Positions 1-64,000 of a stretch of DNA of 64,000 bases are shown here, one piece after another (the stretch's first letter is position 1; the number at the start of each line of letters is the position of its first letter). The notes under the pieces are model-generated. The model worked only from the letters and a program-made list of their open reading frames with translations. It was not told where the DNA came from and made no database searches. The DNA lies in contig CANIAL010000003.1 of assembly GCA_947465395.1 (NCBI GenBank), positions 1-64,000 of the forward strand, read 5' to 3'. The DNA comes from Alphaproteobacteria bacterium (GTDB lineage: Bacteria; Pseudomonadota; Alphaproteobacteria; Micropepsales; Micropepsaceae). The position numbers were made by a program, and so were the translations under genes.

Positions 1-79
1 AGGTCTCGGTCAGCAGCTTGGAGAGTTCGCGGATGGCGCCGGTATCAATCTGCGGCGCTTTGGTCTTGTCGTCTTTCAT
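1..79 (-). CDS. accB: Biotin carboxyl carrier protein of acetyl-CoA carboxylase, N-terminal fragment
   Basis: Only the first 26 codons are in the window; the gene continues past base 1. The visible peptide starts [19 protein letters not shown] and continues SKLLTET. It matches the usual AccB opening, an Ile-Asp-x-x-x-Ile-Arg-x-Leu stretch followed by a leucine-rich helix. AccB carries biotin for acetyl-CoA carboxylase in fatty acid synthesis. The start ATG overlaps the aroQ stop by one base (TAATG), so the two are probably translationally coupled. The aroQ-accB order is common in alphaproteobacteria and supports the call. The biotinylation domain cannot be inspected. Confidence 0.8.
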   Translation of the reverse strand, partial: MKDDKTKAPQIDTGAIRELSKLLTET

Positions 80-615
80 TATTTCCTGCCCCCGGAATTT
101 TTCTTCGGCTTTTTGGCCGTCGTTTTTTTGGCTGCGGTCTTTTTCCTTGTCGCGCCCAGCGCGGCCAGCGCGTCAATCGCCAGCAGGTAACTGTTGGCGC
201 CCAGCCCGGCAATGATGCCGGTGGCGGCCTTGGAGACAAAAGAGCGGTGACGGAAATTCTCCCGCGCGGCGGGATTGGACAGATGCACCTCGATCACCGG
301 TTGGGCGATCATTTGCAGCGCATCCAGTATGGCGACCGATGTGTGGGTGTATCCGGCGGCGTTGATGATCACGCCGCACGACATGCCGCGGGCTTCCTGC
401 AGATATTCCACCAGGTCGCCTTCCTTGTTGCTTTGCAAAAAGACGATGCTGCGACCATGGCTTTTGGCGCGGGCGGCGCAGAGGGATTCGATGTCGGCCA
501 GGGTGGCGCGGCCATAGATTTCCGGCTCCCGGCTCCCCAGCAGATTGAGGTTGGGACCGTTGACGATATAGATTGGCAAGCCGCTGGTTTTGTTTGTGTT
601 TTTTGCCATGGACAT
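79..615 (-). CDS. aroQ: Type II 3-dehydroquinate dehydratase
   Basis: Dehydrates 3-dehydroquinate to 3-dehydroshikimate, the third step of the shikimate pathway, in the cytoplasm. The family hallmarks are present in order: an N-terminal [17 protein letters not shown] segment with the catalytic Tyr, [16 protein letters not shown], the EVHLSN histidine motif, and FRHRSFVS. Family members are usually about 145-150 residues. This one has 178 because of a Lys/Ala-rich tail ([15 protein letters not shown]) after the enzyme core. Such tails resemble nucleic-acid-binding or solubility tails, but its function here is unknown. A second ATG two codons downstream could be the true start. It sits upstream of accB in a probable operon. 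Confidence 0.93.
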
Positions 616-634
616 TCCGCTGCCGGTCCCCCCT

Positions 635-640
635 TATAAT
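635..640 (+). promoter_or_regulatory. Possible -10 element upstream of thiSG
   Basis: The short divergent spacer between aroQ and the ThiS-ThiG gene contains a perfect TATAAT. A TGGACA lies 20 bases upstream, which is longer than the preferred 17-base spacing. No thi-box (TPP riboswitch) sequence was seen, and the 66-base spacer is too small for a complete one. Confidence 0.3.
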
Positions 641-681
641 CATTCACGGGGGGTACGGAAACTCCTAAAGGTGAAGCCATA

Positions 682-1680
682 ATGACGTCAAATCGGACCG
701 TAATCCTTAATGGCGCGCCCCAGGCCGTCAAAGCCGGCCTGACCGTAAAGGGCCTTCTGGGCGAGCTGGGTCTGGACCCTGCCAAGATCGCGGTGGAGCG
801 CAATCTTCAGATCGTGCCGCGTTCGGCCTATGACAGCGTGCCGGTGGACGAGGGCGACCGATTCGAGATCGTGCATTTCATCGGTGGGGGCGAAGATGCG
901 CCGATGCGCGAAGACAAGCCGTTCGTGCTGGCGGGCAAGACGTACCAGTCGCGCCTGATTATCGGCACCGGCAAATACAAGAATTACGAGGATAACGCCC
1001 GCGCCCTGACCGCCAGCGGGGCGGAAATCGTCACCGTGGCCGTGCGCCGCGTGAACTTGACTGATCCCAGCCAGCCCAAGCTTGTGGATTTCATTGACCC
1101 CAGGAAGGTGACGTATCTTCCCAACACGGCGGGCTGCTTCACGGGCGAGGAAGCGGTGCGCACCTTGCGGCTGGCGCGCGAGGCGGGCGGCTGGACCCTG
1201 GTGAAGCTGGAAGTGCTGGGCGAGAAGAAACTGCTTTATCCCGACATGATCGAAACCCTGCGCGCCACCGAGATGCTGGCGAAAGACGGCTTCCAGGTGA
1301 TGGTCTATTGCAGCGACGATCCGTTGATGGCCAAGCGCCTGGAAGACATGGGCGCGGTGGCGATCATGCCGCTGGCATCGCCCATCGGCTCGGGCATGGG
1401 CATCCAGAGCACCGTCAATATCCGCATGATCATCGCCGACGCCAAGGTGCCGGTGATCGTGGATGCGGGCATCGGCACGGCATCCGACGCGGCGGTGGCG
1501 ATGGAGCTGGGCTGTGACGCGGTGATTTCCAACACTGGCATCGCCCATGCGCGCGACCCGGTGAAGATGGCGGCGGCCATGAAGGCGGGCGTGGAAGCGG
1601 GCAGGCTGGCCTGGCTGGCGGGGCGTATGCCGAAAAAGGCCTATGCTGACCCTTCCAGTCCCCTCACGGGATTGATCTAG
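682..1680 (+). CDS. thiG: Bifunctional sulfur carrier ThiS / thiazole synthase ThiG fusion
   Basis: Makes the thiazole phosphate moiety of thiamine from deoxyxylulose phosphate, dehydroglycine and the ThiS thiocarboxylate. Residues 1-70 are a ThiS ubiquitin-like domain ending in Gly68-Gly69-Gly70. Residues from about 80 are a full ThiG barrel, with the Schiff-base lysine in [10 protein letters not shown] (about K175), the [12 protein letters not shown] loop and [15 protein letters not shown]. Stand-alone ThiS must end in a free Gly-Gly, whereas here the glycines continue into ThiG. Fused ThiS-ThiG proteins are known. An AAAGGTG ribosome-binding site precedes the ATG. The gene ends two bases before the convergent DsbA-like gene and has no other thi gene beside it. 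Confidence 0.93.
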
Positions 1681-1682
1681 TG

Positions 1683-2420
1683 TCAGCCCGCCAGTTTGTT
1701 CAAGGTGGCGTCGTCCACCGCGCCGGGATGCATCACGCCATTGATGATGAAGGTCGGCGTGCCGTCTATGCCCACGCTGTGCGCCAGGTCAATGCTGGCG
1801 GAAATGGCGGCGTCAATTTCCGGCTTCTGCATGTCGGCGCGCAACTTGACCATGTCCAGGCCGACTTTCTTGGCATCCGCGAACAGGATGTCGGGGGTGA
1901 TGAGATCGCTTTCCTTCATCAGTGCGATATGCAGCGCAAGGTATTTGTCGGGCTGGTTGCGGGACGCCAGGGTGGCTCTGGCCGCCACGATGGAATCATC
2001 ACCCTTGATGGGAAATTCAATAAAGGAATAGCGCGTGTCGGCCGCGTGCTTGGCCATGTGCTTTTCCAGTGCGGGCAGGGAGGCGCGGCAGAAGGGGCAG
2101 TTAAAGTCATAGAACTGCACCACGGTCTTGGTGGCGTTGGCCGGGCCAGTCACGAAGGCATATTTGGGATCGAAAAAGGGCTTCATGCCCACTTTTTGCA
2201 GCTTGGCTGCTGCCGCCACGCTGGCGGCTTCTTCTTGCTGTGCCTGAAGCTTTTCGCCCATCTGGGACATCAGTTCGGGATGCGCCAGCAAATAGCTGCG
2301 AATCTGCGCCGTGCCGCCATTGCCGGGTAGCAGCCCTTGATGCGCGGCCAGGAACACCAGCGCTACCGCCAGCACGGCGCCGCCCAGCGCGCCCACCAAT
2401 GCCGTCAAACCTTCGCGCAT
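1683..2420 (-). CDS. DsbA-family thiol:disulfide oxidoreductase, membrane-anchored
   Basis: A thioredoxin-fold protein predicted to introduce or reshuffle disulfides in envelope proteins. An N-terminal hydrophobic segment (about residues 8-27) serves as signal anchor. A Gln/Ala-rich helical linker follows, then the active site C108-P-F-C111 in FYDFNCPFCRASLPALEKH. The cis-Pro loop lies in GIDGTPTFIING near the C terminus. The length of 245 residues suits the DsbA/BdbD-like family with its helical N-terminal domain (COG1651 type). The ATG has GGGAG six bases upstream. The gene begins nine bases after the M48 protease gene stops, so they are probably cotranscribed and act in envelope protein quality control. 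Confidence 0.88.
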   Translation of the reverse strand: MREGLTALVGALGGAVLAVALVFLAAHQGLLPGNGGTAQIRSYLLAHPELMSQMGEKLQAQQEEAASVAAAAKLQKVGMKPFFDPKYAFVTGPANATKTVVQFYDFNCPFCRASLPALEKHMAKHAADTRYSFIEFPIKGDDSIVAARATLASRNQPDKYLALHIALMKESDLITPDILFADAKKVGLDMVKLRADMQKPEIDAAISASIDLAHSVGIDGTPTFIINGVMHPGAVDDATLNKLAG

Positions 2421-2429
2421 ATGTACTCC

Positions 2430-3821
2430 CTACCGTTGCCGGGCCGCGGCGGTCGCCGCCCCGATAATGTCGCCGGCCCGCTGCCAGTCGGCCGTGCCTT
2501 CCGTCAATCCGCGCCGGGCGCGGTTTGCGAAAATCACCGCCTTGGCCATGGCGCCGGTGTTGTAATACAGCTCGGCCGTGGAAAGATTCGCCATCGGCTC
2601 GTTTTTCAGAATGCTATAGGCCTGGGCTGTTTCATACCAGGTGAAGACATCGTCGTTTTCCGCCAGCGACGCAGCCTTGAGATTCTGCAGCGCCTGGCCG
2701 GCCAGTGACGGCTCGTCCGTCGCCAACAGCGCCACCGCCAGCCCCAAGCGCAGTTGCGGCGCGCCGGGCTTCAGGTTGACGGCTTTTTGATAGGCGGGAA
2801 TGGCCTGGTGCGGCTTGGCCATAGTCACATAGATCTGGCCCAGCACTTCCTGGAAATAGGGATTGGACGGTTCCTCGGCGATCAGGCTGTTGATCTCGGC
2901 CAGCGCCTTCGCCAGGTCGGGCTTGCGCAAGTAGAGCATGGCGCGGGCATAGCGCGCCGCTTCCGACGTGTTCGACACCGGATAGCGGGCCAGGCCCTGG
3001 TCCACCGGCAGCACATAGCCCGCAAGCTTCGCCTGCACCATTTCGAATGTGTGCGTGACCTGGGGCGGGTCCTTCACATCCTTGTAGGGGGAATTGGCGA
3101 CCTTCTCCTCGATGAAGCCCAGCCGTTCCTGGCCAATCGGATGGTCCACTGCGTACTTATCTATCTTGTAGGCGCTCTGCGCTTCCTCGGCGGCGAAACG
3201 GGCAAAGGTATTGTAAAGGCCATTGGCCGATTGGTGCGTGGCTGCCAGCAGCTGCAAGGCGATCTGGTCGGCGGTGCCTTCCTGCACGCGGGTGAACGCA
3301 TTCATCTGCGCTTCCGCCATGGCCGCACCCGCCCCGATGATGGCGGTGCCGCCTTCGCCTGCGCCCGCCGCCATCGCCGCCAGGCCCACGATCATGGACA
3401 GCAGCATGGGGATCATGGCCTTGGACGCCGCGTCGCCGCCGCGAATGATATGACCCGCCTTGATATGGCCAGTCTCGTGCGCCATCACGCCGATCAGCTC
3501 GTTCGCATTCTTGGCGAACATGATCATGCCCGTCATCATGAAAAGATTTTGGCCTTCGGCGACAAAAGCGTTCACCGAATTGTCGCCCACCAGGTAAAGA
3601 TTGACCGCGCCGGGATCCAGGCCCGCTGCGCGCGCCAGCGGCGTTTCATAGCTGCGCAGCATTTCCTCGGTCTCGGTGTCGCGCAGGATGGAGATGCCCT
3701 GGGCCATGGCGGGGGCCACGCCGAATGCCAGCAAGGCGGGCGCCAGGAAACCGGCGGCGAAGAACAGCCGGCGCCACTTATGGTCGTTCGGACGATGGGG
3801 GGATTCAGGAAACCGCGGCAA
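2430..3821 (-). CDS. M48-family metalloprotease with TPR repeats (BepA/YfgC-like)
   Basis: A periplasmic zinc protease of the kind that degrades or chaperones outer-membrane proteins. It has a signal peptide ending near APAMA (residue 40). The zinc motif is H115-E-T-G-H119, with the third ligand probably E181 in VQEGTADQIAL. A Gly/Ala/Met-rich hydrophobic stretch lies between them (about 135-165). The C-terminal third is helical TPR-like, including LGQIYVTMAKPHQAIPAYQKAVNLKP. The start is TTG, supported by GGGAGAG eight bases upstream and by the signal peptide immediately after it. Its start is separated by 149 bases from the divergent GGT-like gene. Confidence 0.9.
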   Translation of the reverse strand: MPRFPESPHRPNDHKWRRLFFAAGFLAPALLAFGVAPAMAQGISILRDTETEEMLRSYETPLARAAGLDPGAVNLYLVGDNSVNAFVAEGQNLFMMTGMIMFAKNANELIGVMAHETGHIKAGHIIRGGDAASKAMIPMLLSMIVGLAAMAAGAGEGGTAIIGAGAAMAEAQMNAFTRVQEGTADQIALQLLAATHQSANGLYNTFARFAAEEAQSAYKIDKYAVDHPIGQERLGFIEEKVANSPYKDVKDPPQVTHTFEMVQAKLAGYVLPVDQGLARYPVSNTSEAARYARAMLYLRKPDLAKALAEINSLIAEEPSNPYFQEVLGQIYVTMAKPHQAIPAYQKAVNLKPGAPQLRLGLAVALLATDEPSLAGQALQNLKAASLAENDDVFTWYETAQAYSILKNEPMANLSTAELYYNTGAMAKAVIFANRARRGLTEGTADWQRAGDIIGAATAAARQR

Positions 3822-3970
3822 GGCTCGACTCTCCCAGATTTAAAGCCTTTGGCCCCGCCCGCCGGGCAGGGTAAGTGCCGGGCAGGGCAAGGTCAATTAA
3901 GCCCTGTTCTGGGGCGCGCGGCTCGGGCATAACCGGCCCTGGCGATCCCCTAGCTGATTACAGGTTCTTC

Positions 3971-5332
3971 ATGCCGTCTTCGCGCTTTCTGACTTCACGG
4001 GCCATGATGTTTCTGGGCGCTGCCCTGACCTTGGGCGCCTGCTCCGTCCCTGCCGCGCTGGACAACGCCTTTTCGGGCGGCACGTCCGCGCCCGCCATCC
4101 AGACCAGCGGCGTGGTGGTGGGAGACGAGCCATATGCGGTCACCGCGGGCCGCACGATTCTCTCGCAGGGCGGCAGCGCCGCCGATGCGGCCACCGCCAT
4201 GTTCTTCGCCCTCAGCGTCACCTATCCGGTTTCGGCCGGGCTGGGCGGCGGCGGCGTCTGCATTGCGTCCGATAATGGGCGCTTGCAGGAGTTTGATTTC
4301 CTGCCCCGCGCCGCAAAGGCGAACGGGGCCTATGCGGTGCCGGGCGCGGTGGCCGGCTTCTTCGCCATGCAATCGGCATTCGGCATTCTGCCCTGGCAGC
4401 GCGATGTCTCGCCGGGCGAGACCTATGCGGCGACGGGCTTTCCCGTCAGCCACGCCTTGTCTCAGCGCTTGGCGACGGCGCAGGCCGTGATCCGGCAGGA
4501 CGCGGCGCTGTCGGCGGAATTCCTGGATGCATCCGGCGCTCCGAAAGCCGAAGGCAGCCTGGTGCGTAATGTGGCGCTGTCGCAGACGCTTGCCACCATC
4601 CGGCTTTCCGGCGCGGACGGATTTTACCGTGGCGCAGTGGCGGCGGAAATCGCGCAGCATGCGGCAGGCGCGTTCAGCGCGGCCGAGCTGGCGGAGTATC
4701 GCAGCACACAGGCCGCCGCGCACATGGTGGCGGCGGGCGGTTACAGCATCGCCATTCCTGGCGCGCAGACCGGCTCGGGCGCTTTTGCGGCAGCGTTGAT
4801 GGCATCGGTGCCGCCGTCCGCCGACCCGGAACAAAGCATCGTCACGGCGGTGCGCGCGGCGCTTCAGAAATTCGGCATTACATCATTGCCCCAGGACCTG
4901 GGCGCGACGGGTTTTGCTGCTGTGGATGCGCGTGGCCAGGCGGTCGCCTGCGCCGTGACCATGAACGGCCCGCTGGGCATGGGCAAAAGCGTGGGCGGCA
5001 CTGGTATCACCCTGGCCGCATCGCCCGGCGCACCGGCAGGCATTTCGTCGGCATTCCTGACTCCGCTGCTGACACGCGATTCTTCGGGCAAGATCGTCCT
5101 GGCGGGCGCGGGCGCGGGCGGCCCCAATGGCACGGCGGCCATCATCTATGCGGCGCTGAAACTGGCGGGCGGACGGCAACTGGGGCGGCCTTCCGACCTG
5201 CGCTCAACCGGTGTCGCGCCTTACGCCACCGTCAACGCGATTTCCTGTGACACTGGGGCCTGCGTTCCGCTGCCCGATCCTGGCGGCAATGGCCTGGGCG
5301 CATCCGCGGACGCAGTGATCAGCGAGCGCTAA
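3971..5332 (+). CDS. Gamma-glutamyltransferase-like lipoprotein, probable loss of the catalytic threonine
   Basis: About 453 residues from this ATG. The N terminus has a lipobox (LTLGAC, Cys24), so the product is predicted to be a lipoprotein. The body has the GGT fold signature: a Gly-rich SAGLGGGGV region (90-97), SPGETYAATGFPVSHAL, and the small-subunit region GFAAVDARGQAV followed by GPLGMGKSVGGTGITLA, ISSAFLTPLL and GAGAGGPNGT. In active GGTs the small subunit starts with Thr in a TTHYSVVD-like motif; here the aligned residues are A312-T313-G314-F. The nucleophile position is therefore Ala unless the alignment slips by one. It is also about 100 residues shorter than typical GGTs. Autocleavage and transferase activity are doubtful. 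Confidence 0.72.
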   Translation: MPSSRFLTSRAMMFLGAALTLGACSVPAALDNAFSGGTSAPAIQTSGVVVGDEPYAVTAGRTILSQGGSAADAATAMFFALSVTYPVSAGLGGGGVCIASDNGRLQEFDFLPRAAKANGAYAVPGAVAGFFAMQSAFGILPWQRDVSPGETYAATGFPVSHALSQRLATAQAVIRQDAALSAEFLDASGAPKAEGSLVRNVALSQTLATIRLSGADGFYRGAVAAEIAQHAAGAFSAAELAEYRSTQAAAHMVAAGGYSIAIPGAQTGSGAFAAALMASVPPSADPEQSIVTAVRAALQKFGITSLPQDLGATGFAAVDARGQAVACAVTMNGPLGMGKSVGGTGITLAASPGAPAGISSAFLTPLLTRDSSGKIVLAGAGAGGPNGTAAIIYAALKLAGGRQLGRPSDLRSTGVAPYATVNAISCDTGACVPLPDPGGNGLGASADAVISER

Positions 5333-5335
5333 AGC

Positions 5336-8080
5336 TCACTCCCCACCAAAGGTCTTCTGCCACCAGCCTTTTTTGCCGCTCTTGGGCGCGTCATCGCTGG
5401 GCGTGGTGTCGGGAATGTCATCCTGCAGCGACCAGACGGGCGCGGGCGGCTTGATGGCGCCGGGACCGTTCTGCGGCGTGGTGTCAATTTCATCTGGAGC
5501 GGAGCCAAAACGCGATTCCACGCCGGACGCGTTGGGACCTGCGCCATCGGTGCCGCGATCACGGCCGCCACGGCGGCCACGGCGGCGGCGCTTGCGGCGC
5601 GCGCCATCGGCGCCAGTTTCACCATTGCGGGGCTGCTGGGCGCCGTCGCTTGCTGGCGCGGATTCCAGGCTGGGCTGGGCTTCGTCGGAGGGCACGGCCT
5701 CGTTGCGTTCGCCATTCTGGCGACCACCTTCCGGGCGATTGCCTTCTGAACGTCCGCCTTCGGCACGGTCACGGTTGCGCCCGCGTCCGCCACGGCGGCG
5801 GCGCTTGCGGCCATTTTCGCCTTCGCCATCACCATTGCGCGGCTGCTCGGCGCGTCCGGCCCGATCATTGGAACGCTCGCCCACCGGCTGCGCTTCGGAA
5901 ACATCGGCGCTGTCATCCTGTTCGAAGACTTCGTCTTCCTCTTCCTCTTCCGCCACATAGTCGTCATCGGCATCGTTGGAGGGCACAAATCCCGCCTCGA
6001 TGGAGACGGCATGGGTGCGGGGCTTGGCGTCGGGATCGCGGGTGCGGGTGCGTTCCAGTTCGAAATTGCCCGCCGTCAGGCCATCCTTCGGTTCGAAGGA
6101 AACATCCATGCCGTATTCGGCTTCGATGCGGGCCAGTTCGCGGCGCTTTTGATTAAGGGCGTAAAGGGCGATGTCGGCGGCCACTTTCACCGTTACGGCG
6201 GCGGCGCGGTTCTTCTCGCCTTCTTCTTCCAGGGCGCGCAGCACGCGCAGGGTGGTGGATTCGACCGAGCGGACGATGCCGGCGCCCGCGCAATGCGGGC
6301 ACATCACGGTGGAGCCGGCTACGACACCTGCGCGCAGGCGCTGGCGGGACATTTCCATCAGGCCGAATTGCGAAATCTTGCCGATCTGGACCCGGGCGCG
6401 GTCATTCTTCACCGCATCGCGCAGCCGCTTTTCGACCTCGCGGTCGTTGCGGCTTTCTTCCATGTCGATGAAGTCGATCACGATCAGACCGGCCAAGTCG
6501 CGCAGGCGCAATTGGCGGCCCACTTCGTCTGCGGCTTCGAGATTGGTTTTCCGCGCGGTTTCCTCGATGGAATGTTCGCGGGTGGCCCGACCGGAGTTCA
6601 CGTCAATGGAAACCAGCGCCTCGGTCTGGTTGATCACCAGATAGCCGCCGGATTTCAAGGTGACAGTGGCCGAGAACATGGCGTCCAGCTGCGCCTCGAT
6701 ATGCATGCGCTGGAACAGCGGCACCGTATCCTTGTACTGATGCACATTGCGGGCCTGGCCCGGCATCAGCATGCGCATGAATTCCTTGGCGTTGCGGTGG
6801 CCTTCCTCGCCTTCCACGATCACGTCAGCAACGTCCTTGTTGTAAAGGTCGCGGATGGCGCGCTTGATCAAATCGCCTTCCTCGTAAACGCAGGCCGGCG
6901 CATTGGAGGCCAGGGTCTTTTCCCGGATCGTGTCCCACAGCCGGATCAGATACTCATAGTCGCGCCGTATCTCCAGCTTGGTGCGGTTCTCGCCCGCGGT
7001 GCGGATGATCAGGCCCATGCCTTCGGGCAGCTCAAGTCCCTGCGCCGCTGATTTCAAACGCTTGCGGTCGGCCGCATTGGTGATCTTGCGCGAAATGCCG
7101 CCGCCGCGGGGCGTGTTGGGCATCAGTACGCAATAGCGGCCCGCCAAAGAGAGATAAGTGGTGAGGGCCGCGCCCTTGTTGCCGCGTTCTTCCTTGACCA
7201 CCTGCACCAAGATGATCTGGCGGCGCTTGATGACTTCCTGGATTTTGTAATGCTTCTTGCGCATCCATTTCTGGGGCGGGCGGGCCATCTGCAGCGGCTT
7301 CTCGCCGCCTTCGGCTTGTGCTTCGCCGTTCTCCGGCGCGGCTTCGCCATTCTCGGAAACGGCATGTTCGGAAGAGGGCGCGACCGGCTCGATCTCCCCT
7401 TCATTCTCCATCACCGCTTCGGCGGCCAGCGCCGCCTGGTCATGGCCGTAATCGGCTTCAGCCTCTTCGGCGGCTTCCGATTTGGTCAGGGGCGCGTCGG
7501 GAATCTCGGAATCATCGTCATCGTCATGGGAATGATCGGCGCCGCCATGATTGACGAAGACATCGTCATGGTCTTCGACATGGGCCGATGCGCTGTTCTG
7601 TTCCGGCTCGGCCCGTTCTTCTTCAACACGGTCCGGCAGCGGCTCGATTGTGGCCGCGTCCAGGGTCACCAGGGCTGCGTCGCTGTCATCCTCGGGCGCT
7701 TCTTCTTCGGCTTCTTCGATTTCTTCGGCGGCATCGTCGCTCTTGCCGCGCATTTCAAAGGATTCGAAGTCGTCTTCCTGGCGGCGGCGGGCCTCGGCTT
7801 CCTGTTCGGCCAGCAGGGCTTGGCGGTCGGCAACCGGGATCTGGTAATAATCGGGATGGATTTCCGCGAAAGCGAGGAAGCCCTGGCGGTTGCCGCCATA
7901 TTCCACAAAGGCGGCCTGCAACGACGGTTCAACCCGCGTCACCTTGGCAAGATAGATATTGCCCTTGAGCGGCCGCCGCGAGGCAGCCTCGAAATCAAAT
8001 TCCTCGACCTTGGACCCGTCGAGAACCACGACGCGGGTTTCTTCCGGGTGGCTGGCATCGATCAGCATGCGCTTTGACAT
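5336..8080 (-). CDS. rne: Ribonuclease E
   Basis: Single-strand-specific endoribonuclease and degradosome scaffold for mRNA decay and rRNA/tRNA maturation. From the chosen ATG (MSKRMLIDASHPEETRV) it has 914 residues. The S1 domain is split by a roughly 170-residue Glu/Asp-rich insertion, a pattern typical of alphaproteobacterial RNase E. After it come the 5' sensor region, the DNase I-like catalytic core with the metal-binding aspartates in VSIDVNSGRAT and IVIDFIDMEESRNDREVEKR, and the Zn-link CPHCAGAG. The C-terminal tail is disordered and carries two Arg-rich blocks (RKRRRRGGRG and RKRRRRGRRGG) likely to bind RNA. An upstream extension in the same frame is rejected because the family N terminus begins at MSKRML. 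Confidence 0.95.
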   Translation of the reverse strand: MSKRMLIDASHPEETRVVVLDGSKVEEFDFEAASRRPLKGNIYLAKVTRVEPSLQAAFVEYGGNRQGFLAFAEIHPDYYQIPVADRQALLAEQEAEARRRQEDDFESFEMRGKSDDAAEEIEEAEEEAPEDDSDAALVTLDAATIEPLPDRVEEERAEPEQNSASAHVEDHDDVFVNHGGADHSHDDDDDSEIPDAPLTKSEAAEEAEADYGHDQAALAAEAVMENEGEIEPVAPSSEHAVSENGEAAPENGEAQAEGGEKPLQMARPPQKWMRKKHYKIQEVIKRRQIILVQVVKEERGNKGAALTTYLSLAGRYCVLMPNTPRGGGISRKITNAADRKRLKSAAQGLELPEGMGLIIRTAGENRTKLEIRRDYEYLIRLWDTIREKTLASNAPACVYEEGDLIKRAIRDLYNKDVADVIVEGEEGHRNAKEFMRMLMPGQARNVHQYKDTVPLFQRMHIEAQLDAMFSATVTLKSGGYLVINQTEALVSIDVNSGRATREHSIEETARKTNLEAADEVGRQLRLRDLAGLIVIDFIDMEESRNDREVEKRLRDAVKNDRARVQIGKISQFGLMEMSRQRLRAGVVAGSTVMCPHCAGAGIVRSVESTTLRVLRALEEEGEKNRAAAVTVKVAADIALYALNQKRRELARIEAEYGMDVSFEPKDGLTAGNFELERTRTRDPDAKPRTHAVSIEAGFVPSNDADDDYVAEEEEEDEVFEQDDSADVSEAQPVGERSNDRAGRAEQPRNGDGEGENGRKRRRRGGRGRNRDRAEGGRSEGNRPEGGRQNGERNEAVPSDEAQPSLESAPASDGAQQPRNGETGADGARRKRRRRGRRGGRDRGTDGAGPNASGVESRFGSAPDEIDTTPQNGPGAIKPPAPVWSLQDDIPDTTPSDDAPKSGKKGWWQKTFGGE

Positions 8081-8438
8081 GAATTTCTCCGTGCGGCGCT
8101 GCGCCCTGCTCGCGTTCCTGCGCGAGACTTGGGACGGCGTTCGGCCGCGTTGTGTGGGTGGGGGCAAAGCGTCTCCACACCAACACCGGCAGCGGGGCTG
8201 CCGGATGGTGGGGGGTGGGTCGCGTTCTGCCGGGCATAATGGTCACTTAAATTCGGGCCCTTGCGGGCAGGCTTGCTGCGGTTTGGCGGCGTCCATTTCA
8301 CAATCTGTGTAAAACGGGGGGTAGCCGGACCACCGCACCTTCCGGTTTTGGCCGGGGCGGCGCAGCATGGATTCCTTTGTAGGGACCCCATGCCGGGACG
8401 GCAAGGGCGCGGGGGGTACAATATTCCCCGCACCATCC
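8081..8438. other. 358-base divergent spacer between rne and the amidase gene
   Basis: No convincing gene. It holds the presumed rne leader on the minus strand, with a perfect 8-bp stem at 8186-8204 (CCGGCAGC, loop GGG, GCTGCCGG) and a smaller GCCC/GGGC hairpin near 8250. RNase E is autoregulated through a structured leader in enterobacteria; whether that holds here is inference. The part after about 8280 may hold divergent promoters, but no element is clear enough to call. Confidence 0.5.
8186..8204 (-). other. Stable hairpin in the presumed rne 5' leader
   Basis: A perfect inverted repeat, 8-bp arms and 3-base loop, 106-124 bases upstream of the rne ATG. No poly-U follows it on either strand, so it does not look like an intrinsic terminator. 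It could be a stabilising or autoregulatory element in the leader. Confidence 0.4.
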
Positions 8439-9926
8439 ATGGGGTCTTGGGCACTAACGAAGCGTAAAGGCATTTGGGAGGATTTTAGGCTTTGGCGCGA
8501 TCCGGTGCACATAATATTGTTTAAAATCAATATCTTGATAATTCTGTTGGCGGTGGCCCTTTTCGTGCTGCCGGGCGGCGATATCGCGGCCCAGGCCCAA
8601 GGTGGAGCCCAGGACGACCCTATCGCCGGGGTGCTCCGCCGGGCAGAGGGGCTTTCCAGCCCGGCTCCCACCCAGCCTGGCCTGCCGTCCCCAGCAACCT
8701 CTAACCCGGCGACCGGCATGGTGCCGGGTCCGGCCCCGCTGGCCGCTGCGCCCGTCCCGGCCGCCAAAGGTCCCACCCCCATCGTGATGAGCGCCCGCAT
8801 CGGGGAGCAGGAAGACCGCACGCGGGTGGTGATCGAATTGTCCGATCCGGTGAACCTGCGCGCCTTCACCCTGGCCGATCCGGACCGGGTGGTGCTGGAC
8901 ATGCCCGAAGTGATCTGGCGACTGGGTGCGCTGCCGCGCCCTTCCGGCTTCGGTTCCGTCAAATCCTATCGCTATGGCCTGTTCCGCAAGGGCAATTCGC
9001 GGGTGGTGATCGACCTCAACCGTCCCGTCAGCGTGGCCGACACCTTGGTGCTGCCGCCGTCGGGCGGTTTCGGCTACCGGGTGGTGATTGACCTTTTCCC
9101 CACCCAGCGCGCCACCTTCGACACCAAGGCGGGCTGGCCCGCCGATTTGAAGCGGCGCGAGACGGATGCGGAGCGCCTGGCGGCCTTGGTGGCGGCGTCC
9201 ACGCCCAGCGGCCAGCCCGCGAACAGCAAGGCCAAAACCGTGATGATTGATCCGGGCCATGGCGGCATCGATTCCGGCACGGTGGGCGTCAATGGGTTGA
9301 TGGAGAAGGACCTGGTGCTGGCCGAAGGCTTGAAGCTGGCGAAAACCCTGCGCGCGCGCGGCTATAATGTGCGCATGACCCGCGATGCCGATGTTTTCAT
9401 TCCGCTGCCGCAGCGCGTGGCCATGGCCCGCAGCGCCAAGGCGGATCTGATGATCTCGCTGCATGCCGATTCCAGTCCGGATTCAAACGTCAGCGGGCTT
9501 TCCATCTATACGCTGAATGACGGGCGTTCCGACCGCGAGGCGGCGGCGCTGGCCAAACGCGAAAACCAGTCGGACGTGATCGCCGGCGTGGATTTGACCG
9601 ACAAGAGCCCAGTGGCGCCCATCCTGATTGACCTGGCCCAACGCGACACCATCAACCGGTCTTCCCGCTTTGCCGAAGGCGCGCTGTCGCGGTTGCAGGG
9701 GACCACCGACATATTGTCGCGTTCGCCCCACCGCCAGGCCAGCCTGGCCGTGCTGGTGGCGCCTGACATTCCCGCCGTGCTGATCGAGCTGGGCTATCTC
9801 TCCAACCGGGGCGATGCCGGGCAGATGAACACCGATCCCTGGCGCGCCAGGGTGGCGGACGCCATTGCCGACGCCGTGGACCATAACTTCTCCCCCACGA
9901 CCGCGTCTTCGGGAACCAGCCCCTGA
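8439..9926 (+). CDS. N-acetylmuramoyl-L-alanine amidase, AmiC type (AMIN + Amidase_3)
   Basis: Zinc amidase that cleaves the amide between MurNAc and the stem peptide, typically at the division septum. A hydrophobic signal segment (HIILFKINILIILLAVALFV) is followed by a Pro/Ala-rich linker and an AMIN domain (MSARIGEQEDRTRVVIELSD through the VVIDLFP segment). The catalytic domain has the zinc motif IDPGHGGIDSGTVG, a second ligand Glu around EKDLVLAEGLKLAK, SLHADSSP and the catalytic IELGYLSN. The start is uncertain: ATG 8439 is used here, ATG 8367 and GTG 8505 are alternatives, and none has an ideal ribosome-binding site. PBP1A follows 94 bases later, suggesting a cell-wall pair. Confidence 0.92.
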   Translation: MGSWALTKRKGIWEDFRLWRDPVHIILFKINILIILLAVALFVLPGGDIAAQAQGGAQDDPIAGVLRRAEGLSSPAPTQPGLPSPATSNPATGMVPGPAPLAAAPVPAAKGPTPIVMSARIGEQEDRTRVVIELSDPVNLRAFTLADPDRVVLDMPEVIWRLGALPRPSGFGSVKSYRYGLFRKGNSRVVIDLNRPVSVADTLVLPPSGGFGYRVVIDLFPTQRATFDTKAGWPADLKRRETDAERLAALVAASTPSGQPANSKAKTVMIDPGHGGIDSGTVGVNGLMEKDLVLAEGLKLAKTLRARGYNVRMTRDADVFIPLPQRVAMARSAKADLMISLHADSSPDSNVSGLSIYTLNDGRSDREAAALAKRENQSDVIAGVDLTDKSPVAPILIDLAQRDTINRSSRFAEGALSRLQGTTDILSRSPHRQASLAVLVAPDIPAVLIELGYLSNRGDAGQMNTDPWRARVADAIADAVDHNFSPTTASSGTSP

Positions 9927-10020
9927 AGGCAGGGTTAAATCTGGGCGGTGAGGCGTAAACGCCTCTTTTCAACCCCAAATCCGGTCTATAACTGCTTCGC
10001 CAAACGCCCCAAGGATTCCA

Positions 10021-12507
10021 ATGCTGCGCCGCTTTCTTGTCTATGCCGGGCTTGGCCTTGCTGCACTGGGCGCGATGGGTGCGCTGGCGGGTGTTTTCTA
10101 CATCTATTCGGTCACGCGCGATCTTCCCGGCGTCAAGGCGCTGCAGGATTACAACCCACCCGTCACCACCCGCGTCTATGCCGGTAACGGCACGGTCCTG
10201 GGCGAATATGCCCGCCAGCGGCGCGTCTTCATTCCCGCAACCTTCATTCCCAAGCTGGTGAAAGAGGCTTTCACCTCGGCCGAGGACCGCAATTTCTACA
10301 ATCATCCGGGCATTGATCCGTCGGGCATCCTGCGCGCGGCGATCAAGGATGTTGGCCTGGTGATCCAGAGTCGCCGTCCCCAGGGTGCGTCCACGATCAC
10401 GCAACAGGTGGCGCGCAATTTCCTGCTTAATTCCGACGTCAAGTTCAGCCGCAAGATCCGCGAAGCCATCCTGGCCATCCGCATCGACGCCACCTACCCG
10501 AAGGACAAGGTGCTGGAGCTGTATCTGAACGAAATCTACCTGGGCGAGAACAGCTATGGCGTGGCCGCGGCCTCGCTGAATTATTTCGGCAAGTCGGTGG
10601 ACGAACTGGATATCGCCGAAGTCGCCTTCCTGGCGGCGTTGCCCAAGGGACCGGCCAATTACGATCCGCGCACCAACCATGAAGCGGCAGTGGACCGGCG
10701 CAACTGGGTGATCGGCCAGATGGCCGACAATGGCTATATCACCGACGCACAGGCCGCCGCCGCCCGCGCCGAAGGCCTCATCACCCAGACCCGCGCCATG
10801 GGCAGCCAGACCGCGGACGTGGATTACTATGTCGAGGAAGTGCGCCGTCTTCTCTATGCCAAGTATGGCAAGGATGCGCTTTACGATGGCGGCTTGCAGG
10901 TGCGCGCGTCTCTGGATACGCGGCTGCAGAACTATGCGGTTAGCGCGCTGCGCACCGGGCTGGTGCGCTTTGACCGCCGCCATGGCTGGCGCGGCGCCAA
11001 GGCCAACATTCCCATCACCGGTGACTGGCAAAAAGTGCTGGCGGGCATGCGCAACCAGTCGGGCATTGATACCTGGCGCCTGGGCGTGGTGCTGGATTAT
11101 GCCGACAAGAGCCTCAAGATCGGTTTCTCCGACGCCAGCACGGCGCTGATCCCCTATGATGGCTACAAATGGGCGCGGCGCGAATTGTCGGGCGGCAATG
11201 TGGCGGGCGGCCCGTCGCGGCCACAGGATGTCGCCAAGCCCGGCGATCTTGTTTACGCCGAACCGCTGGACCCGAAAGACATTGATCCCAAGAGCGGGTC
11301 CAAGCCGGGCGATTATGGCCTGCGCCAGATTCCCGAAATCAACGGCGCCATCGTGGCCATGGATCCGCATACCGGCCGCGTGCTGGCCCTGTCGGGCGGG
11401 TTCTCCTACGCCTCCAGCCAGTTTGACCGCGCCATGCAGGCGCAGCGTCAGCCCGGTTCAGCTTTCAAGCCCTTCGTCTATGCCGCGGCCCTGGACAATG
11501 GCTATACGCCGGTCAGCAAGGTGCTGGATGCGCCCTTCGTACTGGACCAGGGACCAGGCATGGGCATCTGGCGGCCGGAAAATTTCGAGCATGAATTCCT
11601 GGGCGACACGACCTTGCGCCGCGGGCTGGAATTGTCGCGCAACGTGATGACGGTGCGGCTGGCGCACGATCTGGGCATGGACAAGGTGGTGCCGTATCCG
11701 GTGCGCTTTGGCGTCTATGACAAGTTGCCCACCTTGCTGGCGAATTCGCTGGGATCGTATGAAACCACGCTTCTCAAACTGGTCACCGGCTATTCCGAAT
11801 TCGTCAATGGCGGCAAGAAGGTCGAACCATCGCTGATTGACCGTATCCAGGATCGCAATGGCCGCACCATCTGGCGGCACGACACGCGCAACTGCGAAGG
11901 CTGTGACGATGGCGACTGGAAGGGGCAGCAGGAACCGCTGCTGTCCGATGCACGCCCGCAAGTCATTGACCCGCGCACGGCCTACCAGATCGTCTCCATG
12001 CTGGAAGGCGTGGTCCAGCGCGGTACCGGCCAATCCGTCAAGGCGGTGGGCAAGCCACTGGCGGGCAAGACCGGCACATCCAGCGAAGCGCGCGATACCT
12101 GGTTCATCGGCTTCTCGCCCGATCTGGCGGCGGGCGTATTTGTGGGTTTCGACAATCCGCGCAGCCTGGGCCCGCATGAACAGGGCGCCACGGCGGCGGC
12201 CCCCATCTTCCGTGATTTCATGAAGGGTGCGCTGGCCGATGCGCCGCCCACGCCTTTCCGTGTCGCGCCCGGCATCGAGCAAATCCCGATTGACTGGCGC
12301 AGCGGGCAAGTCGTGGCCGCCGGAACGCCCGGCGCCATCCTGGAGGCCTTCAAGGCCGGCACAGCGCCCGGCGAAGCCAACGCCCCAGGCGCGATGGTCA
12401 ATGCGGATGAAAATTCTGGCGTCACAACCGTTTCGGGCGCGCCGTCAACGCCGCTGCGCACCCAATCGCCCGGATCTGTCAGTGAAGGCACGGGCGGGCT
12501 TTACTGA
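10021..12507 (+). CDS. mrcA: Penicillin-binding protein 1A (bifunctional transglycosylase/transpeptidase)
   Basis: Class A PBP that polymerises glycan strands and cross-links stem peptides, anchored in the inner membrane. It has one N-terminal TM segment (about 5-28). The GT51 domain shows EDRNFYNHPGIDP, GASTITQQVARN, RKIREAILAI and LELYLNEIYLG. The transpeptidase has S480-A-F-K483, S539-R-N541 and K683-T-G685. An OB-like insertion separates the two, as in PBP1A orthologues. The 828-residue length is normal. The stop TGA overlaps the prfB start (TGATG), an arrangement that suggests coupled translation of a wall enzyme and a release factor. Confidence 0.96.
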   Translation: MLRRFLVYAGLGLAALGAMGALAGVFYIYSVTRDLPGVKALQDYNPPVTTRVYAGNGTVLGEYARQRRVFIPATFIPKLVKEAFTSAEDRNFYNHPGIDPSGILRAAIKDVGLVIQSRRPQGASTITQQVARNFLLNSDVKFSRKIREAILAIRIDATYPKDKVLELYLNEIYLGENSYGVAAASLNYFGKSVDELDIAEVAFLAALPKGPANYDPRTNHEAAVDRRNWVIGQMADNGYITDAQAAAARAEGLITQTRAMGSQTADVDYYVEEVRRLLYAKYGKDALYDGGLQVRASLDTRLQNYAVSALRTGLVRFDRRHGWRGAKANIPITGDWQKVLAGMRNQSGIDTWRLGVVLDYADKSLKIGFSDASTALIPYDGYKWARRELSGGNVAGGPSRPQDVAKPGDLVYAEPLDPKDIDPKSGSKPGDYGLRQIPEINGAIVAMDPHTGRVLALSGGFSYASSQFDRAMQAQRQPGSAFKPFVYAAALDNGYTPVSKVLDAPFVLDQGPGMGIWRPENFEHEFLGDTTLRRGLELSRNVMTVRLAHDLGMDKVVPYPVRFGVYDKLPTLLANSLGSYETTLLKLVTGYSEFVNGGKKVEPSLIDRIQDRNGRTIWRHDTRNCEGCDDGDWKGQQEPLLSDARPQVIDPRTAYQIVSMLEGVVQRGTGQSVKAVGKPLAGKTGTSSEARDTWFIGFSPDLAAGVFVGFDNPRSLGPHEQGATAAAPIFRDFMKGALADAPPTPFRVAPGIEQIPIDWRSGQVVAAGTPGAILEAFKAGTAPGEANAPGAMVNADENSGVTTVSGAPSTPLRTQSPGSVSEGTGGLY

Positions 12508-13638
12508 TGCGTCCCGAAATCCAGCGCGCCGTCGAAGAGACCAGGCAGGCCATCGCCCTGCTGAGGAGGCATCTTTGACTGGGACAAATCGCTGCGCCGC
12601 CTGGACGAACTGAACGCCAAGGCCGAAGACCCTGCCATCTGGAACGATCCCGCCGCCGCGCAAAAACTGATGCGCGAGCGCCAGAAGCTGGACAGCGGCT
12701 TGGGCGGCGTCCGCGCGCTTGAGAATGAGTTGGCCGATTCCACCGGCCTGATGGAAATGGCGGAGGCGGAGAATGACGCCGCCATGGTGACCGATGCCGA
12801 AAAAGCCATCATGGGCCTGGCAGCACGCGCCGAAAAACAGCGCCTGCAATCCATGCTGTCGGGGGAAGCCGACGGCAATGACGCCTATGTGGAAATCCAT
12901 GCGGGCGCGGGCGGCACCGAAAGCCAGGATTGGGCGGGCATGCTGTTTCGCATGTACCAGCGCTGGGGCGAGGCCCATGACTATAAATTGCAGTTGATCG
13001 AGGAAAGCGAAGGCGAGGGCGGCGGGCTGAAATCGGCCACGCTGCGCTTCAATGGCGACAATGCCTATGGCTGGCTGAAGACCGAGGCGGGTGTGCATAG
13101 GCTGGTGCGCATTTCGCCTTTCGATTCCAATGCCCGGCGGCACACATCTTTTTCGAGTGTTACCGTCTATCCGGTGATTGACCAGTCCATCAATATTGAT
13201 ATCGCTGAAAAGGATGTCCGCATTGACGTGTATCGCGCATCCGGTGCGGGCGGTCAGCATGTCAACAAAACTGAAAGTGCCGTGCGCATCACGCATCTGC
13301 CCACCGGCATTGCGGTCGCCTGCCAGACCGAGCGTTCCCAGCACCAGAACCGCGCCTATTGCTGGGACATGCTGAAGGCCAAGCTTTACGAAATCGAATT
13401 GCAGAAGAAGAAGGACGAGACCGGCGCCTTTGTGGGCGAGAAGGCGGAGATCGGCTGGGGCCACCAGATACGCTCTTACGTGTTGCAGCCCTATCAGCTG
13501 GTGAAGGATCTGCGCACGGGCGTGGAAAGCCGCATTCCCCAGGACGTGCTGGATGGCGAACTGGACCCCTTCATGGCCGCCGCGCTGGCGCAGGCCGTCG
13601 GTGGCAAGCCCAAGGAAAAAATCGAAGACCTGGAGTAA
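12507..13638 (+). CDS. prfB: Peptide chain release factor 2, with programmed +1 frameshift
   Basis: Recognises UGA and UAA and triggers peptide release. The gene is read as join(12507..12575,12577..13638), giving about 376 residues. The first 23 codons end CAT CTT TGA. After a +1 shift the frame continues [14 protein letters not shown], the normal RF2 N terminus. The slip site CTT-TGA-C is preceded by the Shine-Dalgarno-like AGGAGG (12564-12569) with the same three-base spacing as in E. coli prfB. RF2 motifs are present: SPF (about 203-205) for stop-codon reading, and GGQ (about 248-250) for hydrolysis, in [22 protein letters not shown] split across the motif. It overlaps the PBP1A stop by one base. 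Confidence 0.95.
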
Positions 13639-13668
13639 AAGGGCCGGGAAAGGATTTCCGCCCTTTTT
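13637..13668. terminator. Bidirectional intrinsic terminator between prfB and the amine oxidase gene
   Basis: AAAAGGGC (13637-13644) pairs with GCCCTTTT (13660-13667). An inner GGAAA/TTTCC stem extends the helix, and T runs follow on both strands. It lies exactly between two convergent genes, fitting a shared terminator. Confidence 0.75.
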
Positions 13669-13669
13669 T

Positions 13670-14776
13670 CTAGGCGCCGCCTAGTCGCAGCCTGTGCAGG
13701 ATTTCAGCAACAGCTCTTTCGGCTGCTTCCACCGCACCGGCAAGATACCCCGGCACTGTCGAACTGGTTTCGCTGCCCGCCAGCACCAGGCGCTCCCGCC
13801 ATGGCCCGGTGACCCATGCCCGGCCATCCGGCACGATGTGATTGCCCAGCGCGGCATCGGCGGGAACAGCGGTAAGCGGGTCGGAAGCCCAATCCTTGAA
13901 CAGCGTTGCGCGTGGCGTGCGCGCTTCTTTCCCGAAAATGCGCGCCAGCTGGTCAAGGCAGGCAGCAACCAAAGCCGCTTCGCCCAAAGCGGCGCGCTGC
14001 GCGGCGCCAACGCCCAGAAATCCGAAAATCGCGGCGGCGCCTGAAGCCGTGGTCGCGTCATGTATCTCGGTCATCGGGCCGACCATGCTTTGCGCCGCGC
14101 CAGACAGGCCCGCCTCGCGCCAGAAGGACCTGTCATAAAGCGCGAAGAATTTGGCGTGTGGCGCCATCCAGGTTGGCGTGTCGCGCCAGCGGCGCAAGAC
14201 GACTTTATCAAGGGCAGGCGTGAAGGATATGGTTGCTTCCAGCAGCCGGGGCGGCAAGGCGGCGATCACCTGGTCGGCCATGATTTTCTCCGGCCCACCA
14301 TCCGTCCGCGCCACTGTCAGGGCAACGCCATCGCCATCCAGTGACATGGCCGTCACGCGCGCGTTCATGAACAGGCGGCGGGACGGAATGACATGGGCGA
14401 GCGTTTGCGTCAGCATGGCCGTGCCGCCGGCAAGCCGCATGGATTGCGGTTCTTGTTCCATGGCGCGATAGCGCTGTGCGGGTTCCTGTTGCATCCGCTC
14501 AAACATGACATCGCCATGGGCGTTCTGCGGAAAGACGGCCAGGCCCAGTTCGGCGACAAGGGCGCTCATCGCAGGCTGCGTGGCGGGCCAAAACCAGGAT
14601 GGGCCAAGATCAAAACCGTCATGGCCGGGCTTTGCGTCATCGCCGGCCGACAATATGCGACCGCCGATACGGTCCCGCGCTTCCAGCAAAACAAAGTCGG
14701 CGCCGCCCGCTTCCAGCAGGCGGCCCGCGCAAAGGCCGGCAAGTCCGGCGCCGACAACCACGACCTGGTTTTGCAC
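13670..14776 (-). CDS. Flavin-containing monoamine oxidase-like FAD oxidoreductase
   Basis: A 368-residue FAD-dependent enzyme of the amine oxidase superfamily. The N-terminal dinucleotide-binding motif is VVVVGAGLAGLCAGRLLEAGG, followed by the Glu that binds ribose and the family RDRIGGRI loop. The C-terminal FAD segment is LAGSETSSTVPGYLAGAVEAAERA, as in flavin amine oxidases. The substrate cannot be predicted. A GTG start is preferred because it overlaps the stop of the upstream cupin gene (TAGTG). A longer in-frame start at 14818 would overlap that gene by 43 bases. Confidence 0.82.
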   Translation of the reverse strand: MQNQVVVVGAGLAGLCAGRLLEAGGADFVLLEARDRIGGRILSAGDDAKPGHDGFDLGPSWFWPATQPAMSALVAELGLAVFPQNAHGDVMFERMQQEPAQRYRAMEQEPQSMRLAGGTAMLTQTLAHVIPSRRLFMNARVTAMSLDGDGVALTVARTDGGPEKIMADQVIAALPPRLLEATISFTPALDKVVLRRWRDTPTWMAPHAKFFALYDRSFWREAGLSGAAQSMVGPMTEIHDATTASGAAAIFGFLGVGAAQRAALGEAALVAACLDQLARIFGKEARTPRATLFKDWASDPLTAVPADAALGNHIVPDGRAWVTGPWRERLVLAGSETSSTVPGYLAGAVEAAERAVAEILHRLRLGGA

Positions 14777-15480
14777 TAGACCGCCTTTTTGCCGTCTGGG
14801 GAATCTTCGAACGCACAAATCTTGCGATGCATCAGGGGCGCCAGCTTGTACCAGACGCGCGCGCCGCCCGGCCCGGTCAGCGCGTGGAAATCCTGGCCCG
14901 GTGGCAAACGCATCCAGGAAAGAGGGCCGAGCATGTCCTGGCTTTCCTCAAACGACCCGGCCAGAAGCAAAAGCTCCAATCCTTCAGGGTTGGGTATTTC
15001 CACGGGCGCACCGGCGCGCCATTCCTCGATCATCACGCGCTCATCCGCGCCTTCAAAGAGAAGCGCCGACGACAGGACACCAGGGCGCAGCGCGGCGAGC
15101 TTGCCTTCGCCTGGCCGGCACGTGACCGGTTCCCTGTCGTCCTGCCGGAATTGCCACAACTTCACGAAGATGGTGCAGCCCTCTGCGCTTTTCGGCGCGT
15201 GTCCCGTGCCGGGCGGATTGCGAACATAGGTGCCGGCGGGAAAGTCCCCGGTTTCGTCCTGGAAGACGCCCTCCAGGACCAGGAATTCTTCGCCGCCCGG
15301 ATGCCCGTGACGGGCGAAATGGCTGCCTGCCGCGTATCGAACGATTGAGGTGGCGCGGGCCTTCTCTTCGCCTATGCGGAACAGCATGCGCCGTTCCACA
15401 CCGATTGAAGGACTTGGGCTCCAGTCCAGGGATGCCGCATGAACCAGGGCGCGGGCGGCAAAATCATCGTTCAACAGCAT
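14776..15480 (-). CDS. Double-cupin, ChrR-like protein
   Basis: A 234-residue protein with two cupin barrels. The first has the metal-type motif GSHFARHGHPGGEEFLVLEG, with PAGTYVRNPPGTGH. The second, more degenerate, is around VMIEEWRAGAPVEIPNPEGLELLLLAGSFEE. The layout resembles the ChrR cupin domain of anti-sigma proteins, but the N-terminal zinc-binding anti-sigma helix bundle is absent. A role in metal-dependent catalysis or oxidant sensing is possible. Its stop overlaps the GTG of the flavin oxidase gene, so the two probably act together, and it sits 73 bases downstream of the bactofilin gene. Confidence 0.75.
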   Translation of the reverse strand: MLLNDDFAARALVHAASLDWSPSPSIGVERRMLFRIGEEKARATSIVRYAAGSHFARHGHPGGEEFLVLEGVFQDETGDFPAGTYVRNPPGTGHAPKSAEGCTIFVKLWQFRQDDREPVTCRPGEGKLAALRPGVLSSALLFEGADERVMIEEWRAGAPVEIPNPEGLELLLLAGSFEESQDMLGPLSWMRLPPGQDFHALTGPGGARVWYKLAPLMHRKICAFEDSPDGKKAV

Positions 15481-15553
15481 GACAGGTCACTCTGCTCCAT
15501 CTTGCTGAAGCGGTTGAGCGCAGCGAGACAATGGGCTGGAGAGGGGGCTGATG

Positions 15554-16096
15554 CTATGTGGCGCTGGTGGCCGGCGCCAAGGGGGCAAGACCCGCCAGGC
15601 CGGTGCGCGCGTTGGACGGCGCGGGCGTGCTGACTATCTGCGGCGCGGCGGTAACCGGGGCAGGGCGGCGCGCTTCGACGGGATCGCCCAGCGGATTGTC
15701 GGAATGGCGGCAATTGCCTTCGAAGAAAGCGCCCGCTTCCACCGCAAAGGCTTCGTGCAGGATATCGCCTTCGACATGGCTGGTGGCGCTGAGCTGCACC
15801 TTGCGGGCGCGGATGCGGCCGATCACCTTGCCGCGCACGGTGACGTCATCGGCCAGGATCTCGCCATGCACTTCGGCTTTCTCGCCGATCACAAGGCCAT
15901 GGCTGCGGACATCGCCGTCCACGCGGCCGTCAATCTGCACATCGCCGGTCGAAGTCAGCGTGCCGGTCACGACCAGATCGGCGCTGATGATGGAGGGAAC
16001 GCCGGCGCGCGCGGCCTTGCGGGGCGCAGCCGCCAGGGCATTCATGCTGCTGGCGGGCGCTGCGGGCGGTGTGTCTTTGCCTCGGCTAGAAAACAT
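15554..16096 (-). CDS. Bactofilin (polymer-forming cytoskeletal protein)
   Basis: 180 residues from MFSSRGKD. The central right-handed beta-helix is recognisable by repeated short strands: IISADLVVTGTLTSTGDVQI, then DGRVDGDVRSHGLVIGEKAE, VHGEILADDVTVRGKVIGRI and onward to VEGDILHEAFAVEAGAFFEG. Disordered Pro/Ala-rich tails flank it. Bactofilins polymerise without nucleotide and position cell-wall enzymes. The ATG overlaps the end of the upstream M23 peptidase gene by 11 bases, a pairing frequent in proteobacteria (CcmA/BacA with an M23 enzyme) and functionally sensible. Start codons further upstream are rejected because they lie inside the peptidase gene. Confidence 0.92.
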   Translation of the reverse strand: MFSSRGKDTPPAAPASSMNALAAAPRKAARAGVPSIISADLVVTGTLTSTGDVQIDGRVDGDVRSHGLVIGEKAEVHGEILADDVTVRGKVIGRIRARKVQLSATSHVEGDILHEAFAVEAGAFFEGNCRHSDNPLGDPVEARRPAPVTAAPQIVSTPAPSNARTGLAGLAPLAPATSAT

Positions 16097-17702
16097 GGCG
16101 GCCTGCCTCGATGAACTTGCTGGGGTTGCGCACGATATTATCATACCAGACTTCGTAATGAACATGCGCGCCGGTGCTGCGCCCGGTGGAACCCACGCGC
16201 CCGATATTCATGCCCTTGCCCACCAGAGTTCCCACGCGGGCCGTGATCGCCGACAGATGGCCATAGCGCGTATGCAACCCCATGCCATGGTCGATTTCCA
16301 CCATATTGCCGTAGCCGCCGCGATTACCTGCGAAAATGACCGTTCCAGCGGCCGTGGCGCGAACCGGCGCGCCCCAGGGACCGGCGAAATCCAGGCCGGA
16401 ATGGAAGGCATAGCGGTGCGTGAACGGGTCCAGGCGCGAGCCAAAGCCGCTCGAACGGTCAAAGCCTGCGCCAGAGACGGGCAAGTTGAGCGGAATATGA
16501 TCAACCTGTGATGACAGTCCGTTGAGTTCCTGCAGCATGGCCGAGGCCTTGAGATAAGCACTGTTGAAGCCGGGATCGGTCAGGCCGGCCACCTGGACTT
16601 GGTCCAGCGGTATCTCGGGGCCGCCCATGGCTTGTTGGCCCCTGCGGCCCAACTGGTCGGGGTTGAGGCCGGTGCGGCGCACCAGCGTCTTCAATGCGCC
16701 CACTTCGCCGTCCAGCGCCGTGCCGGTTGCCGCCATCAGCGCGCTTTCCGATTTGCCCAGGTCCTGGAGACGCGCGGTCTGGGCCGCCAGCGCGCGCAGG
16801 GCCGGATGCTGGGCCGTGGCGGCGGAAACATGCAGCGGCGCGGGCGCGGTCCTGGCGAAAATACCCGCCGCGAAATTCTGGATGCGCTGGAACATGCCGC
16901 CCATCATGCCGGGCCTGGCTGGGGCTGTGGCGATGGGCTTGCCCGTGCGGGGCTGGGGCTGGGCCGGTCCCGGAAGCACGGTCAGCGAACTGCCGCCAAT
17001 GTCTTCGCCCTCATCGGCGGCTGTGTCCGTAACGCCGGGCGGCGTGGCTGCGCCGATACTGTCCGAGGCCGCGCCCGTATCCATCGGCATGTTCATGGCC
17101 GTGGCCGTCATGGGCGCGTGACCGGCAACTTGCGTTTCCACCTGTGCTTTGCGCTTCAGGAATGTGACGATCACATTCTGCTTGGTCTGGATCTCGTCGG
17201 CGGTGGCCTTGAACTTGTCTTCGGCCCCAACCAGCGCGCCGTTCAGTTCGTCATAGGAAATCTGCAAATCCGCCAGCCGGTTTTCATAGGCTGACTGCAT
17301 CTGCTGGAAACGATGATCCTTGGCGGTGATGATGCGGTCCTTGAAGATCACATTGACGGTGGCGAACGCCATCCAGCCCAGGAAAATCAGGGTCAGGCCT
17401 GCCAGCGTCGCCTGCAGCGAAGGGCCGAAGGTGAAGAACTGCACGCGCCCGTCGCTGCGGATGTAGATCTGCCGCTCGGGAAAAGTCTGGTGCAGCCACG
17501 CCCAGATGCGTTCCAGATAAGTTGCCGCCATCGGCGATTGATCCCCAGGCTGGCCGGGCTTGCCCATGCCGATGCCGCCACCGGGGGGCATATCACCCGC
17601 CGGGCTTTTGCCGATCAAGCGGCGATGCCAGAAAAAGGATTTCGCGGTTAACCGCGGCCCGAAATGGCGCTTGGCGATTTTGTTTTTTATTGGGCTTTTC
17701 AT
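16086..17702 (-). CDS. M23-family peptidoglycan endopeptidase, membrane-anchored
   Basis: A 538-residue predicted cross-link hydrolase. It has a cytoplasmic basic N terminus, a TM segment (ATLAGLTLIFLGWMAFATV, about 95-115), a coiled-coil region (about 120-195), a Pro/Ala-rich stretch and a C-terminal LytM domain. Zinc ligands are H434 and D438 in FHSGLDF and H515 in HVHYEVW; H513 is also present. All catalytic histidines appear intact, so it should be active rather than a degenerate EnvC-type activator. The start overlaps the bcp stop by four bases (ATGA). Bactofilin follows in overlap, suggesting a cell-shape module. Confidence 0.92.
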   Translation of the reverse strand: MKSPIKNKIAKRHFGPRLTAKSFFWHRRLIGKSPAGDMPPGGGIGMGKPGQPGDQSPMAATYLERIWAWLHQTFPERQIYIRSDGRVQFFTFGPSLQATLAGLTLIFLGWMAFATVNVIFKDRIITAKDHRFQQMQSAYENRLADLQISYDELNGALVGAEDKFKATADEIQTKQNVIVTFLKRKAQVETQVAGHAPMTATAMNMPMDTGAASDSIGAATPPGVTDTAADEGEDIGGSSLTVLPGPAQPQPRTGKPIATAPARPGMMGGMFQRIQNFAAGIFARTAPAPLHVSAATAQHPALRALAAQTARLQDLGKSESALMAATGTALDGEVGALKTLVRRTGLNPDQLGRRGQQAMGGPEIPLDQVQVAGLTDPGFNSAYLKASAMLQELNGLSSQVDHIPLNLPVSGAGFDRSSGFGSRLDPFTHRYAFHSGLDFAGPWGAPVRATAAGTVIFAGNRGGYGNMVEIDHGMGLHTRYGHLSAITARVGTLVGKGMNIGRVGSTGRSTGAHVHYEVWYDNIVRNPSKFIEAGRHVF

Positions 17703-28309: not shown

Positions 28310-29059
28310 ATGTTGGAAATCAAGAATCTTCATGTGCGCGTGGGCGACAAGGACATCCTTAAGGGATTGAACCTGACCGTTGGCGCGGGCCAGGTGCATG
28401 CCATCATGGGGCCAAACGGCTCCGGCAAGTCCACGCTGTCTTACGTGCTGGCGGGCCGCGCCGGTTACGACGTCACCGACGGCGCCATTCTTTACAACGG
28501 CGAGAACCTTGTGGGCATGCCGCCGGAAGAACGCGCCGCCAAGGGCGTCTTCCTGGCGATGCAGTATCCGGTGGAGATTCCGGGCGTCACCACCATGATG
28601 TTCCTGAAAAGCGCGCTGAACGCGCTGGCGCGTGCGCGCGGGCAAAGCGAGATGGACGCCATCGCCGTCCTGAAAGCCGTGCGCAAGAAGGCCGCGACGC
28701 TCAATGTGAGCGAGGAAATGCTCAAGCGCGCCTTGAATGTGGGTTTTTCCGGCGGCGAGAAGAAGCGGCTGGAGATTCTCCAGATGGCTCTGTTTGAGCC
28801 GAAGCTGGCGATCCTGGATGAAACCGATTCCGGCCTGGACATTGACGCGCTGAAGCTGGTGGCCGAAGGCGTCAACAGCCTGCGCAGCCCCGAACGCGCC
28901 ATGCTGGTGATCACCCATTACCAGCGCCTGCTGGATTACATCGTGCCCGACCGGGTTCATGTGCTGTCGAATGGCCGCATCATCAAGGAAGGCGGCAAGG
29001 AACTGGCGCTGGAACTGGAAGCCAAGGGTTACGAACAGATTGTAAAGGATGCGGCATGA
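28310..29059 (+). CDS. sufC: Fe-S assembly ATPase SufC
   Basis: ABC-type ATPase that drives conformational change in SufBCD. 249 residues beginning MLEIKNLHVRVGDKDILKGL. Walker A GPNGSGKST, the Q-loop near FLAMQYPVEIPGV, ABC signature FSGGEKKRLEILQMAL, Walker B LAILDETDSGLDIDAL and the H-loop LVITHYQRLLDYI. The ATG is one base after the sufB stop, and its last four bases overlap the sufD start. Confidence 0.96.
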   Translation: MLEIKNLHVRVGDKDILKGLNLTVGAGQVHAIMGPNGSGKSTLSYVLAGRAGYDVTDGAILYNGENLVGMPPEERAAKGVFLAMQYPVEIPGVTTMMFLKSALNALARARGQSEMDAIAVLKAVRKKAATLNVSEEMLKRALNVGFSGGEKKRLEILQMALFEPKLAILDETDSGLDIDALKLVAEGVNSLRSPERAMLVITHYQRLLDYIVPDRVHVLSNGRIIKEGGKELALELEAKGYEQIVKDAA

Positions 29060-30105
29060 CGGCGCTTCCAACCCGCCGTGTTGAGGAATGGAAATATTCC
29101 GACCTGGCGCGGGCGCTGGGCGATGCCGGCTTTGGCGACGGCGCGGCAAAGGCTGTTGCTACGGCGCCGGACGGTGTTGAAATCGTTTCCCTGGAAAATG
29201 GCAACCGTCCCGCCTGGGTGGCGCAGCATTACGGCAAGTTGCCCGCCAATGTGGTCAGTGCTGTGTCTCTGGCCAAGGCGCAGGGCGGCATCGCCATGCG
29301 CGTGCGTAAAAACGTGGCGGTGGTTGCGCCTCTCGTTTTGAATATTTCCGGCGAAGGCCATGTGCGGCTGTTGCTGGTGCTGGAAGAGGGCGCTTCGCTG
29401 ACGGTTTCCGAGCATTGCGATCCTGCCGCCACGCGTAACACGGGTTTTGAAATTGTCCTGGGCGAGAATGCGCGGCTGGACCATGTCCGCCTGTCGCCGG
29501 CATCGGCTGTCGTGCAGGTGGAGGAAATTGCGCTGCTGGCAGCCGCCGGCGCGCAATATCACAGCCATTTCGCCAGTTTCGGCGCCAAGCTGTCGCGCCT
29601 GGAAATCATGATCGCGCTGGAAGGCGAAAAGGCGGAAGCGCATCTGTCCGGTGTCAGCGTTCTGGCCACCGGCCATGCCGACATCACCACCCATGTCGCG
29701 CACAAGATCAAAGACACGCATTCCACGCAATTGTTCAAGAAGGTGGCGGGCGGCAAGTCCCGCGCCATCTACCAGGGCAAAGTCAGCGTGGCGCCCGGCG
29801 CCGATGGCGTTGACAGCCGCCAGACCGCCAAGGCGCTGCTGCTGAGCCGCGAAGCAGAAGCGGATTTGAAACCCGAACTGGAAATCCTGGCCGATGACGT
29901 CAAATGCGCCCATGGCGCGGCGGTGGGCGATCTGGATGCGGATTCGCTGTTCTATCTGCGCGCCCGGGGCCTGCCAGAGACCGAGGCCCGCGCGCTTTTG
30001 ATCCATGCCTTTCTGGAAGACGCATTTGCTGGCGTGGCAAGTGACGATTTGCGCGAGATGGTGCGCGGCACCGTCAACAATGCGCTGGACGGGATCGCCA
30101 TATGA
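29056..30105 (+). CDS. sufD: Fe-S assembly protein SufD
   Basis: SufB paralogue and partner in the SufBCD complex. 349 residues. The N terminus RRVEEWKYSDLARAL is typical of SufD. The C-terminal half has VSVAPGADGVDSRQTAKALL, LLSREAEADLKPELEILADD, VKCAHGAAVGDLDADSLFYL and RARGLPETEARALLIHAFLE. Shares ATGA overlaps with sufC and sufS. Confidence 0.95.
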   Translation: MTALPTRRVEEWKYSDLARALGDAGFGDGAAKAVATAPDGVEIVSLENGNRPAWVAQHYGKLPANVVSAVSLAKAQGGIAMRVRKNVAVVAPLVLNISGEGHVRLLLVLEEGASLTVSEHCDPAATRNTGFEIVLGENARLDHVRLSPASAVVQVEEIALLAAAGAQYHSHFASFGAKLSRLEIMIALEGEKAEAHLSGVSVLATGHADITTHVAHKIKDTHSTQLFKKVAGGKSRAIYQGKVSVAPGADGVDSRQTAKALLLSREAEADLKPELEILADDVKCAHGAAVGDLDADSLFYLRARGLPETEARALLIHAFLEDAFAGVASDDLREMVRGTVNNALDGIAI

Positions 30106-31346
30106 ACGCGGTTGCCAAGATCAAGGCCGGCTTTGATGCAGAAGCGGCTCGCGCCGACTTCCCCATCCTGTCGCGCCAGGTCTATGGCAAGCCGCTTGTG
30201 TATCTGGACAGCGGCGCTTCGGCCCAGAAGCCGCGCGCGGTGATGGAGGCCATGCGCCGCTTTGCCGAGACCGATTATGCCAATGTGCATCGCGGCGTGC
30301 ACTATCTGTCGGGCGCGGCCACGGATCATTACGAAACGGCGCGCGAGACCGTGCGCCGTTTCCTGGGCGCCGGCTCGGTTGACGAGATCGTCTTCACCAA
30401 GGGCGGCACCGAAGCCATCAATCTGGTGGCGCAAAGCTATCTTGCCCCCATCATCCAGCCGGGCGACGAGATCGTGTTGTCAGTGATGGAGCATCATTCC
30501 AACATCGTACCCTGGCATTTCCTGCGCGAACGCCAGGGCGCGGTGCTGCGCTGGGTGGAAGTCACCGATGACGGCGCGCTGGACATGGCGTCGTTGAAAG
30601 CCGCCATCGGGCCGCGCACGAAAATGGTTGCCATCACCCATATGTCGAACGTGCTGGGCGCGGTGACACCGTTGAAGGAGATTGTGGCGCTGGCCCATGC
30701 CCAGGGCGTGCCGGTGCTGGCCGATGGCTGCCAGGGCGCGGTGCATGAAACATTGGACATGGCGGCGCTGGGTGTGGATTTCTATGCCATCACCGGCCAC
30801 AAGATTTACGGACCCACCGGCATCGGCGCGCTTTATGCCAGGCGCGCACATCTGAAAAAGATGCGGCCCTATAATGGCGGCGGCGAAATGATCCGCGAAG
30901 TCACCCGCGATTCCGTCACCTATGCCGATCCGCCGGCAAGGTTCGAGGCGGGCACACCGCCCATCCTGGAAAGCGTGGGCTTGGCGGCGGCGATGGATTA
31001 TCTGTCCGGCTTTGACCGCGCCGCCATCCATGCCCATGAACAGGATTTGCTGAAATATGCCCGCGCTCAGTTGGCGCAATTCAACTGGCTCAGGGTGGTG
31101 GGCGATGCGCCGGGCAAGGGCGCGATTATCTCATTCGAGGCTGATGGCATGCATGCCCATGACCTGGCCACGATCCTGGACCGCGAAGGCGTGGCGGTGC
31201 GTGCGGGCAATCATTGCGCTCAGCCGCTGATGGAACGCTTTGGCGTCACCTCCACCACGCGCGCCAGCTTCGCGCTTTACAACACGCGCGCCGATGTGGA
31301 CGCGTTGATTGCCGCGCTGGAAAAAGCGCGGGGGATATTGGGCTAA
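30102..31346 (+). CDS. sufS: Cysteine desulfurase SufS (group II)
   Basis: PLP-dependent cysteine desulfurase feeding SUF. 414 residues with FPILSRQVYGKPLVYLDSGA at the N terminus, the PLP lysine K234 in ITGHKIYGPTGIGALY and the catalytic C372 in VRAGNHCAQPLMERFG. The short active-site loop is of the SufS type, which normally needs SufE or SufU as acceptor. A sufU-like gene follows directly, starting inside its stop codon (TAATG). Confidence 0.96.
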   Translation: MNAVAKIKAGFDAEAARADFPILSRQVYGKPLVYLDSGASAQKPRAVMEAMRRFAETDYANVHRGVHYLSGAATDHYETARETVRRFLGAGSVDEIVFTKGGTEAINLVAQSYLAPIIQPGDEIVLSVMEHHSNIVPWHFLRERQGAVLRWVEVTDDGALDMASLKAAIGPRTKMVAITHMSNVLGAVTPLKEIVALAHAQGVPVLADGCQGAVHETLDMAALGVDFYAITGHKIYGPTGIGALYARRAHLKKMRPYNGGGEMIREVTRDSVTYADPPARFEAGTPPILESVGLAAAMDYLSGFDRAAIHAHEQDLLKYARAQLAQFNWLRVVGDAPGKGAIISFEADGMHAHDLATILDREGVAVRAGNHCAQPLMERFGVTSTTRASFALYNTRADVDALIAALEKARGILG

Positions 31347-31789
31347 TGGACCAGCATTTGCGCGAGCTTTACCAGGAAGTGATCCTCGACCATTCGCGGC
31401 ACCCGCGCCATTTCGGCGTTCTGCCCGATGCCACCCACAAGGCCGAAGGCTTCAATCCGCTTTGCGGCGACAAGGTCAGCGTGACCCTGATCCTGGACGC
31501 GGACGGCAAGGTCGCCGACATCAACTTTCAGGGAAAAGGCTGCGCCATCAGCCAGGCTTCGGCTTCCATGATGACCGACATGCTCAAGGGCCGCAGCAAA
31601 ACGGACGCCGAAGCTTTGATGGATGGTTTCCTGCATCTGGTGAAGGGCGAGGACGCGCAAGGCCTGTCCCCCGATGACCGCGAAACCCTGGACGTGATGT
31701 CGGGTATTTCCGAATTTCCCATGCGGGTGAAATGCGCCACCCTGGCCTGGCATACGTTTAAAAACGCGGTCGAGGAGGGCGCGACATGA
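31346..31789 (+). CDS. sufU: SufU-type Fe-S assembly / sulfur acceptor protein
   Basis: 147-residue IscU/SufU fold protein. The three conserved cysteines are C40 (NPLCGDK, with Asp42), C66 (GKGCAISQAS) and C130 (RVKCATLAW). An insertion between the second and third, in GFLHLVKGEDAQGLSPDD, is the SufU feature that distinguishes it from IscU. It is expected to accept persulfide from SufS. ATGA overlap with sufT. Confidence 0.93.
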   Translation: MDQHLRELYQEVILDHSRHPRHFGVLPDATHKAEGFNPLCGDKVSVTLILDADGKVADINFQGKGCAISQASASMMTDMLKGRSKTDAEALMDGFLHLVKGEDAQGLSPDDRETLDVMSGISEFPMRVKCATLAWHTFKNAVEEGAT

Positions 31790-32145
31790 GTGAAGCCCTG
31801 AAAGCCGATTTCGCAGCCCCTGGCCTGTCGCCACAGGAGCTGGACGAGTTCACCAGCAAGCTGGTGATCGCCCTGAAAACCGTGTTCGATCCGGAGATCC
31901 CGGTGGACATTTACGAACTCGGGCTTATCTATAAGGTGGACGTGGCCGACAACAAGGATGTGACGGTGGACATGACTCTCACGGCTCCCAACTGTCCCGT
32001 GGCCGGCGAAATGCCAGGCATGGTCAAGGCGGCGGTGGAAAAAGTGGAAGGCATCGGCCAGGTCGCGGTCAACATGACCTTTGATCCGCCCTGGACGCCA
32101 GATCGCATGAGCGAAGAAGCCAAACTTGAATTGAACATGTTCTGA
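31786..32145 (+). CDS. sufT: SufT / MIP18-family (DUF59) Fe-S assembly protein
   Basis: 119 residues, with the DUF59 core TVFDPEIPVDIYELGLIYKV, DMTLTAPNCPVAGEMPGMV and the C-terminal NMTFDPPWTPDRMSEEAKLEL. One conserved Cys is present, in APNCPVAG. Such proteins assist Fe-S cluster maturation or delivery. Linked by a 4-base overlap with sufU and a 1-base overlap with the A-type carrier. Confidence 0.92.
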   Translation: MSEALKADFAAPGLSPQELDEFTSKLVIALKTVFDPEIPVDIYELGLIYKVDVADNKDVTVDMTLTAPNCPVAGEMPGMVKAAVEKVEGIGQVAVNMTFDPPWTPDRMSEEAKLELNMF

Positions 32146-32522
32146 TGGAAACGCAGAAGCCCAAAAGAGAACGCCCCAAGCCGGTGACCTTCACCGACGC
32201 CGCCGCCGCGCGCGTGCGCGAGATCATGGCTGGCGCGGAAGGAAAATATCTGGGTGTGCGCGTTGGCGTCACCAATGGCGGCTGCGCCGGCATGAGCTAC
32301 ACCATGGATTATGCCGCCGACCCCAAGCCTTTCGAGGAAGTGGTGGAAGACAAGGGCGTCAAGATTTTCATTGATCCCAAGGCCATCCTGTTCCTGATCG
32401 GCACCCAGATGGATTTCGTGCAGGAAAAACTGGGCGCGCGTTTTGTCTTCAAGAACCCGAACCAGACGGCCGCCTGCGGCTGCGGCGAGTCGGTTTCCAT
32501 CACCCCGGCAGCCGCGCACTAG
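32145..32522 (+). CDS. sufA: A-type Fe-S carrier (SufA/IscA family)
   Basis: 125 residues. Cluster ligands are C47 in TNGGCAGMSY and C111/C113 in TAACGCGESVSI, the standard C-x(n)-C-x-C arrangement. It is expected to carry assembled clusters from SufBCD to target enzymes. The ATG overlaps the sufT stop (TGATG), and the stop overlaps the GTG of the following gene. Confidence 0.93.
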   Translation: METQKPKRERPKPVTFTDAAAARVREIMAGAEGKYLGVRVGVTNGGCAGMSYTMDYAADPKPFEEVVEDKGVKIFIDPKAILFLIGTQMDFVQEKLGARFVFKNPNQTAACGCGESVSITPAAAH

Positions 32523-32866
32523 TGGCCAAGGCGGATGCACGCCGCTTCGACGATCTCTTTGAATCCTTCGGCACCATCCGCCTGCGCGCCATGTTCGGCG
32601 GTGAAGGCATTTACCGTGATGATGTGATGTTCGGTCTGGTGTTCGACGAGCGCGTTTACCTGAAGGTGGACGATACCACGCGCCAAGCCTTCATCGCCGA
32701 AGGCTGCAAGCCTTTTGTCTTCAGCATGAAGGGCGATGAAAAAGTGACCACCAAATATTATGCGCTGCCCGAACGGTTGTATGACGATCCCGAAGAATTG
32801 GCAGAATGGGCGCGTGGCGCGCTGAAGGCTGCCATGGCGAAACCCCAGAAAGCAAAACGCCGCTAG
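32522..32866 (+). CDS. TfoX N-terminal-domain protein
   Basis: 114 residues of the TfoX_N family: FDDLFESFGTIRLRAMFGGE, GIYRDDVMFGLVFDERVYLK, and FVFSMKGDEKVTTKYYALPE. Full-length TfoX activates competence genes in gammaproteobacteria, but stand-alone N-domain proteins have no agreed function. The GTG start is supported by TAGTG overlap with sufA. This makes it the last gene of the suf operon. Its stop shares a palindromic CTAG with the convergent enoyl-CoA hydratase gene. Confidence 0.85.
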   Translation: MAKADARRFDDLFESFGTIRLRAMFGGEGIYRDDVMFGLVFDERVYLKVDDTTRQAFIAEGCKPFVFSMKGDEKVTTKYYALPERLYDDPEELAEWARGALKAAMAKPQKAKRR

Positions 32867-33666
32867 CGGCCCGTGAAGCGTGGCGGGCGTTTTTCATGGA
32901 ACGCCGCCAGCCCTTCCTTGAAATCCGCGCTGGCGCCCGCTTCCTGCTGCGCCGCCATTTCGTGGCCCAGATGTGTTTCATGGTCGTGGCCGGGGCTTTC
33001 CCACAACAGGCGCCGCGTGGCCGCCAGCGCAAACGGTCCCGCCGCCAGACGCGCCGCCAGCGCCAGCGCCATGTCCATCAAGCCTTCGTCTTCCGCCACG
33101 CGGTTGACCAAGCCCCATTCCAGCGCCTTTGGCGCGGGCAGGGGTTCGCCCAGCAGCGCCAGTTCCCGCGCCCGCGCCAGGCCGACCAGCCGGGGCAGCA
33201 GCCAGCTTGAACCGCCATCCGGCACCAGCCCGATGCGCGAAAAGCCCTGCAGGAAAAAGGCGGAACGCGCCGCTACGATCAGATCGCCCATTAGCGCGAA
33301 ACTCATGCCGATGCCCACGGCGGGGCCGTTCACCGCCGTCACCAGCGGCAGCCGGCTGGCACGCAGGCGGCGCAAAAAGGGATGGTAAGCCGCCTCCAGC
33401 CGCTCTCCCGCGCCCATTTGTGCGCCGTCGGCACGCATGGGCGATGGCTCGTTCAGGTTGGCACCCGCGCAAAAGGCTTCGCCTTCGCCGGTCAATATCA
33501 GCGCGCGTATGGCCGGATCAGCCTCCGCCGCGTCCAGCGCCTGCAACAGGCCGGCCATCATGGCCAGGGACGCCGCATTCATGCTGGCGGGTGCGTTCAT
33601 AGTGATGACGCCAACAGCGCCGTGCACGGTCAAATAACTTTGGGGAAATTCACGCCGCTGAATCAT
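32863..33666 (-). CDS. Enoyl-CoA hydratase/isomerase family protein, PaaG-like
   Basis: 267-residue crotonase-fold enzyme. The oxyanion-hole regions are EAFCAGANLNEP and NGPAVGIGMSFALMGDLIVA. The segment GFSRIGLVPDGGSSWLLPRLVG and the ending KRPPRFTGR resemble PaaG (epoxyphenylacetyl-CoA isomerase) more than classic hydratases, because an Asp sits where hydratases have Glu. No paa genes lie nearby, so the substrate is uncertain. The upstream in-frame start at 33759 is less likely, because crotonases begin near MIQRREFPQSYL-type sequence. Confidence 0.83.
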   Translation of the reverse strand: MIQRREFPQSYLTVHGAVGVITMNAPASMNAASLAMMAGLLQALDAAEADPAIRALILTGEGEAFCAGANLNEPSPMRADGAQMGAGERLEAAYHPFLRRLRASRLPLVTAVNGPAVGIGMSFALMGDLIVAARSAFFLQGFSRIGLVPDGGSSWLLPRLVGLARARELALLGEPLPAPKALEWGLVNRVAEDEGLMDMALALAARLAAGPFALAATRRLLWESPGHDHETHLGHEMAAQQEAGASADFKEGLAAFHEKRPPRFTGR

Positions 33667-33712
33667 GCCTGCAGCATAGCCGGTTTGCGGGCGCGGCGCA
33701 TAAAAAGGAGAA

Positions 33713-34765
33713 TTAGGCGGCGGCCTCAAGCTTCGCCATGCGCGAGTCGGTCTGGTCAATCACCAGGTTGCGGCCATTCTGCTTGGCCCCGTACAGGCAG
33801 GCATCGGCCCGGCGCATCACGGTTTCCAGGACTTCACCGGGGGCGAATTGCGCGACGCCGATGGAAATGGTGATCACGCCCAGCACATCGCCGGTGGATT
33901 TCTTGACCAGCTTGCGGCCTTCCACGGCCAGGCGGATCTGGTTGGCGACACGGCAGGCATCGGAAAGCTGGGTGTTGCGCAGAAGCACGGCAAATTCCTC
34001 GCCGCCATAGCGGGCGGCGGTGTCGCGGCCTTTCAGATTCTCGGTCAGGCAGGCGGCAACCAGTTTCAACACCTGGTCGCCGGTCTGGTGGCCCCAGCTG
34101 TCATTGAATTTCTTGAAATGGTCGATGTCACACATCAGCAACGTCACCGGCTCGTTCGTCTCGGCCATGGCGGTGATGGCATCGCGCACGGCATCGTCAA
34201 ACGCCTTGCGGTTGGCGATATTGGTGAGGGGGTCGGTGAGGCTTTCCTTGCGCACATCGGCCAGCTTGCCGCGCAATTCACTGACCTGCTCGGAGGATTT
34301 TTGCAATTCACCTTCCAGCGCCTTGGCGCGGGTTTCCATGGCATGGGTGGCGGCCAGCAATCCGTCCACCAGCTTGCGCAGGTCTGCGGGGGACTGTTCT
34401 TCTTCCAGCGTGCCTGTGGCCGCGGACAATGTGTTGGAATAATCCACGGCATGCTTGCCGGCGGCTTCCAGCTTGGTCAGCACGGTGCTGATGACATCGC
34501 TCATGCCGCCGCCAAGCGATTCCATGGCGCGTGCGGCGCGGGCGCTGGACTGGCAGCGCAGGCGGATTTCGGCCAACGCGCCTTCGGTGAAGGGTGTGCG
34601 GGCGGCGATCATCTGCCCCACGACCTGCGTCATGGACGGGTTTGCGCCCGACGCATAGGCATAAAAAAGTTCGAAATTTTCCGGCGTGGGCGCAACGGCG
34701 CATTCGCCCATCAGGGCAATTGCGGTCTGGGCGAAATTCTGTTCGCGGTCCGGCCTGTGCATCAT
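33713..34765 (-). CDS. Diguanylate cyclase (GGDEF domain)
   Basis: Makes cyclic di-GMP from two GTP. 350 residues: a helical N-terminal region, a coiled coil (about 120-175), and a GGDEF domain with DPLTNIANRKAFD, LLMCDIDHFKKFNDSWGHQ and the active-site GGEEF in RYGGEEFAVLL. No TM segment. The product-inhibition site that is RxxD in PleD aligns here with K-G-R-D, so feedback may be weakened. No partner phosphodiesterase is adjacent. Confidence 0.9.
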   Translation of the reverse strand: MMHRPDREQNFAQTAIALMGECAVAPTPENFELFYAYASGANPSMTQVVGQMIAARTPFTEGALAEIRLRCQSSARAARAMESLGGGMSDVISTVLTKLEAAGKHAVDYSNTLSAATGTLEEEQSPADLRKLVDGLLAATHAMETRAKALEGELQKSSEQVSELRGKLADVRKESLTDPLTNIANRKAFDDAVRDAITAMAETNEPVTLLMCDIDHFKKFNDSWGHQTGDQVLKLVAACLTENLKGRDTAARYGGEEFAVLLRNTQLSDACRVANQIRLAVEGRKLVKKSTGDVLGVITISIGVAQFAPGEVLETVMRRADACLYGAKQNGRNLVIDQTDSRMAKLEAAA

Positions 34766-34858
34766 CGTCCCCCGGCATTCCCGAAATAAGGGCCCAAAAT
34801 ATGGGAATGCCCAGGCGGGAGTGTGATCCTGAGGTCCGTAAAAAAGCGTTAAATGGAA

Positions 34859-34876
34859 CCGGCCAGGAAGGGCCGG
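34859..34876 (-). terminator. Possible terminator for the helicase gene
   Basis: Inverted repeat CCGGCC-AGGAAG-GGCCGG. On the minus strand it is followed, after about 16 bases, by a T run. It lies just past the helicase stop. The gap to the T run weakens the call. Confidence 0.4.
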
Positions 34877-34895
34877 ATGCCGCCTTTTTTAGGCC

Positions 34896-36536
34896 CTATT
34901 GGGGCTTTCTCGGCGGCACGGGACGCAGCAAAAAGGCCGGCAGCTGGCTCTTGTCCACCGCTTCACTTTGCACCGGCTCCGGCTTGCGGGAACGGTTGTT
35001 ATCGCGCTGTTCGCCGCGCGGCTGTTCCTGGCGGGGCTTTTGCGGTTGCCGCGGGCGCTGTTCCTGTCTCGGCTGTTCTTGCCTCGGCTGTTCTTGCCTC
35101 GGTTGTTCTGGGCGCGGCTGCTCGGCACGCGGCTGTTCCACCGGGCGGGCTTCAACGGGCGCGTTGGCAACCGGTTCAATGGCGGCCACCTGGTCATGGA
35201 ATTTGCCGCCGGGCGGGCGGCGGTCACGATGGCGATCGTCCTTGCCGCCCCGGCCGCCACGGCCGCGGCCCTTGTCACGGCCTTCGCCGCCGCGAGAACG
35301 ATGCGTGTCCTCGCGCACTTCAATGTCCATCATCTCGCGCCGGGCCAGCTTGTTGCCGGTGATCTTCTCGATGGCTTCGATGTATTTGCCATCGCGTGAG
35401 GTGGCCAGCATATAGGCATGGCCACTGCGCCCGGCGCGGCCTGTGCGGCCAATGCGGTGCACATAGTCGTCGGCATGGATGGGCACGTCGAAATTGAAGA
35501 CATGGCTGACCGCCGGAACGTCCAACCCACGCGCGGCCACGTCGCTGGCCACCAGGATTTTCAGTTCATTGGCGCGGAAACGGTCCAGGGTCTTGGTGCG
35601 AAGGCTTTGGTCCAGATCGCCATGAATGGGCGAGGCGTCGAAGCCATGCTTGGCCAGGGACTTTGCCACCACATCCACGTCGCGCTTGCGATTGCAGAAG
35701 ATGATGCCGTTCTGCAGCGTGGGTTCCGCCTCGCGGATCAGGCGGCGCAGCGCCTCGCGCTTGGCCCAGTCATTGGCCGGCACCATCACCACTTCCTGGG
35801 TGATGTTGGTGGCGGTGGTGGCGGGGCGGGACACCTCGATACGCACGGGATTGTGCAGGAACTGGTCGGTCAGGCGCTGGATTTCCGGCGGCATGGTGGC
35901 CGAATAAAAAAGCGTCTGGCGGGTGAAGGGCAGCTTCTTGCAGATTTCTTCCACGTCGGGAATAAAACCCATGTCCAGCATGCGGTCGGCTTCGTCGATC
36001 ACCAGGATATTGACCTGGGACAGCAGCAACCGGCCGCGGTTGAAATGGTCCATCAGGCGGCCCGGTGTGGCGATCAGCACGTCCACGCCGCGGTCCAGCT
36101 TCTTGATCTGCTCGTCCATGGCGGTGCCGCCGATGAGCAGGGCATGGGTCAACTTGGAATATTTGGCGTATTTGTTGAAGCTTTCCGAAACCTGGTCGGC
36201 CAGCTCGCGTGTCGGCTCCAGCACCAGGGCGCGCGGCATGCGGGCCTTGGCGCGGCCACGGCTCAGCATCTCGATCATGGGCAGGGTGAAGGACGCGGTC
36301 TTGCCGGTGCCGGTCTGGGCAATGCCGATCATGTCGCGATGTTCCAGCGCCACGGGAATGCCCTGGGCCTGGATGGGGGTGGGCGTGGTGTAACCGGTTT
36401 CGGCCACCGCCTTGAGGATGTCATCGGAAAGGCCAAGTCCGGCAAAGCCGCCGGCCGCGATGGCAGGTGCAGCGGATTCGGCTTCGGGGGCTTCCATGGT
36501 TTCGTCTTGTCCGGCTTGCGCGCCGGAGATCGTCAC
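34896..36536 (-). CDS. DEAD-box RNA helicase, RhlE-like
   Basis: ATP-dependent RNA helicase probably acting in ribosome assembly or mRNA decay. 546 residues with the Q motif GYTTPTPIQAQGIPVAL, Walker A AQTGTGKT, PTRELADQ, DEAD in VIDEADRMLDMGF, SAT in FYSATMPPEI and HRIGRTGRAG. The tail (from about 410) is disordered and basic: Gly/Arg-rich, then a run of Gln-Glu-Gln-Pro-Arg units encoded by 15-bp DNA repeats. An internal ATG at codon 14 is an alternative start. Confidence 0.93.
   Translation of the reverse strand: MTISGAQAGQDETMEAPEAESAAPAIAAGGFAGLGLSDDILKAVAETGYTTPTPIQAQGIPVALEHRDMIGIAQTGTGKTASFTLPMIEMLSRGRAKARMPRALVLEPTRELADQVSESFNKYAKYSKLTHALLIGGTAMDEQIKKLDRGVDVLIATPGRLMDHFNRGRLLLSQVNILVIDEADRMLDMGFIPDVEEICKKLPFTRQTLFYSATMPPEIQRLTDQFLHNPVRIEVSRPATTATNITQEVVMVPANDWAKREALRRLIREAEPTLQNGIIFCNRKRDVDVVAKSLAKHGFDASPIHGDLDQSLRTKTLDRFRANELKILVASDVAARGLDVPAVSHVFNFDVPIHADDYVHRIGRTGRAGRSGHAYMLATSRDGKYIEAIEKITGNKLARREMMDIEVREDTHRSRGGEGRDKGRGRGGRGGKDDRHRDRRPPGGKFHDQVAAIEPVANAPVEARPVEQPRAEQPRPEQPRQEQPRQEQPRQEQRPRQPQKPRQEQPRGEQRDNNRSRKPEPVQSEAVDKSQLPAFLLRPVPPRKPQ
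35058..35132 (-). repeat. Five 15-bp tandem repeats coding for the helicase tail
   Basis: Five consecutive 15-base units on the plus strand (first CTGTTCCTGTCTCGG; the second and third are identical, CTGTTCTTGCCTCGG; the last two diverge). They encode the proline-glutamine units PRQEQ/PRPEQ/PRAEQ. Length stays a multiple of three, so copy-number change would keep the frame. Confidence 0.85.
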
Positions 36537-36713
36537 ACTGTTCGTAGCACGCTCCTGAAAAGGGGCGCTCTCACAGCGCCCAGGGCGGGAAGGCCCGTAT
36601 TGGCCGACCGTCCTTCAATCGTGGCTGGAAAATAGGAATAAACCGGAAAATGTCAACACAAAGGGTGTGGCTTTCCGGTTGCGCCGGAACCGTCGAAAGG
36701 CAAGGCTGGCGCC

Positions 36714-38915
36714 ATGTTTCGCAACACCATCGTCGCGGTTCTGGCCCTGTGTGTCTGGGCGCTGTCCTTTTATGCGCCGCTTGGGCCGGTGGCGCGGGGG
36801 CTGAATGCGCCGCCCACGGAGTTTTCTGCAGCGCGGGCACAGGCGATTCTGTCCCGGCTGGCGGGTGATCAGGCGCCGCATCCGGTGGGAACCCCGGCGC
36901 AGGCGGCGGTGCAGGAACGGCTGCAGGCAGAACTCCAGGCGCTGGGCATCAAGAGCACGCGGCTGGATCGCATGTCCTGTTACGGCACCCAGCGCGAACA
37001 TGGCGTGGGCTGCGCGCAGGTGCATGACATCATCGCGGAGGTTTCGCCGGGCGAAGGCAAAGCGATCCTGATGATGGCGCACACGGATTCAGTGGCGGCG
37101 GGGCCGGGCGCGGGCGACGATCTGTCGGGCGTCGCCACCATCCTGGAAAGCATTCGCGCGCTGAAAACAGATGGCGCTTTGCGCCGCCCGATCCTTGCTT
37201 TGTTCAGTGATGGCGAGGAAGTGAACATGCTGGGCGCCGCCGCCTTCGCCAATGATCCGGCGTGGATGCAGCGCGTGGGCGTGGTGGTGAATGCCGAGGC
37301 GCGGGGCAACACCGGCCCCAGCTATCTGTTCCAGGTCAGCGATCATAATGCCGGGCTGGTGGAAGCCTATGCGCGGGGCGTGACGCATTACGCTGCCAGC
37401 TCGCTCTATGGCGAAATTTATCGCTTCCTGCCCAACGACACCGACTTGACGCCATTCCTGGAGCGCGGCGTCCCCGGCATGAATTTCGCCTTTATCGGCA
37501 ACGTCGCCCATTACCACACGCCGCTGGACCGGGTGGAAAATCTATCGCCCGCAAGTTTGCAAAGCCATGGCGAGAATGTGCTGGGCACCACCCGCATGCT
37601 GGCGAATAAAGACGCCGCGCTAGCGGGCGGCAACGCCATCTACCTGGACATTCTGGGCCGCGTGCTGCCGCGTTTGCCAGCGTCCTTTGCATTGCCGCTG
37701 GCGCTTCTGGAAGTGCTGGTGCTGGGGCTGGCGGCCTGGATGGGCCGGCGCGACGACCGGCCCGTGCTGCGCGGATGGCGCATCGTGTCGGCGCTGGCGC
37801 CCATCCTGACGCTGCTCTGCTGTGTCGCCATGGGCTATGCGCTGCATGAAATGGCGGTGCTGGTGTCGGGCGTGCCCAATCCTTCCTTCGCGCATCCGCT
37901 GGCCATGCGATTGTCGCTGGGACTGGGCATGGTGACGGTGGCGCTGCTGGCCGCAAGACTGGAAGCAGGCGCCAGCATCGCCTGGCTGTGGATGGCGGGC
38001 TTTGGCGTGTTGGCCGCGATCTTCGCGCCGGGCCTCAGCCCCTATTTCATATTTCCGACATTGGTCGCGGCCATCGCGCTGGGCGCCACCGCGCGGATGG
38101 ATGGCCCGGCAAGGCAAGCCGCATTGTGGGCATCCGCATTGGCCGGCGCGATTGTCTGGCTGGGCTTTGCCGCCAGCGGCGAAGCCATTGCCGGGCTGGT
38201 GCTGCACCCGCTGTTCACGGTGCCGGTCGGTTTTGCCATCATCGCGTTGCTGCCGCTTCTAGACGGCGACACATCGCGGCTGGTGTCCACCATCGGTTTG
38301 GGGTTGGCCTTGCTGGCGGCCGTGGTGGCCGGATTCACCCGGCCCTTCAGCCCGGCAGCGCCCGAGCGGCTGAACATTCGCTATGTGGAAAATGACGGGC
38401 GTGGCTTCTGGGTTGCCGATCCGGCGATCTTGCCCCGGCGGCTGGCCCGGGCAGGCCATTTTTCCGTGCAGGTGCATGTGGACCCGGTGGGCGCACGCGG
38501 CCATATCGGGTCTGCGGGGGAAAGTCTTTATCCGCCGCCGGATGTCACGGTGGGCAAAAGCGGCAATGATGTGAATTTGATCCTGAAGGGATCGGCGCAG
38601 GCCACCGGCATGCTGCTGGTCTTGCCGCCCAAGGTTTCGCTGACCCGTCTTTCCATCAATGGTATCGCCATGACGACGCCGCCGGAAGCCTCGCGCATCG
38701 CCTGTTCGGGCCGGGAATGCGCCACGGCCAATATCCGCTTCACCCTGGACACCAGCCGCGCCACGCGCGAAGGCAGCGGTGGGCTGACGCTGGTGGAAAT
38801 CCGTGACGGGCTGCCGCCCAAGGGCGCAGAGCTGCTCAAGCTGCGTCCCCCCATCGCGGTGCCGTCCGGCGCAGGCGACCGCACCATGCTGGTGAACCAT
38901 ATTTCTCTGGAATGA
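36714..38915 (+). CDS. M28-family zinc metallopeptidase with C-terminal membrane domain
   Basis: 733 residues. An N-terminal signal anchor precedes the M28 domain. Zinc ligands are visible as H123 in MAHTDSVAAG, D135/D136 in GAGDDLSG, E168/E169 in SDGEEVNML and E195 in NAEARGNT, with a late His in NVAHYHTPLDRVENL. From about residue 320 there are eight or so TM segments, then a globular C-terminal part. This resembles the Fxna/ERMP1-like group of membrane M28 enzymes. The substrate is unknown. It stops directly against the convergent parE stop, with no spacer. Confidence 0.85.
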   Translation: MFRNTIVAVLALCVWALSFYAPLGPVARGLNAPPTEFSAARAQAILSRLAGDQAPHPVGTPAQAAVQERLQAELQALGIKSTRLDRMSCYGTQREHGVGCAQVHDIIAEVSPGEGKAILMMAHTDSVAAGPGAGDDLSGVATILESIRALKTDGALRRPILALFSDGEEVNMLGAAAFANDPAWMQRVGVVVNAEARGNTGPSYLFQVSDHNAGLVEAYARGVTHYAASSLYGEIYRFLPNDTDLTPFLERGVPGMNFAFIGNVAHYHTPLDRVENLSPASLQSHGENVLGTTRMLANKDAALAGGNAIYLDILGRVLPRLPASFALPLALLEVLVLGLAAWMGRRDDRPVLRGWRIVSALAPILTLLCCVAMGYALHEMAVLVSGVPNPSFAHPLAMRLSLGLGMVTVALLAARLEAGASIAWLWMAGFGVLAAIFAPGLSPYFIFPTLVAAIALGATARMDGPARQAALWASALAGAIVWLGFAASGEAIAGLVLHPLFTVPVGFAIIALLPLLDGDTSRLVSTIGLGLALLAAVVAGFTRPFSPAAPERLNIRYVENDGRGFWVADPAILPRRLARAGHFSVQVHVDPVGARGHIGSAGESLYPPPDVTVGKSGNDVNLILKGSAQATGMLLVLPPKVSLTRLSINGIAMTTPPEASRIACSGRECATANIRFTLDTSRATREGSGGLTLVEIRDGLPPKGAELLKLRPPIAVPSGAGDRTMLVNHISLE

Positions 38916-40886
38916 CTAGACGTCCACCGCGGTGACGAACTGCGCGTTTTCCTGGATGAACTGGAAGCGCAGCTCGGGCTTCTTGCCCATCAGCCGCTCC
39001 ACCAGATCCTCGCTGTCGTCGCCTTTTTTTGTTTCCACCTTGATCAGGGTGCGGTGGCCGGGGCGCATGGTAGTCTCCTTCAACTGCGCGGGCATCATTT
39101 CGCCCAAGCCCTTGAAGCGGGAAATGTCCACCTTGGCGCCCGCCCGGAATTCGCTTTTCAGCAACCGGTCGCGGTCGGCGTCATCGCGCGCATAGAGCGT
39201 CTTGGCGCCCTGGGACAGGCGGTAGAGCGGCGGCATCGCCAGGAACAGGCGGCCTTCCGAAATCAGGCCCGGCATTTCGCGGAAGAAGAAGGTGAGAAGC
39301 AGGGACGCGATATGCGCCCCGTCCACATCGGCGTCCGTCATCACGATGACGCGTTCATAGCGCAAATCGCTGCTGCTGAACTTCGCGCCGATGCCGCAGC
39401 CCAGCGCCTGCACCAGGTCGCTGAGTTCCTGGTTCTGCTGCAACTTGCCCGCGCCCGCCGACGCCACGTTCAGGATCTTGCCGCGAAGGGGCAGGATCGC
39501 CTGGGTGTTGCGGTCGCGCGCCTGTTTGGCGCTGCCGCCGGCGCTGTCACCTTCCACCAGGAAAATCTCTGTGCCTTCGGCCGCATCGCGGGTGCAATCG
39601 GCCAACTTGCCGGGAAGGCGCAGCTTGCGCGTGGCGGCCTTGCGGCTGACTTCCTTTTCCTGCCGCCGCTTCAGCCGCGTTTCGGCCTGGTCAATCACGA
39701 AATCCAGAAGCTTGTCGGCCTCGGCCGGGTTTTCCGCCAGCCAGTGATCGAAATGATCGCGCACCACATTTTCAACCAGCCGCTGGGCATCGGGGCTGGA
39801 AAGCTTGTCCTTGGTCTGGCCCTGGAATTCCGGCTCGCGGATAAAGACCGACAGAACGGCGCAGGCCTGTTCCATCACGTCATCGGCGGTGATCAGCGCG
39901 GTCTTGCGGTTGTTGGCGCGCTCGCCATGGGTGCGAAGGCCCTTCAGCAGCGCGTTGCGCAGGCCCTGTTCATGGGTGCCGCCCTGGGGCGTGGGAATGG
40001 TGTTGCAGTATGAACGGACAAAGGCGTCCATGGCCGGGGTCCAGGACACCGCCCATTCCACCGTGCCTTTTGCGCCGTCTTTCCTGGTTTCCGTGCGGCC
40101 CGCAAAATCGCGCGTGTTGACGGTAGTTGATTTTCCGATCTCGCCCTTCAGGAAATCCAGCAAGCCGCCAGGAAATTTCAGCACATCCGTGGCGGGTGTG
40201 TCGTCGTTGATCAGGGCGGGATCGCACGACCAGCGGATTTCCACGCCGCGAAACAGGTAAGCCTTGCTGCGCGCCATGCGGTAGAGCCGGGCGGGCGAGA
40301 AGTGCACATCAGCGCCGAAAATCTTGGTGTCCGGCTTGAAGGCGACGATGGTGCCGCGCCAGTTGGCCGCGCCCAGGTTTTTCAATTTTCCGATCGCGTG
40401 ACCGCGCTCAAAACGCATGGCATGCGCCTGCTTGTCCCGCGCCACGTCCACGGTCATCCATTCCGACAGGGCGTTGACCACCGATGCGCCCACGCCGTGC
40501 AGGCCGCCGGATGTTTCATACGCCTTGCCGTCGAACTTGCCGCCCGCATGGAGCGTGGTCATGATCACTTCCAGCGCGGACTTGTTCTTGAATTTTGGGT
40601 GCGGGTCCACGGGAATGGAGCGGCCATTGTCGCGCACCGCCAGCACATCGCCCGCCTTCAATTCCAGCTCGATGCGGCTGGCATGGCCGGCCACTGCTTC
40701 GTCCATGGCATTGTCGAGGATTTCGGATGCCAAATGATGCAGCGCCGCAGCATCGGTGCCACCGATATACATGCCGGGTCGGCGGCGCACCGGCTCCAGC
40801 CCCTCCAGCACCTCGATGTCGCGGGCGGTATAGGCCTTGGAGGCGGCAGACGCCCCGTCAAACAGATCAGGTGCTTTTTTGGCCAT
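38916..40886 (-). CDS. parE: DNA topoisomerase IV subunit B
   Basis: ATPase subunit of the enzyme that decatenates daughter chromosomes. 656 residues. GHKL ATP-binding motifs: EILDNAMDEAVAGHA, VRDNGRSIPVDPH and SGGLHGVGASVVNALS. TOPRIM motifs: EIFLVEGDSAGGSAKQARDR and MTDADVDGAHI. The length and FKGLGEMMPAQLKETTM favour ParE over GyrB, as there is no GyrB-type insertion. parC is not in the window. Confidence 0.94.
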   Translation of the reverse strand: MAKKAPDLFDGASAASKAYTARDIEVLEGLEPVRRRPGMYIGGTDAAALHHLASEILDNAMDEAVAGHASRIELELKAGDVLAVRDNGRSIPVDPHPKFKNKSALEVIMTTLHAGGKFDGKAYETSGGLHGVGASVVNALSEWMTVDVARDKQAHAMRFERGHAIGKLKNLGAANWRGTIVAFKPDTKIFGADVHFSPARLYRMARSKAYLFRGVEIRWSCDPALINDDTPATDVLKFPGGLLDFLKGEIGKSTTVNTRDFAGRTETRKDGAKGTVEWAVSWTPAMDAFVRSYCNTIPTPQGGTHEQGLRNALLKGLRTHGERANNRKTALITADDVMEQACAVLSVFIREPEFQGQTKDKLSSPDAQRLVENVVRDHFDHWLAENPAEADKLLDFVIDQAETRLKRRQEKEVSRKAATRKLRLPGKLADCTRDAAEGTEIFLVEGDSAGGSAKQARDRNTQAILPLRGKILNVASAGAGKLQQNQELSDLVQALGCGIGAKFSSSDLRYERVIVMTDADVDGAHIASLLLTFFFREMPGLISEGRLFLAMPPLYRLSQGAKTLYARDDADRDRLLKSEFRAGAKVDISRFKGLGEMMPAQLKETTMRPGHRTLIKVETKKGDDSEDLVERLMGKKPELRFQFIQENAQFVTAVDV

Positions 40887-41132
40887 GTTTCTTTTGTGAA
40901 AACCGAATCGGAACTTTCAGGCTGACGGTAGCCAAGCGCCCCCCGCAACGCACGGTTTTCCTGAACATTCGTTCCCTTGCCGTTTACAGCTTCGAAACTT
41001 CTGGCCCCCGTTTTCTGCCGTAAAGCATGTTGGCGAACTGGGGCGAAAGGTTCCCCCGTCAGCCAAATCTTAAGAGGCGGGCGCATAGCATCGCCCATGG
41101 CCTCAAGGAGCGGGGCCGCGTGGAGTTTCGGG

Positions 41133-42563
41133 GTGAATTTTCTCAAGACCATAGGCATTGACCAGAGCGGCGACGCGCGGGTGCTGAAAGCCCAGCTCGA
41201 TCTCACCGCCATGTCCATCCGGGCGGCGCGCTTCACCACGCCGCTTTGGTCGGCCTGCATGGCGCTTCTCTGTTCGGACCTGCTGGGCCTGTTTGGCCGC
41301 CAGCCGCCGGACCGGGTCATCCTGGTGCCGCTGCTGGTGACGGTGGCGATGAGCATCGCCGCCACTGCTGCCACGCAATATCTCACCATCGCTACGGCTG
41401 TGCTGGATGCCGCCGCGACGCGGATATGGTTCGCGCGTCTCGTTTTCCTGCAATTTTCCGCCAGCGCCGCCTGGGGCCTGATGCCCTGGCTGCTGTGGCA
41501 GCCTGGCGACATGGTCAACCACATTTTCCTGATCGCCGCGGTGATTGCGGTGATATCGGGCCTTGTCGCGGCGCGCGGCAACAACATGATCCTGTTCATT
41601 GCCAGCCTGGCGCCGGTGACGCTGCTGACGGCAGCGCGCTTCGCCACAGGCGACCAGGTCATTGACCAGGCCATTGCCTTCGTGGCGCCCATGTTCGCGC
41701 TGCAGATGTGGTATACGGGCCGCCCCGTGATCGTGCGGTTGCAGGATGACGTGCGCCTGCGCTTCCAGGTGGAAGACCTGGCGCGCGAGCTGGAAGAAAC
41801 CCGCGACGATGCCCTGCGCAAGCGTTTCGAGGCGGAAGCCGCCAATGCCTCCAAGACCGCCTTCCTGGCAAACATGAGCCATGAATTGCGCACACCCCTG
41901 AATGCCATCCTGGGTTTTTCGGAGATCATCTCCCAGGAATGTTTCGGCCCGGTGGGCAATGCCCGCTATCGCGATTATGCCGGCGACATTCATTCGTCGG
42001 GCGCGCATTTGCTGTCGCTGATCAACGATCTTTTGGACATCGCCAAGATCGAAGCGGGCCGCATGGAAATCTCGCCCAATCCGCTGGATGCCAAGCGCAC
42101 CTTCGGCATCGCGCTGAAGCTGGTGGGCAACAAGGCCGCCGAAAAGCGCCAGCAGCTTGTCATCCGCGTGGACGAGAATGCGCCGCATCTCTACGCCGAC
42201 GAGCGGGCGCTAAAACAGATACTGATCAATCTTGTCTCCAACGCCGTCAAGTTCACGCCCCAGGGCGGACGCATCGAAGTCAGTGCGGGCCTGGCCCGTG
42301 ACGGCGGCTTCCAGATCATGGTCAAGGACAATGGCCCGGGAATCCCGCGCGAAAAGCTGGACCGCATCTTCACGCCCTTCAGCCAGGTGGACAATCGCTA
42401 TGACCGCCAGGCGGGCGGAACGGGCCTCGGCCTGGCGCTGGTGCGCGGACTGGCGGAACTGCATGGCGGCCGGGCATGGCTGGAAAGCGGCGCGGGGCAG
42501 GGCTGCGCTGCCTATGTTGTGTTGCCGGTAAAGGCGCCCGAAGTCGCAACCGTCGCGGCATAA
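41133..42563 (+). CDS. Membrane sensor histidine kinase, PleC/DivJ-like kinase core
   Basis: About 476 residues from this GTG. An N-terminal membrane region of roughly five or six helices is followed by a short linker coiled coil. The HisKA domain has the H-box FLANMSHELRTPLNAILGFSEI and the segment SGAHLLSLINDLLDIAKIEAG. The HATPase region has INLVSNAVKF, VKDNGPGIP and GGTGLGLALV. The FGPVGNARYRDYAGDIHSSG stretch is typical of alphaproteobacterial PdhS/PleC/DivJ kinases. No response regulator is adjacent. GTG 41133 has GGAG seven bases upstream; ATG 41097 is the alternative. Confidence 0.88.
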   Translation: MNFLKTIGIDQSGDARVLKAQLDLTAMSIRAARFTTPLWSACMALLCSDLLGLFGRQPPDRVILVPLLVTVAMSIAATAATQYLTIATAVLDAAATRIWFARLVFLQFSASAAWGLMPWLLWQPGDMVNHIFLIAAVIAVISGLVAARGNNMILFIASLAPVTLLTAARFATGDQVIDQAIAFVAPMFALQMWYTGRPVIVRLQDDVRLRFQVEDLARELEETRDDALRKRFEAEAANASKTAFLANMSHELRTPLNAILGFSEIISQECFGPVGNARYRDYAGDIHSSGAHLLSLINDLLDIAKIEAGRMEISPNPLDAKRTFGIALKLVGNKAAEKRQQLVIRVDENAPHLYADERALKQILINLVSNAVKFTPQGGRIEVSAGLARDGGFQIMVKDNGPGIPREKLDRIFTPFSQVDNRYDRQAGGTGLGLALVRGLAELHGGRAWLESGAGQGCAAYVVLPVKAPEVATVAA

Positions 42564-42567
42564 AAAA

Positions 42568-42600
42568 AAGAGCGCGACTTTCGCCGCGCTCTTACTTTTT
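42568..42600. terminator. Bidirectional intrinsic terminator between the kinase gene and glnA
   Basis: AAGAGCGCG (42568-42576) pairs with CGCGCTCTT (42585-42593) around an 8-base loop, with an A run on one side and T runs on the other. It lies between convergent genes. Confidence 0.85.
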
Positions 42601-42614
42601 CAAAAACGCCTGAC

Positions 42615-44039
42615 TTAGACGCTGTAATACATCTTGAACTCGATCGGATGTGGGGTGTGCTCGAACGCATGCACCTCTTCCATCTTCAGGTCGATATAGC
42701 TGTCGATGAAATCATCCGTGAAGACGCCGCCCTTTTTCAGGAAGGCGCGGTTCTTGTCGAGATTGTCCAGGGCTTCGCGCAAGGACCCGCAAACCTGCGG
42801 TACCTTGGCCAGCTCTTCCGGCGGCAGGGCGTAGAGATCCTTGTCCATGGGACCACCGGGATGGATCTTGTTCTCGATCCCGTCCAGGCCTGCCATCAAA
42901 AGCGCGGCATAGGCCAGATACGGGTTCGCGCCCGGATCGGGGAAACGCACTTCCACGCGCTTGCCGTTGGGCGAATTGGAGAAGGGAATGCGGCACGATG
43001 CTGAACGGTTGCGCGCCGAATAGGCCAGCAGCACCGGCGCCTCAAAACCCGGGATCAGGCGCTTGTAGCTGTTGGTGAGCGGGTTGGTGAAGGCGTTCAG
43101 CGCCTTGGCATGCTTGATGATGCCGCCAATGTAATACAGGCAAGTGTCCGACAAATCGGCATAGCCGGAACCGGCGAAGAGCGGCTTGCCCGCCTTCCAG
43201 ATGGACTGGTGCACATGCATGCCCGAGCCGTTATCGCCATAGATGGGCTTGGGCATGAAGGTGGCAGACTTGCCATAGGACTGCGCCACCTGGTGGATCA
43301 CATACTTGTAGATCTGCATGTAATCGCCGCACTTGGTCAGCGTGTTGAACTTGAAACCAAGTTCATGCTGGGCGGTGGCGACTTCGTGATGGTGCTTTTC
43401 CGGCTGGATGCCCATTTCGCCCATGATGGCCAGCATCTCGCCGCGCATGTCCTGGGCGGAGTCGATGGGCGGCACGGGGAAGTAACCGCCCTTGACGGCG
43501 GGGCGGTGGCCAAGATTGCCCTGTTCATACTCGGTGCCCGTGTTGTAGGCGCCTTCCATGGAATCCAGGAACACGAAGCTCTTGTTCATGGTGACGTCGA
43601 AACGCACATCGTCGAACACGAAGAATTCGGCTTCCGGGCCGAAATAGGTGGTGTCGCCCACGCCCGATGCGTTGACATAGGCTTCCGCCGCCTTGGCGAT
43701 GCTGCGCGGGCAGCGGCCATAACGCTGGCCGGTTGTCGGCTCCAGCACGTCGCAGATCAGGATCAGCGTGGACTGGGCGAAGAAGGGGTCCACCACAGCC
43801 GTGTCCAGGTCGGGCAGCAGCAGCATGTCGGATTCATTGATCGCCTTCCAGCCGGCGATGGATGAGCCATCGAACATGGTGCCGTTGTTGAGGAAGTCGT
43901 CATCCACCATCATCAGGTCAAAGGTGACGTGCTGCCACTTGCCGCGCGGGTCGGTGAAGCGCACATCCACATACTTGATGTCTTTTTCCTTGATGAGCTT
44001 GAGAATGTCGCTCGCGCTGGTCTTTTTCTTGTCGGCCAT
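42615..44039 (-). CDS. glnA: Glutamine synthetase, type I
   Basis: ATP-dependent amidation of glutamate, a dodecamer in the cytoplasm. 474 residues, with [20 protein letters not shown] near the N terminus, [16 protein letters not shown], the ammonia/glutamate site [16 protein letters not shown], and RSASCRIPF. The adenylylation tyrosine is Y403 in [14 protein letters not shown], so GlnE-type control is expected. PII (glnB) lies 46 bases upstream on the same strand, the usual glnBA operon. Confidence 0.97.
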
Positions 44040-44085
44040 GTTCGTCTACCCCTTCGTCCTTTTTGAATTGCGTTAGAATTACGTT

Positions 44086-44478
<393 letters not shown>

Positions 44479-44635
44479 CCCCTGGATCGGAGGCCGCCAC
44501 CAGACTTTCGGTGCGGCCTGGGGCCGCGATTTTGCGCCTTTGCCCAGCCGCCAAGCATCCTGCCCGCTTTTTAGGCTCCCAAAACGGAAAAAATCGCGGA
44601 TTTGCCCGATTCCGGTGGCTCTGCAATGCTGGGGA

Positions 44636-45793
44636 ATGACCAGCAGTTTCAACCCCGTATTCGCCAAACAGGGCACCACCATTTTCACGGTGATGTCGGC
44701 CCTGGCCAATGAGCACAAGGCCATCAATCTGGGGCAGGGGTTCCCGGACGTGGACGGGCCGGAATCGATCCGTTCGGCGGCCGCCAAGGCCCTGATGGAA
44801 GGGCCCAACCAGTACGCCCCCATGCCAGGCATGCCCCAGCTTCGCCAGGCGTTGTCGGCCCATGCCCGGCATTATTATGGGTTGGACTATGACTGGGCCA
44901 CGGAAACCCTGGTGACCTCCGGCGCTACCGAGGCGCTGACCGCGGCCATCATGGCGCTGGCCGGTTCCGGTGACGAAGTGGTGCTGATTGAACCCAGCTA
45001 TGACTGCTACCGCCCCATCGCAGAGGCAGTGGGTGCCACGGTTCGATCCGTGAAACTTCAGCCGCCGCACTGGCGCCTGACGGAAGAGGCGCTGGCCGCC
45101 GCCGTCACGCCCAGGACGCGGGTGATCGTGATCAACACGCCGCTCAATCCCATCGGCCGCGTCTTTGATGCAGGCGAAATGGCGGTGCTGGCGAAAGTGG
45201 TGGCAGCCAGCAATGCGAATGTGGTGTCGGACGAGGTCTATGAGCATCTTACCTATGACGGGCAGAAGCACATTTCACTGGCCAGCTTGCCCGGCATGCG
45301 CGGCCGCGTGGCGCGGGTGGGATCGGCCGGAAAGATTTTCTCGCTGACGGGATGGAAGGTTGGCTGGGTGACGGGACCGGCGGAACTGGTGTCTGTCATC
45401 ACCAAGGCGCACCAGTTCCTCACCTTCACCACGTCGCCCGCGCTGCAACTGGGCGTGGCGCATGGCCTGGCGCATGAAATGGAATTTCCCAGACTGCTGG
45501 CAGCGCGGCTGCAGGAAAACCGCGATGCGGTGGCGGCAGGATTGCGGGAGATAGGTTTTGAAATCCTGCCCTGCGAAGGCAGCTATTTCCTCACCGCCGG
45601 GATTGCCGGACTGACCAACGAAAAAGACCGCGCCTTTTGCGAAAGGCTGGCGAAAGAGGCTGGCGTGGCGTTGATTCCGCTCAGTGTTTTCTTTTCGCCG
45701 GGCGGGCCGGATACCTATGTGCGTTTCGCGCTTTGCAAAAGCCGCACCCTGCTGGACGAGGCGCTGGCGCGTCTCAAGGCACATTTCCGGTGA
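44636..45793 (+). CDS. PLP-dependent aminotransferase, class I/II (methionine/kynurenine aminotransferase-like)
   Basis: 385 residues from MTSSFNPVFAKQGTTIFTVM. Fold type I signatures: NLGQGFPDVDGP, SGATEALTAAIMAL, NTPLNPIGRVF, VSDEVYEHLTYDG and the PLP lysine in GSAGKIFSLTGWKVGWVTG. The opening is typical of the YbdL/KAT-like subgroup acting on methionine or aromatic amino acids; exact substrate unknown. Upstream in-frame ATG at 44540 is rejected as lacking homology. Its stop overlaps the next gene's GTG (GTGA). Confidence 0.9.
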   Translation: MTSSFNPVFAKQGTTIFTVMSALANEHKAINLGQGFPDVDGPESIRSAAAKALMEGPNQYAPMPGMPQLRQALSAHARHYYGLDYDWATETLVTSGATEALTAAIMALAGSGDEVVLIEPSYDCYRPIAEAVGATVRSVKLQPPHWRLTEEALAAAVTPRTRVIVINTPLNPIGRVFDAGEMAVLAKVVAASNANVVSDEVYEHLTYDGQKHISLASLPGMRGRVARVGSAGKIFSLTGWKVGWVTGPAELVSVITKAHQFLTFTTSPALQLGVAHGLAHEMEFPRLLAARLQENRDAVAAGLREIGFEILPCEGSYFLTAGIAGLTNEKDRAFCERLAKEAGVALIPLSVFFSPGGPDTYVRFALCKSRTLLDEALARLKAHFR

Positions 45794-47271
45794 TTGTATT
45801 GACGGTCAAGGAGATGGCGGCGGCGGAAGCCGCTTCCGGCGTGGCCGACAATATCCTGATGGAATATGACGGGCGCGCCGTGGCTAATGCGGTGGCGGCG
45901 CATTATCCGGGGCGCCCCGATCAAAAGAATAAAGTGCTGGTGCTGTGCGGGCCGGGCAACAATGGCGGCGACGGCTATGTGGCGGCGCGGCTGCTGAAAG
46001 AGCAGGGTTTTGCCGTGCGCGTGGCGGCGGTGCCGCCAAAAACGGAATTGGCGAAAGCCATGGCGGCAAGATGGGCAGGAAATGTTGAATCACTTGCGTC
46101 CGCTGCGCTGAAGGATGCTGGCGTAATTGTGGACGCAATTTTCGGCGCCGGGCTTTCACGTCCGCTGGAAAAGGAAATGCGCGCGCTGGCGGGGGCCGTG
46201 AACGAAAGTGGCGTGCCGGTGGTGGCCGTGGATGTGCCGACCGGCCTGCATGGCGACAGCGGCAAGGCGGACATCGCCATCCGCTCCGACCTGACGATTG
46301 CCTTTCATGCCAAGCGTCCCGCGCATCTTCTCTATCCCGGGCGCTGGCTGTGCGGCGCGGTGCTGGTGGCGGATATCGGCATTCCGGCGGGTACGGTGAA
46401 AACTCCGAAACTGTTCGAGAATGAACCCGGATTGTGGCGCGACGAATTTCCCGTCGCGCGCCAAAGCGCGCACAAATATGCGCGTGGATCGGTGCTGGTG
46501 GTGAGCGGGCCGGTGCATGCCACGGGCGCGGCGCGGCTGGCGGCGCGGGCGGGTTTGCGCGTGGGCGCGGGGTTGGTGAGCGTGGCTTCGCCGCCGGGCG
46601 CGGTAGCCGTCAATGCCGCGCATCTCACCGCCGTGATGGTCAAGCCTTTCACGGGTGCAAAAGGCCTGAAGACGCTTCTGGCTGACAAGCGCATCAATGT
46701 CCTGGTGCTGGGACCCGGCATTGGTGTCGGCGTCGCCACGCGCGGTTTGGTAATGACGGCGCTGGCAGCAAAACGGAACATGGTCCTGGATGCCGATGCA
46801 CTGACATCCTTCGCGGGCAATCCCAAGGCGTTGTTTGCAAACTTGAACGCGAACTGCGTGCTGACACCCCATGAAGGCGAGTTCGAAAAGCTCTTTCCCG
46901 GCCTTCTCAAGAAATCCGTCAGCCGGGTGGAAGCGGCGCGCGCCGCCGCCAAGCGCTCCGGCGCGGTGGTGATCCTCAAGGGTCCCGACACGGTGATCGC
47001 ATCGCCAGATGGAACCGCTGCCATCAACACCAACGCCCCCGCCACCCTGGCCACGGCAGGATCGGGCGATGTGCTGGCCGGACTGGTCGGCGGGCTGATG
47101 GCGCAGGGCATGGCCCCGGTCCGGGCTGCCATGGCGGCGGCCTGGCTGCATGGCGATGCGGCGGGGCGTTTCGGCCCCGGCCTGATCGCCGAGGACCTGC
47201 CCGAAATGCTGCCCGAATCCCTGGCTAATCTGGGGGCTAAGCTGCTGGGCGGACACGCGAATGGGGCGTGA
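45790..47271 (+). CDS. nnr: Bifunctional NAD(P)H-hydrate epimerase / ADP-dependent dehydratase
   Basis: Repairs hydrated NAD(P)H. About 493 residues. The N-terminal epimerase has LVLCGPGNNGGDGYVAARLL, VDAIFGAGLSRPLE and AVDVPTGLHGDSG. The C-terminal dehydratase (YjeF-like) has HKYARGSVLVVSG, LVLGPGIGVGVATRG, VLTPHEGEFEKLFPG and the nucleotide site TAGSGDVLAGLVGGL. The GTG start gives MIVLTVKEMAAAEAASG and overlaps the aminotransferase stop by four bases. Starts further upstream are inside the aminotransferase gene. Confidence 0.93.
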   Translation: MIVLTVKEMAAAEAASGVADNILMEYDGRAVANAVAAHYPGRPDQKNKVLVLCGPGNNGGDGYVAARLLKEQGFAVRVAAVPPKTELAKAMAARWAGNVESLASAALKDAGVIVDAIFGAGLSRPLEKEMRALAGAVNESGVPVVAVDVPTGLHGDSGKADIAIRSDLTIAFHAKRPAHLLYPGRWLCGAVLVADIGIPAGTVKTPKLFENEPGLWRDEFPVARQSAHKYARGSVLVVSGPVHATGAARLAARAGLRVGAGLVSVASPPGAVAVNAAHLTAVMVKPFTGAKGLKTLLADKRINVLVLGPGIGVGVATRGLVMTALAAKRNMVLDADALTSFAGNPKALFANLNANCVLTPHEGEFEKLFPGLLKKSVSRVEAARAAAKRSGAVVILKGPDTVIASPDGTAAINTNAPATLATAGSGDVLAGLVGGLMAQGMAPVRAAMAAAWLHGDAAGRFGPGLIAEDLPEMLPESLANLGAKLLGGHANGA

Positions 47272-47326
47272 AAAAGGGCCTCTAGCCACCTCCCGTTACA
47301 CTTGATATAGCCACGCCCCTAAAGAA

Positions 47327-47411
47327 GCGGACATGGCGGAACTGGTAGACGCGCTGGATTTAGGTTCCAGTGATGAAAATCGTGGGGGTTCAAGTCCCTC
47401 TGCCCGCACCA
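47327..47411 (+). tRNA. tRNA-Leu (UAG)
   Basis: 85 bases with encoded CCA. The anticodon arm CTGGA-TTTAGGT-TCCAG gives anticodon UAG. A long variable arm (type II tRNA) and the T arm GGGGG-TTCAAGT-CCCTC are present. The acceptor stem GCGGACA/TGCCCGC has one A-C mismatch at the fifth pair. Confidence 0.95.
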
Positions 47412-47444
47412 GTTTCGCGCAAATTTAAGACAGGATTTTTTGAG

Positions 47445-48815
47445 ATGCAGATCACCCAGACGGCCTCCGAAGACTTGCACCGCCAGTACACGGTGACGGT
47501 GGCTGCGTCCGACCTGGACAGCCGCGTCACCAAGCGGCTGGAAGAGATGAAGTCCAAGATGCATCTCAAGGGCTTCCGCCCGGGCAAGGCGCCCATGTCC
47601 TTCCTCAAGAAGCAGTATGGCAAGTCCGTGATGGGCGAAGTGCTGGAAGCCGTGGTGAGCGAAGGCAGCCAGAAGGCCGTCGCCGACAACAAACTCAAGC
47701 CTGCCCAGCAGCCGCGCATCGAGCCGGTCGGCGACGTCGCCCAGGTTGTCGAAGGCAAGGCCGATCTTCAGTTCACCGTCTCGGTGGATTTGCTGCCCGA
47801 ATTCGAAGTGAGCGATGTTTCCAAGCTCAAGGTCGAGCGCCTGGTCTCCGAACCCACCGAGGTGGACACCAATGAAGTTCTCGAACGTCTTGCCAAGCAG
47901 GCTGGCGGCCATGAAGCGCGCCCCGCCGGCGAAGCGGCGCAAAAGGACGATCTGGTGGTGATTGATTTCGCCGGCAGCATTGACGGCACGCCCTTTGAAG
48001 GCGGCACCGGCACGGACAGCAACCTGGTCCTGGGCCGCGGCCAGTTCATTCCCGGTTTCGAAGACCAGCTTATCGGCGCCAAGGCGGGCGACAAGCGCGA
48101 CGTCAACGTGACCTTCCCCGGCGACTATCATGCCGCCGAACTGGCGGCCAAGGACGCCGTCTTTGCCGTGACCGTGAAAGAGGTCAAGGCGCCCCAGATC
48201 GCGGCGATTGACGACGAGCTGGCCAAGAAGATGGGCCTGGATACATTGTCCGAGATGCGCGAGCGCATCGGCGAACAGGTCAAACAGGATTATGCCGCTG
48301 CCAGCCGCGTGCATCTGAAGCGCCGCATCCTGGACGCGCTGGACGAAAGCCATTCCTTCCAGCTGCCGCAGGGCATGGTGGACAGCGAATTCGCCAGCAT
48401 CTGGGCGCAGGTGCATGACGAGTTGGCGCGTGAAGGCAAGACCGCCGCCGATGAAGGCAAGACCGATGACGAGCTGAAAAAGGAATATGAAGCCATCGCC
48501 GAACGCCGCGTGCGGCTGGGCCTGATCCTGGGCCGGCTGGGCGAACAGAACAATATCAGCGTGGGCGGCGAGGAAGTGCAGCGCGCCATCATGGCCAAGG
48601 CGCGCCAGTATCCCGGCCAGGAACAGCAGGTGTTCGACTATTACATGAAGACGCCTCAGGCCCAGACCGAGATCCGCGCCCCCCTGTTCGAGGACAAGGT
48701 GGTGGATTTCATCGCCGAACTGGCCGAGATCAAGGACCGCAAGGTGGACCGCGAGACCCTGTTCAAGGACCCCGAAGACCTGCCCGAAAGCGTCAAGTCG
48801 AAAACGTCATCCTGA
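47445..48815 (+). CDS. tig: Trigger factor
   Basis: Ribosome-bound chaperone and prolyl isomerase. 456 residues. The ribosome-binding loop is in KGFRPGKAPMSFLKKQYG, the FKBP domain runs from DDLVVIDFAGSIDGTPFEGG to KAGDKRDVNVTFPGDYHA, and the C-terminal helices form the chaperone cradle. First protein gene of the tig-clpP-clpX-lon block, just downstream of tRNA-Leu. Confidence 0.97.
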   Translation: MQITQTASEDLHRQYTVTVAASDLDSRVTKRLEEMKSKMHLKGFRPGKAPMSFLKKQYGKSVMGEVLEAVVSEGSQKAVADNKLKPAQQPRIEPVGDVAQVVEGKADLQFTVSVDLLPEFEVSDVSKLKVERLVSEPTEVDTNEVLERLAKQAGGHEARPAGEAAQKDDLVVIDFAGSIDGTPFEGGTGTDSNLVLGRGQFIPGFEDQLIGAKAGDKRDVNVTFPGDYHAAELAAKDAVFAVTVKEVKAPQIAAIDDELAKKMGLDTLSEMRERIGEQVKQDYAAASRVHLKRRILDALDESHSFQLPQGMVDSEFASIWAQVHDELAREGKTAADEGKTDDELKKEYEAIAERRVRLGLILGRLGEQNNISVGGEEVQRAIMAKARQYPGQEQQVFDYYMKTPQAQTEIRAPLFEDKVVDFIAELAEIKDRKVDRETLFKDPEDLPESVKSKTSS

Positions 48816-48841
48816 AAATTGGCGGTTGATACCTATATAAT
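48811..48841 (+). promoter_or_regulatory. Heat-shock-like promoter upstream of clpP
   Basis: CCTG (48811-48814), 17 bases, then CCTATAT (48832-48838), close to the alphaproteobacterial RpoH pattern CTTG-N17-18-CYTATNT. The same stretch contains a perfect sigma-70 -10, TATAAT (48836-48841). It overlaps the end of tig and lies 76 bases before the clpP ATG. Confidence 0.55.
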
Positions 48842-48916
48842 GGGGAACGGGTAGCGCGGGCGGCCAGTCACGGCTAGCTTTACGCAAACCCGAATCTGTT
48901 ACCAAGAAGGCGGCAC

Positions 48917-49546
48917 ATGGCGTCCCCCACCGAATATTACAACAACACCCTGGTGCCCATGGTGGTCGAACAGACCGCCCGCGGCGAGCGCGCCTTTGAC
49001 ATCTATTCGCGCCTTTTGAAGGAGCGGGTGATCTTCATCACCGGCCCGATCGAGGATTATGGCGCCAGCCTGATTACCGCCCAGCTGCTGTTCCTGGAGG
49101 CCGAAAACCCCAAAAAGGAAGTGCACATGTACATCAACTCGCCTGGCGGGTTGGTGACGGCCGGCATGGCCATCTATGACACGATGCAATATGTGCGCCC
49201 CCCCGTGCAGACCTTCTGCATCGGCCAGGCGGCCTCGGCGGCGTCCTTGCTGCTTTGCGCCGGCAAGAAGGGCGAGCGTTTCGCCCTGCCCAATGCGCGC
49301 ATCATGGTCCACCAGCCCTCGGCTTCTTACTATGGCCAGGCCGCCGATATCGCCCGCCATGCCCAGGAAATCGTCAAAATGAAGCGGCGGCTGAACGAGA
49401 TTTACGCCAAGCATACCGGCCAGACGGTCGAGGCCATTGAAAAGGCGCTGGACCGCGATACCTATATGACTGCGGAAGAAGCCAAGAGTTTCGGGCTGTT
49501 AGACCAGGTCATGACCCGCCGTCCCGAGGGCGAGGCGCCGGTCTGA
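48917..49546 (+). CDS. clpP: ATP-dependent Clp protease proteolytic subunit
   Basis: Barrel-forming serine peptidase partnered with ClpX/ClpA. 209 residues with catalytic Ser107 ([10 protein letters not shown]), His132 (RIMVHQPSA) and Asp181 (ALDRDTYM). [20 protein letters not shown] is the handle/active-site strand. The start has an AAGGCGG element just upstream. Confidence 0.97.
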
Positions 49547-49738
49547 CGCGTCCTTTTTCTGGAAAGTTTCTTGTTTTTCAGTGGCTTGAGCGGTTTTAAA
49601 CAAATCTTGATCCCGCTGGCGCTAACGTGGTCGAATGTTGGGGCAGGGGGTGCTTCGCTCCCCTTGCGTGGTGCAAAGCAGCAATTCCCCCAAAAAGGGT
49701 AAGCTGCGGGCGGTCGAAAGGCCGGAAGGTACGTGACA

Positions 49739-51007
49739 ATGAGCAAGGCCAGCGGCGGCGAGTCCAAGAATACGCTCTACTGCTCTTTTTGCGGCAAGAG
49801 CCAGCACGAGGTCAGGAAACTGATCGCCGGCCCCACCGTGTTCATCTGCGATGAATGCGTGGAACTGTGCATGGAAATCATCCGGGAGGAGAACAAGACC
49901 TCCTTCATGAAATCCAAGGAGGGTGTTCCCACCCCGCAGGAAATTTTCAAGGTGCTTGACGATTATGTCGTCGGCCAGCCGCACGCCAAGAAGGTGCTGT
50001 CGGTGGCGGTGCACAATCACTACAAGCGCATAAATTCATCCGGCAAGAATGGCGATGTCGAACTCGCCAAGTCCAACATTATGCTGATCGGCCCCACCGG
50101 CTGCGGCAAGACCTTGCTGGCGCAGACTCTCGCACGCATCCTGGACGTGCCCTTCACCATGGCCGACGCCACCACCCTGACCGAAGCCGGTTATGTGGGC
50201 GAGGATGTTGAGAACATCATCCTCAAGCTGCTGCAGGCCGCCGACTATAATGTCGAACGGGCGCAACGCGGCATCGTCTATATCGACGAAGTGGACAAGA
50301 TTTCCCGCAAGTCGGACAATCCCTCCATCACCCGCGACGTGTCGGGCGAAGGCGTGCAGCAGGCTTTGCTCAAGATCATGGAGGGCACCGTCGCCTCCGT
50401 GCCGCCCCAGGGTGGGCGCAAGCATCCGCAGCAGGAATTCCTGCAGGTGGATACCACCAACATCCTCTTCATCTGCGGCGGCGCCTTTGCCGGCCTGGAC
50501 AAGATCATCTCGGCCCGCACCTCGGGTACGTCCATGGGTTTTGGCGCCAATGTGCGTTCGGCCGATGAACGCGGCACGGGCGACATATTGCGCGAGATCG
50601 AGCCGGAAGATCTTTTGAAGTTCGGCCTGATCCCGGAATTCATCGGCCGCCTGCCGGTGCTCGCCACCCTGGGCGACCTGTCGGAAACCGCCCTGATTGA
50701 AATCCTGACCCGTCCCAAGAACGCGCTGGCCAAGCAGTATCAGCGCATGTTCGAGATGGAAGGCGTCAAGCTGCGCTTCCAGGAAGAGGCCCTGCATTCC
50801 ATTTCCAAGCGCGCCATCCAGCGCCGCACCGGCGCGCGCGGTCTGCGCTCCATCCTGGAAGGCATATTGCTGGAAACCATGTTCGAACTTCCCACCCTGA
50901 ACGGGGTGCAGGAAGTGGTGATCACCGCCGATGTGGTGGATGGCAAGGCGCGGCCCCTTTATACCTATTCGGATAAGGGCCAGGCGCGCGAGCAGACCGC
51001 TTCCTGA
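49739..51007 (+). CDS. clpX: ATP-dependent Clp protease ATP-binding subunit ClpX
   Basis: AAA+ unfoldase for ClpP. 422 residues. N-terminal zinc-binding domain with [18 protein letters not shown] and CDECVELC. Walker A GPTGCGKT, Walker [10 protein letters not shown], sensor LRSIL-like [10 protein letters not shown], and the ClpP-contact loop near [20 protein letters not shown] is nine bases before ATG 49739, preferred over the GTG at 49733, which is only three bases from it. Confidence 0.97.
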
Positions 51008-51079
51008 CGACGGTTTTTCCGTTATCCCGCAGATTTTTGTGCGTGGAACGGAACTTTCTGCCCCAAGCCCCTGCGCCGT

Positions 51080-51110
51080 CTTGAAACCCCGGTTTGGGCA
51101 GCCCACGTTA
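51080..51110 (+). promoter_or_regulatory. Possible heat-shock promoter upstream of lon
   Basis: CTTGAAA (51080-51086), 15 bases, then CCCACGTTA (51102-51110), resembling the E. coli sigma-32 form CTTGAAA-N11-16-CCCCATNT. Only a partial match in the -10. It lies 63 bases before the lon ATG, in a 165-base spacer. Confidence 0.45.
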
Positions 51111-51172
51111 AAGCGTCTGGAGCCGCGGCCGTCGCGGCACCTTGCAATGTGTAACAGAAAGCCGAGCACCCC

Positions 51173-53605
<2,433 letters not shown>

Positions 53606-53657
53606 ATAAACCCCTCCGGCCCCAAACTTTTTGCCGCTTCGCGGCATGGGCATCTTT

Positions 53658-53691
53658 CGCCCGCCCATCTTGAAAAGAAGATGGGCGGGCG
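53658..53691. repeat. Long perfect palindrome downstream of lon
   Basis: A 14-bp perfect stem: arm 53658-53671 (CGCCCGCCCATCTT) and arm 53678-53691 around a GAAAAG loop. It could terminate lon transcription, but no T run follows. The sequence GCATCTTTCGCCCGC at its left edge (53650-53664) recurs at 55056-55070. Confidence 0.7.
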
Positions 53692-53704
53692 GATGCTTCG
53701 GCCA

Positions 53705-53737
53705 CCTCCCCTTCTCATGCTCCGCATGAAGGGGAGG
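53705..53737. repeat. REP-like palindrome CCTCCCC...GGGGAGG
   Basis: CCTCCCCTTC pairs with GAAGGGGAGG-like sequence; the inner ATGC/GCAT stem is offset by a two-base bulge. The CCTCCCCT core is shared with the element downstream of anmK. Confidence 0.6.
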
Positions 53738-53817
53738 CGGGCCGGGTTGGCCTGCCGTCGCACCCCGGTTTTGGGTCGAGAATCGCCATAAATCGCGTGA
53801 TTTCGCCCTTTTTCGCT

Positions 53818-53847
53818 TTGACGGGCTTGGCCCCGCGCCCCTACAGT
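53818..53847 (+). promoter_or_regulatory. Candidate promoter for the HU gene
   Basis: TTGACG (53818-53823), 18-base spacer, TACAGT (53842-53847). It ends 39 bases before the GTG start. Confidence 0.4.
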
Positions 53848-53886
53848 CCCTGCCAACGGGACGAATCGCGGCAAAAGGAGCCCCTC

Positions 53887-54159
53887 GTGAACAAGAACGA
53901 TCTCATCCAGAAGCTGGCCGACCATACCGGCCTGCCGAAGAATGACGCCGCCAAGGCGGTGGACGGCGTATTCGACCTGATCGCCGCGTCTTTGAAGGCG
54001 GGCGATGAAGTTCGCCTGACCGGCTTCGGCGTTTTCGTGGTGGCCACAAGGGCGGGCGGCAAGGGCCGCAATCCCCAGACCGGCGAAGAAATCACCATCA
54101 AGCCGTCCAAGCAGCCGCGCTTCCGCGCCGGCAAGCAGCTGAAGGATTCCCTGAACTAG
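53887..54159 (+). CDS. hup: HU-family DNA-binding protein
   Basis: 90-residue histone-like protein that bends and compacts DNA. It has the N-terminal helices NKNDLIQKLADHTGLPKNDA, the strand region GDEVRLTGFGVFVVATRAG and the DNA-binding arm GKGRNPQTGEEITIKPSKQP. The GTG start is supported by AAAGGAG six bases upstream; there is no credible alternative. Position after lon is common in proteobacteria. Confidence 0.95.
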   Translation: MNKNDLIQKLADHTGLPKNDAAKAVDGVFDLIAASLKAGDEVRLTGFGVFVVATRAGGKGRNPQTGEEITIKPSKQPRFRAGKQLKDSLN

Positions 54160-54163
54160 GGCG

Positions 54164-54463
54164 TCAACGCCCCCGCCACGGGGCGTGGACGATGTGTGTC
54201 GGAACGGCCGTTGGGGAACCACGGCGGCTGGCGACATAATTGCGCCTGCGCAGATGGCGAAGCGCCGCCTGGACCGAAGATTTCGACAGGCCGGTTTCAA
54301 CAGCGAGGGTTGAAAGGCTGACCTGCACGCCGCGGGCCGGGCCGCCGGCCATGTGCCACAGCTTCAGATAAACCAGAAAGGCAGACGGCGCGCGGTCATG
54401 ACCGATCAGGTCGGGCAGCAATGTCTCGACCAGATAGTCGTCCAGCGGCGCTCTACGAACCAT
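54164..54463 (-). CDS. Small helix-turn-helix DNA-binding protein
   Basis: 99 residues from MVRRAPLDDYLVE. A winged-HTH region can be seen in VQVSLSTLAVETGLSKSSVQ followed by AALRHLRRRNYVASRR, resembling GntR/MarR-like replication or transcription regulators. No ligand domain, so the regulated process is unknown. A longer TTG start at 54538 exists but would run almost into the divergent VOC gene. It ends four bases past the HU stop. Confidence 0.65.
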   Translation of the reverse strand: MVRRAPLDDYLVETLLPDLIGHDRAPSAFLVYLKLWHMAGGPARGVQVSLSTLAVETGLSKSSVQAALRHLRRRNYVASRRGSPTAVPTHIVHAPWRGR

Positions 54464-54549
54464 TGCTATAGTATTGTCTGGGATACTTGCCAGGGCAATG
54501 CCGGCTTTTGCACACTGGCTGTCAAAATTGGCCGTCAAAGGAGCGCCAC

Positions 54550-54915
54550 ATGATCACATCCGTCAAGTTCATGAGCATCCCGGTCGCCGACCCGGAACGG
54601 GCACTGAAATTCTATACCGGGAAGCTCGACTTCAAGGTGGCGACGGACCAGGAAATGGGTCCGGGACGGCGCTGGATCGAATTGCGCCTGGGCAAGGCCC
54701 AGACCCGGCTGGTGCTGTTCACGATGGACGGCGAAGAGGGGCGCATCGGCACGCGCATGAACTGTTCCCGGGCGTGCGATGACGTCGAGGCAACCTGGCG
54801 CCAGCTTTCGGAACGGGGTGTGGAATTCGTGTCGCCGCCGGCCAAGCAGCCCTGGGGCACTTTCGCCATCATGAAAGATTCCGAAGGCAACCAGTTCGTC
54901 CTGGGGTCTGAATGA
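54550..54915 (+). CDS. VOC-superfamily (glyoxalase/bleomycin-resistance-like) protein
   Basis: 121-residue two-module VOC fold: ITSVKFMSIPVADPERALKF opening and KQPWGTFAIMKDSEGNQFVL ending. Metal ligands are incomplete by eye: a late Glu is absent or shifted, so catalysis is uncertain. AAAGGAG lies six bases before the ATG. Divergent from the small HTH gene, which may regulate it. Confidence 0.82.
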   Translation: MITSVKFMSIPVADPERALKFYTGKLDFKVATDQEMGPGRRWIELRLGKAQTRLVLFTMDGEEGRIGTRMNCSRACDDVEATWRQLSERGVEFVSPPAKQPWGTFAIMKDSEGNQFVLGSE

Positions 54916-54958
54916 CCCGGGTATGGCACCCGGCAGCGATATGTTATGAGGCACGCCG

Positions 54959-55033
54959 GGGCGGTTAGCTCAGCGGTAGAGCGTATCGTTTACACCGATA
55001 GGGTCGGCGGTTCGATCCCGTCACCGCCCACCA
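54959..55033 (+). tRNA. tRNA-Val (UAC)
   Basis: 75 bases with encoded CCA. Perfect acceptor GGGCGGT/ACCGCCC, anticodon arm TATCG-TTTACAC-CGATA (UAC), T arm GGCGG-TTCGATC-CCGTC with one mismatch. Confidence 0.95.
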
Positions 55034-55055
55034 TATTTTTCCCCCTCCGGCCTTC

Positions 55056-55070
55056 GCATCTTTCGCCCGC
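55056..55070. repeat. Second copy of the GCATCTTTCGCCCGC repeat core
   Basis: Identical over 15 bases to 53650-53664. It lies between tRNA-Val and the small membrane protein gene, flanked by CCCCCTCC and GGGGAGGG. Confidence 0.55.
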
Positions 55071-55122
55071 AAGCGCGCAGGGGAGGGTGGTCTGTGTTTT
55101 CCGTAGAGGCGGAGTTTTTCGG

Positions 55123-55314
55123 CTACCGACGGGACCACCAGATCAGGCCTGCGCCGACAATGGCGGTGGCGATGCCGATATAGGTCCATTGGGCCACCAT
55201 ATACATGGTGGCGCTTTGACCACTGGGCCAGGTGAACATGCCGGTGCCCTGGCCGATCCAGTGCACGCCCATCAAAAATGCAAGAATGCCGACTATCAGA
55301 AGCACGATCCGCAT
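55123..55314 (-). CDS. Small membrane protein of unknown function
   Basis: 63 residues from MRIVLLIVGILAFLMGVHWI. Two predicted TM helices separated by a short GQGTGMFTWPSGQSATMYMV loop, ending with a basic WWSRR. GGGGGAT lies just upstream of this ATG. No family recognised with confidence. Confidence 0.6.
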   Translation of the reverse strand: MRIVLLIVGILAFLMGVHWIGQGTGMFTWPSGQSATMYMVAQWTYIGIATAIVGAGLIWWSRR

Positions 55315-55401
55315 GGCTGATCCCCCAATGGTTCCGTGGCCCAAGCCTAGCTTACCTTATCGTCATTCGCCAAACCGGCGCGGGCGGGCTAGACGTGAAG
55401 A

Positions 55402-55944
55402 ATGAGACAGATGCGCGTTGCCGTTCTTCTGGGATCGGGCTTGATGTTGGCGGCCTGCGCCTCAGCGCCGCCGCCGCAAGCCGCGCGTCCAACGCCGCCG
55501 CCCTTCAATGGCGGCCCCACCGCCATGCTTCTGAAATACGACACCGCCAAGACCGGCAGCATTTCCCGGGCGCAACTGGTGGCGGGCCTGCGCGCCGAAT
55601 TCGATGCCCTGGACACGCGCCACACGGGCTGCCTTGATCCTGCCCAGATAGACGCCGTCAACCAGCAGCGTATCTCGACCGACAAATCCACCGCCACGCC
55701 GATCCAGGACTGGAACCTGGATGGCTGTCTCGACTACCGGGAATATTCCGCCGCGGCCTATTCCCTGTTCGCCCAGCTGGATCGTAACAATGACGGCCTG
55801 CTCACGGCCCAGGAACTGAACCCGGGCCGCCCGGCAGGGTCTGCCCCGGCGCCTGTGCAGCCCGCGCCCGGTGATGGCGGCCACAGCGCCCGCGCCACAG
55901 GCGATAACAGGCCGAAACCGGCCCCAAATTCGGCTCAAACTTGA
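55402..55944 (+). CDS. EF-hand calcium-binding lipoprotein
   Basis: 180 residues with a lipobox LMLAAC near residue 19, then a Pro-rich linker. EF-hand-like loops are visible in DTAKTGSISRAQL, DTRHTGCLDPAQI, DWNLDGCLDYREY and DRNNDGLLTAQEL; the last two are closest to canonical. The C-terminal tail is Pro/Ala-rich and disordered. Predicted to be a periplasmic or outer-membrane-attached calcium-binding protein, role unknown. A second ATG at 55411 is possible. Sits between two tRNA genes. Confidence 0.78.
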   Translation: MRQMRVAVLLGSGLMLAACASAPPPQAARPTPPPFNGGPTAMLLKYDTAKTGSISRAQLVAGLRAEFDALDTRHTGCLDPAQIDAVNQQRISTDKSTATPIQDWNLDGCLDYREYSAAAYSLFAQLDRNNDGLLTAQELNPGRPAGSAPAPVQPAPGDGGHSARATGDNRPKPAPNSAQT

Positions 55945-56007
55945 CTTGGGGGGATGCCCGCTCTAAAGCGGCCCCCTTCGTTCGCCCGCCCAAAAGCGGG
56001 GCGATGC

Positions 56008-56084
56008 GGGGGCGTAGCTCAGTTGGTTAGAGTGTCGGCCTGTCACGCCGAAGGTCGCGGGTTCGAGCCCCGTCGCTCCCGCCA
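56008..56084 (+). tRNA. tRNA-Asp (GUC)
   Basis: 77 bases with encoded CCA. Acceptor GGGGGCG/CGCTCCC with one G-U pair, anticodon arm TCGGC-CTGTCAC-GCCGA (GUC). Confidence 0.95.
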
Positions 56085-56385
56085 TTTCCCACAGGAAATT
56101 GGCAATTATCCGGTACCCCGCGACGTTGCGGGTCATGCCGCCCGTTGCGGGCGCTGTGCCTGCGCGAATGTCTCTCAATCTGTCATCAACTGGGGATAAA
56201 AACCGCTGCCCGCTGACGCGGCGCAGGTCAAGTTCCAAATCGGGAAGAATCCTGTTTTTCCGTGCCGAATCTTGGGCTAAACCCGCGTTGCGCGAAGGGT
56301 GCGCCTGCCTATACTGCGCCCGCAAAACGAAGCCCGATTCAACGGGCCGGTGCAGAGTTTGGACGGCAAGGGGTTTGGACGCGTG
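56085..56385. other. 301-base spacer between tRNA-Asp and nuoA
   Basis: Contains small GC hairpins just after the tRNA (for example GCCC-GTT-GCGGGC near 56140) and the candidate nuo promoter. No coding region seen. Confidence 0.5.
56288..56315 (+). promoter_or_regulatory. Candidate promoter for the nuo operon
   Basis: TTGCGC (56288-56293), 16-base spacer, TATACT (56310-56315). It sits 71 bases before the nuoA ATG. Confidence 0.5.
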
Positions 56386-56763
56386 ATGGAAAGCCTGCTC
56401 TTGGAGTATCTGCCGATCCTGGTGTTTCTGGGAATCGCGCTGGTCCTCAGTTGCGTGCTGGTCGCGGTGCCGCTGGTGGTGGCGCCCTCCAAGCCCGATC
56501 CCGAAAAACTCTCGGCCTATGAATGCGGCTTTCCCGCCTTTGGCGATGCGCGCATGAAATTCGATGTGCGCTTCTACCTGGTGGCAATCCTGTTCATCAT
56601 CTTCGACTTGGAAGTGGCGTTTCTTTTCCCCTGGGCCATCACGCTGACAAAGATGCCGGGTGATGCCGGTATCTTCGCCTTCTGGTCCATGATGGCCTTC
56701 CTGGGCGTACTCACGGTGGGCTTCATCTATGAATGGAAGAAGGGAGCGCTGGAATGGGAGTGA
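56386..56763 (+). CDS. nuoA: NADH-quinone oxidoreductase subunit A
   Basis: 125-residue membrane subunit of complex I with three TM helices. [20 protein letters not shown] and [15 protein letters not shown] are family signatures. The ATG after GTG 56383 is chosen. Its 3' end overlaps the nuoB start. Confidence 0.95.
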
Positions 56764-57302
56764 GCACTTCACCCATCATCGCGCCGCCGCCGGGATCCGT
56801 TGCGGATAACGATCCCTATTTCCAGGCGCTGCAGCAGGAAATGGCCGACAAGGGTTTCATCGTCACGTCCAGCGAAGCGATCGTCAATTGGGCGCGCACC
56901 GGCTCGCTGATGTGGATGACGTTCGGCCTGGCCTGCTGCGCCGTGGAAATGATGCAGGCTTCCATGCCGCGTTATGACCTGGAGCGGTTTGGTTTTGCGC
57001 CGCGTGCGTCACCGCGCCAGTCCGACGTGATGATCGTGGCCGGAACGCTTACCAACAAGATGGCCCCGGCCCTGCGCAAGGTTTACGACCAGATGCCCGA
57101 GCCGCGTTATGTCATCAGCATGGGAAGCTGCGCCAATGGCGGCGGCTATTATCATTATTCCTATGCCGTGGTGCGCGGCTGTGACCGCATCGTGCCGGTG
57201 GATATTTACGTGCCGGGCTGCCCGCCCACGGCCGAGGCGCTGGTCTATGGCGTGCTGCTCCTGCAGCGCAAGATCCGCCGCACGGGGACGATCGAACGCT
57301 GA
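56754..57302 (+). CDS. nuoB: NADH-quinone oxidoreductase subunit B
   Basis: 182 residues; carries the N2 [4Fe-4S] cluster. Ligands in [11 protein letters not shown] (two adjacent Cys), [16 protein letters not shown] and [18 protein letters not shown] lies eight bases before ATG 56754; GTG 56760 (GTGA overlap) is the alternative. Confidence 0.96.
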
Positions 57303-57934
57303 TGGCCGATTTGCTGCAACTCGCCGAACAGGTTTCCGGCGCGCTGAAAGGCGCGGCGGTGAAGCCTGTCATGGCGGTGGGCGATCTCACATTGGAAGTG
57401 CCGGCGTCGCGCATCCTGGATGTGCTGGCGCATCTGAAAGACGTTCAGGATTTCAAGATACTGGTGGATGTCTGCGGCCTGGATTGGCCCAGCCGCCCCA
57501 GGCGTTTCGATGTGGTCTATCATCTGCTGTCGCTGACCCGGAACATGCGCGTGCGGGTGAAGGCGCAAGTGGGGGAGGGCGAAGCGATTGCCTCCGCCAT
57601 CGCGCTTTATCCCGCCGCCGGCTGGTTCGAGCGCGAAGCCTTTGACATGTACGGCATTGCCTTTGCCGATCATCCGGATTTGCGCCGCATCCTCACCGAT
57701 TACGGGTTCTCGGGTTATCCGCTGCGGAAAGACTTTCCCCTCACCGGCCATGTCGAGCTGCGCTATGACGACGAACTGAAGCGCGTGGTCTACCAGCCCG
57801 TGCACCTGGTGCAGGAATTCCGCGATTTCGATTTCATGTCGCCCTGGGAAGGCGCGCCGCACATTCTTCCCGGCGACGAGAAGGCCGCCATGGCGCCGAA
57901 CGCCACCTCCGGCGATCCGGGGAAGAAGCCATGA
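57302..57934 (+). CDS. nuoC: NADH-quinone oxidoreductase subunit C
   Basis: 210-residue peripheral-arm subunit with [40 protein letters not shown] and the typical [13 protein letters not shown] ending. Start overlaps the nuoB stop (TGATG). Confidence 0.95.
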
Positions 57935-59151
57935 CATCTGTAACGCTTGAAAACATCCCTGACGCCGATGCCGTTGCTGCTGCGGAAGATCCGCACATGA
58001 CCATCAATTTCGGCCCCCAGCATCCGGCCGCGCATGGCGTGCTGCGCCTGGTGCTGGACCTGGACGGCGAAATCGTCACCCGCGTGGACCCGCATATCGG
58101 GCTTCTGCACCGGGGCACCGAAAAGCTGATCGAGCACAAGACATACCTGCAGGCGATCCCCTATTTCGACCGCCTGGACTATGTCGCGCCCATGAACCAG
58201 GAGCATGCTTTTGCGCTCGCCATTGAGCGCATGATCGGCATGGAAGTGCCGCGGCGCGGGCAGTTGATCCGCGTGCTGTTCTGCGAAATCGGCCGCATCC
58301 TCAACCATCTTCTTCAGGTCACGACCCAGGCCATGGACGTTGGCGCGCTCACCCCGCCGCTGTGGGGCTTTGAAGAGCGCGAAAAGCTGATGATCTTCTA
58401 CGAGCGCGTCTCGGGCAGCCGCATGCACGCGGCCTATTTCCGCGCCGGCGGCGTGCACCAGGACATGCCGCCGGGCCTGGCCGAGGACATCTACAAGTTC
58501 TGCGAAGAATTCCCGCGCGTGCTGGACGATATCGAAACGCTGCTGACGGAAAACCGCATCTTCAAGCAGCGCAACGTGGATATCGGAATCATCAACCGTG
58601 CCCAGGCCGAAATGTGGAGCATGTCGGGCGTGATGCTGCGTTCCACCGGCGTGAAATGGGATTTGCGCCGGGCACAGTCCTACGAATGCTACAATGAAAT
58701 GGAATTCAAGATTCCCGTCGGCAAGAACGGCGACAATTACGACCGCTATATCATGCGCATGGAAGAAATGCGTGAAGCCGTGAAAATCATGAAGCAATGC
58801 CTGGACCGCATGGTGCCCGGCCCGGTGTCATCCGCCGACAACAAGGTGGTGCCGCCCAAGCGCGCCGAAATGAAGGCTTCGATGGAAGCCCTGATCCATC
58901 ACTTCAAGCTGTACACCGAGGGCTTCCATGTTCCGGCGGGCGAAATCTACGCCGCCGTGGAAGCGCCCAAGGGCGAGTTCGGCGTGTACCTGGTGGCCGA
59001 CGGCTCCAACAAGCCCTATCGCTGCAAGATCCGCGCGCCCAGCTTCGTGCACCTGCAGGCCATGGATTACATGTGTCGGGGCCACATGCTGGCCGACGTT
59101 TCCGCCATCCTGGGGTCCATGGACATCGTGTTTGGGGAGGTGGACCGGTGA
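57931..59151 (+). CDS. nuoD: NADH-quinone oxidoreductase subunit D
   Basis: 406-residue 49-kDa-type subunit forming the quinone site with Nuo[58 protein letters not shown], then [20 protein letters not shown] near the end. ATGA overlap with nuoC. Confidence 0.96.
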
Positions 59152-59480
59152 CCCCCACCCAGCTCGTGCAAAAACAGCTCGACGCGTACAATGCGCAGGA
59201 CGTGGCGGCGCTGGCCGCCTGCTATGCGCCGGATTGCCAGATCGTCTCGCCCGATGGCGCGGTGACGGAAAAAAGCCGCGAGGAAGTGGCGGCGCGCTAC
59301 ACCAAGGCCTTTGCGCAATTTCCCCAGAACCGCGCCAACCTGAAGGGCCGCATCGCAGTGGGCAATTCGGTGGTGGACCATGAGCATGTGGTGCGCAGCC
59401 CAGGCGGCGAGGAATTCGAGATCATCGCCATCTACACCGTCAAAGACGGGCTGATTGCCCGCGTCAATTTCGCGAAATAG
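59148..59480 (+). CDS. NTF2-like/SnoaL-family protein inside the nuo operon
   Basis: 110 residues. The cone-shaped NTF2-like fold is suggested by [36 protein letters not shown] and [20 protein letters not shown]. No fixed catalytic residue is certain, so ligand binding or isomerase-like activity cannot be told apart. The GTG overlaps the nuoD stop by four bases (GTGA) and nuoE follows after 15 bases, so it is firmly within the operon although it is not a standard Nuo subunit. Confidence 0.8.
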
Positions 59481-59495
59481 GAAAAGCGTTCCCCG

Positions 59496-60146
59496 ATGTC
59501 CCTTCGCCGTCTTGCCCCGCCCGACATGCAGCCCGCTGGCTTTGCCTTCAGCGCGGACAATGCTGCCTGGGCGGTGAAGGAAATCGCCAAATACCCGCAA
59601 GGCCGCCAGGCCAGCGCCGTGATCGCGCTGTTGTGGCGGGGCCAGGAGCAGGAAGGCTGGGTGACGCATCCCATGATCGAAAGCATCGCCCAGATGCTAT
59701 CCATGCCCTTCATCCGCGTTCTGGAAGTGGCGACGTTTTACACCATGTTCAACCTGGTGCCGGTGGGCACGTATCTGGTTCAGGTCTGCACCACCACGCC
59801 CTGCTGGTTGGCGGGTTCGGACGCGGTGATGGACGCCTGCAAGAAGCATATCCATCCCCATCCTCACACTGTGTCGGCGGACGGGAAATTTTCCTGGATG
59901 GAAGTGGAATGCCTTGGCGCCTGCGTGAACGCGCCGATGCTGCAGATGGGCAAGGACTTTTATGAAGACCTGACCGGCCCCATCACGGAAAAGCTGATCG
60001 CCGATTTCCGTGCCGGCAAGGACCCCAAGCCCGGCCCGCAGAACAAGCGCCACACCTCCGAACCCGAAGGCGGCGCCACCACGCTTCTGGAAGATGTTGC
60101 CAAGCCCAAAAAGCCGAGCAAGCCCAAGCCGGGAGCTGCCACATGA
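59496..60146 (+). CDS. nuoE: NADH-quinone oxidoreductase subunit E
   Basis: 216 residues; 24-kDa subunit with the N1a [2Fe-2S] cluster, ligands in [12 protein letters not shown] and [11 protein letters not shown] Lys/Pro-rich tail (about 170 onward) extends beyond the usual core. ATGA overlap with nuoF. Confidence 0.95.
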
Positions 60147-61423
60147 CGCTCGCCGACAAGGACCGCATTTTCACCAACCTCTACGGCTTCCACGATGCGG
60201 GGCTGAAGGGCGCCATGGCGCGCGGCGCCTGGGATGGCACCAAGCAGATCCTGGAGCGCGGCCAGGACGCCATCATTGATGAAATGAAGAAGTCGGGCCT
60301 GCGCGGGCGCGGCGGCGCGGGGTTTCCCACCGGCCTGAAATGGTCCTTCATGCCCAAGGAAGTAAAAGAGCGTCCGCACTATCTCGTCGTCAATGCGGAT
60401 GAATCCGAACCCGGCACCTGCAAGGACCGGGACATCATGCGCCATGATCCGCACACGCTGATCGAGGGTTGCCTGATCGCCAGCTTCGCCATGCGCGCCC
60501 ATGCCTGCTATATATATGTGCGGGGCGAGTTCATCCGCGAGCGCGAGGCGCTGCAGCGGGCGATTGATGAAGCCTATGCCGCCAAGCTGATCGGCAAGAA
60601 CAATCTCAATGGCTGGGATTTCGACTGTTACGTGCATCACGGCGCGGGCGCCTATATCTGCGGCGAGGAAACAGCGCTGCTGGAATCGCTGGAAGGCAAG
60701 AAGGGTCAGCCCCGACTGAAGCCGCCATTCCCCGCCAATGTGGGCCTCTATGGTTGCCCCACCACCGTCAACAATGTGGAATCCATCGCGGTCGCACCCA
60801 CCATCCTGCGCCGTAGCGCGGACTGGTTCGCCGGCATCGGCCGCCCCAACAACACCGGCACCAAGGTCTTCTGCATTTCGGGCCATGTGAACAAGCCCTG
60901 CAATGTGGAAGAGGAAATGGGCATTTCCCTGCGCGAGCTGATCGACAGGCATTGCGGTGGCGTACGTGGCGGCTGGGACAATCTTCTGGCCGTGATACCG
61001 GGCGGCGCGTCCGTGCCGCTGATCCCCAAATCCGTCTGCGATGACGTGCTGATGGATTTTGACAGCCTGAAGGCGGCACAGACCGGCCTTGGCACCGCCG
61101 CCGTGATCGTGATGGACAAGAGCACCGACGTGATCAAGGCGATCCAGCGTCTGGCCTATTTCTACAAGCATGAAAGCTGCGGCCAATGCACGCCCTGCCG
61201 CGAAGGCACCGGCTGGATGTGGCGGGTGATGACCCGCATGGTGAAGGGCGATGCGCGGGTGTCGGAAATCGACCTGCTGCAGGAAGTCTCCAAGGAAATC
61301 GAAGGCCACACCATCTGCGCGTTGGGCGACGCGGCCGCCTGGCCCATCCAGGGCCTGATCCGGCATTTCCGCCCCGAGATTGAAAAACGCATCGCCGATT
61401 TTTCCAAGATGGCGGCGGAGTAG
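60143..61423 (+). CDS. nuoF: NADH-quinone oxidoreductase subunit F
   Basis: 426 residues; binds NADH, FMN and the N3 [4Fe-4S] cluster. [15 protein letters not shown] and [20 protein letters not shown] are the flavin/NADH loops; [15 protein letters not shown] and [16 protein letters not shown] hold the cluster cysteines. Confidence 0.97.
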
Positions 61424-61426
61424 AAG

Positions 61427-63553
61427 ATGCCCACGCGCAAGCTGATCGTTGACGGCAAGGAAATCGAAGCGGACGACAGCGTCACGCTGCTGCAGGCTTG
61501 CGAGCAGGCGGGGGCGGAGATTCCGCGCTTCTGCTACCACGAACGCCTGTCGGTGGCGGGCAACTGCCGCATGTGTCTGGTGGAATGGGTTGGTGCGCCC
61601 AAGCCGCAGGCATCGTGTGCTTTGCAGGTGCGCGATATTTTCCCCAACAAGGACGGCACGCCCGCCAAGATCAACACGACCTCACCCTACGCCCGCAAGG
61701 CGCGCGAAGGCGTGATGGAATTCCTTTTGATCAACCATCCGCTGGATTGCCCCATTTGCGACCAGGGCGGCGAGTGCGACTTGCAGGACCAGGCCATGGG
61801 CTATGGCCGCGCCGCTTTCCACCGCTTCAACGAAAACAAGCGCGCGGTCGAAGACAAGTATATGGGCCCGCTGATCAAGACCATCATGACCCGCTGCATC
61901 CAGTGCACGCGCTGCGTGCGCTTCGCCACCGAAGTGGCTGGCGTGCCGGACCTGGGCGCCACCGGCCGCGGTGAGGACATGGAAATCACCACCTATCTGG
62001 AAAAGGCCTTCGCCTCCGAATTGTCGGGCAATGTGGTGGACCTGTGCCCGGTGGGCGCGCTGACCTCCAAGCCCTACGCCTTCAACGCGCGGCCCTGGGA
62101 ATTGCGCAAGACTGAATCCATTGACGTGATGGACGCGCAAGGCAGCAACATCCGTGTGGATGCGCGTGGGTCCCAGGTGATGCGGGTGCTGCCGCGCCTG
62201 AACGAAGACGTGAATGAGGAATGGATTTCCGACAAGGCGCGCCATGCCTGTGACGGCCTGTCCCGCCAGCGGCTCGACCGTCCCTATGTGCGGGTGAATG
62301 GCAAGCTCAAGCCCGCCACCTGGGCCGAAGCCTTTGCCGCCATCGCGGCCAAGATATCTGAGACCAGCCCCGACAAGATGGCTGCTGTTGTCGGCGATCT
62401 GTCCGCGGCGGAAGAAATCAAAGCGCTGAAGGATCTGATGGGCGCGCTGAGCGTGACCAACCTGGATTGCCGCCAGGACGGCGCGAAATTGGGCGGCCCC
62501 CGCCAGACATATTTGTTCAACACCGGCATCGCAGGCGTTGAAGCCGCCGACGCCATTTTGCTGGTGGGCGCCAATCCGCGCTGGGATGCGCCGGTGCTGA
62601 ATGCCCGCATCCGTAAGACCTGGCTGGCGACTGGTCCCGCCATCGCCAATATCGGCCCGGCAGTGGACCTGACCTATCCCGTGATGCAGTTGGGTGATGA
62701 CCTTTCCGTGCTGGAAGCCATCGCCAATGGCAGCCACGCTTTCGCCAAGACACTGAAAGATGCGGCGCGACCCATGATCATCCTGGGCGCTGGTACGGTG
62801 GCGCGCGCTGATGGCGCGGCTATCCTGAAACTGGCTGCTAGAATCGCCGGTGACACCGGCATGATCGGCCCCAAGGGCACGCCGGCCGAAGGCGGCTGGA
62901 ACGGCTTCAACATTCTTCACACCGCCGCCAGCCGCGTGGGCGCACTCGATTTGGGCTTTGTGCCCGGAGCAGGGGGCCGCGACGTGGCCGCTATCGTGGA
63001 CGGCGCACAGAAGGGCGCGATCGACTTTATATACCTGTTGGGCGCGGACGAGTTCGACGTGGCGCATCTGGGCCGCGCCTTTGTCGTGTACCAGGGCAGC
63101 CATGGCGATGCCGGTGCGCATCATGCTGATGTCGTTCTGCCGGGCGCGGCCTATACGGAAAAGGACGGGCTCTACGTCAATTTCGAAGGCCGGGTGCAAC
63201 AGGCAGGCCGCGCCGTCTTCCCGCCGGGCGAAGCGCGCGAGGATTGGGCCATCATCCGCGCGCTGTCGGATGTGCTGGGCCGCCGCCTGCCATACGACAA
63301 TCGCGAGACCCTGCGCGCAGCCATCATCAAGGACGCGCCGCATTTCGCCAAGATCGGCGAAGCGCCTGTCCATGCCGATACCAAGCCTGCCACATGGTCG
63401 AATATCGGCCAGGCCGGTGCGCTGGATAGCCAGAAGCTGGGCCAGACCTTCGCCGGCTATTACCAGACCAATCCCATTGCGCGTTCGTCCGAGACCATGG
63501 CGCGCTGCGCCAAGGAAATCGGGCAGGGCGTCGTCCAGATGGCGGCGGAATAG
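61427..63553 (+). CDS. nuoG: NADH-quinone oxidoreductase subunit G
   Basis: 708 residues; 75-kDa subunit. [2Fe-2S] ligands in CYHERLSVAGNCRMCLVE, the His-ligated cluster in HPLDCPICDQGGECDLQDQ, and [4Fe-4S] ligands in CIQCTRCVRFATEVAG plus VDLCPVGAL. The rest is a molybdopterin-oxidoreductase-like fold that has lost the cofactor. Three bases after nuoF. Confidence 0.97.
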   Translation: MPTRKLIVDGKEIEADDSVTLLQACEQAGAEIPRFCYHERLSVAGNCRMCLVEWVGAPKPQASCALQVRDIFPNKDGTPAKINTTSPYARKAREGVMEFLLINHPLDCPICDQGGECDLQDQAMGYGRAAFHRFNENKRAVEDKYMGPLIKTIMTRCIQCTRCVRFATEVAGVPDLGATGRGEDMEITTYLEKAFASELSGNVVDLCPVGALTSKPYAFNARPWELRKTESIDVMDAQGSNIRVDARGSQVMRVLPRLNEDVNEEWISDKARHACDGLSRQRLDRPYVRVNGKLKPATWAEAFAAIAAKISETSPDKMAAVVGDLSAAEEIKALKDLMGALSVTNLDCRQDGAKLGGPRQTYLFNTGIAGVEAADAILLVGANPRWDAPVLNARIRKTWLATGPAIANIGPAVDLTYPVMQLGDDLSVLEAIANGSHAFAKTLKDAARPMIILGAGTVARADGAAILKLAARIAGDTGMIGPKGTPAEGGWNGFNILHTAASRVGALDLGFVPGAGGRDVAAIVDGAQKGAIDFIYLLGADEFDVAHLGRAFVVYQGSHGDAGAHHADVVLPGAAYTEKDGLYVNFEGRVQQAGRAVFPPGEAREDWAIIRALSDVLGRRLPYDNRETLRAAIIKDAPHFAKIGEAPVHADTKPATWSNIGQAGALDSQKLGQTFAGYYQTNPIARSSETMARCAKEIGQGVVQMAAE

Positions 63554-63556
63554 CAG

Positions 63557-64000
63557 ATGGCGCTGATCCCATTCTGGAATTGGCTGGGTGCGCAAATGGG
63601 CGTGGGTCTGCCCTATGGCGTTGCGTGGTTCCTCAGCCAGGCCGTCTTCATCGTGATCCTGTGCCTGGTGCTGATGCTGGCCGTGGCCGTGGTGATCCTG
63701 GCCGACCGCAAGATCTGGGCGGCGGTGCAGATGCGGCGCGGTCCCAATGTGGTGGGTCCCTTCGGCCTGCTGCAGACCATCGCCGACGCGCTGAAATTCT
63801 TCTTCAAGGAAGTGATCATCCCGGCCGGCGCCAACAAGGTGCTGTTCCTGCTGGCGCCCATCGTGGCGGTGACCCTGGCCTTCATCGCCTGGGCCGTGAT
63901 CCCCTTCGGCAAGGGTTGGGTCCTGTCCGACATCAATGTCGGCATTCTTTATCTTTTCGCGGTTTCATCGCTGTCGGTCTATGGCGTGATCATGGCGGGC
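63557..64000 (+). CDS. nuoH: NADH-quinone oxidoreductase subunit H, N-terminal part
   Basis: 148 codons open to the window edge, no stop. [20 protein letters not shown] then TM helices and the conserved [20 protein letters not shown] followed by [17 protein letters not shown], the NuoH quinone-channel signature. Starts three bases after the nuoG stop. Confidence 0.95.

Follow-up and report, generated by a model that had tools for sequence, protein, structure and literature searches.

The gene at positions 3,971 to 5,332 of the 64,000-nucleotide stretch of DNA analyzed here (the window) encodes a protein with the gamma-glutamyltransferase (GGT) fold that we read as a dead, uncleaved, and non-catalytic lipoprotein of the cell envelope, with a BepA-like protease as its most likely partner (probability about 0.6). 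The first-pass annotation had described it as a GGT-like lipoprotein without the catalytic threonine; computational analysis bears this out and places the protein in a family that spans the class Alphaproteobacteria, so that it is no isolated oddity. The features of the gene and its product are as follows.

3971..5332, forward strand: gene of the GGT-like lipoprotein, an intact open reading frame of 453 amino acids with its ATG at 3971 (PF01019, E = 6e-41)
3971..4042, forward strand: signal peptide and lipobox LGAC, with Cys24 at 4040-4042 (Cys in 154/155 relatives)
4124..4132, forward strand: family-specific motif D52-E53-P54 (D in 146/155, E in 148/155, P in 151/155)
4259..4261, forward strand: Cys97, family-specific (155/155 in the family; no counterpart listed for true GGTs)
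4301..4303, forward strand: Leu111, where GGTs have Arg114, the alpha-carboxylate ligand (Arg in 32/32 true GGTs, Leu in 97/155 family members)
4904..4906, forward strand: Ala312 (GCG), at the nucleophile position by alignment (E. coli Thr391)
4907..4909, forward strand: Thr313, equivalent to E. coli Thr392 and not the nucleophile (Thr in 113/155; no hydroxyl residue in 33/155)
4949..4951, forward strand: Cys327 (155/155 in the family)
4958..4966, forward strand: Thr330 and Asn332, the retained GGT Thr409 and Asn411 (Thr in 129/155, Asn in 121/155)
5117..5122, forward strand: Gly383-Gly384, the retained oxyanion-hole glycines 483/484 (141/155 and 122/155)
5246..5263, forward strand: Cys426 and Cys431 (153/155 each; absent from the common residues of true GGTs)

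Homology to GGT is clear at the level of the fold family. The protein matches Pfam PF01019 with 141 bits against a cut-off of 27 (E = 6.3e-41), which makes it a member of this family and of the GGT fold, and scores 121.4 bits against TIGR00066, the NCBIfam GGT equivalog, below the curated cut-off of 357.85. In a phmmer comparison with solved structures, A312 falls on position 367 of chain 2e0w. This position corresponds to residue 391 (2E0W is the T391A precursor of E. coli GGT, so residue 391 is itself Ala in that entry), and T313 pairs with Thr392. The same column for Ala312 is obtained by alignment with two GGT paralogues from the same genome (“ETTHYSVVD”). The initial observation that Ala (GCG, 4904-4906) followed by Thr313-Gly314 stands where GGTs have the nucleophilic Thr is therefore confirmed by phmmer and by the family alignment, with Thr313 falling on Thr392 and not on the nucleophile; the placement that the first-pass annotation had named as a refutation, Thr313 exactly as the nucleophile, does not occur. 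The two paralogues are full-length GGTs (588 and 590 amino acids) with the nucleophile motif “TTHYSVVD” intact. The window protein is ∼135 amino acids shorter than either, roughly in line with the earlier estimate of about 100 missing residues. The 1.77-Mb genome assembly thus holds two intact related full-length GGTs (L001 and L002, on contigs C9 and C1) together with the dead one.

The loss extends from the nucleophile to most of the residues that hold the substrate. Thr occupies the nucleophile position in 32/32 true GGTs and in 11/155 family members; since 144 of the 155 relatives carry another residue there, the Ala of the window protein is not a chance substitution. The gamma-glutamyl ligands Arg114, Gln430, Asp433, and Ser462 are missing from the window protein: Leu stands at 114, the loop that bears 430 and 433 is absent or changed, and 462 is mostly Ala across the family. 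Position 433, which is Asp in 32/32 true GGTs, falls in a deleted loop in 154/155 family members. The oxyanion-hole glycines 483/484 and Thr409 are in place (G383, G384, and T330), and across the family these residues and Asn411 are mostly kept while Ser462 is mostly lost; the retained elements could be structural or could support residual chemistry. In E. coli GGT, T391A abolishes autoprocessing and activity, T391S impairs the enzyme, and R114L leaves no detectable activity, while T380S costs H. pylori GGT 92% of its activity (PMC8062742). The window protein bears the equivalents of both T391A and R114L. By analogy with the T391A data (PMC8062742), autocatalytic cleavage into two subunits is expected to be absent, and the protein, deprived of its nucleophile and of most of the gamma-glutamyl pocket, would persist as a single uncleaved chain like the laboratory mutant. 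GGT-type catalysis is very probably gone, and the dead-enzyme part of our reading is strong; with a homologous fold, lost catalytic residues, and purifying selection, the family qualifies as a GGT pseudoenzyme.

A predicted structure points to the same fold. The AlphaFold2 model, built from 27 relatives (pLDDT 89.1, pTM 0.88), has a strand that starts at residue 312, and both Foldseek and VIA-align rank 2E0W, the uncleaved E. coli T391A protein, first (Z 47.1, 2.3 Å over 389 residues), followed by B. licheniformis T399A (Z 44.6). Single-chain entries are favored over cleaved ones in such rankings, so the top position of 2E0W speaks for the fold and not for an absence of cleavage. The proposal of a non-cleaving, repurposed GGT accordingly appears sound as far as sequence and model go, and it is also backed by the separate clade and the purifying selection described below. 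A role in binding a gamma-glutamyl ligand is disfavored because the residues that would hold such a ligand are gone.

Searched with a profile of relatives, at least 104 of the 289 sampled alphaproteobacterial genomes, roughly a third, yielded family members above 200 bits. Among the matches listed from a phylum-wide sample, all those above 200 bits lie in Alphaproteobacteria, and outside the class only GGT-like partial matches of up to 170 bits were found. The family (230 bits or more) is separated from true GGTs (170 bits or less) by a gap in score, and in a tree calculated without the columns of the site itself it forms one side of a fully supported branch. When genome contigs were scanned, a single-protein query gave no match and an alignment query gave 63 loci. 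A plasmid search returned mostly weak matches to GGTs, plus a closer relative, itself diverged (L276; 34% over 66% of the query), on the 1.1-Mb plasmid pTM3 of Tistrella mobilis, whose record carries no annotation.

The N terminus has the signal peptide and lipobox ([LVI][ASTG][GA]C, here LGAC24) of bacterial lipoproteins. Of the earlier statement that the protein is lipidated, the lipobox L-G-A-C24 stands, and lipidation itself is a prediction. Ser, not Asp, follows directly after Cys24. In E. coli, lipoproteins are sorted by whether the residue after the lipidated Cys is Asp or not. On the strength of the lipobox and this Ser, the lipidated Cys24 would serve as an anchor, most likely in the outer membrane on its periplasmic face, and the protein would act there non-catalytically, by binding. 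Cys97 probably pairs with Cys327, and Cys426 and Cys431 probably form a small disulfide loop; the two bonds would probably lock the fold.

The genomic neighborhood supplies the lead to a function. The genes flanking the GGT-like gene in the window are listed here.

3822..3970, no strand: divergent intergenic region of 149 bp, shared between the GGT-like and M48 genes
2430..3821, reverse strand: BepA-like periplasmic M48 metalloprotease with TPR repeats (HETGH motif; divergent in 151/154 family loci)
1683..2420, reverse strand: DsbA/ScsC-like thiol oxidoreductase (CPFC), in the same neighborhood in most distant genomes
5336..8167, reverse strand: RNase E gene, the convergent neighbor

The M48 protein aligns with E. 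coli BepA along most of its length (E about 4e-21). Its divergent arrangement was counted over the 154 family loci with enough flank, and none of the 32 true GGTs has such a neighbor. The M48 pairing was found in 19 of 20 distant loci, more often than RNase E, and in four loci (L081, L082, L089, and L091) the M48 and GGT-like genes stay together with RNase E not found within the 20-kb stretch. On the RNase E side the gene order continues with AmiC, PBP1a, and PrfB, and Alphaproteobacteria conserve the block DsbA-M48-[GGT-like]-Rne-AmiC-PBP1a as a whole.

BepA promotes the maturation of LptD in E. coli and works with BAM (PMC8423444), and its homologue in Alphaproteobacteria co-evolves with lptD and bamB (PMC10883770), which makes a BepA-related role the best lead. 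The window protein would then most likely serve outer-membrane protein assembly and quality control alongside the BepA-like M48 protease, as an accessory or binding partner. The partnership itself is tentative, as the link may be one of gene position only, and we consider it a doubtful extension that throughout the class GGT-fold pseudoenzyme lipoproteins partner the alphaproteobacterial BepA-like protease, without catalysis of their own, in the assembly of outer-membrane proteins or LptD.

The alternative that survives best keeps the dead GGT-fold lipoprotein and separates it from BepA: the protein would bind some other envelope ligand, such as a peptidoglycan stem peptide, a peptide, or a thiol, and the M48 linkage would be inherited gene order. 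We judge this possible but unlikely. It draws on the conservation of the whole neighborhood, on a pocket that is partly kept (Asn411 and the oxyanion glycines), and on genomes in which one gene occurs without the other. BepA-like M48 genes are present in 255 of the 289 genomes, as against at least 104 with the GGT-like gene; where the latter is absent, M48 adjoins RNase E or, in two genomes, an aminotransferase fills the slot. These are PLP-dependent aminotransferase-like genes recognized by eye between RNase E and M48 (L265:6906-8063 and L268:7041-8063). Conversely, at least four genomes of one lineage (f24; L093, L200/L274, L206, and L275) have the GGT-like gene without a BepA-like M48 gene beside it, and in two of these genomes, G091 and G201, no M48-TPR protein was detectable at all. 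Neither gene requires the other, since both kinds of genome exist. Against this alternative stands the persistence of the divergent pair in nearly all loci, including the distant ones where RNase E was not found in the stretch, as does the loss of the gamma-glutamyl-holding Arg114, Gln430, Asp433, and Ser462.

That the family consists of N-terminal-nucleophile hydrolases still, either through a shift of the nucleophile to Thr313 or through lineages with Ser or Thr at position 391 that act on a new substrate, is improbable. At the nucleophile position the 155 distinct members have Ser (59), Ala (50), Gly (24), Thr (11), Glu (3), Asp (3), Arg (2), Asn (1), Gln (1), and Trp (1). A hydrolase could be read from the 70/155 with a hydroxyl residue (Ser or Thr) there, from the retention of the oxyanion glycines and Thr409, and from Thr313, which is common in the family and invariant in most of the window's genus. 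However, the 33 members with no hydroxyl residue at the Thr313 position led us to reject a shifted family-wide nucleophile; there is also no gap before the following strand, and a one-residue shift would likely misdirect the side chain. Over the 78 rows of the tree, the site switches state at least 29 times (between Thr and non-Thr at least 7 times) and so does not behave as a catalytic residue. Members with Ser or Thr do not have a clearly fuller catalytic set than those with Ala or Gly, and the T391S substitution already impairs a true GGT (PMC8062742). The 11 Thr-bearing members (L137, L156, L158, L159, L166, L169, L171, L174, L182, L196, and L197) are scattered over the tree (∼7 changes).

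Similarly improbable is an enzyme whose active site is new and assembled from residues peculiar to the family, D52-E53-P54 among others. This motif hardly varies among family members, and true GGTs lack its D and E, but it sits just past the first strand of the fold and no known catalytic arrangement is recognizable around it; it could instead mark a binding site. The idea of a decaying pseudogene, suggested by the lost catalytic residue and the shortened protein, is refuted by ten close pairs in which dN stays well under dS and by conservation, namely the intact reading frame, the class-wide retention, and the invariant Cys. The dN/dS ratios of these pairs (∼0.05 to 0.31) indicate that the protein is maintained, and together with the lipobox Cys and the four new Cys they argue for a constrained, working protein.

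Compared with GGT itself (MEROPS T03; E. coli Ggt, and L001/L002 in the same genome), the dead lipoprotein shares the alpha-beta-beta-alpha fold, the GGxAxDAA and LGGGG motifs, the oxyanion glycines, and the C-terminal DP...G motif, and differs in lacking the nucleophilic Thr, Arg114, the Asp433 loop, and PLSSM, in its predicted lipidation, its four extra Cys, its shorter length, and its genomic place. CapD, YwrD, LmbA, and cephalosporin acylase IV are likewise relatives within PF01019 with the GGT fold; they are active or presumed active and have the nucleophilic Thr. The closest parallels at the active site are E. coli T391A (2E0W), H. pylori T380A (2QMC), and B. licheniformis T399A (4Y23), which have Ala at the nucleophile and for which an uncleaved chain is expected. 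These are laboratory mutants, whereas the change in the window protein is natural and family-wide. Human GGT6, GGT7, and the GGTLC proteins are GGT relatives without validated activity (PMC12663528), but they are eukaryotic, are not lipoproteins, and lie in an unrelated genomic context. LptM and other accessory lipoproteins of E. coli outer-membrane assembly resemble the window protein as envelope lipoproteins, a role in assembly being hypothetical for the latter; LptM, a protein of about 6 kDa, has no sequence relation to it and showed no joint action with BepA (PMC10567701).

In a 2015 survey that covered 47 GGT-like proteins, the Thr is described as conserved throughout the known GGTs (PMC4568574), and our literature search returned nothing relevant on an inactive or pseudoenzyme bacterial GGT or on a link between GGT and BepA, and no description of the family. 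While the GGT fold is already known, as are proteins derived from GGT that have no validated activity, a class-wide family of dead GGT-like lipoproteins appears to be new. Automatic annotation is likely to call its members GGT, because their closest library matches are the GGT models PF01019 and TIGR00066, and with that label reconstructions of glutathione metabolism would likely go astray. Should the tie to the BepA-like protease prove true, the family would represent a lineage-specific component of outer-membrane assembly made from a retired enzyme. A Caulobacter protein named as GGT in an iron paper, CC_0984, is a possible member of the family.
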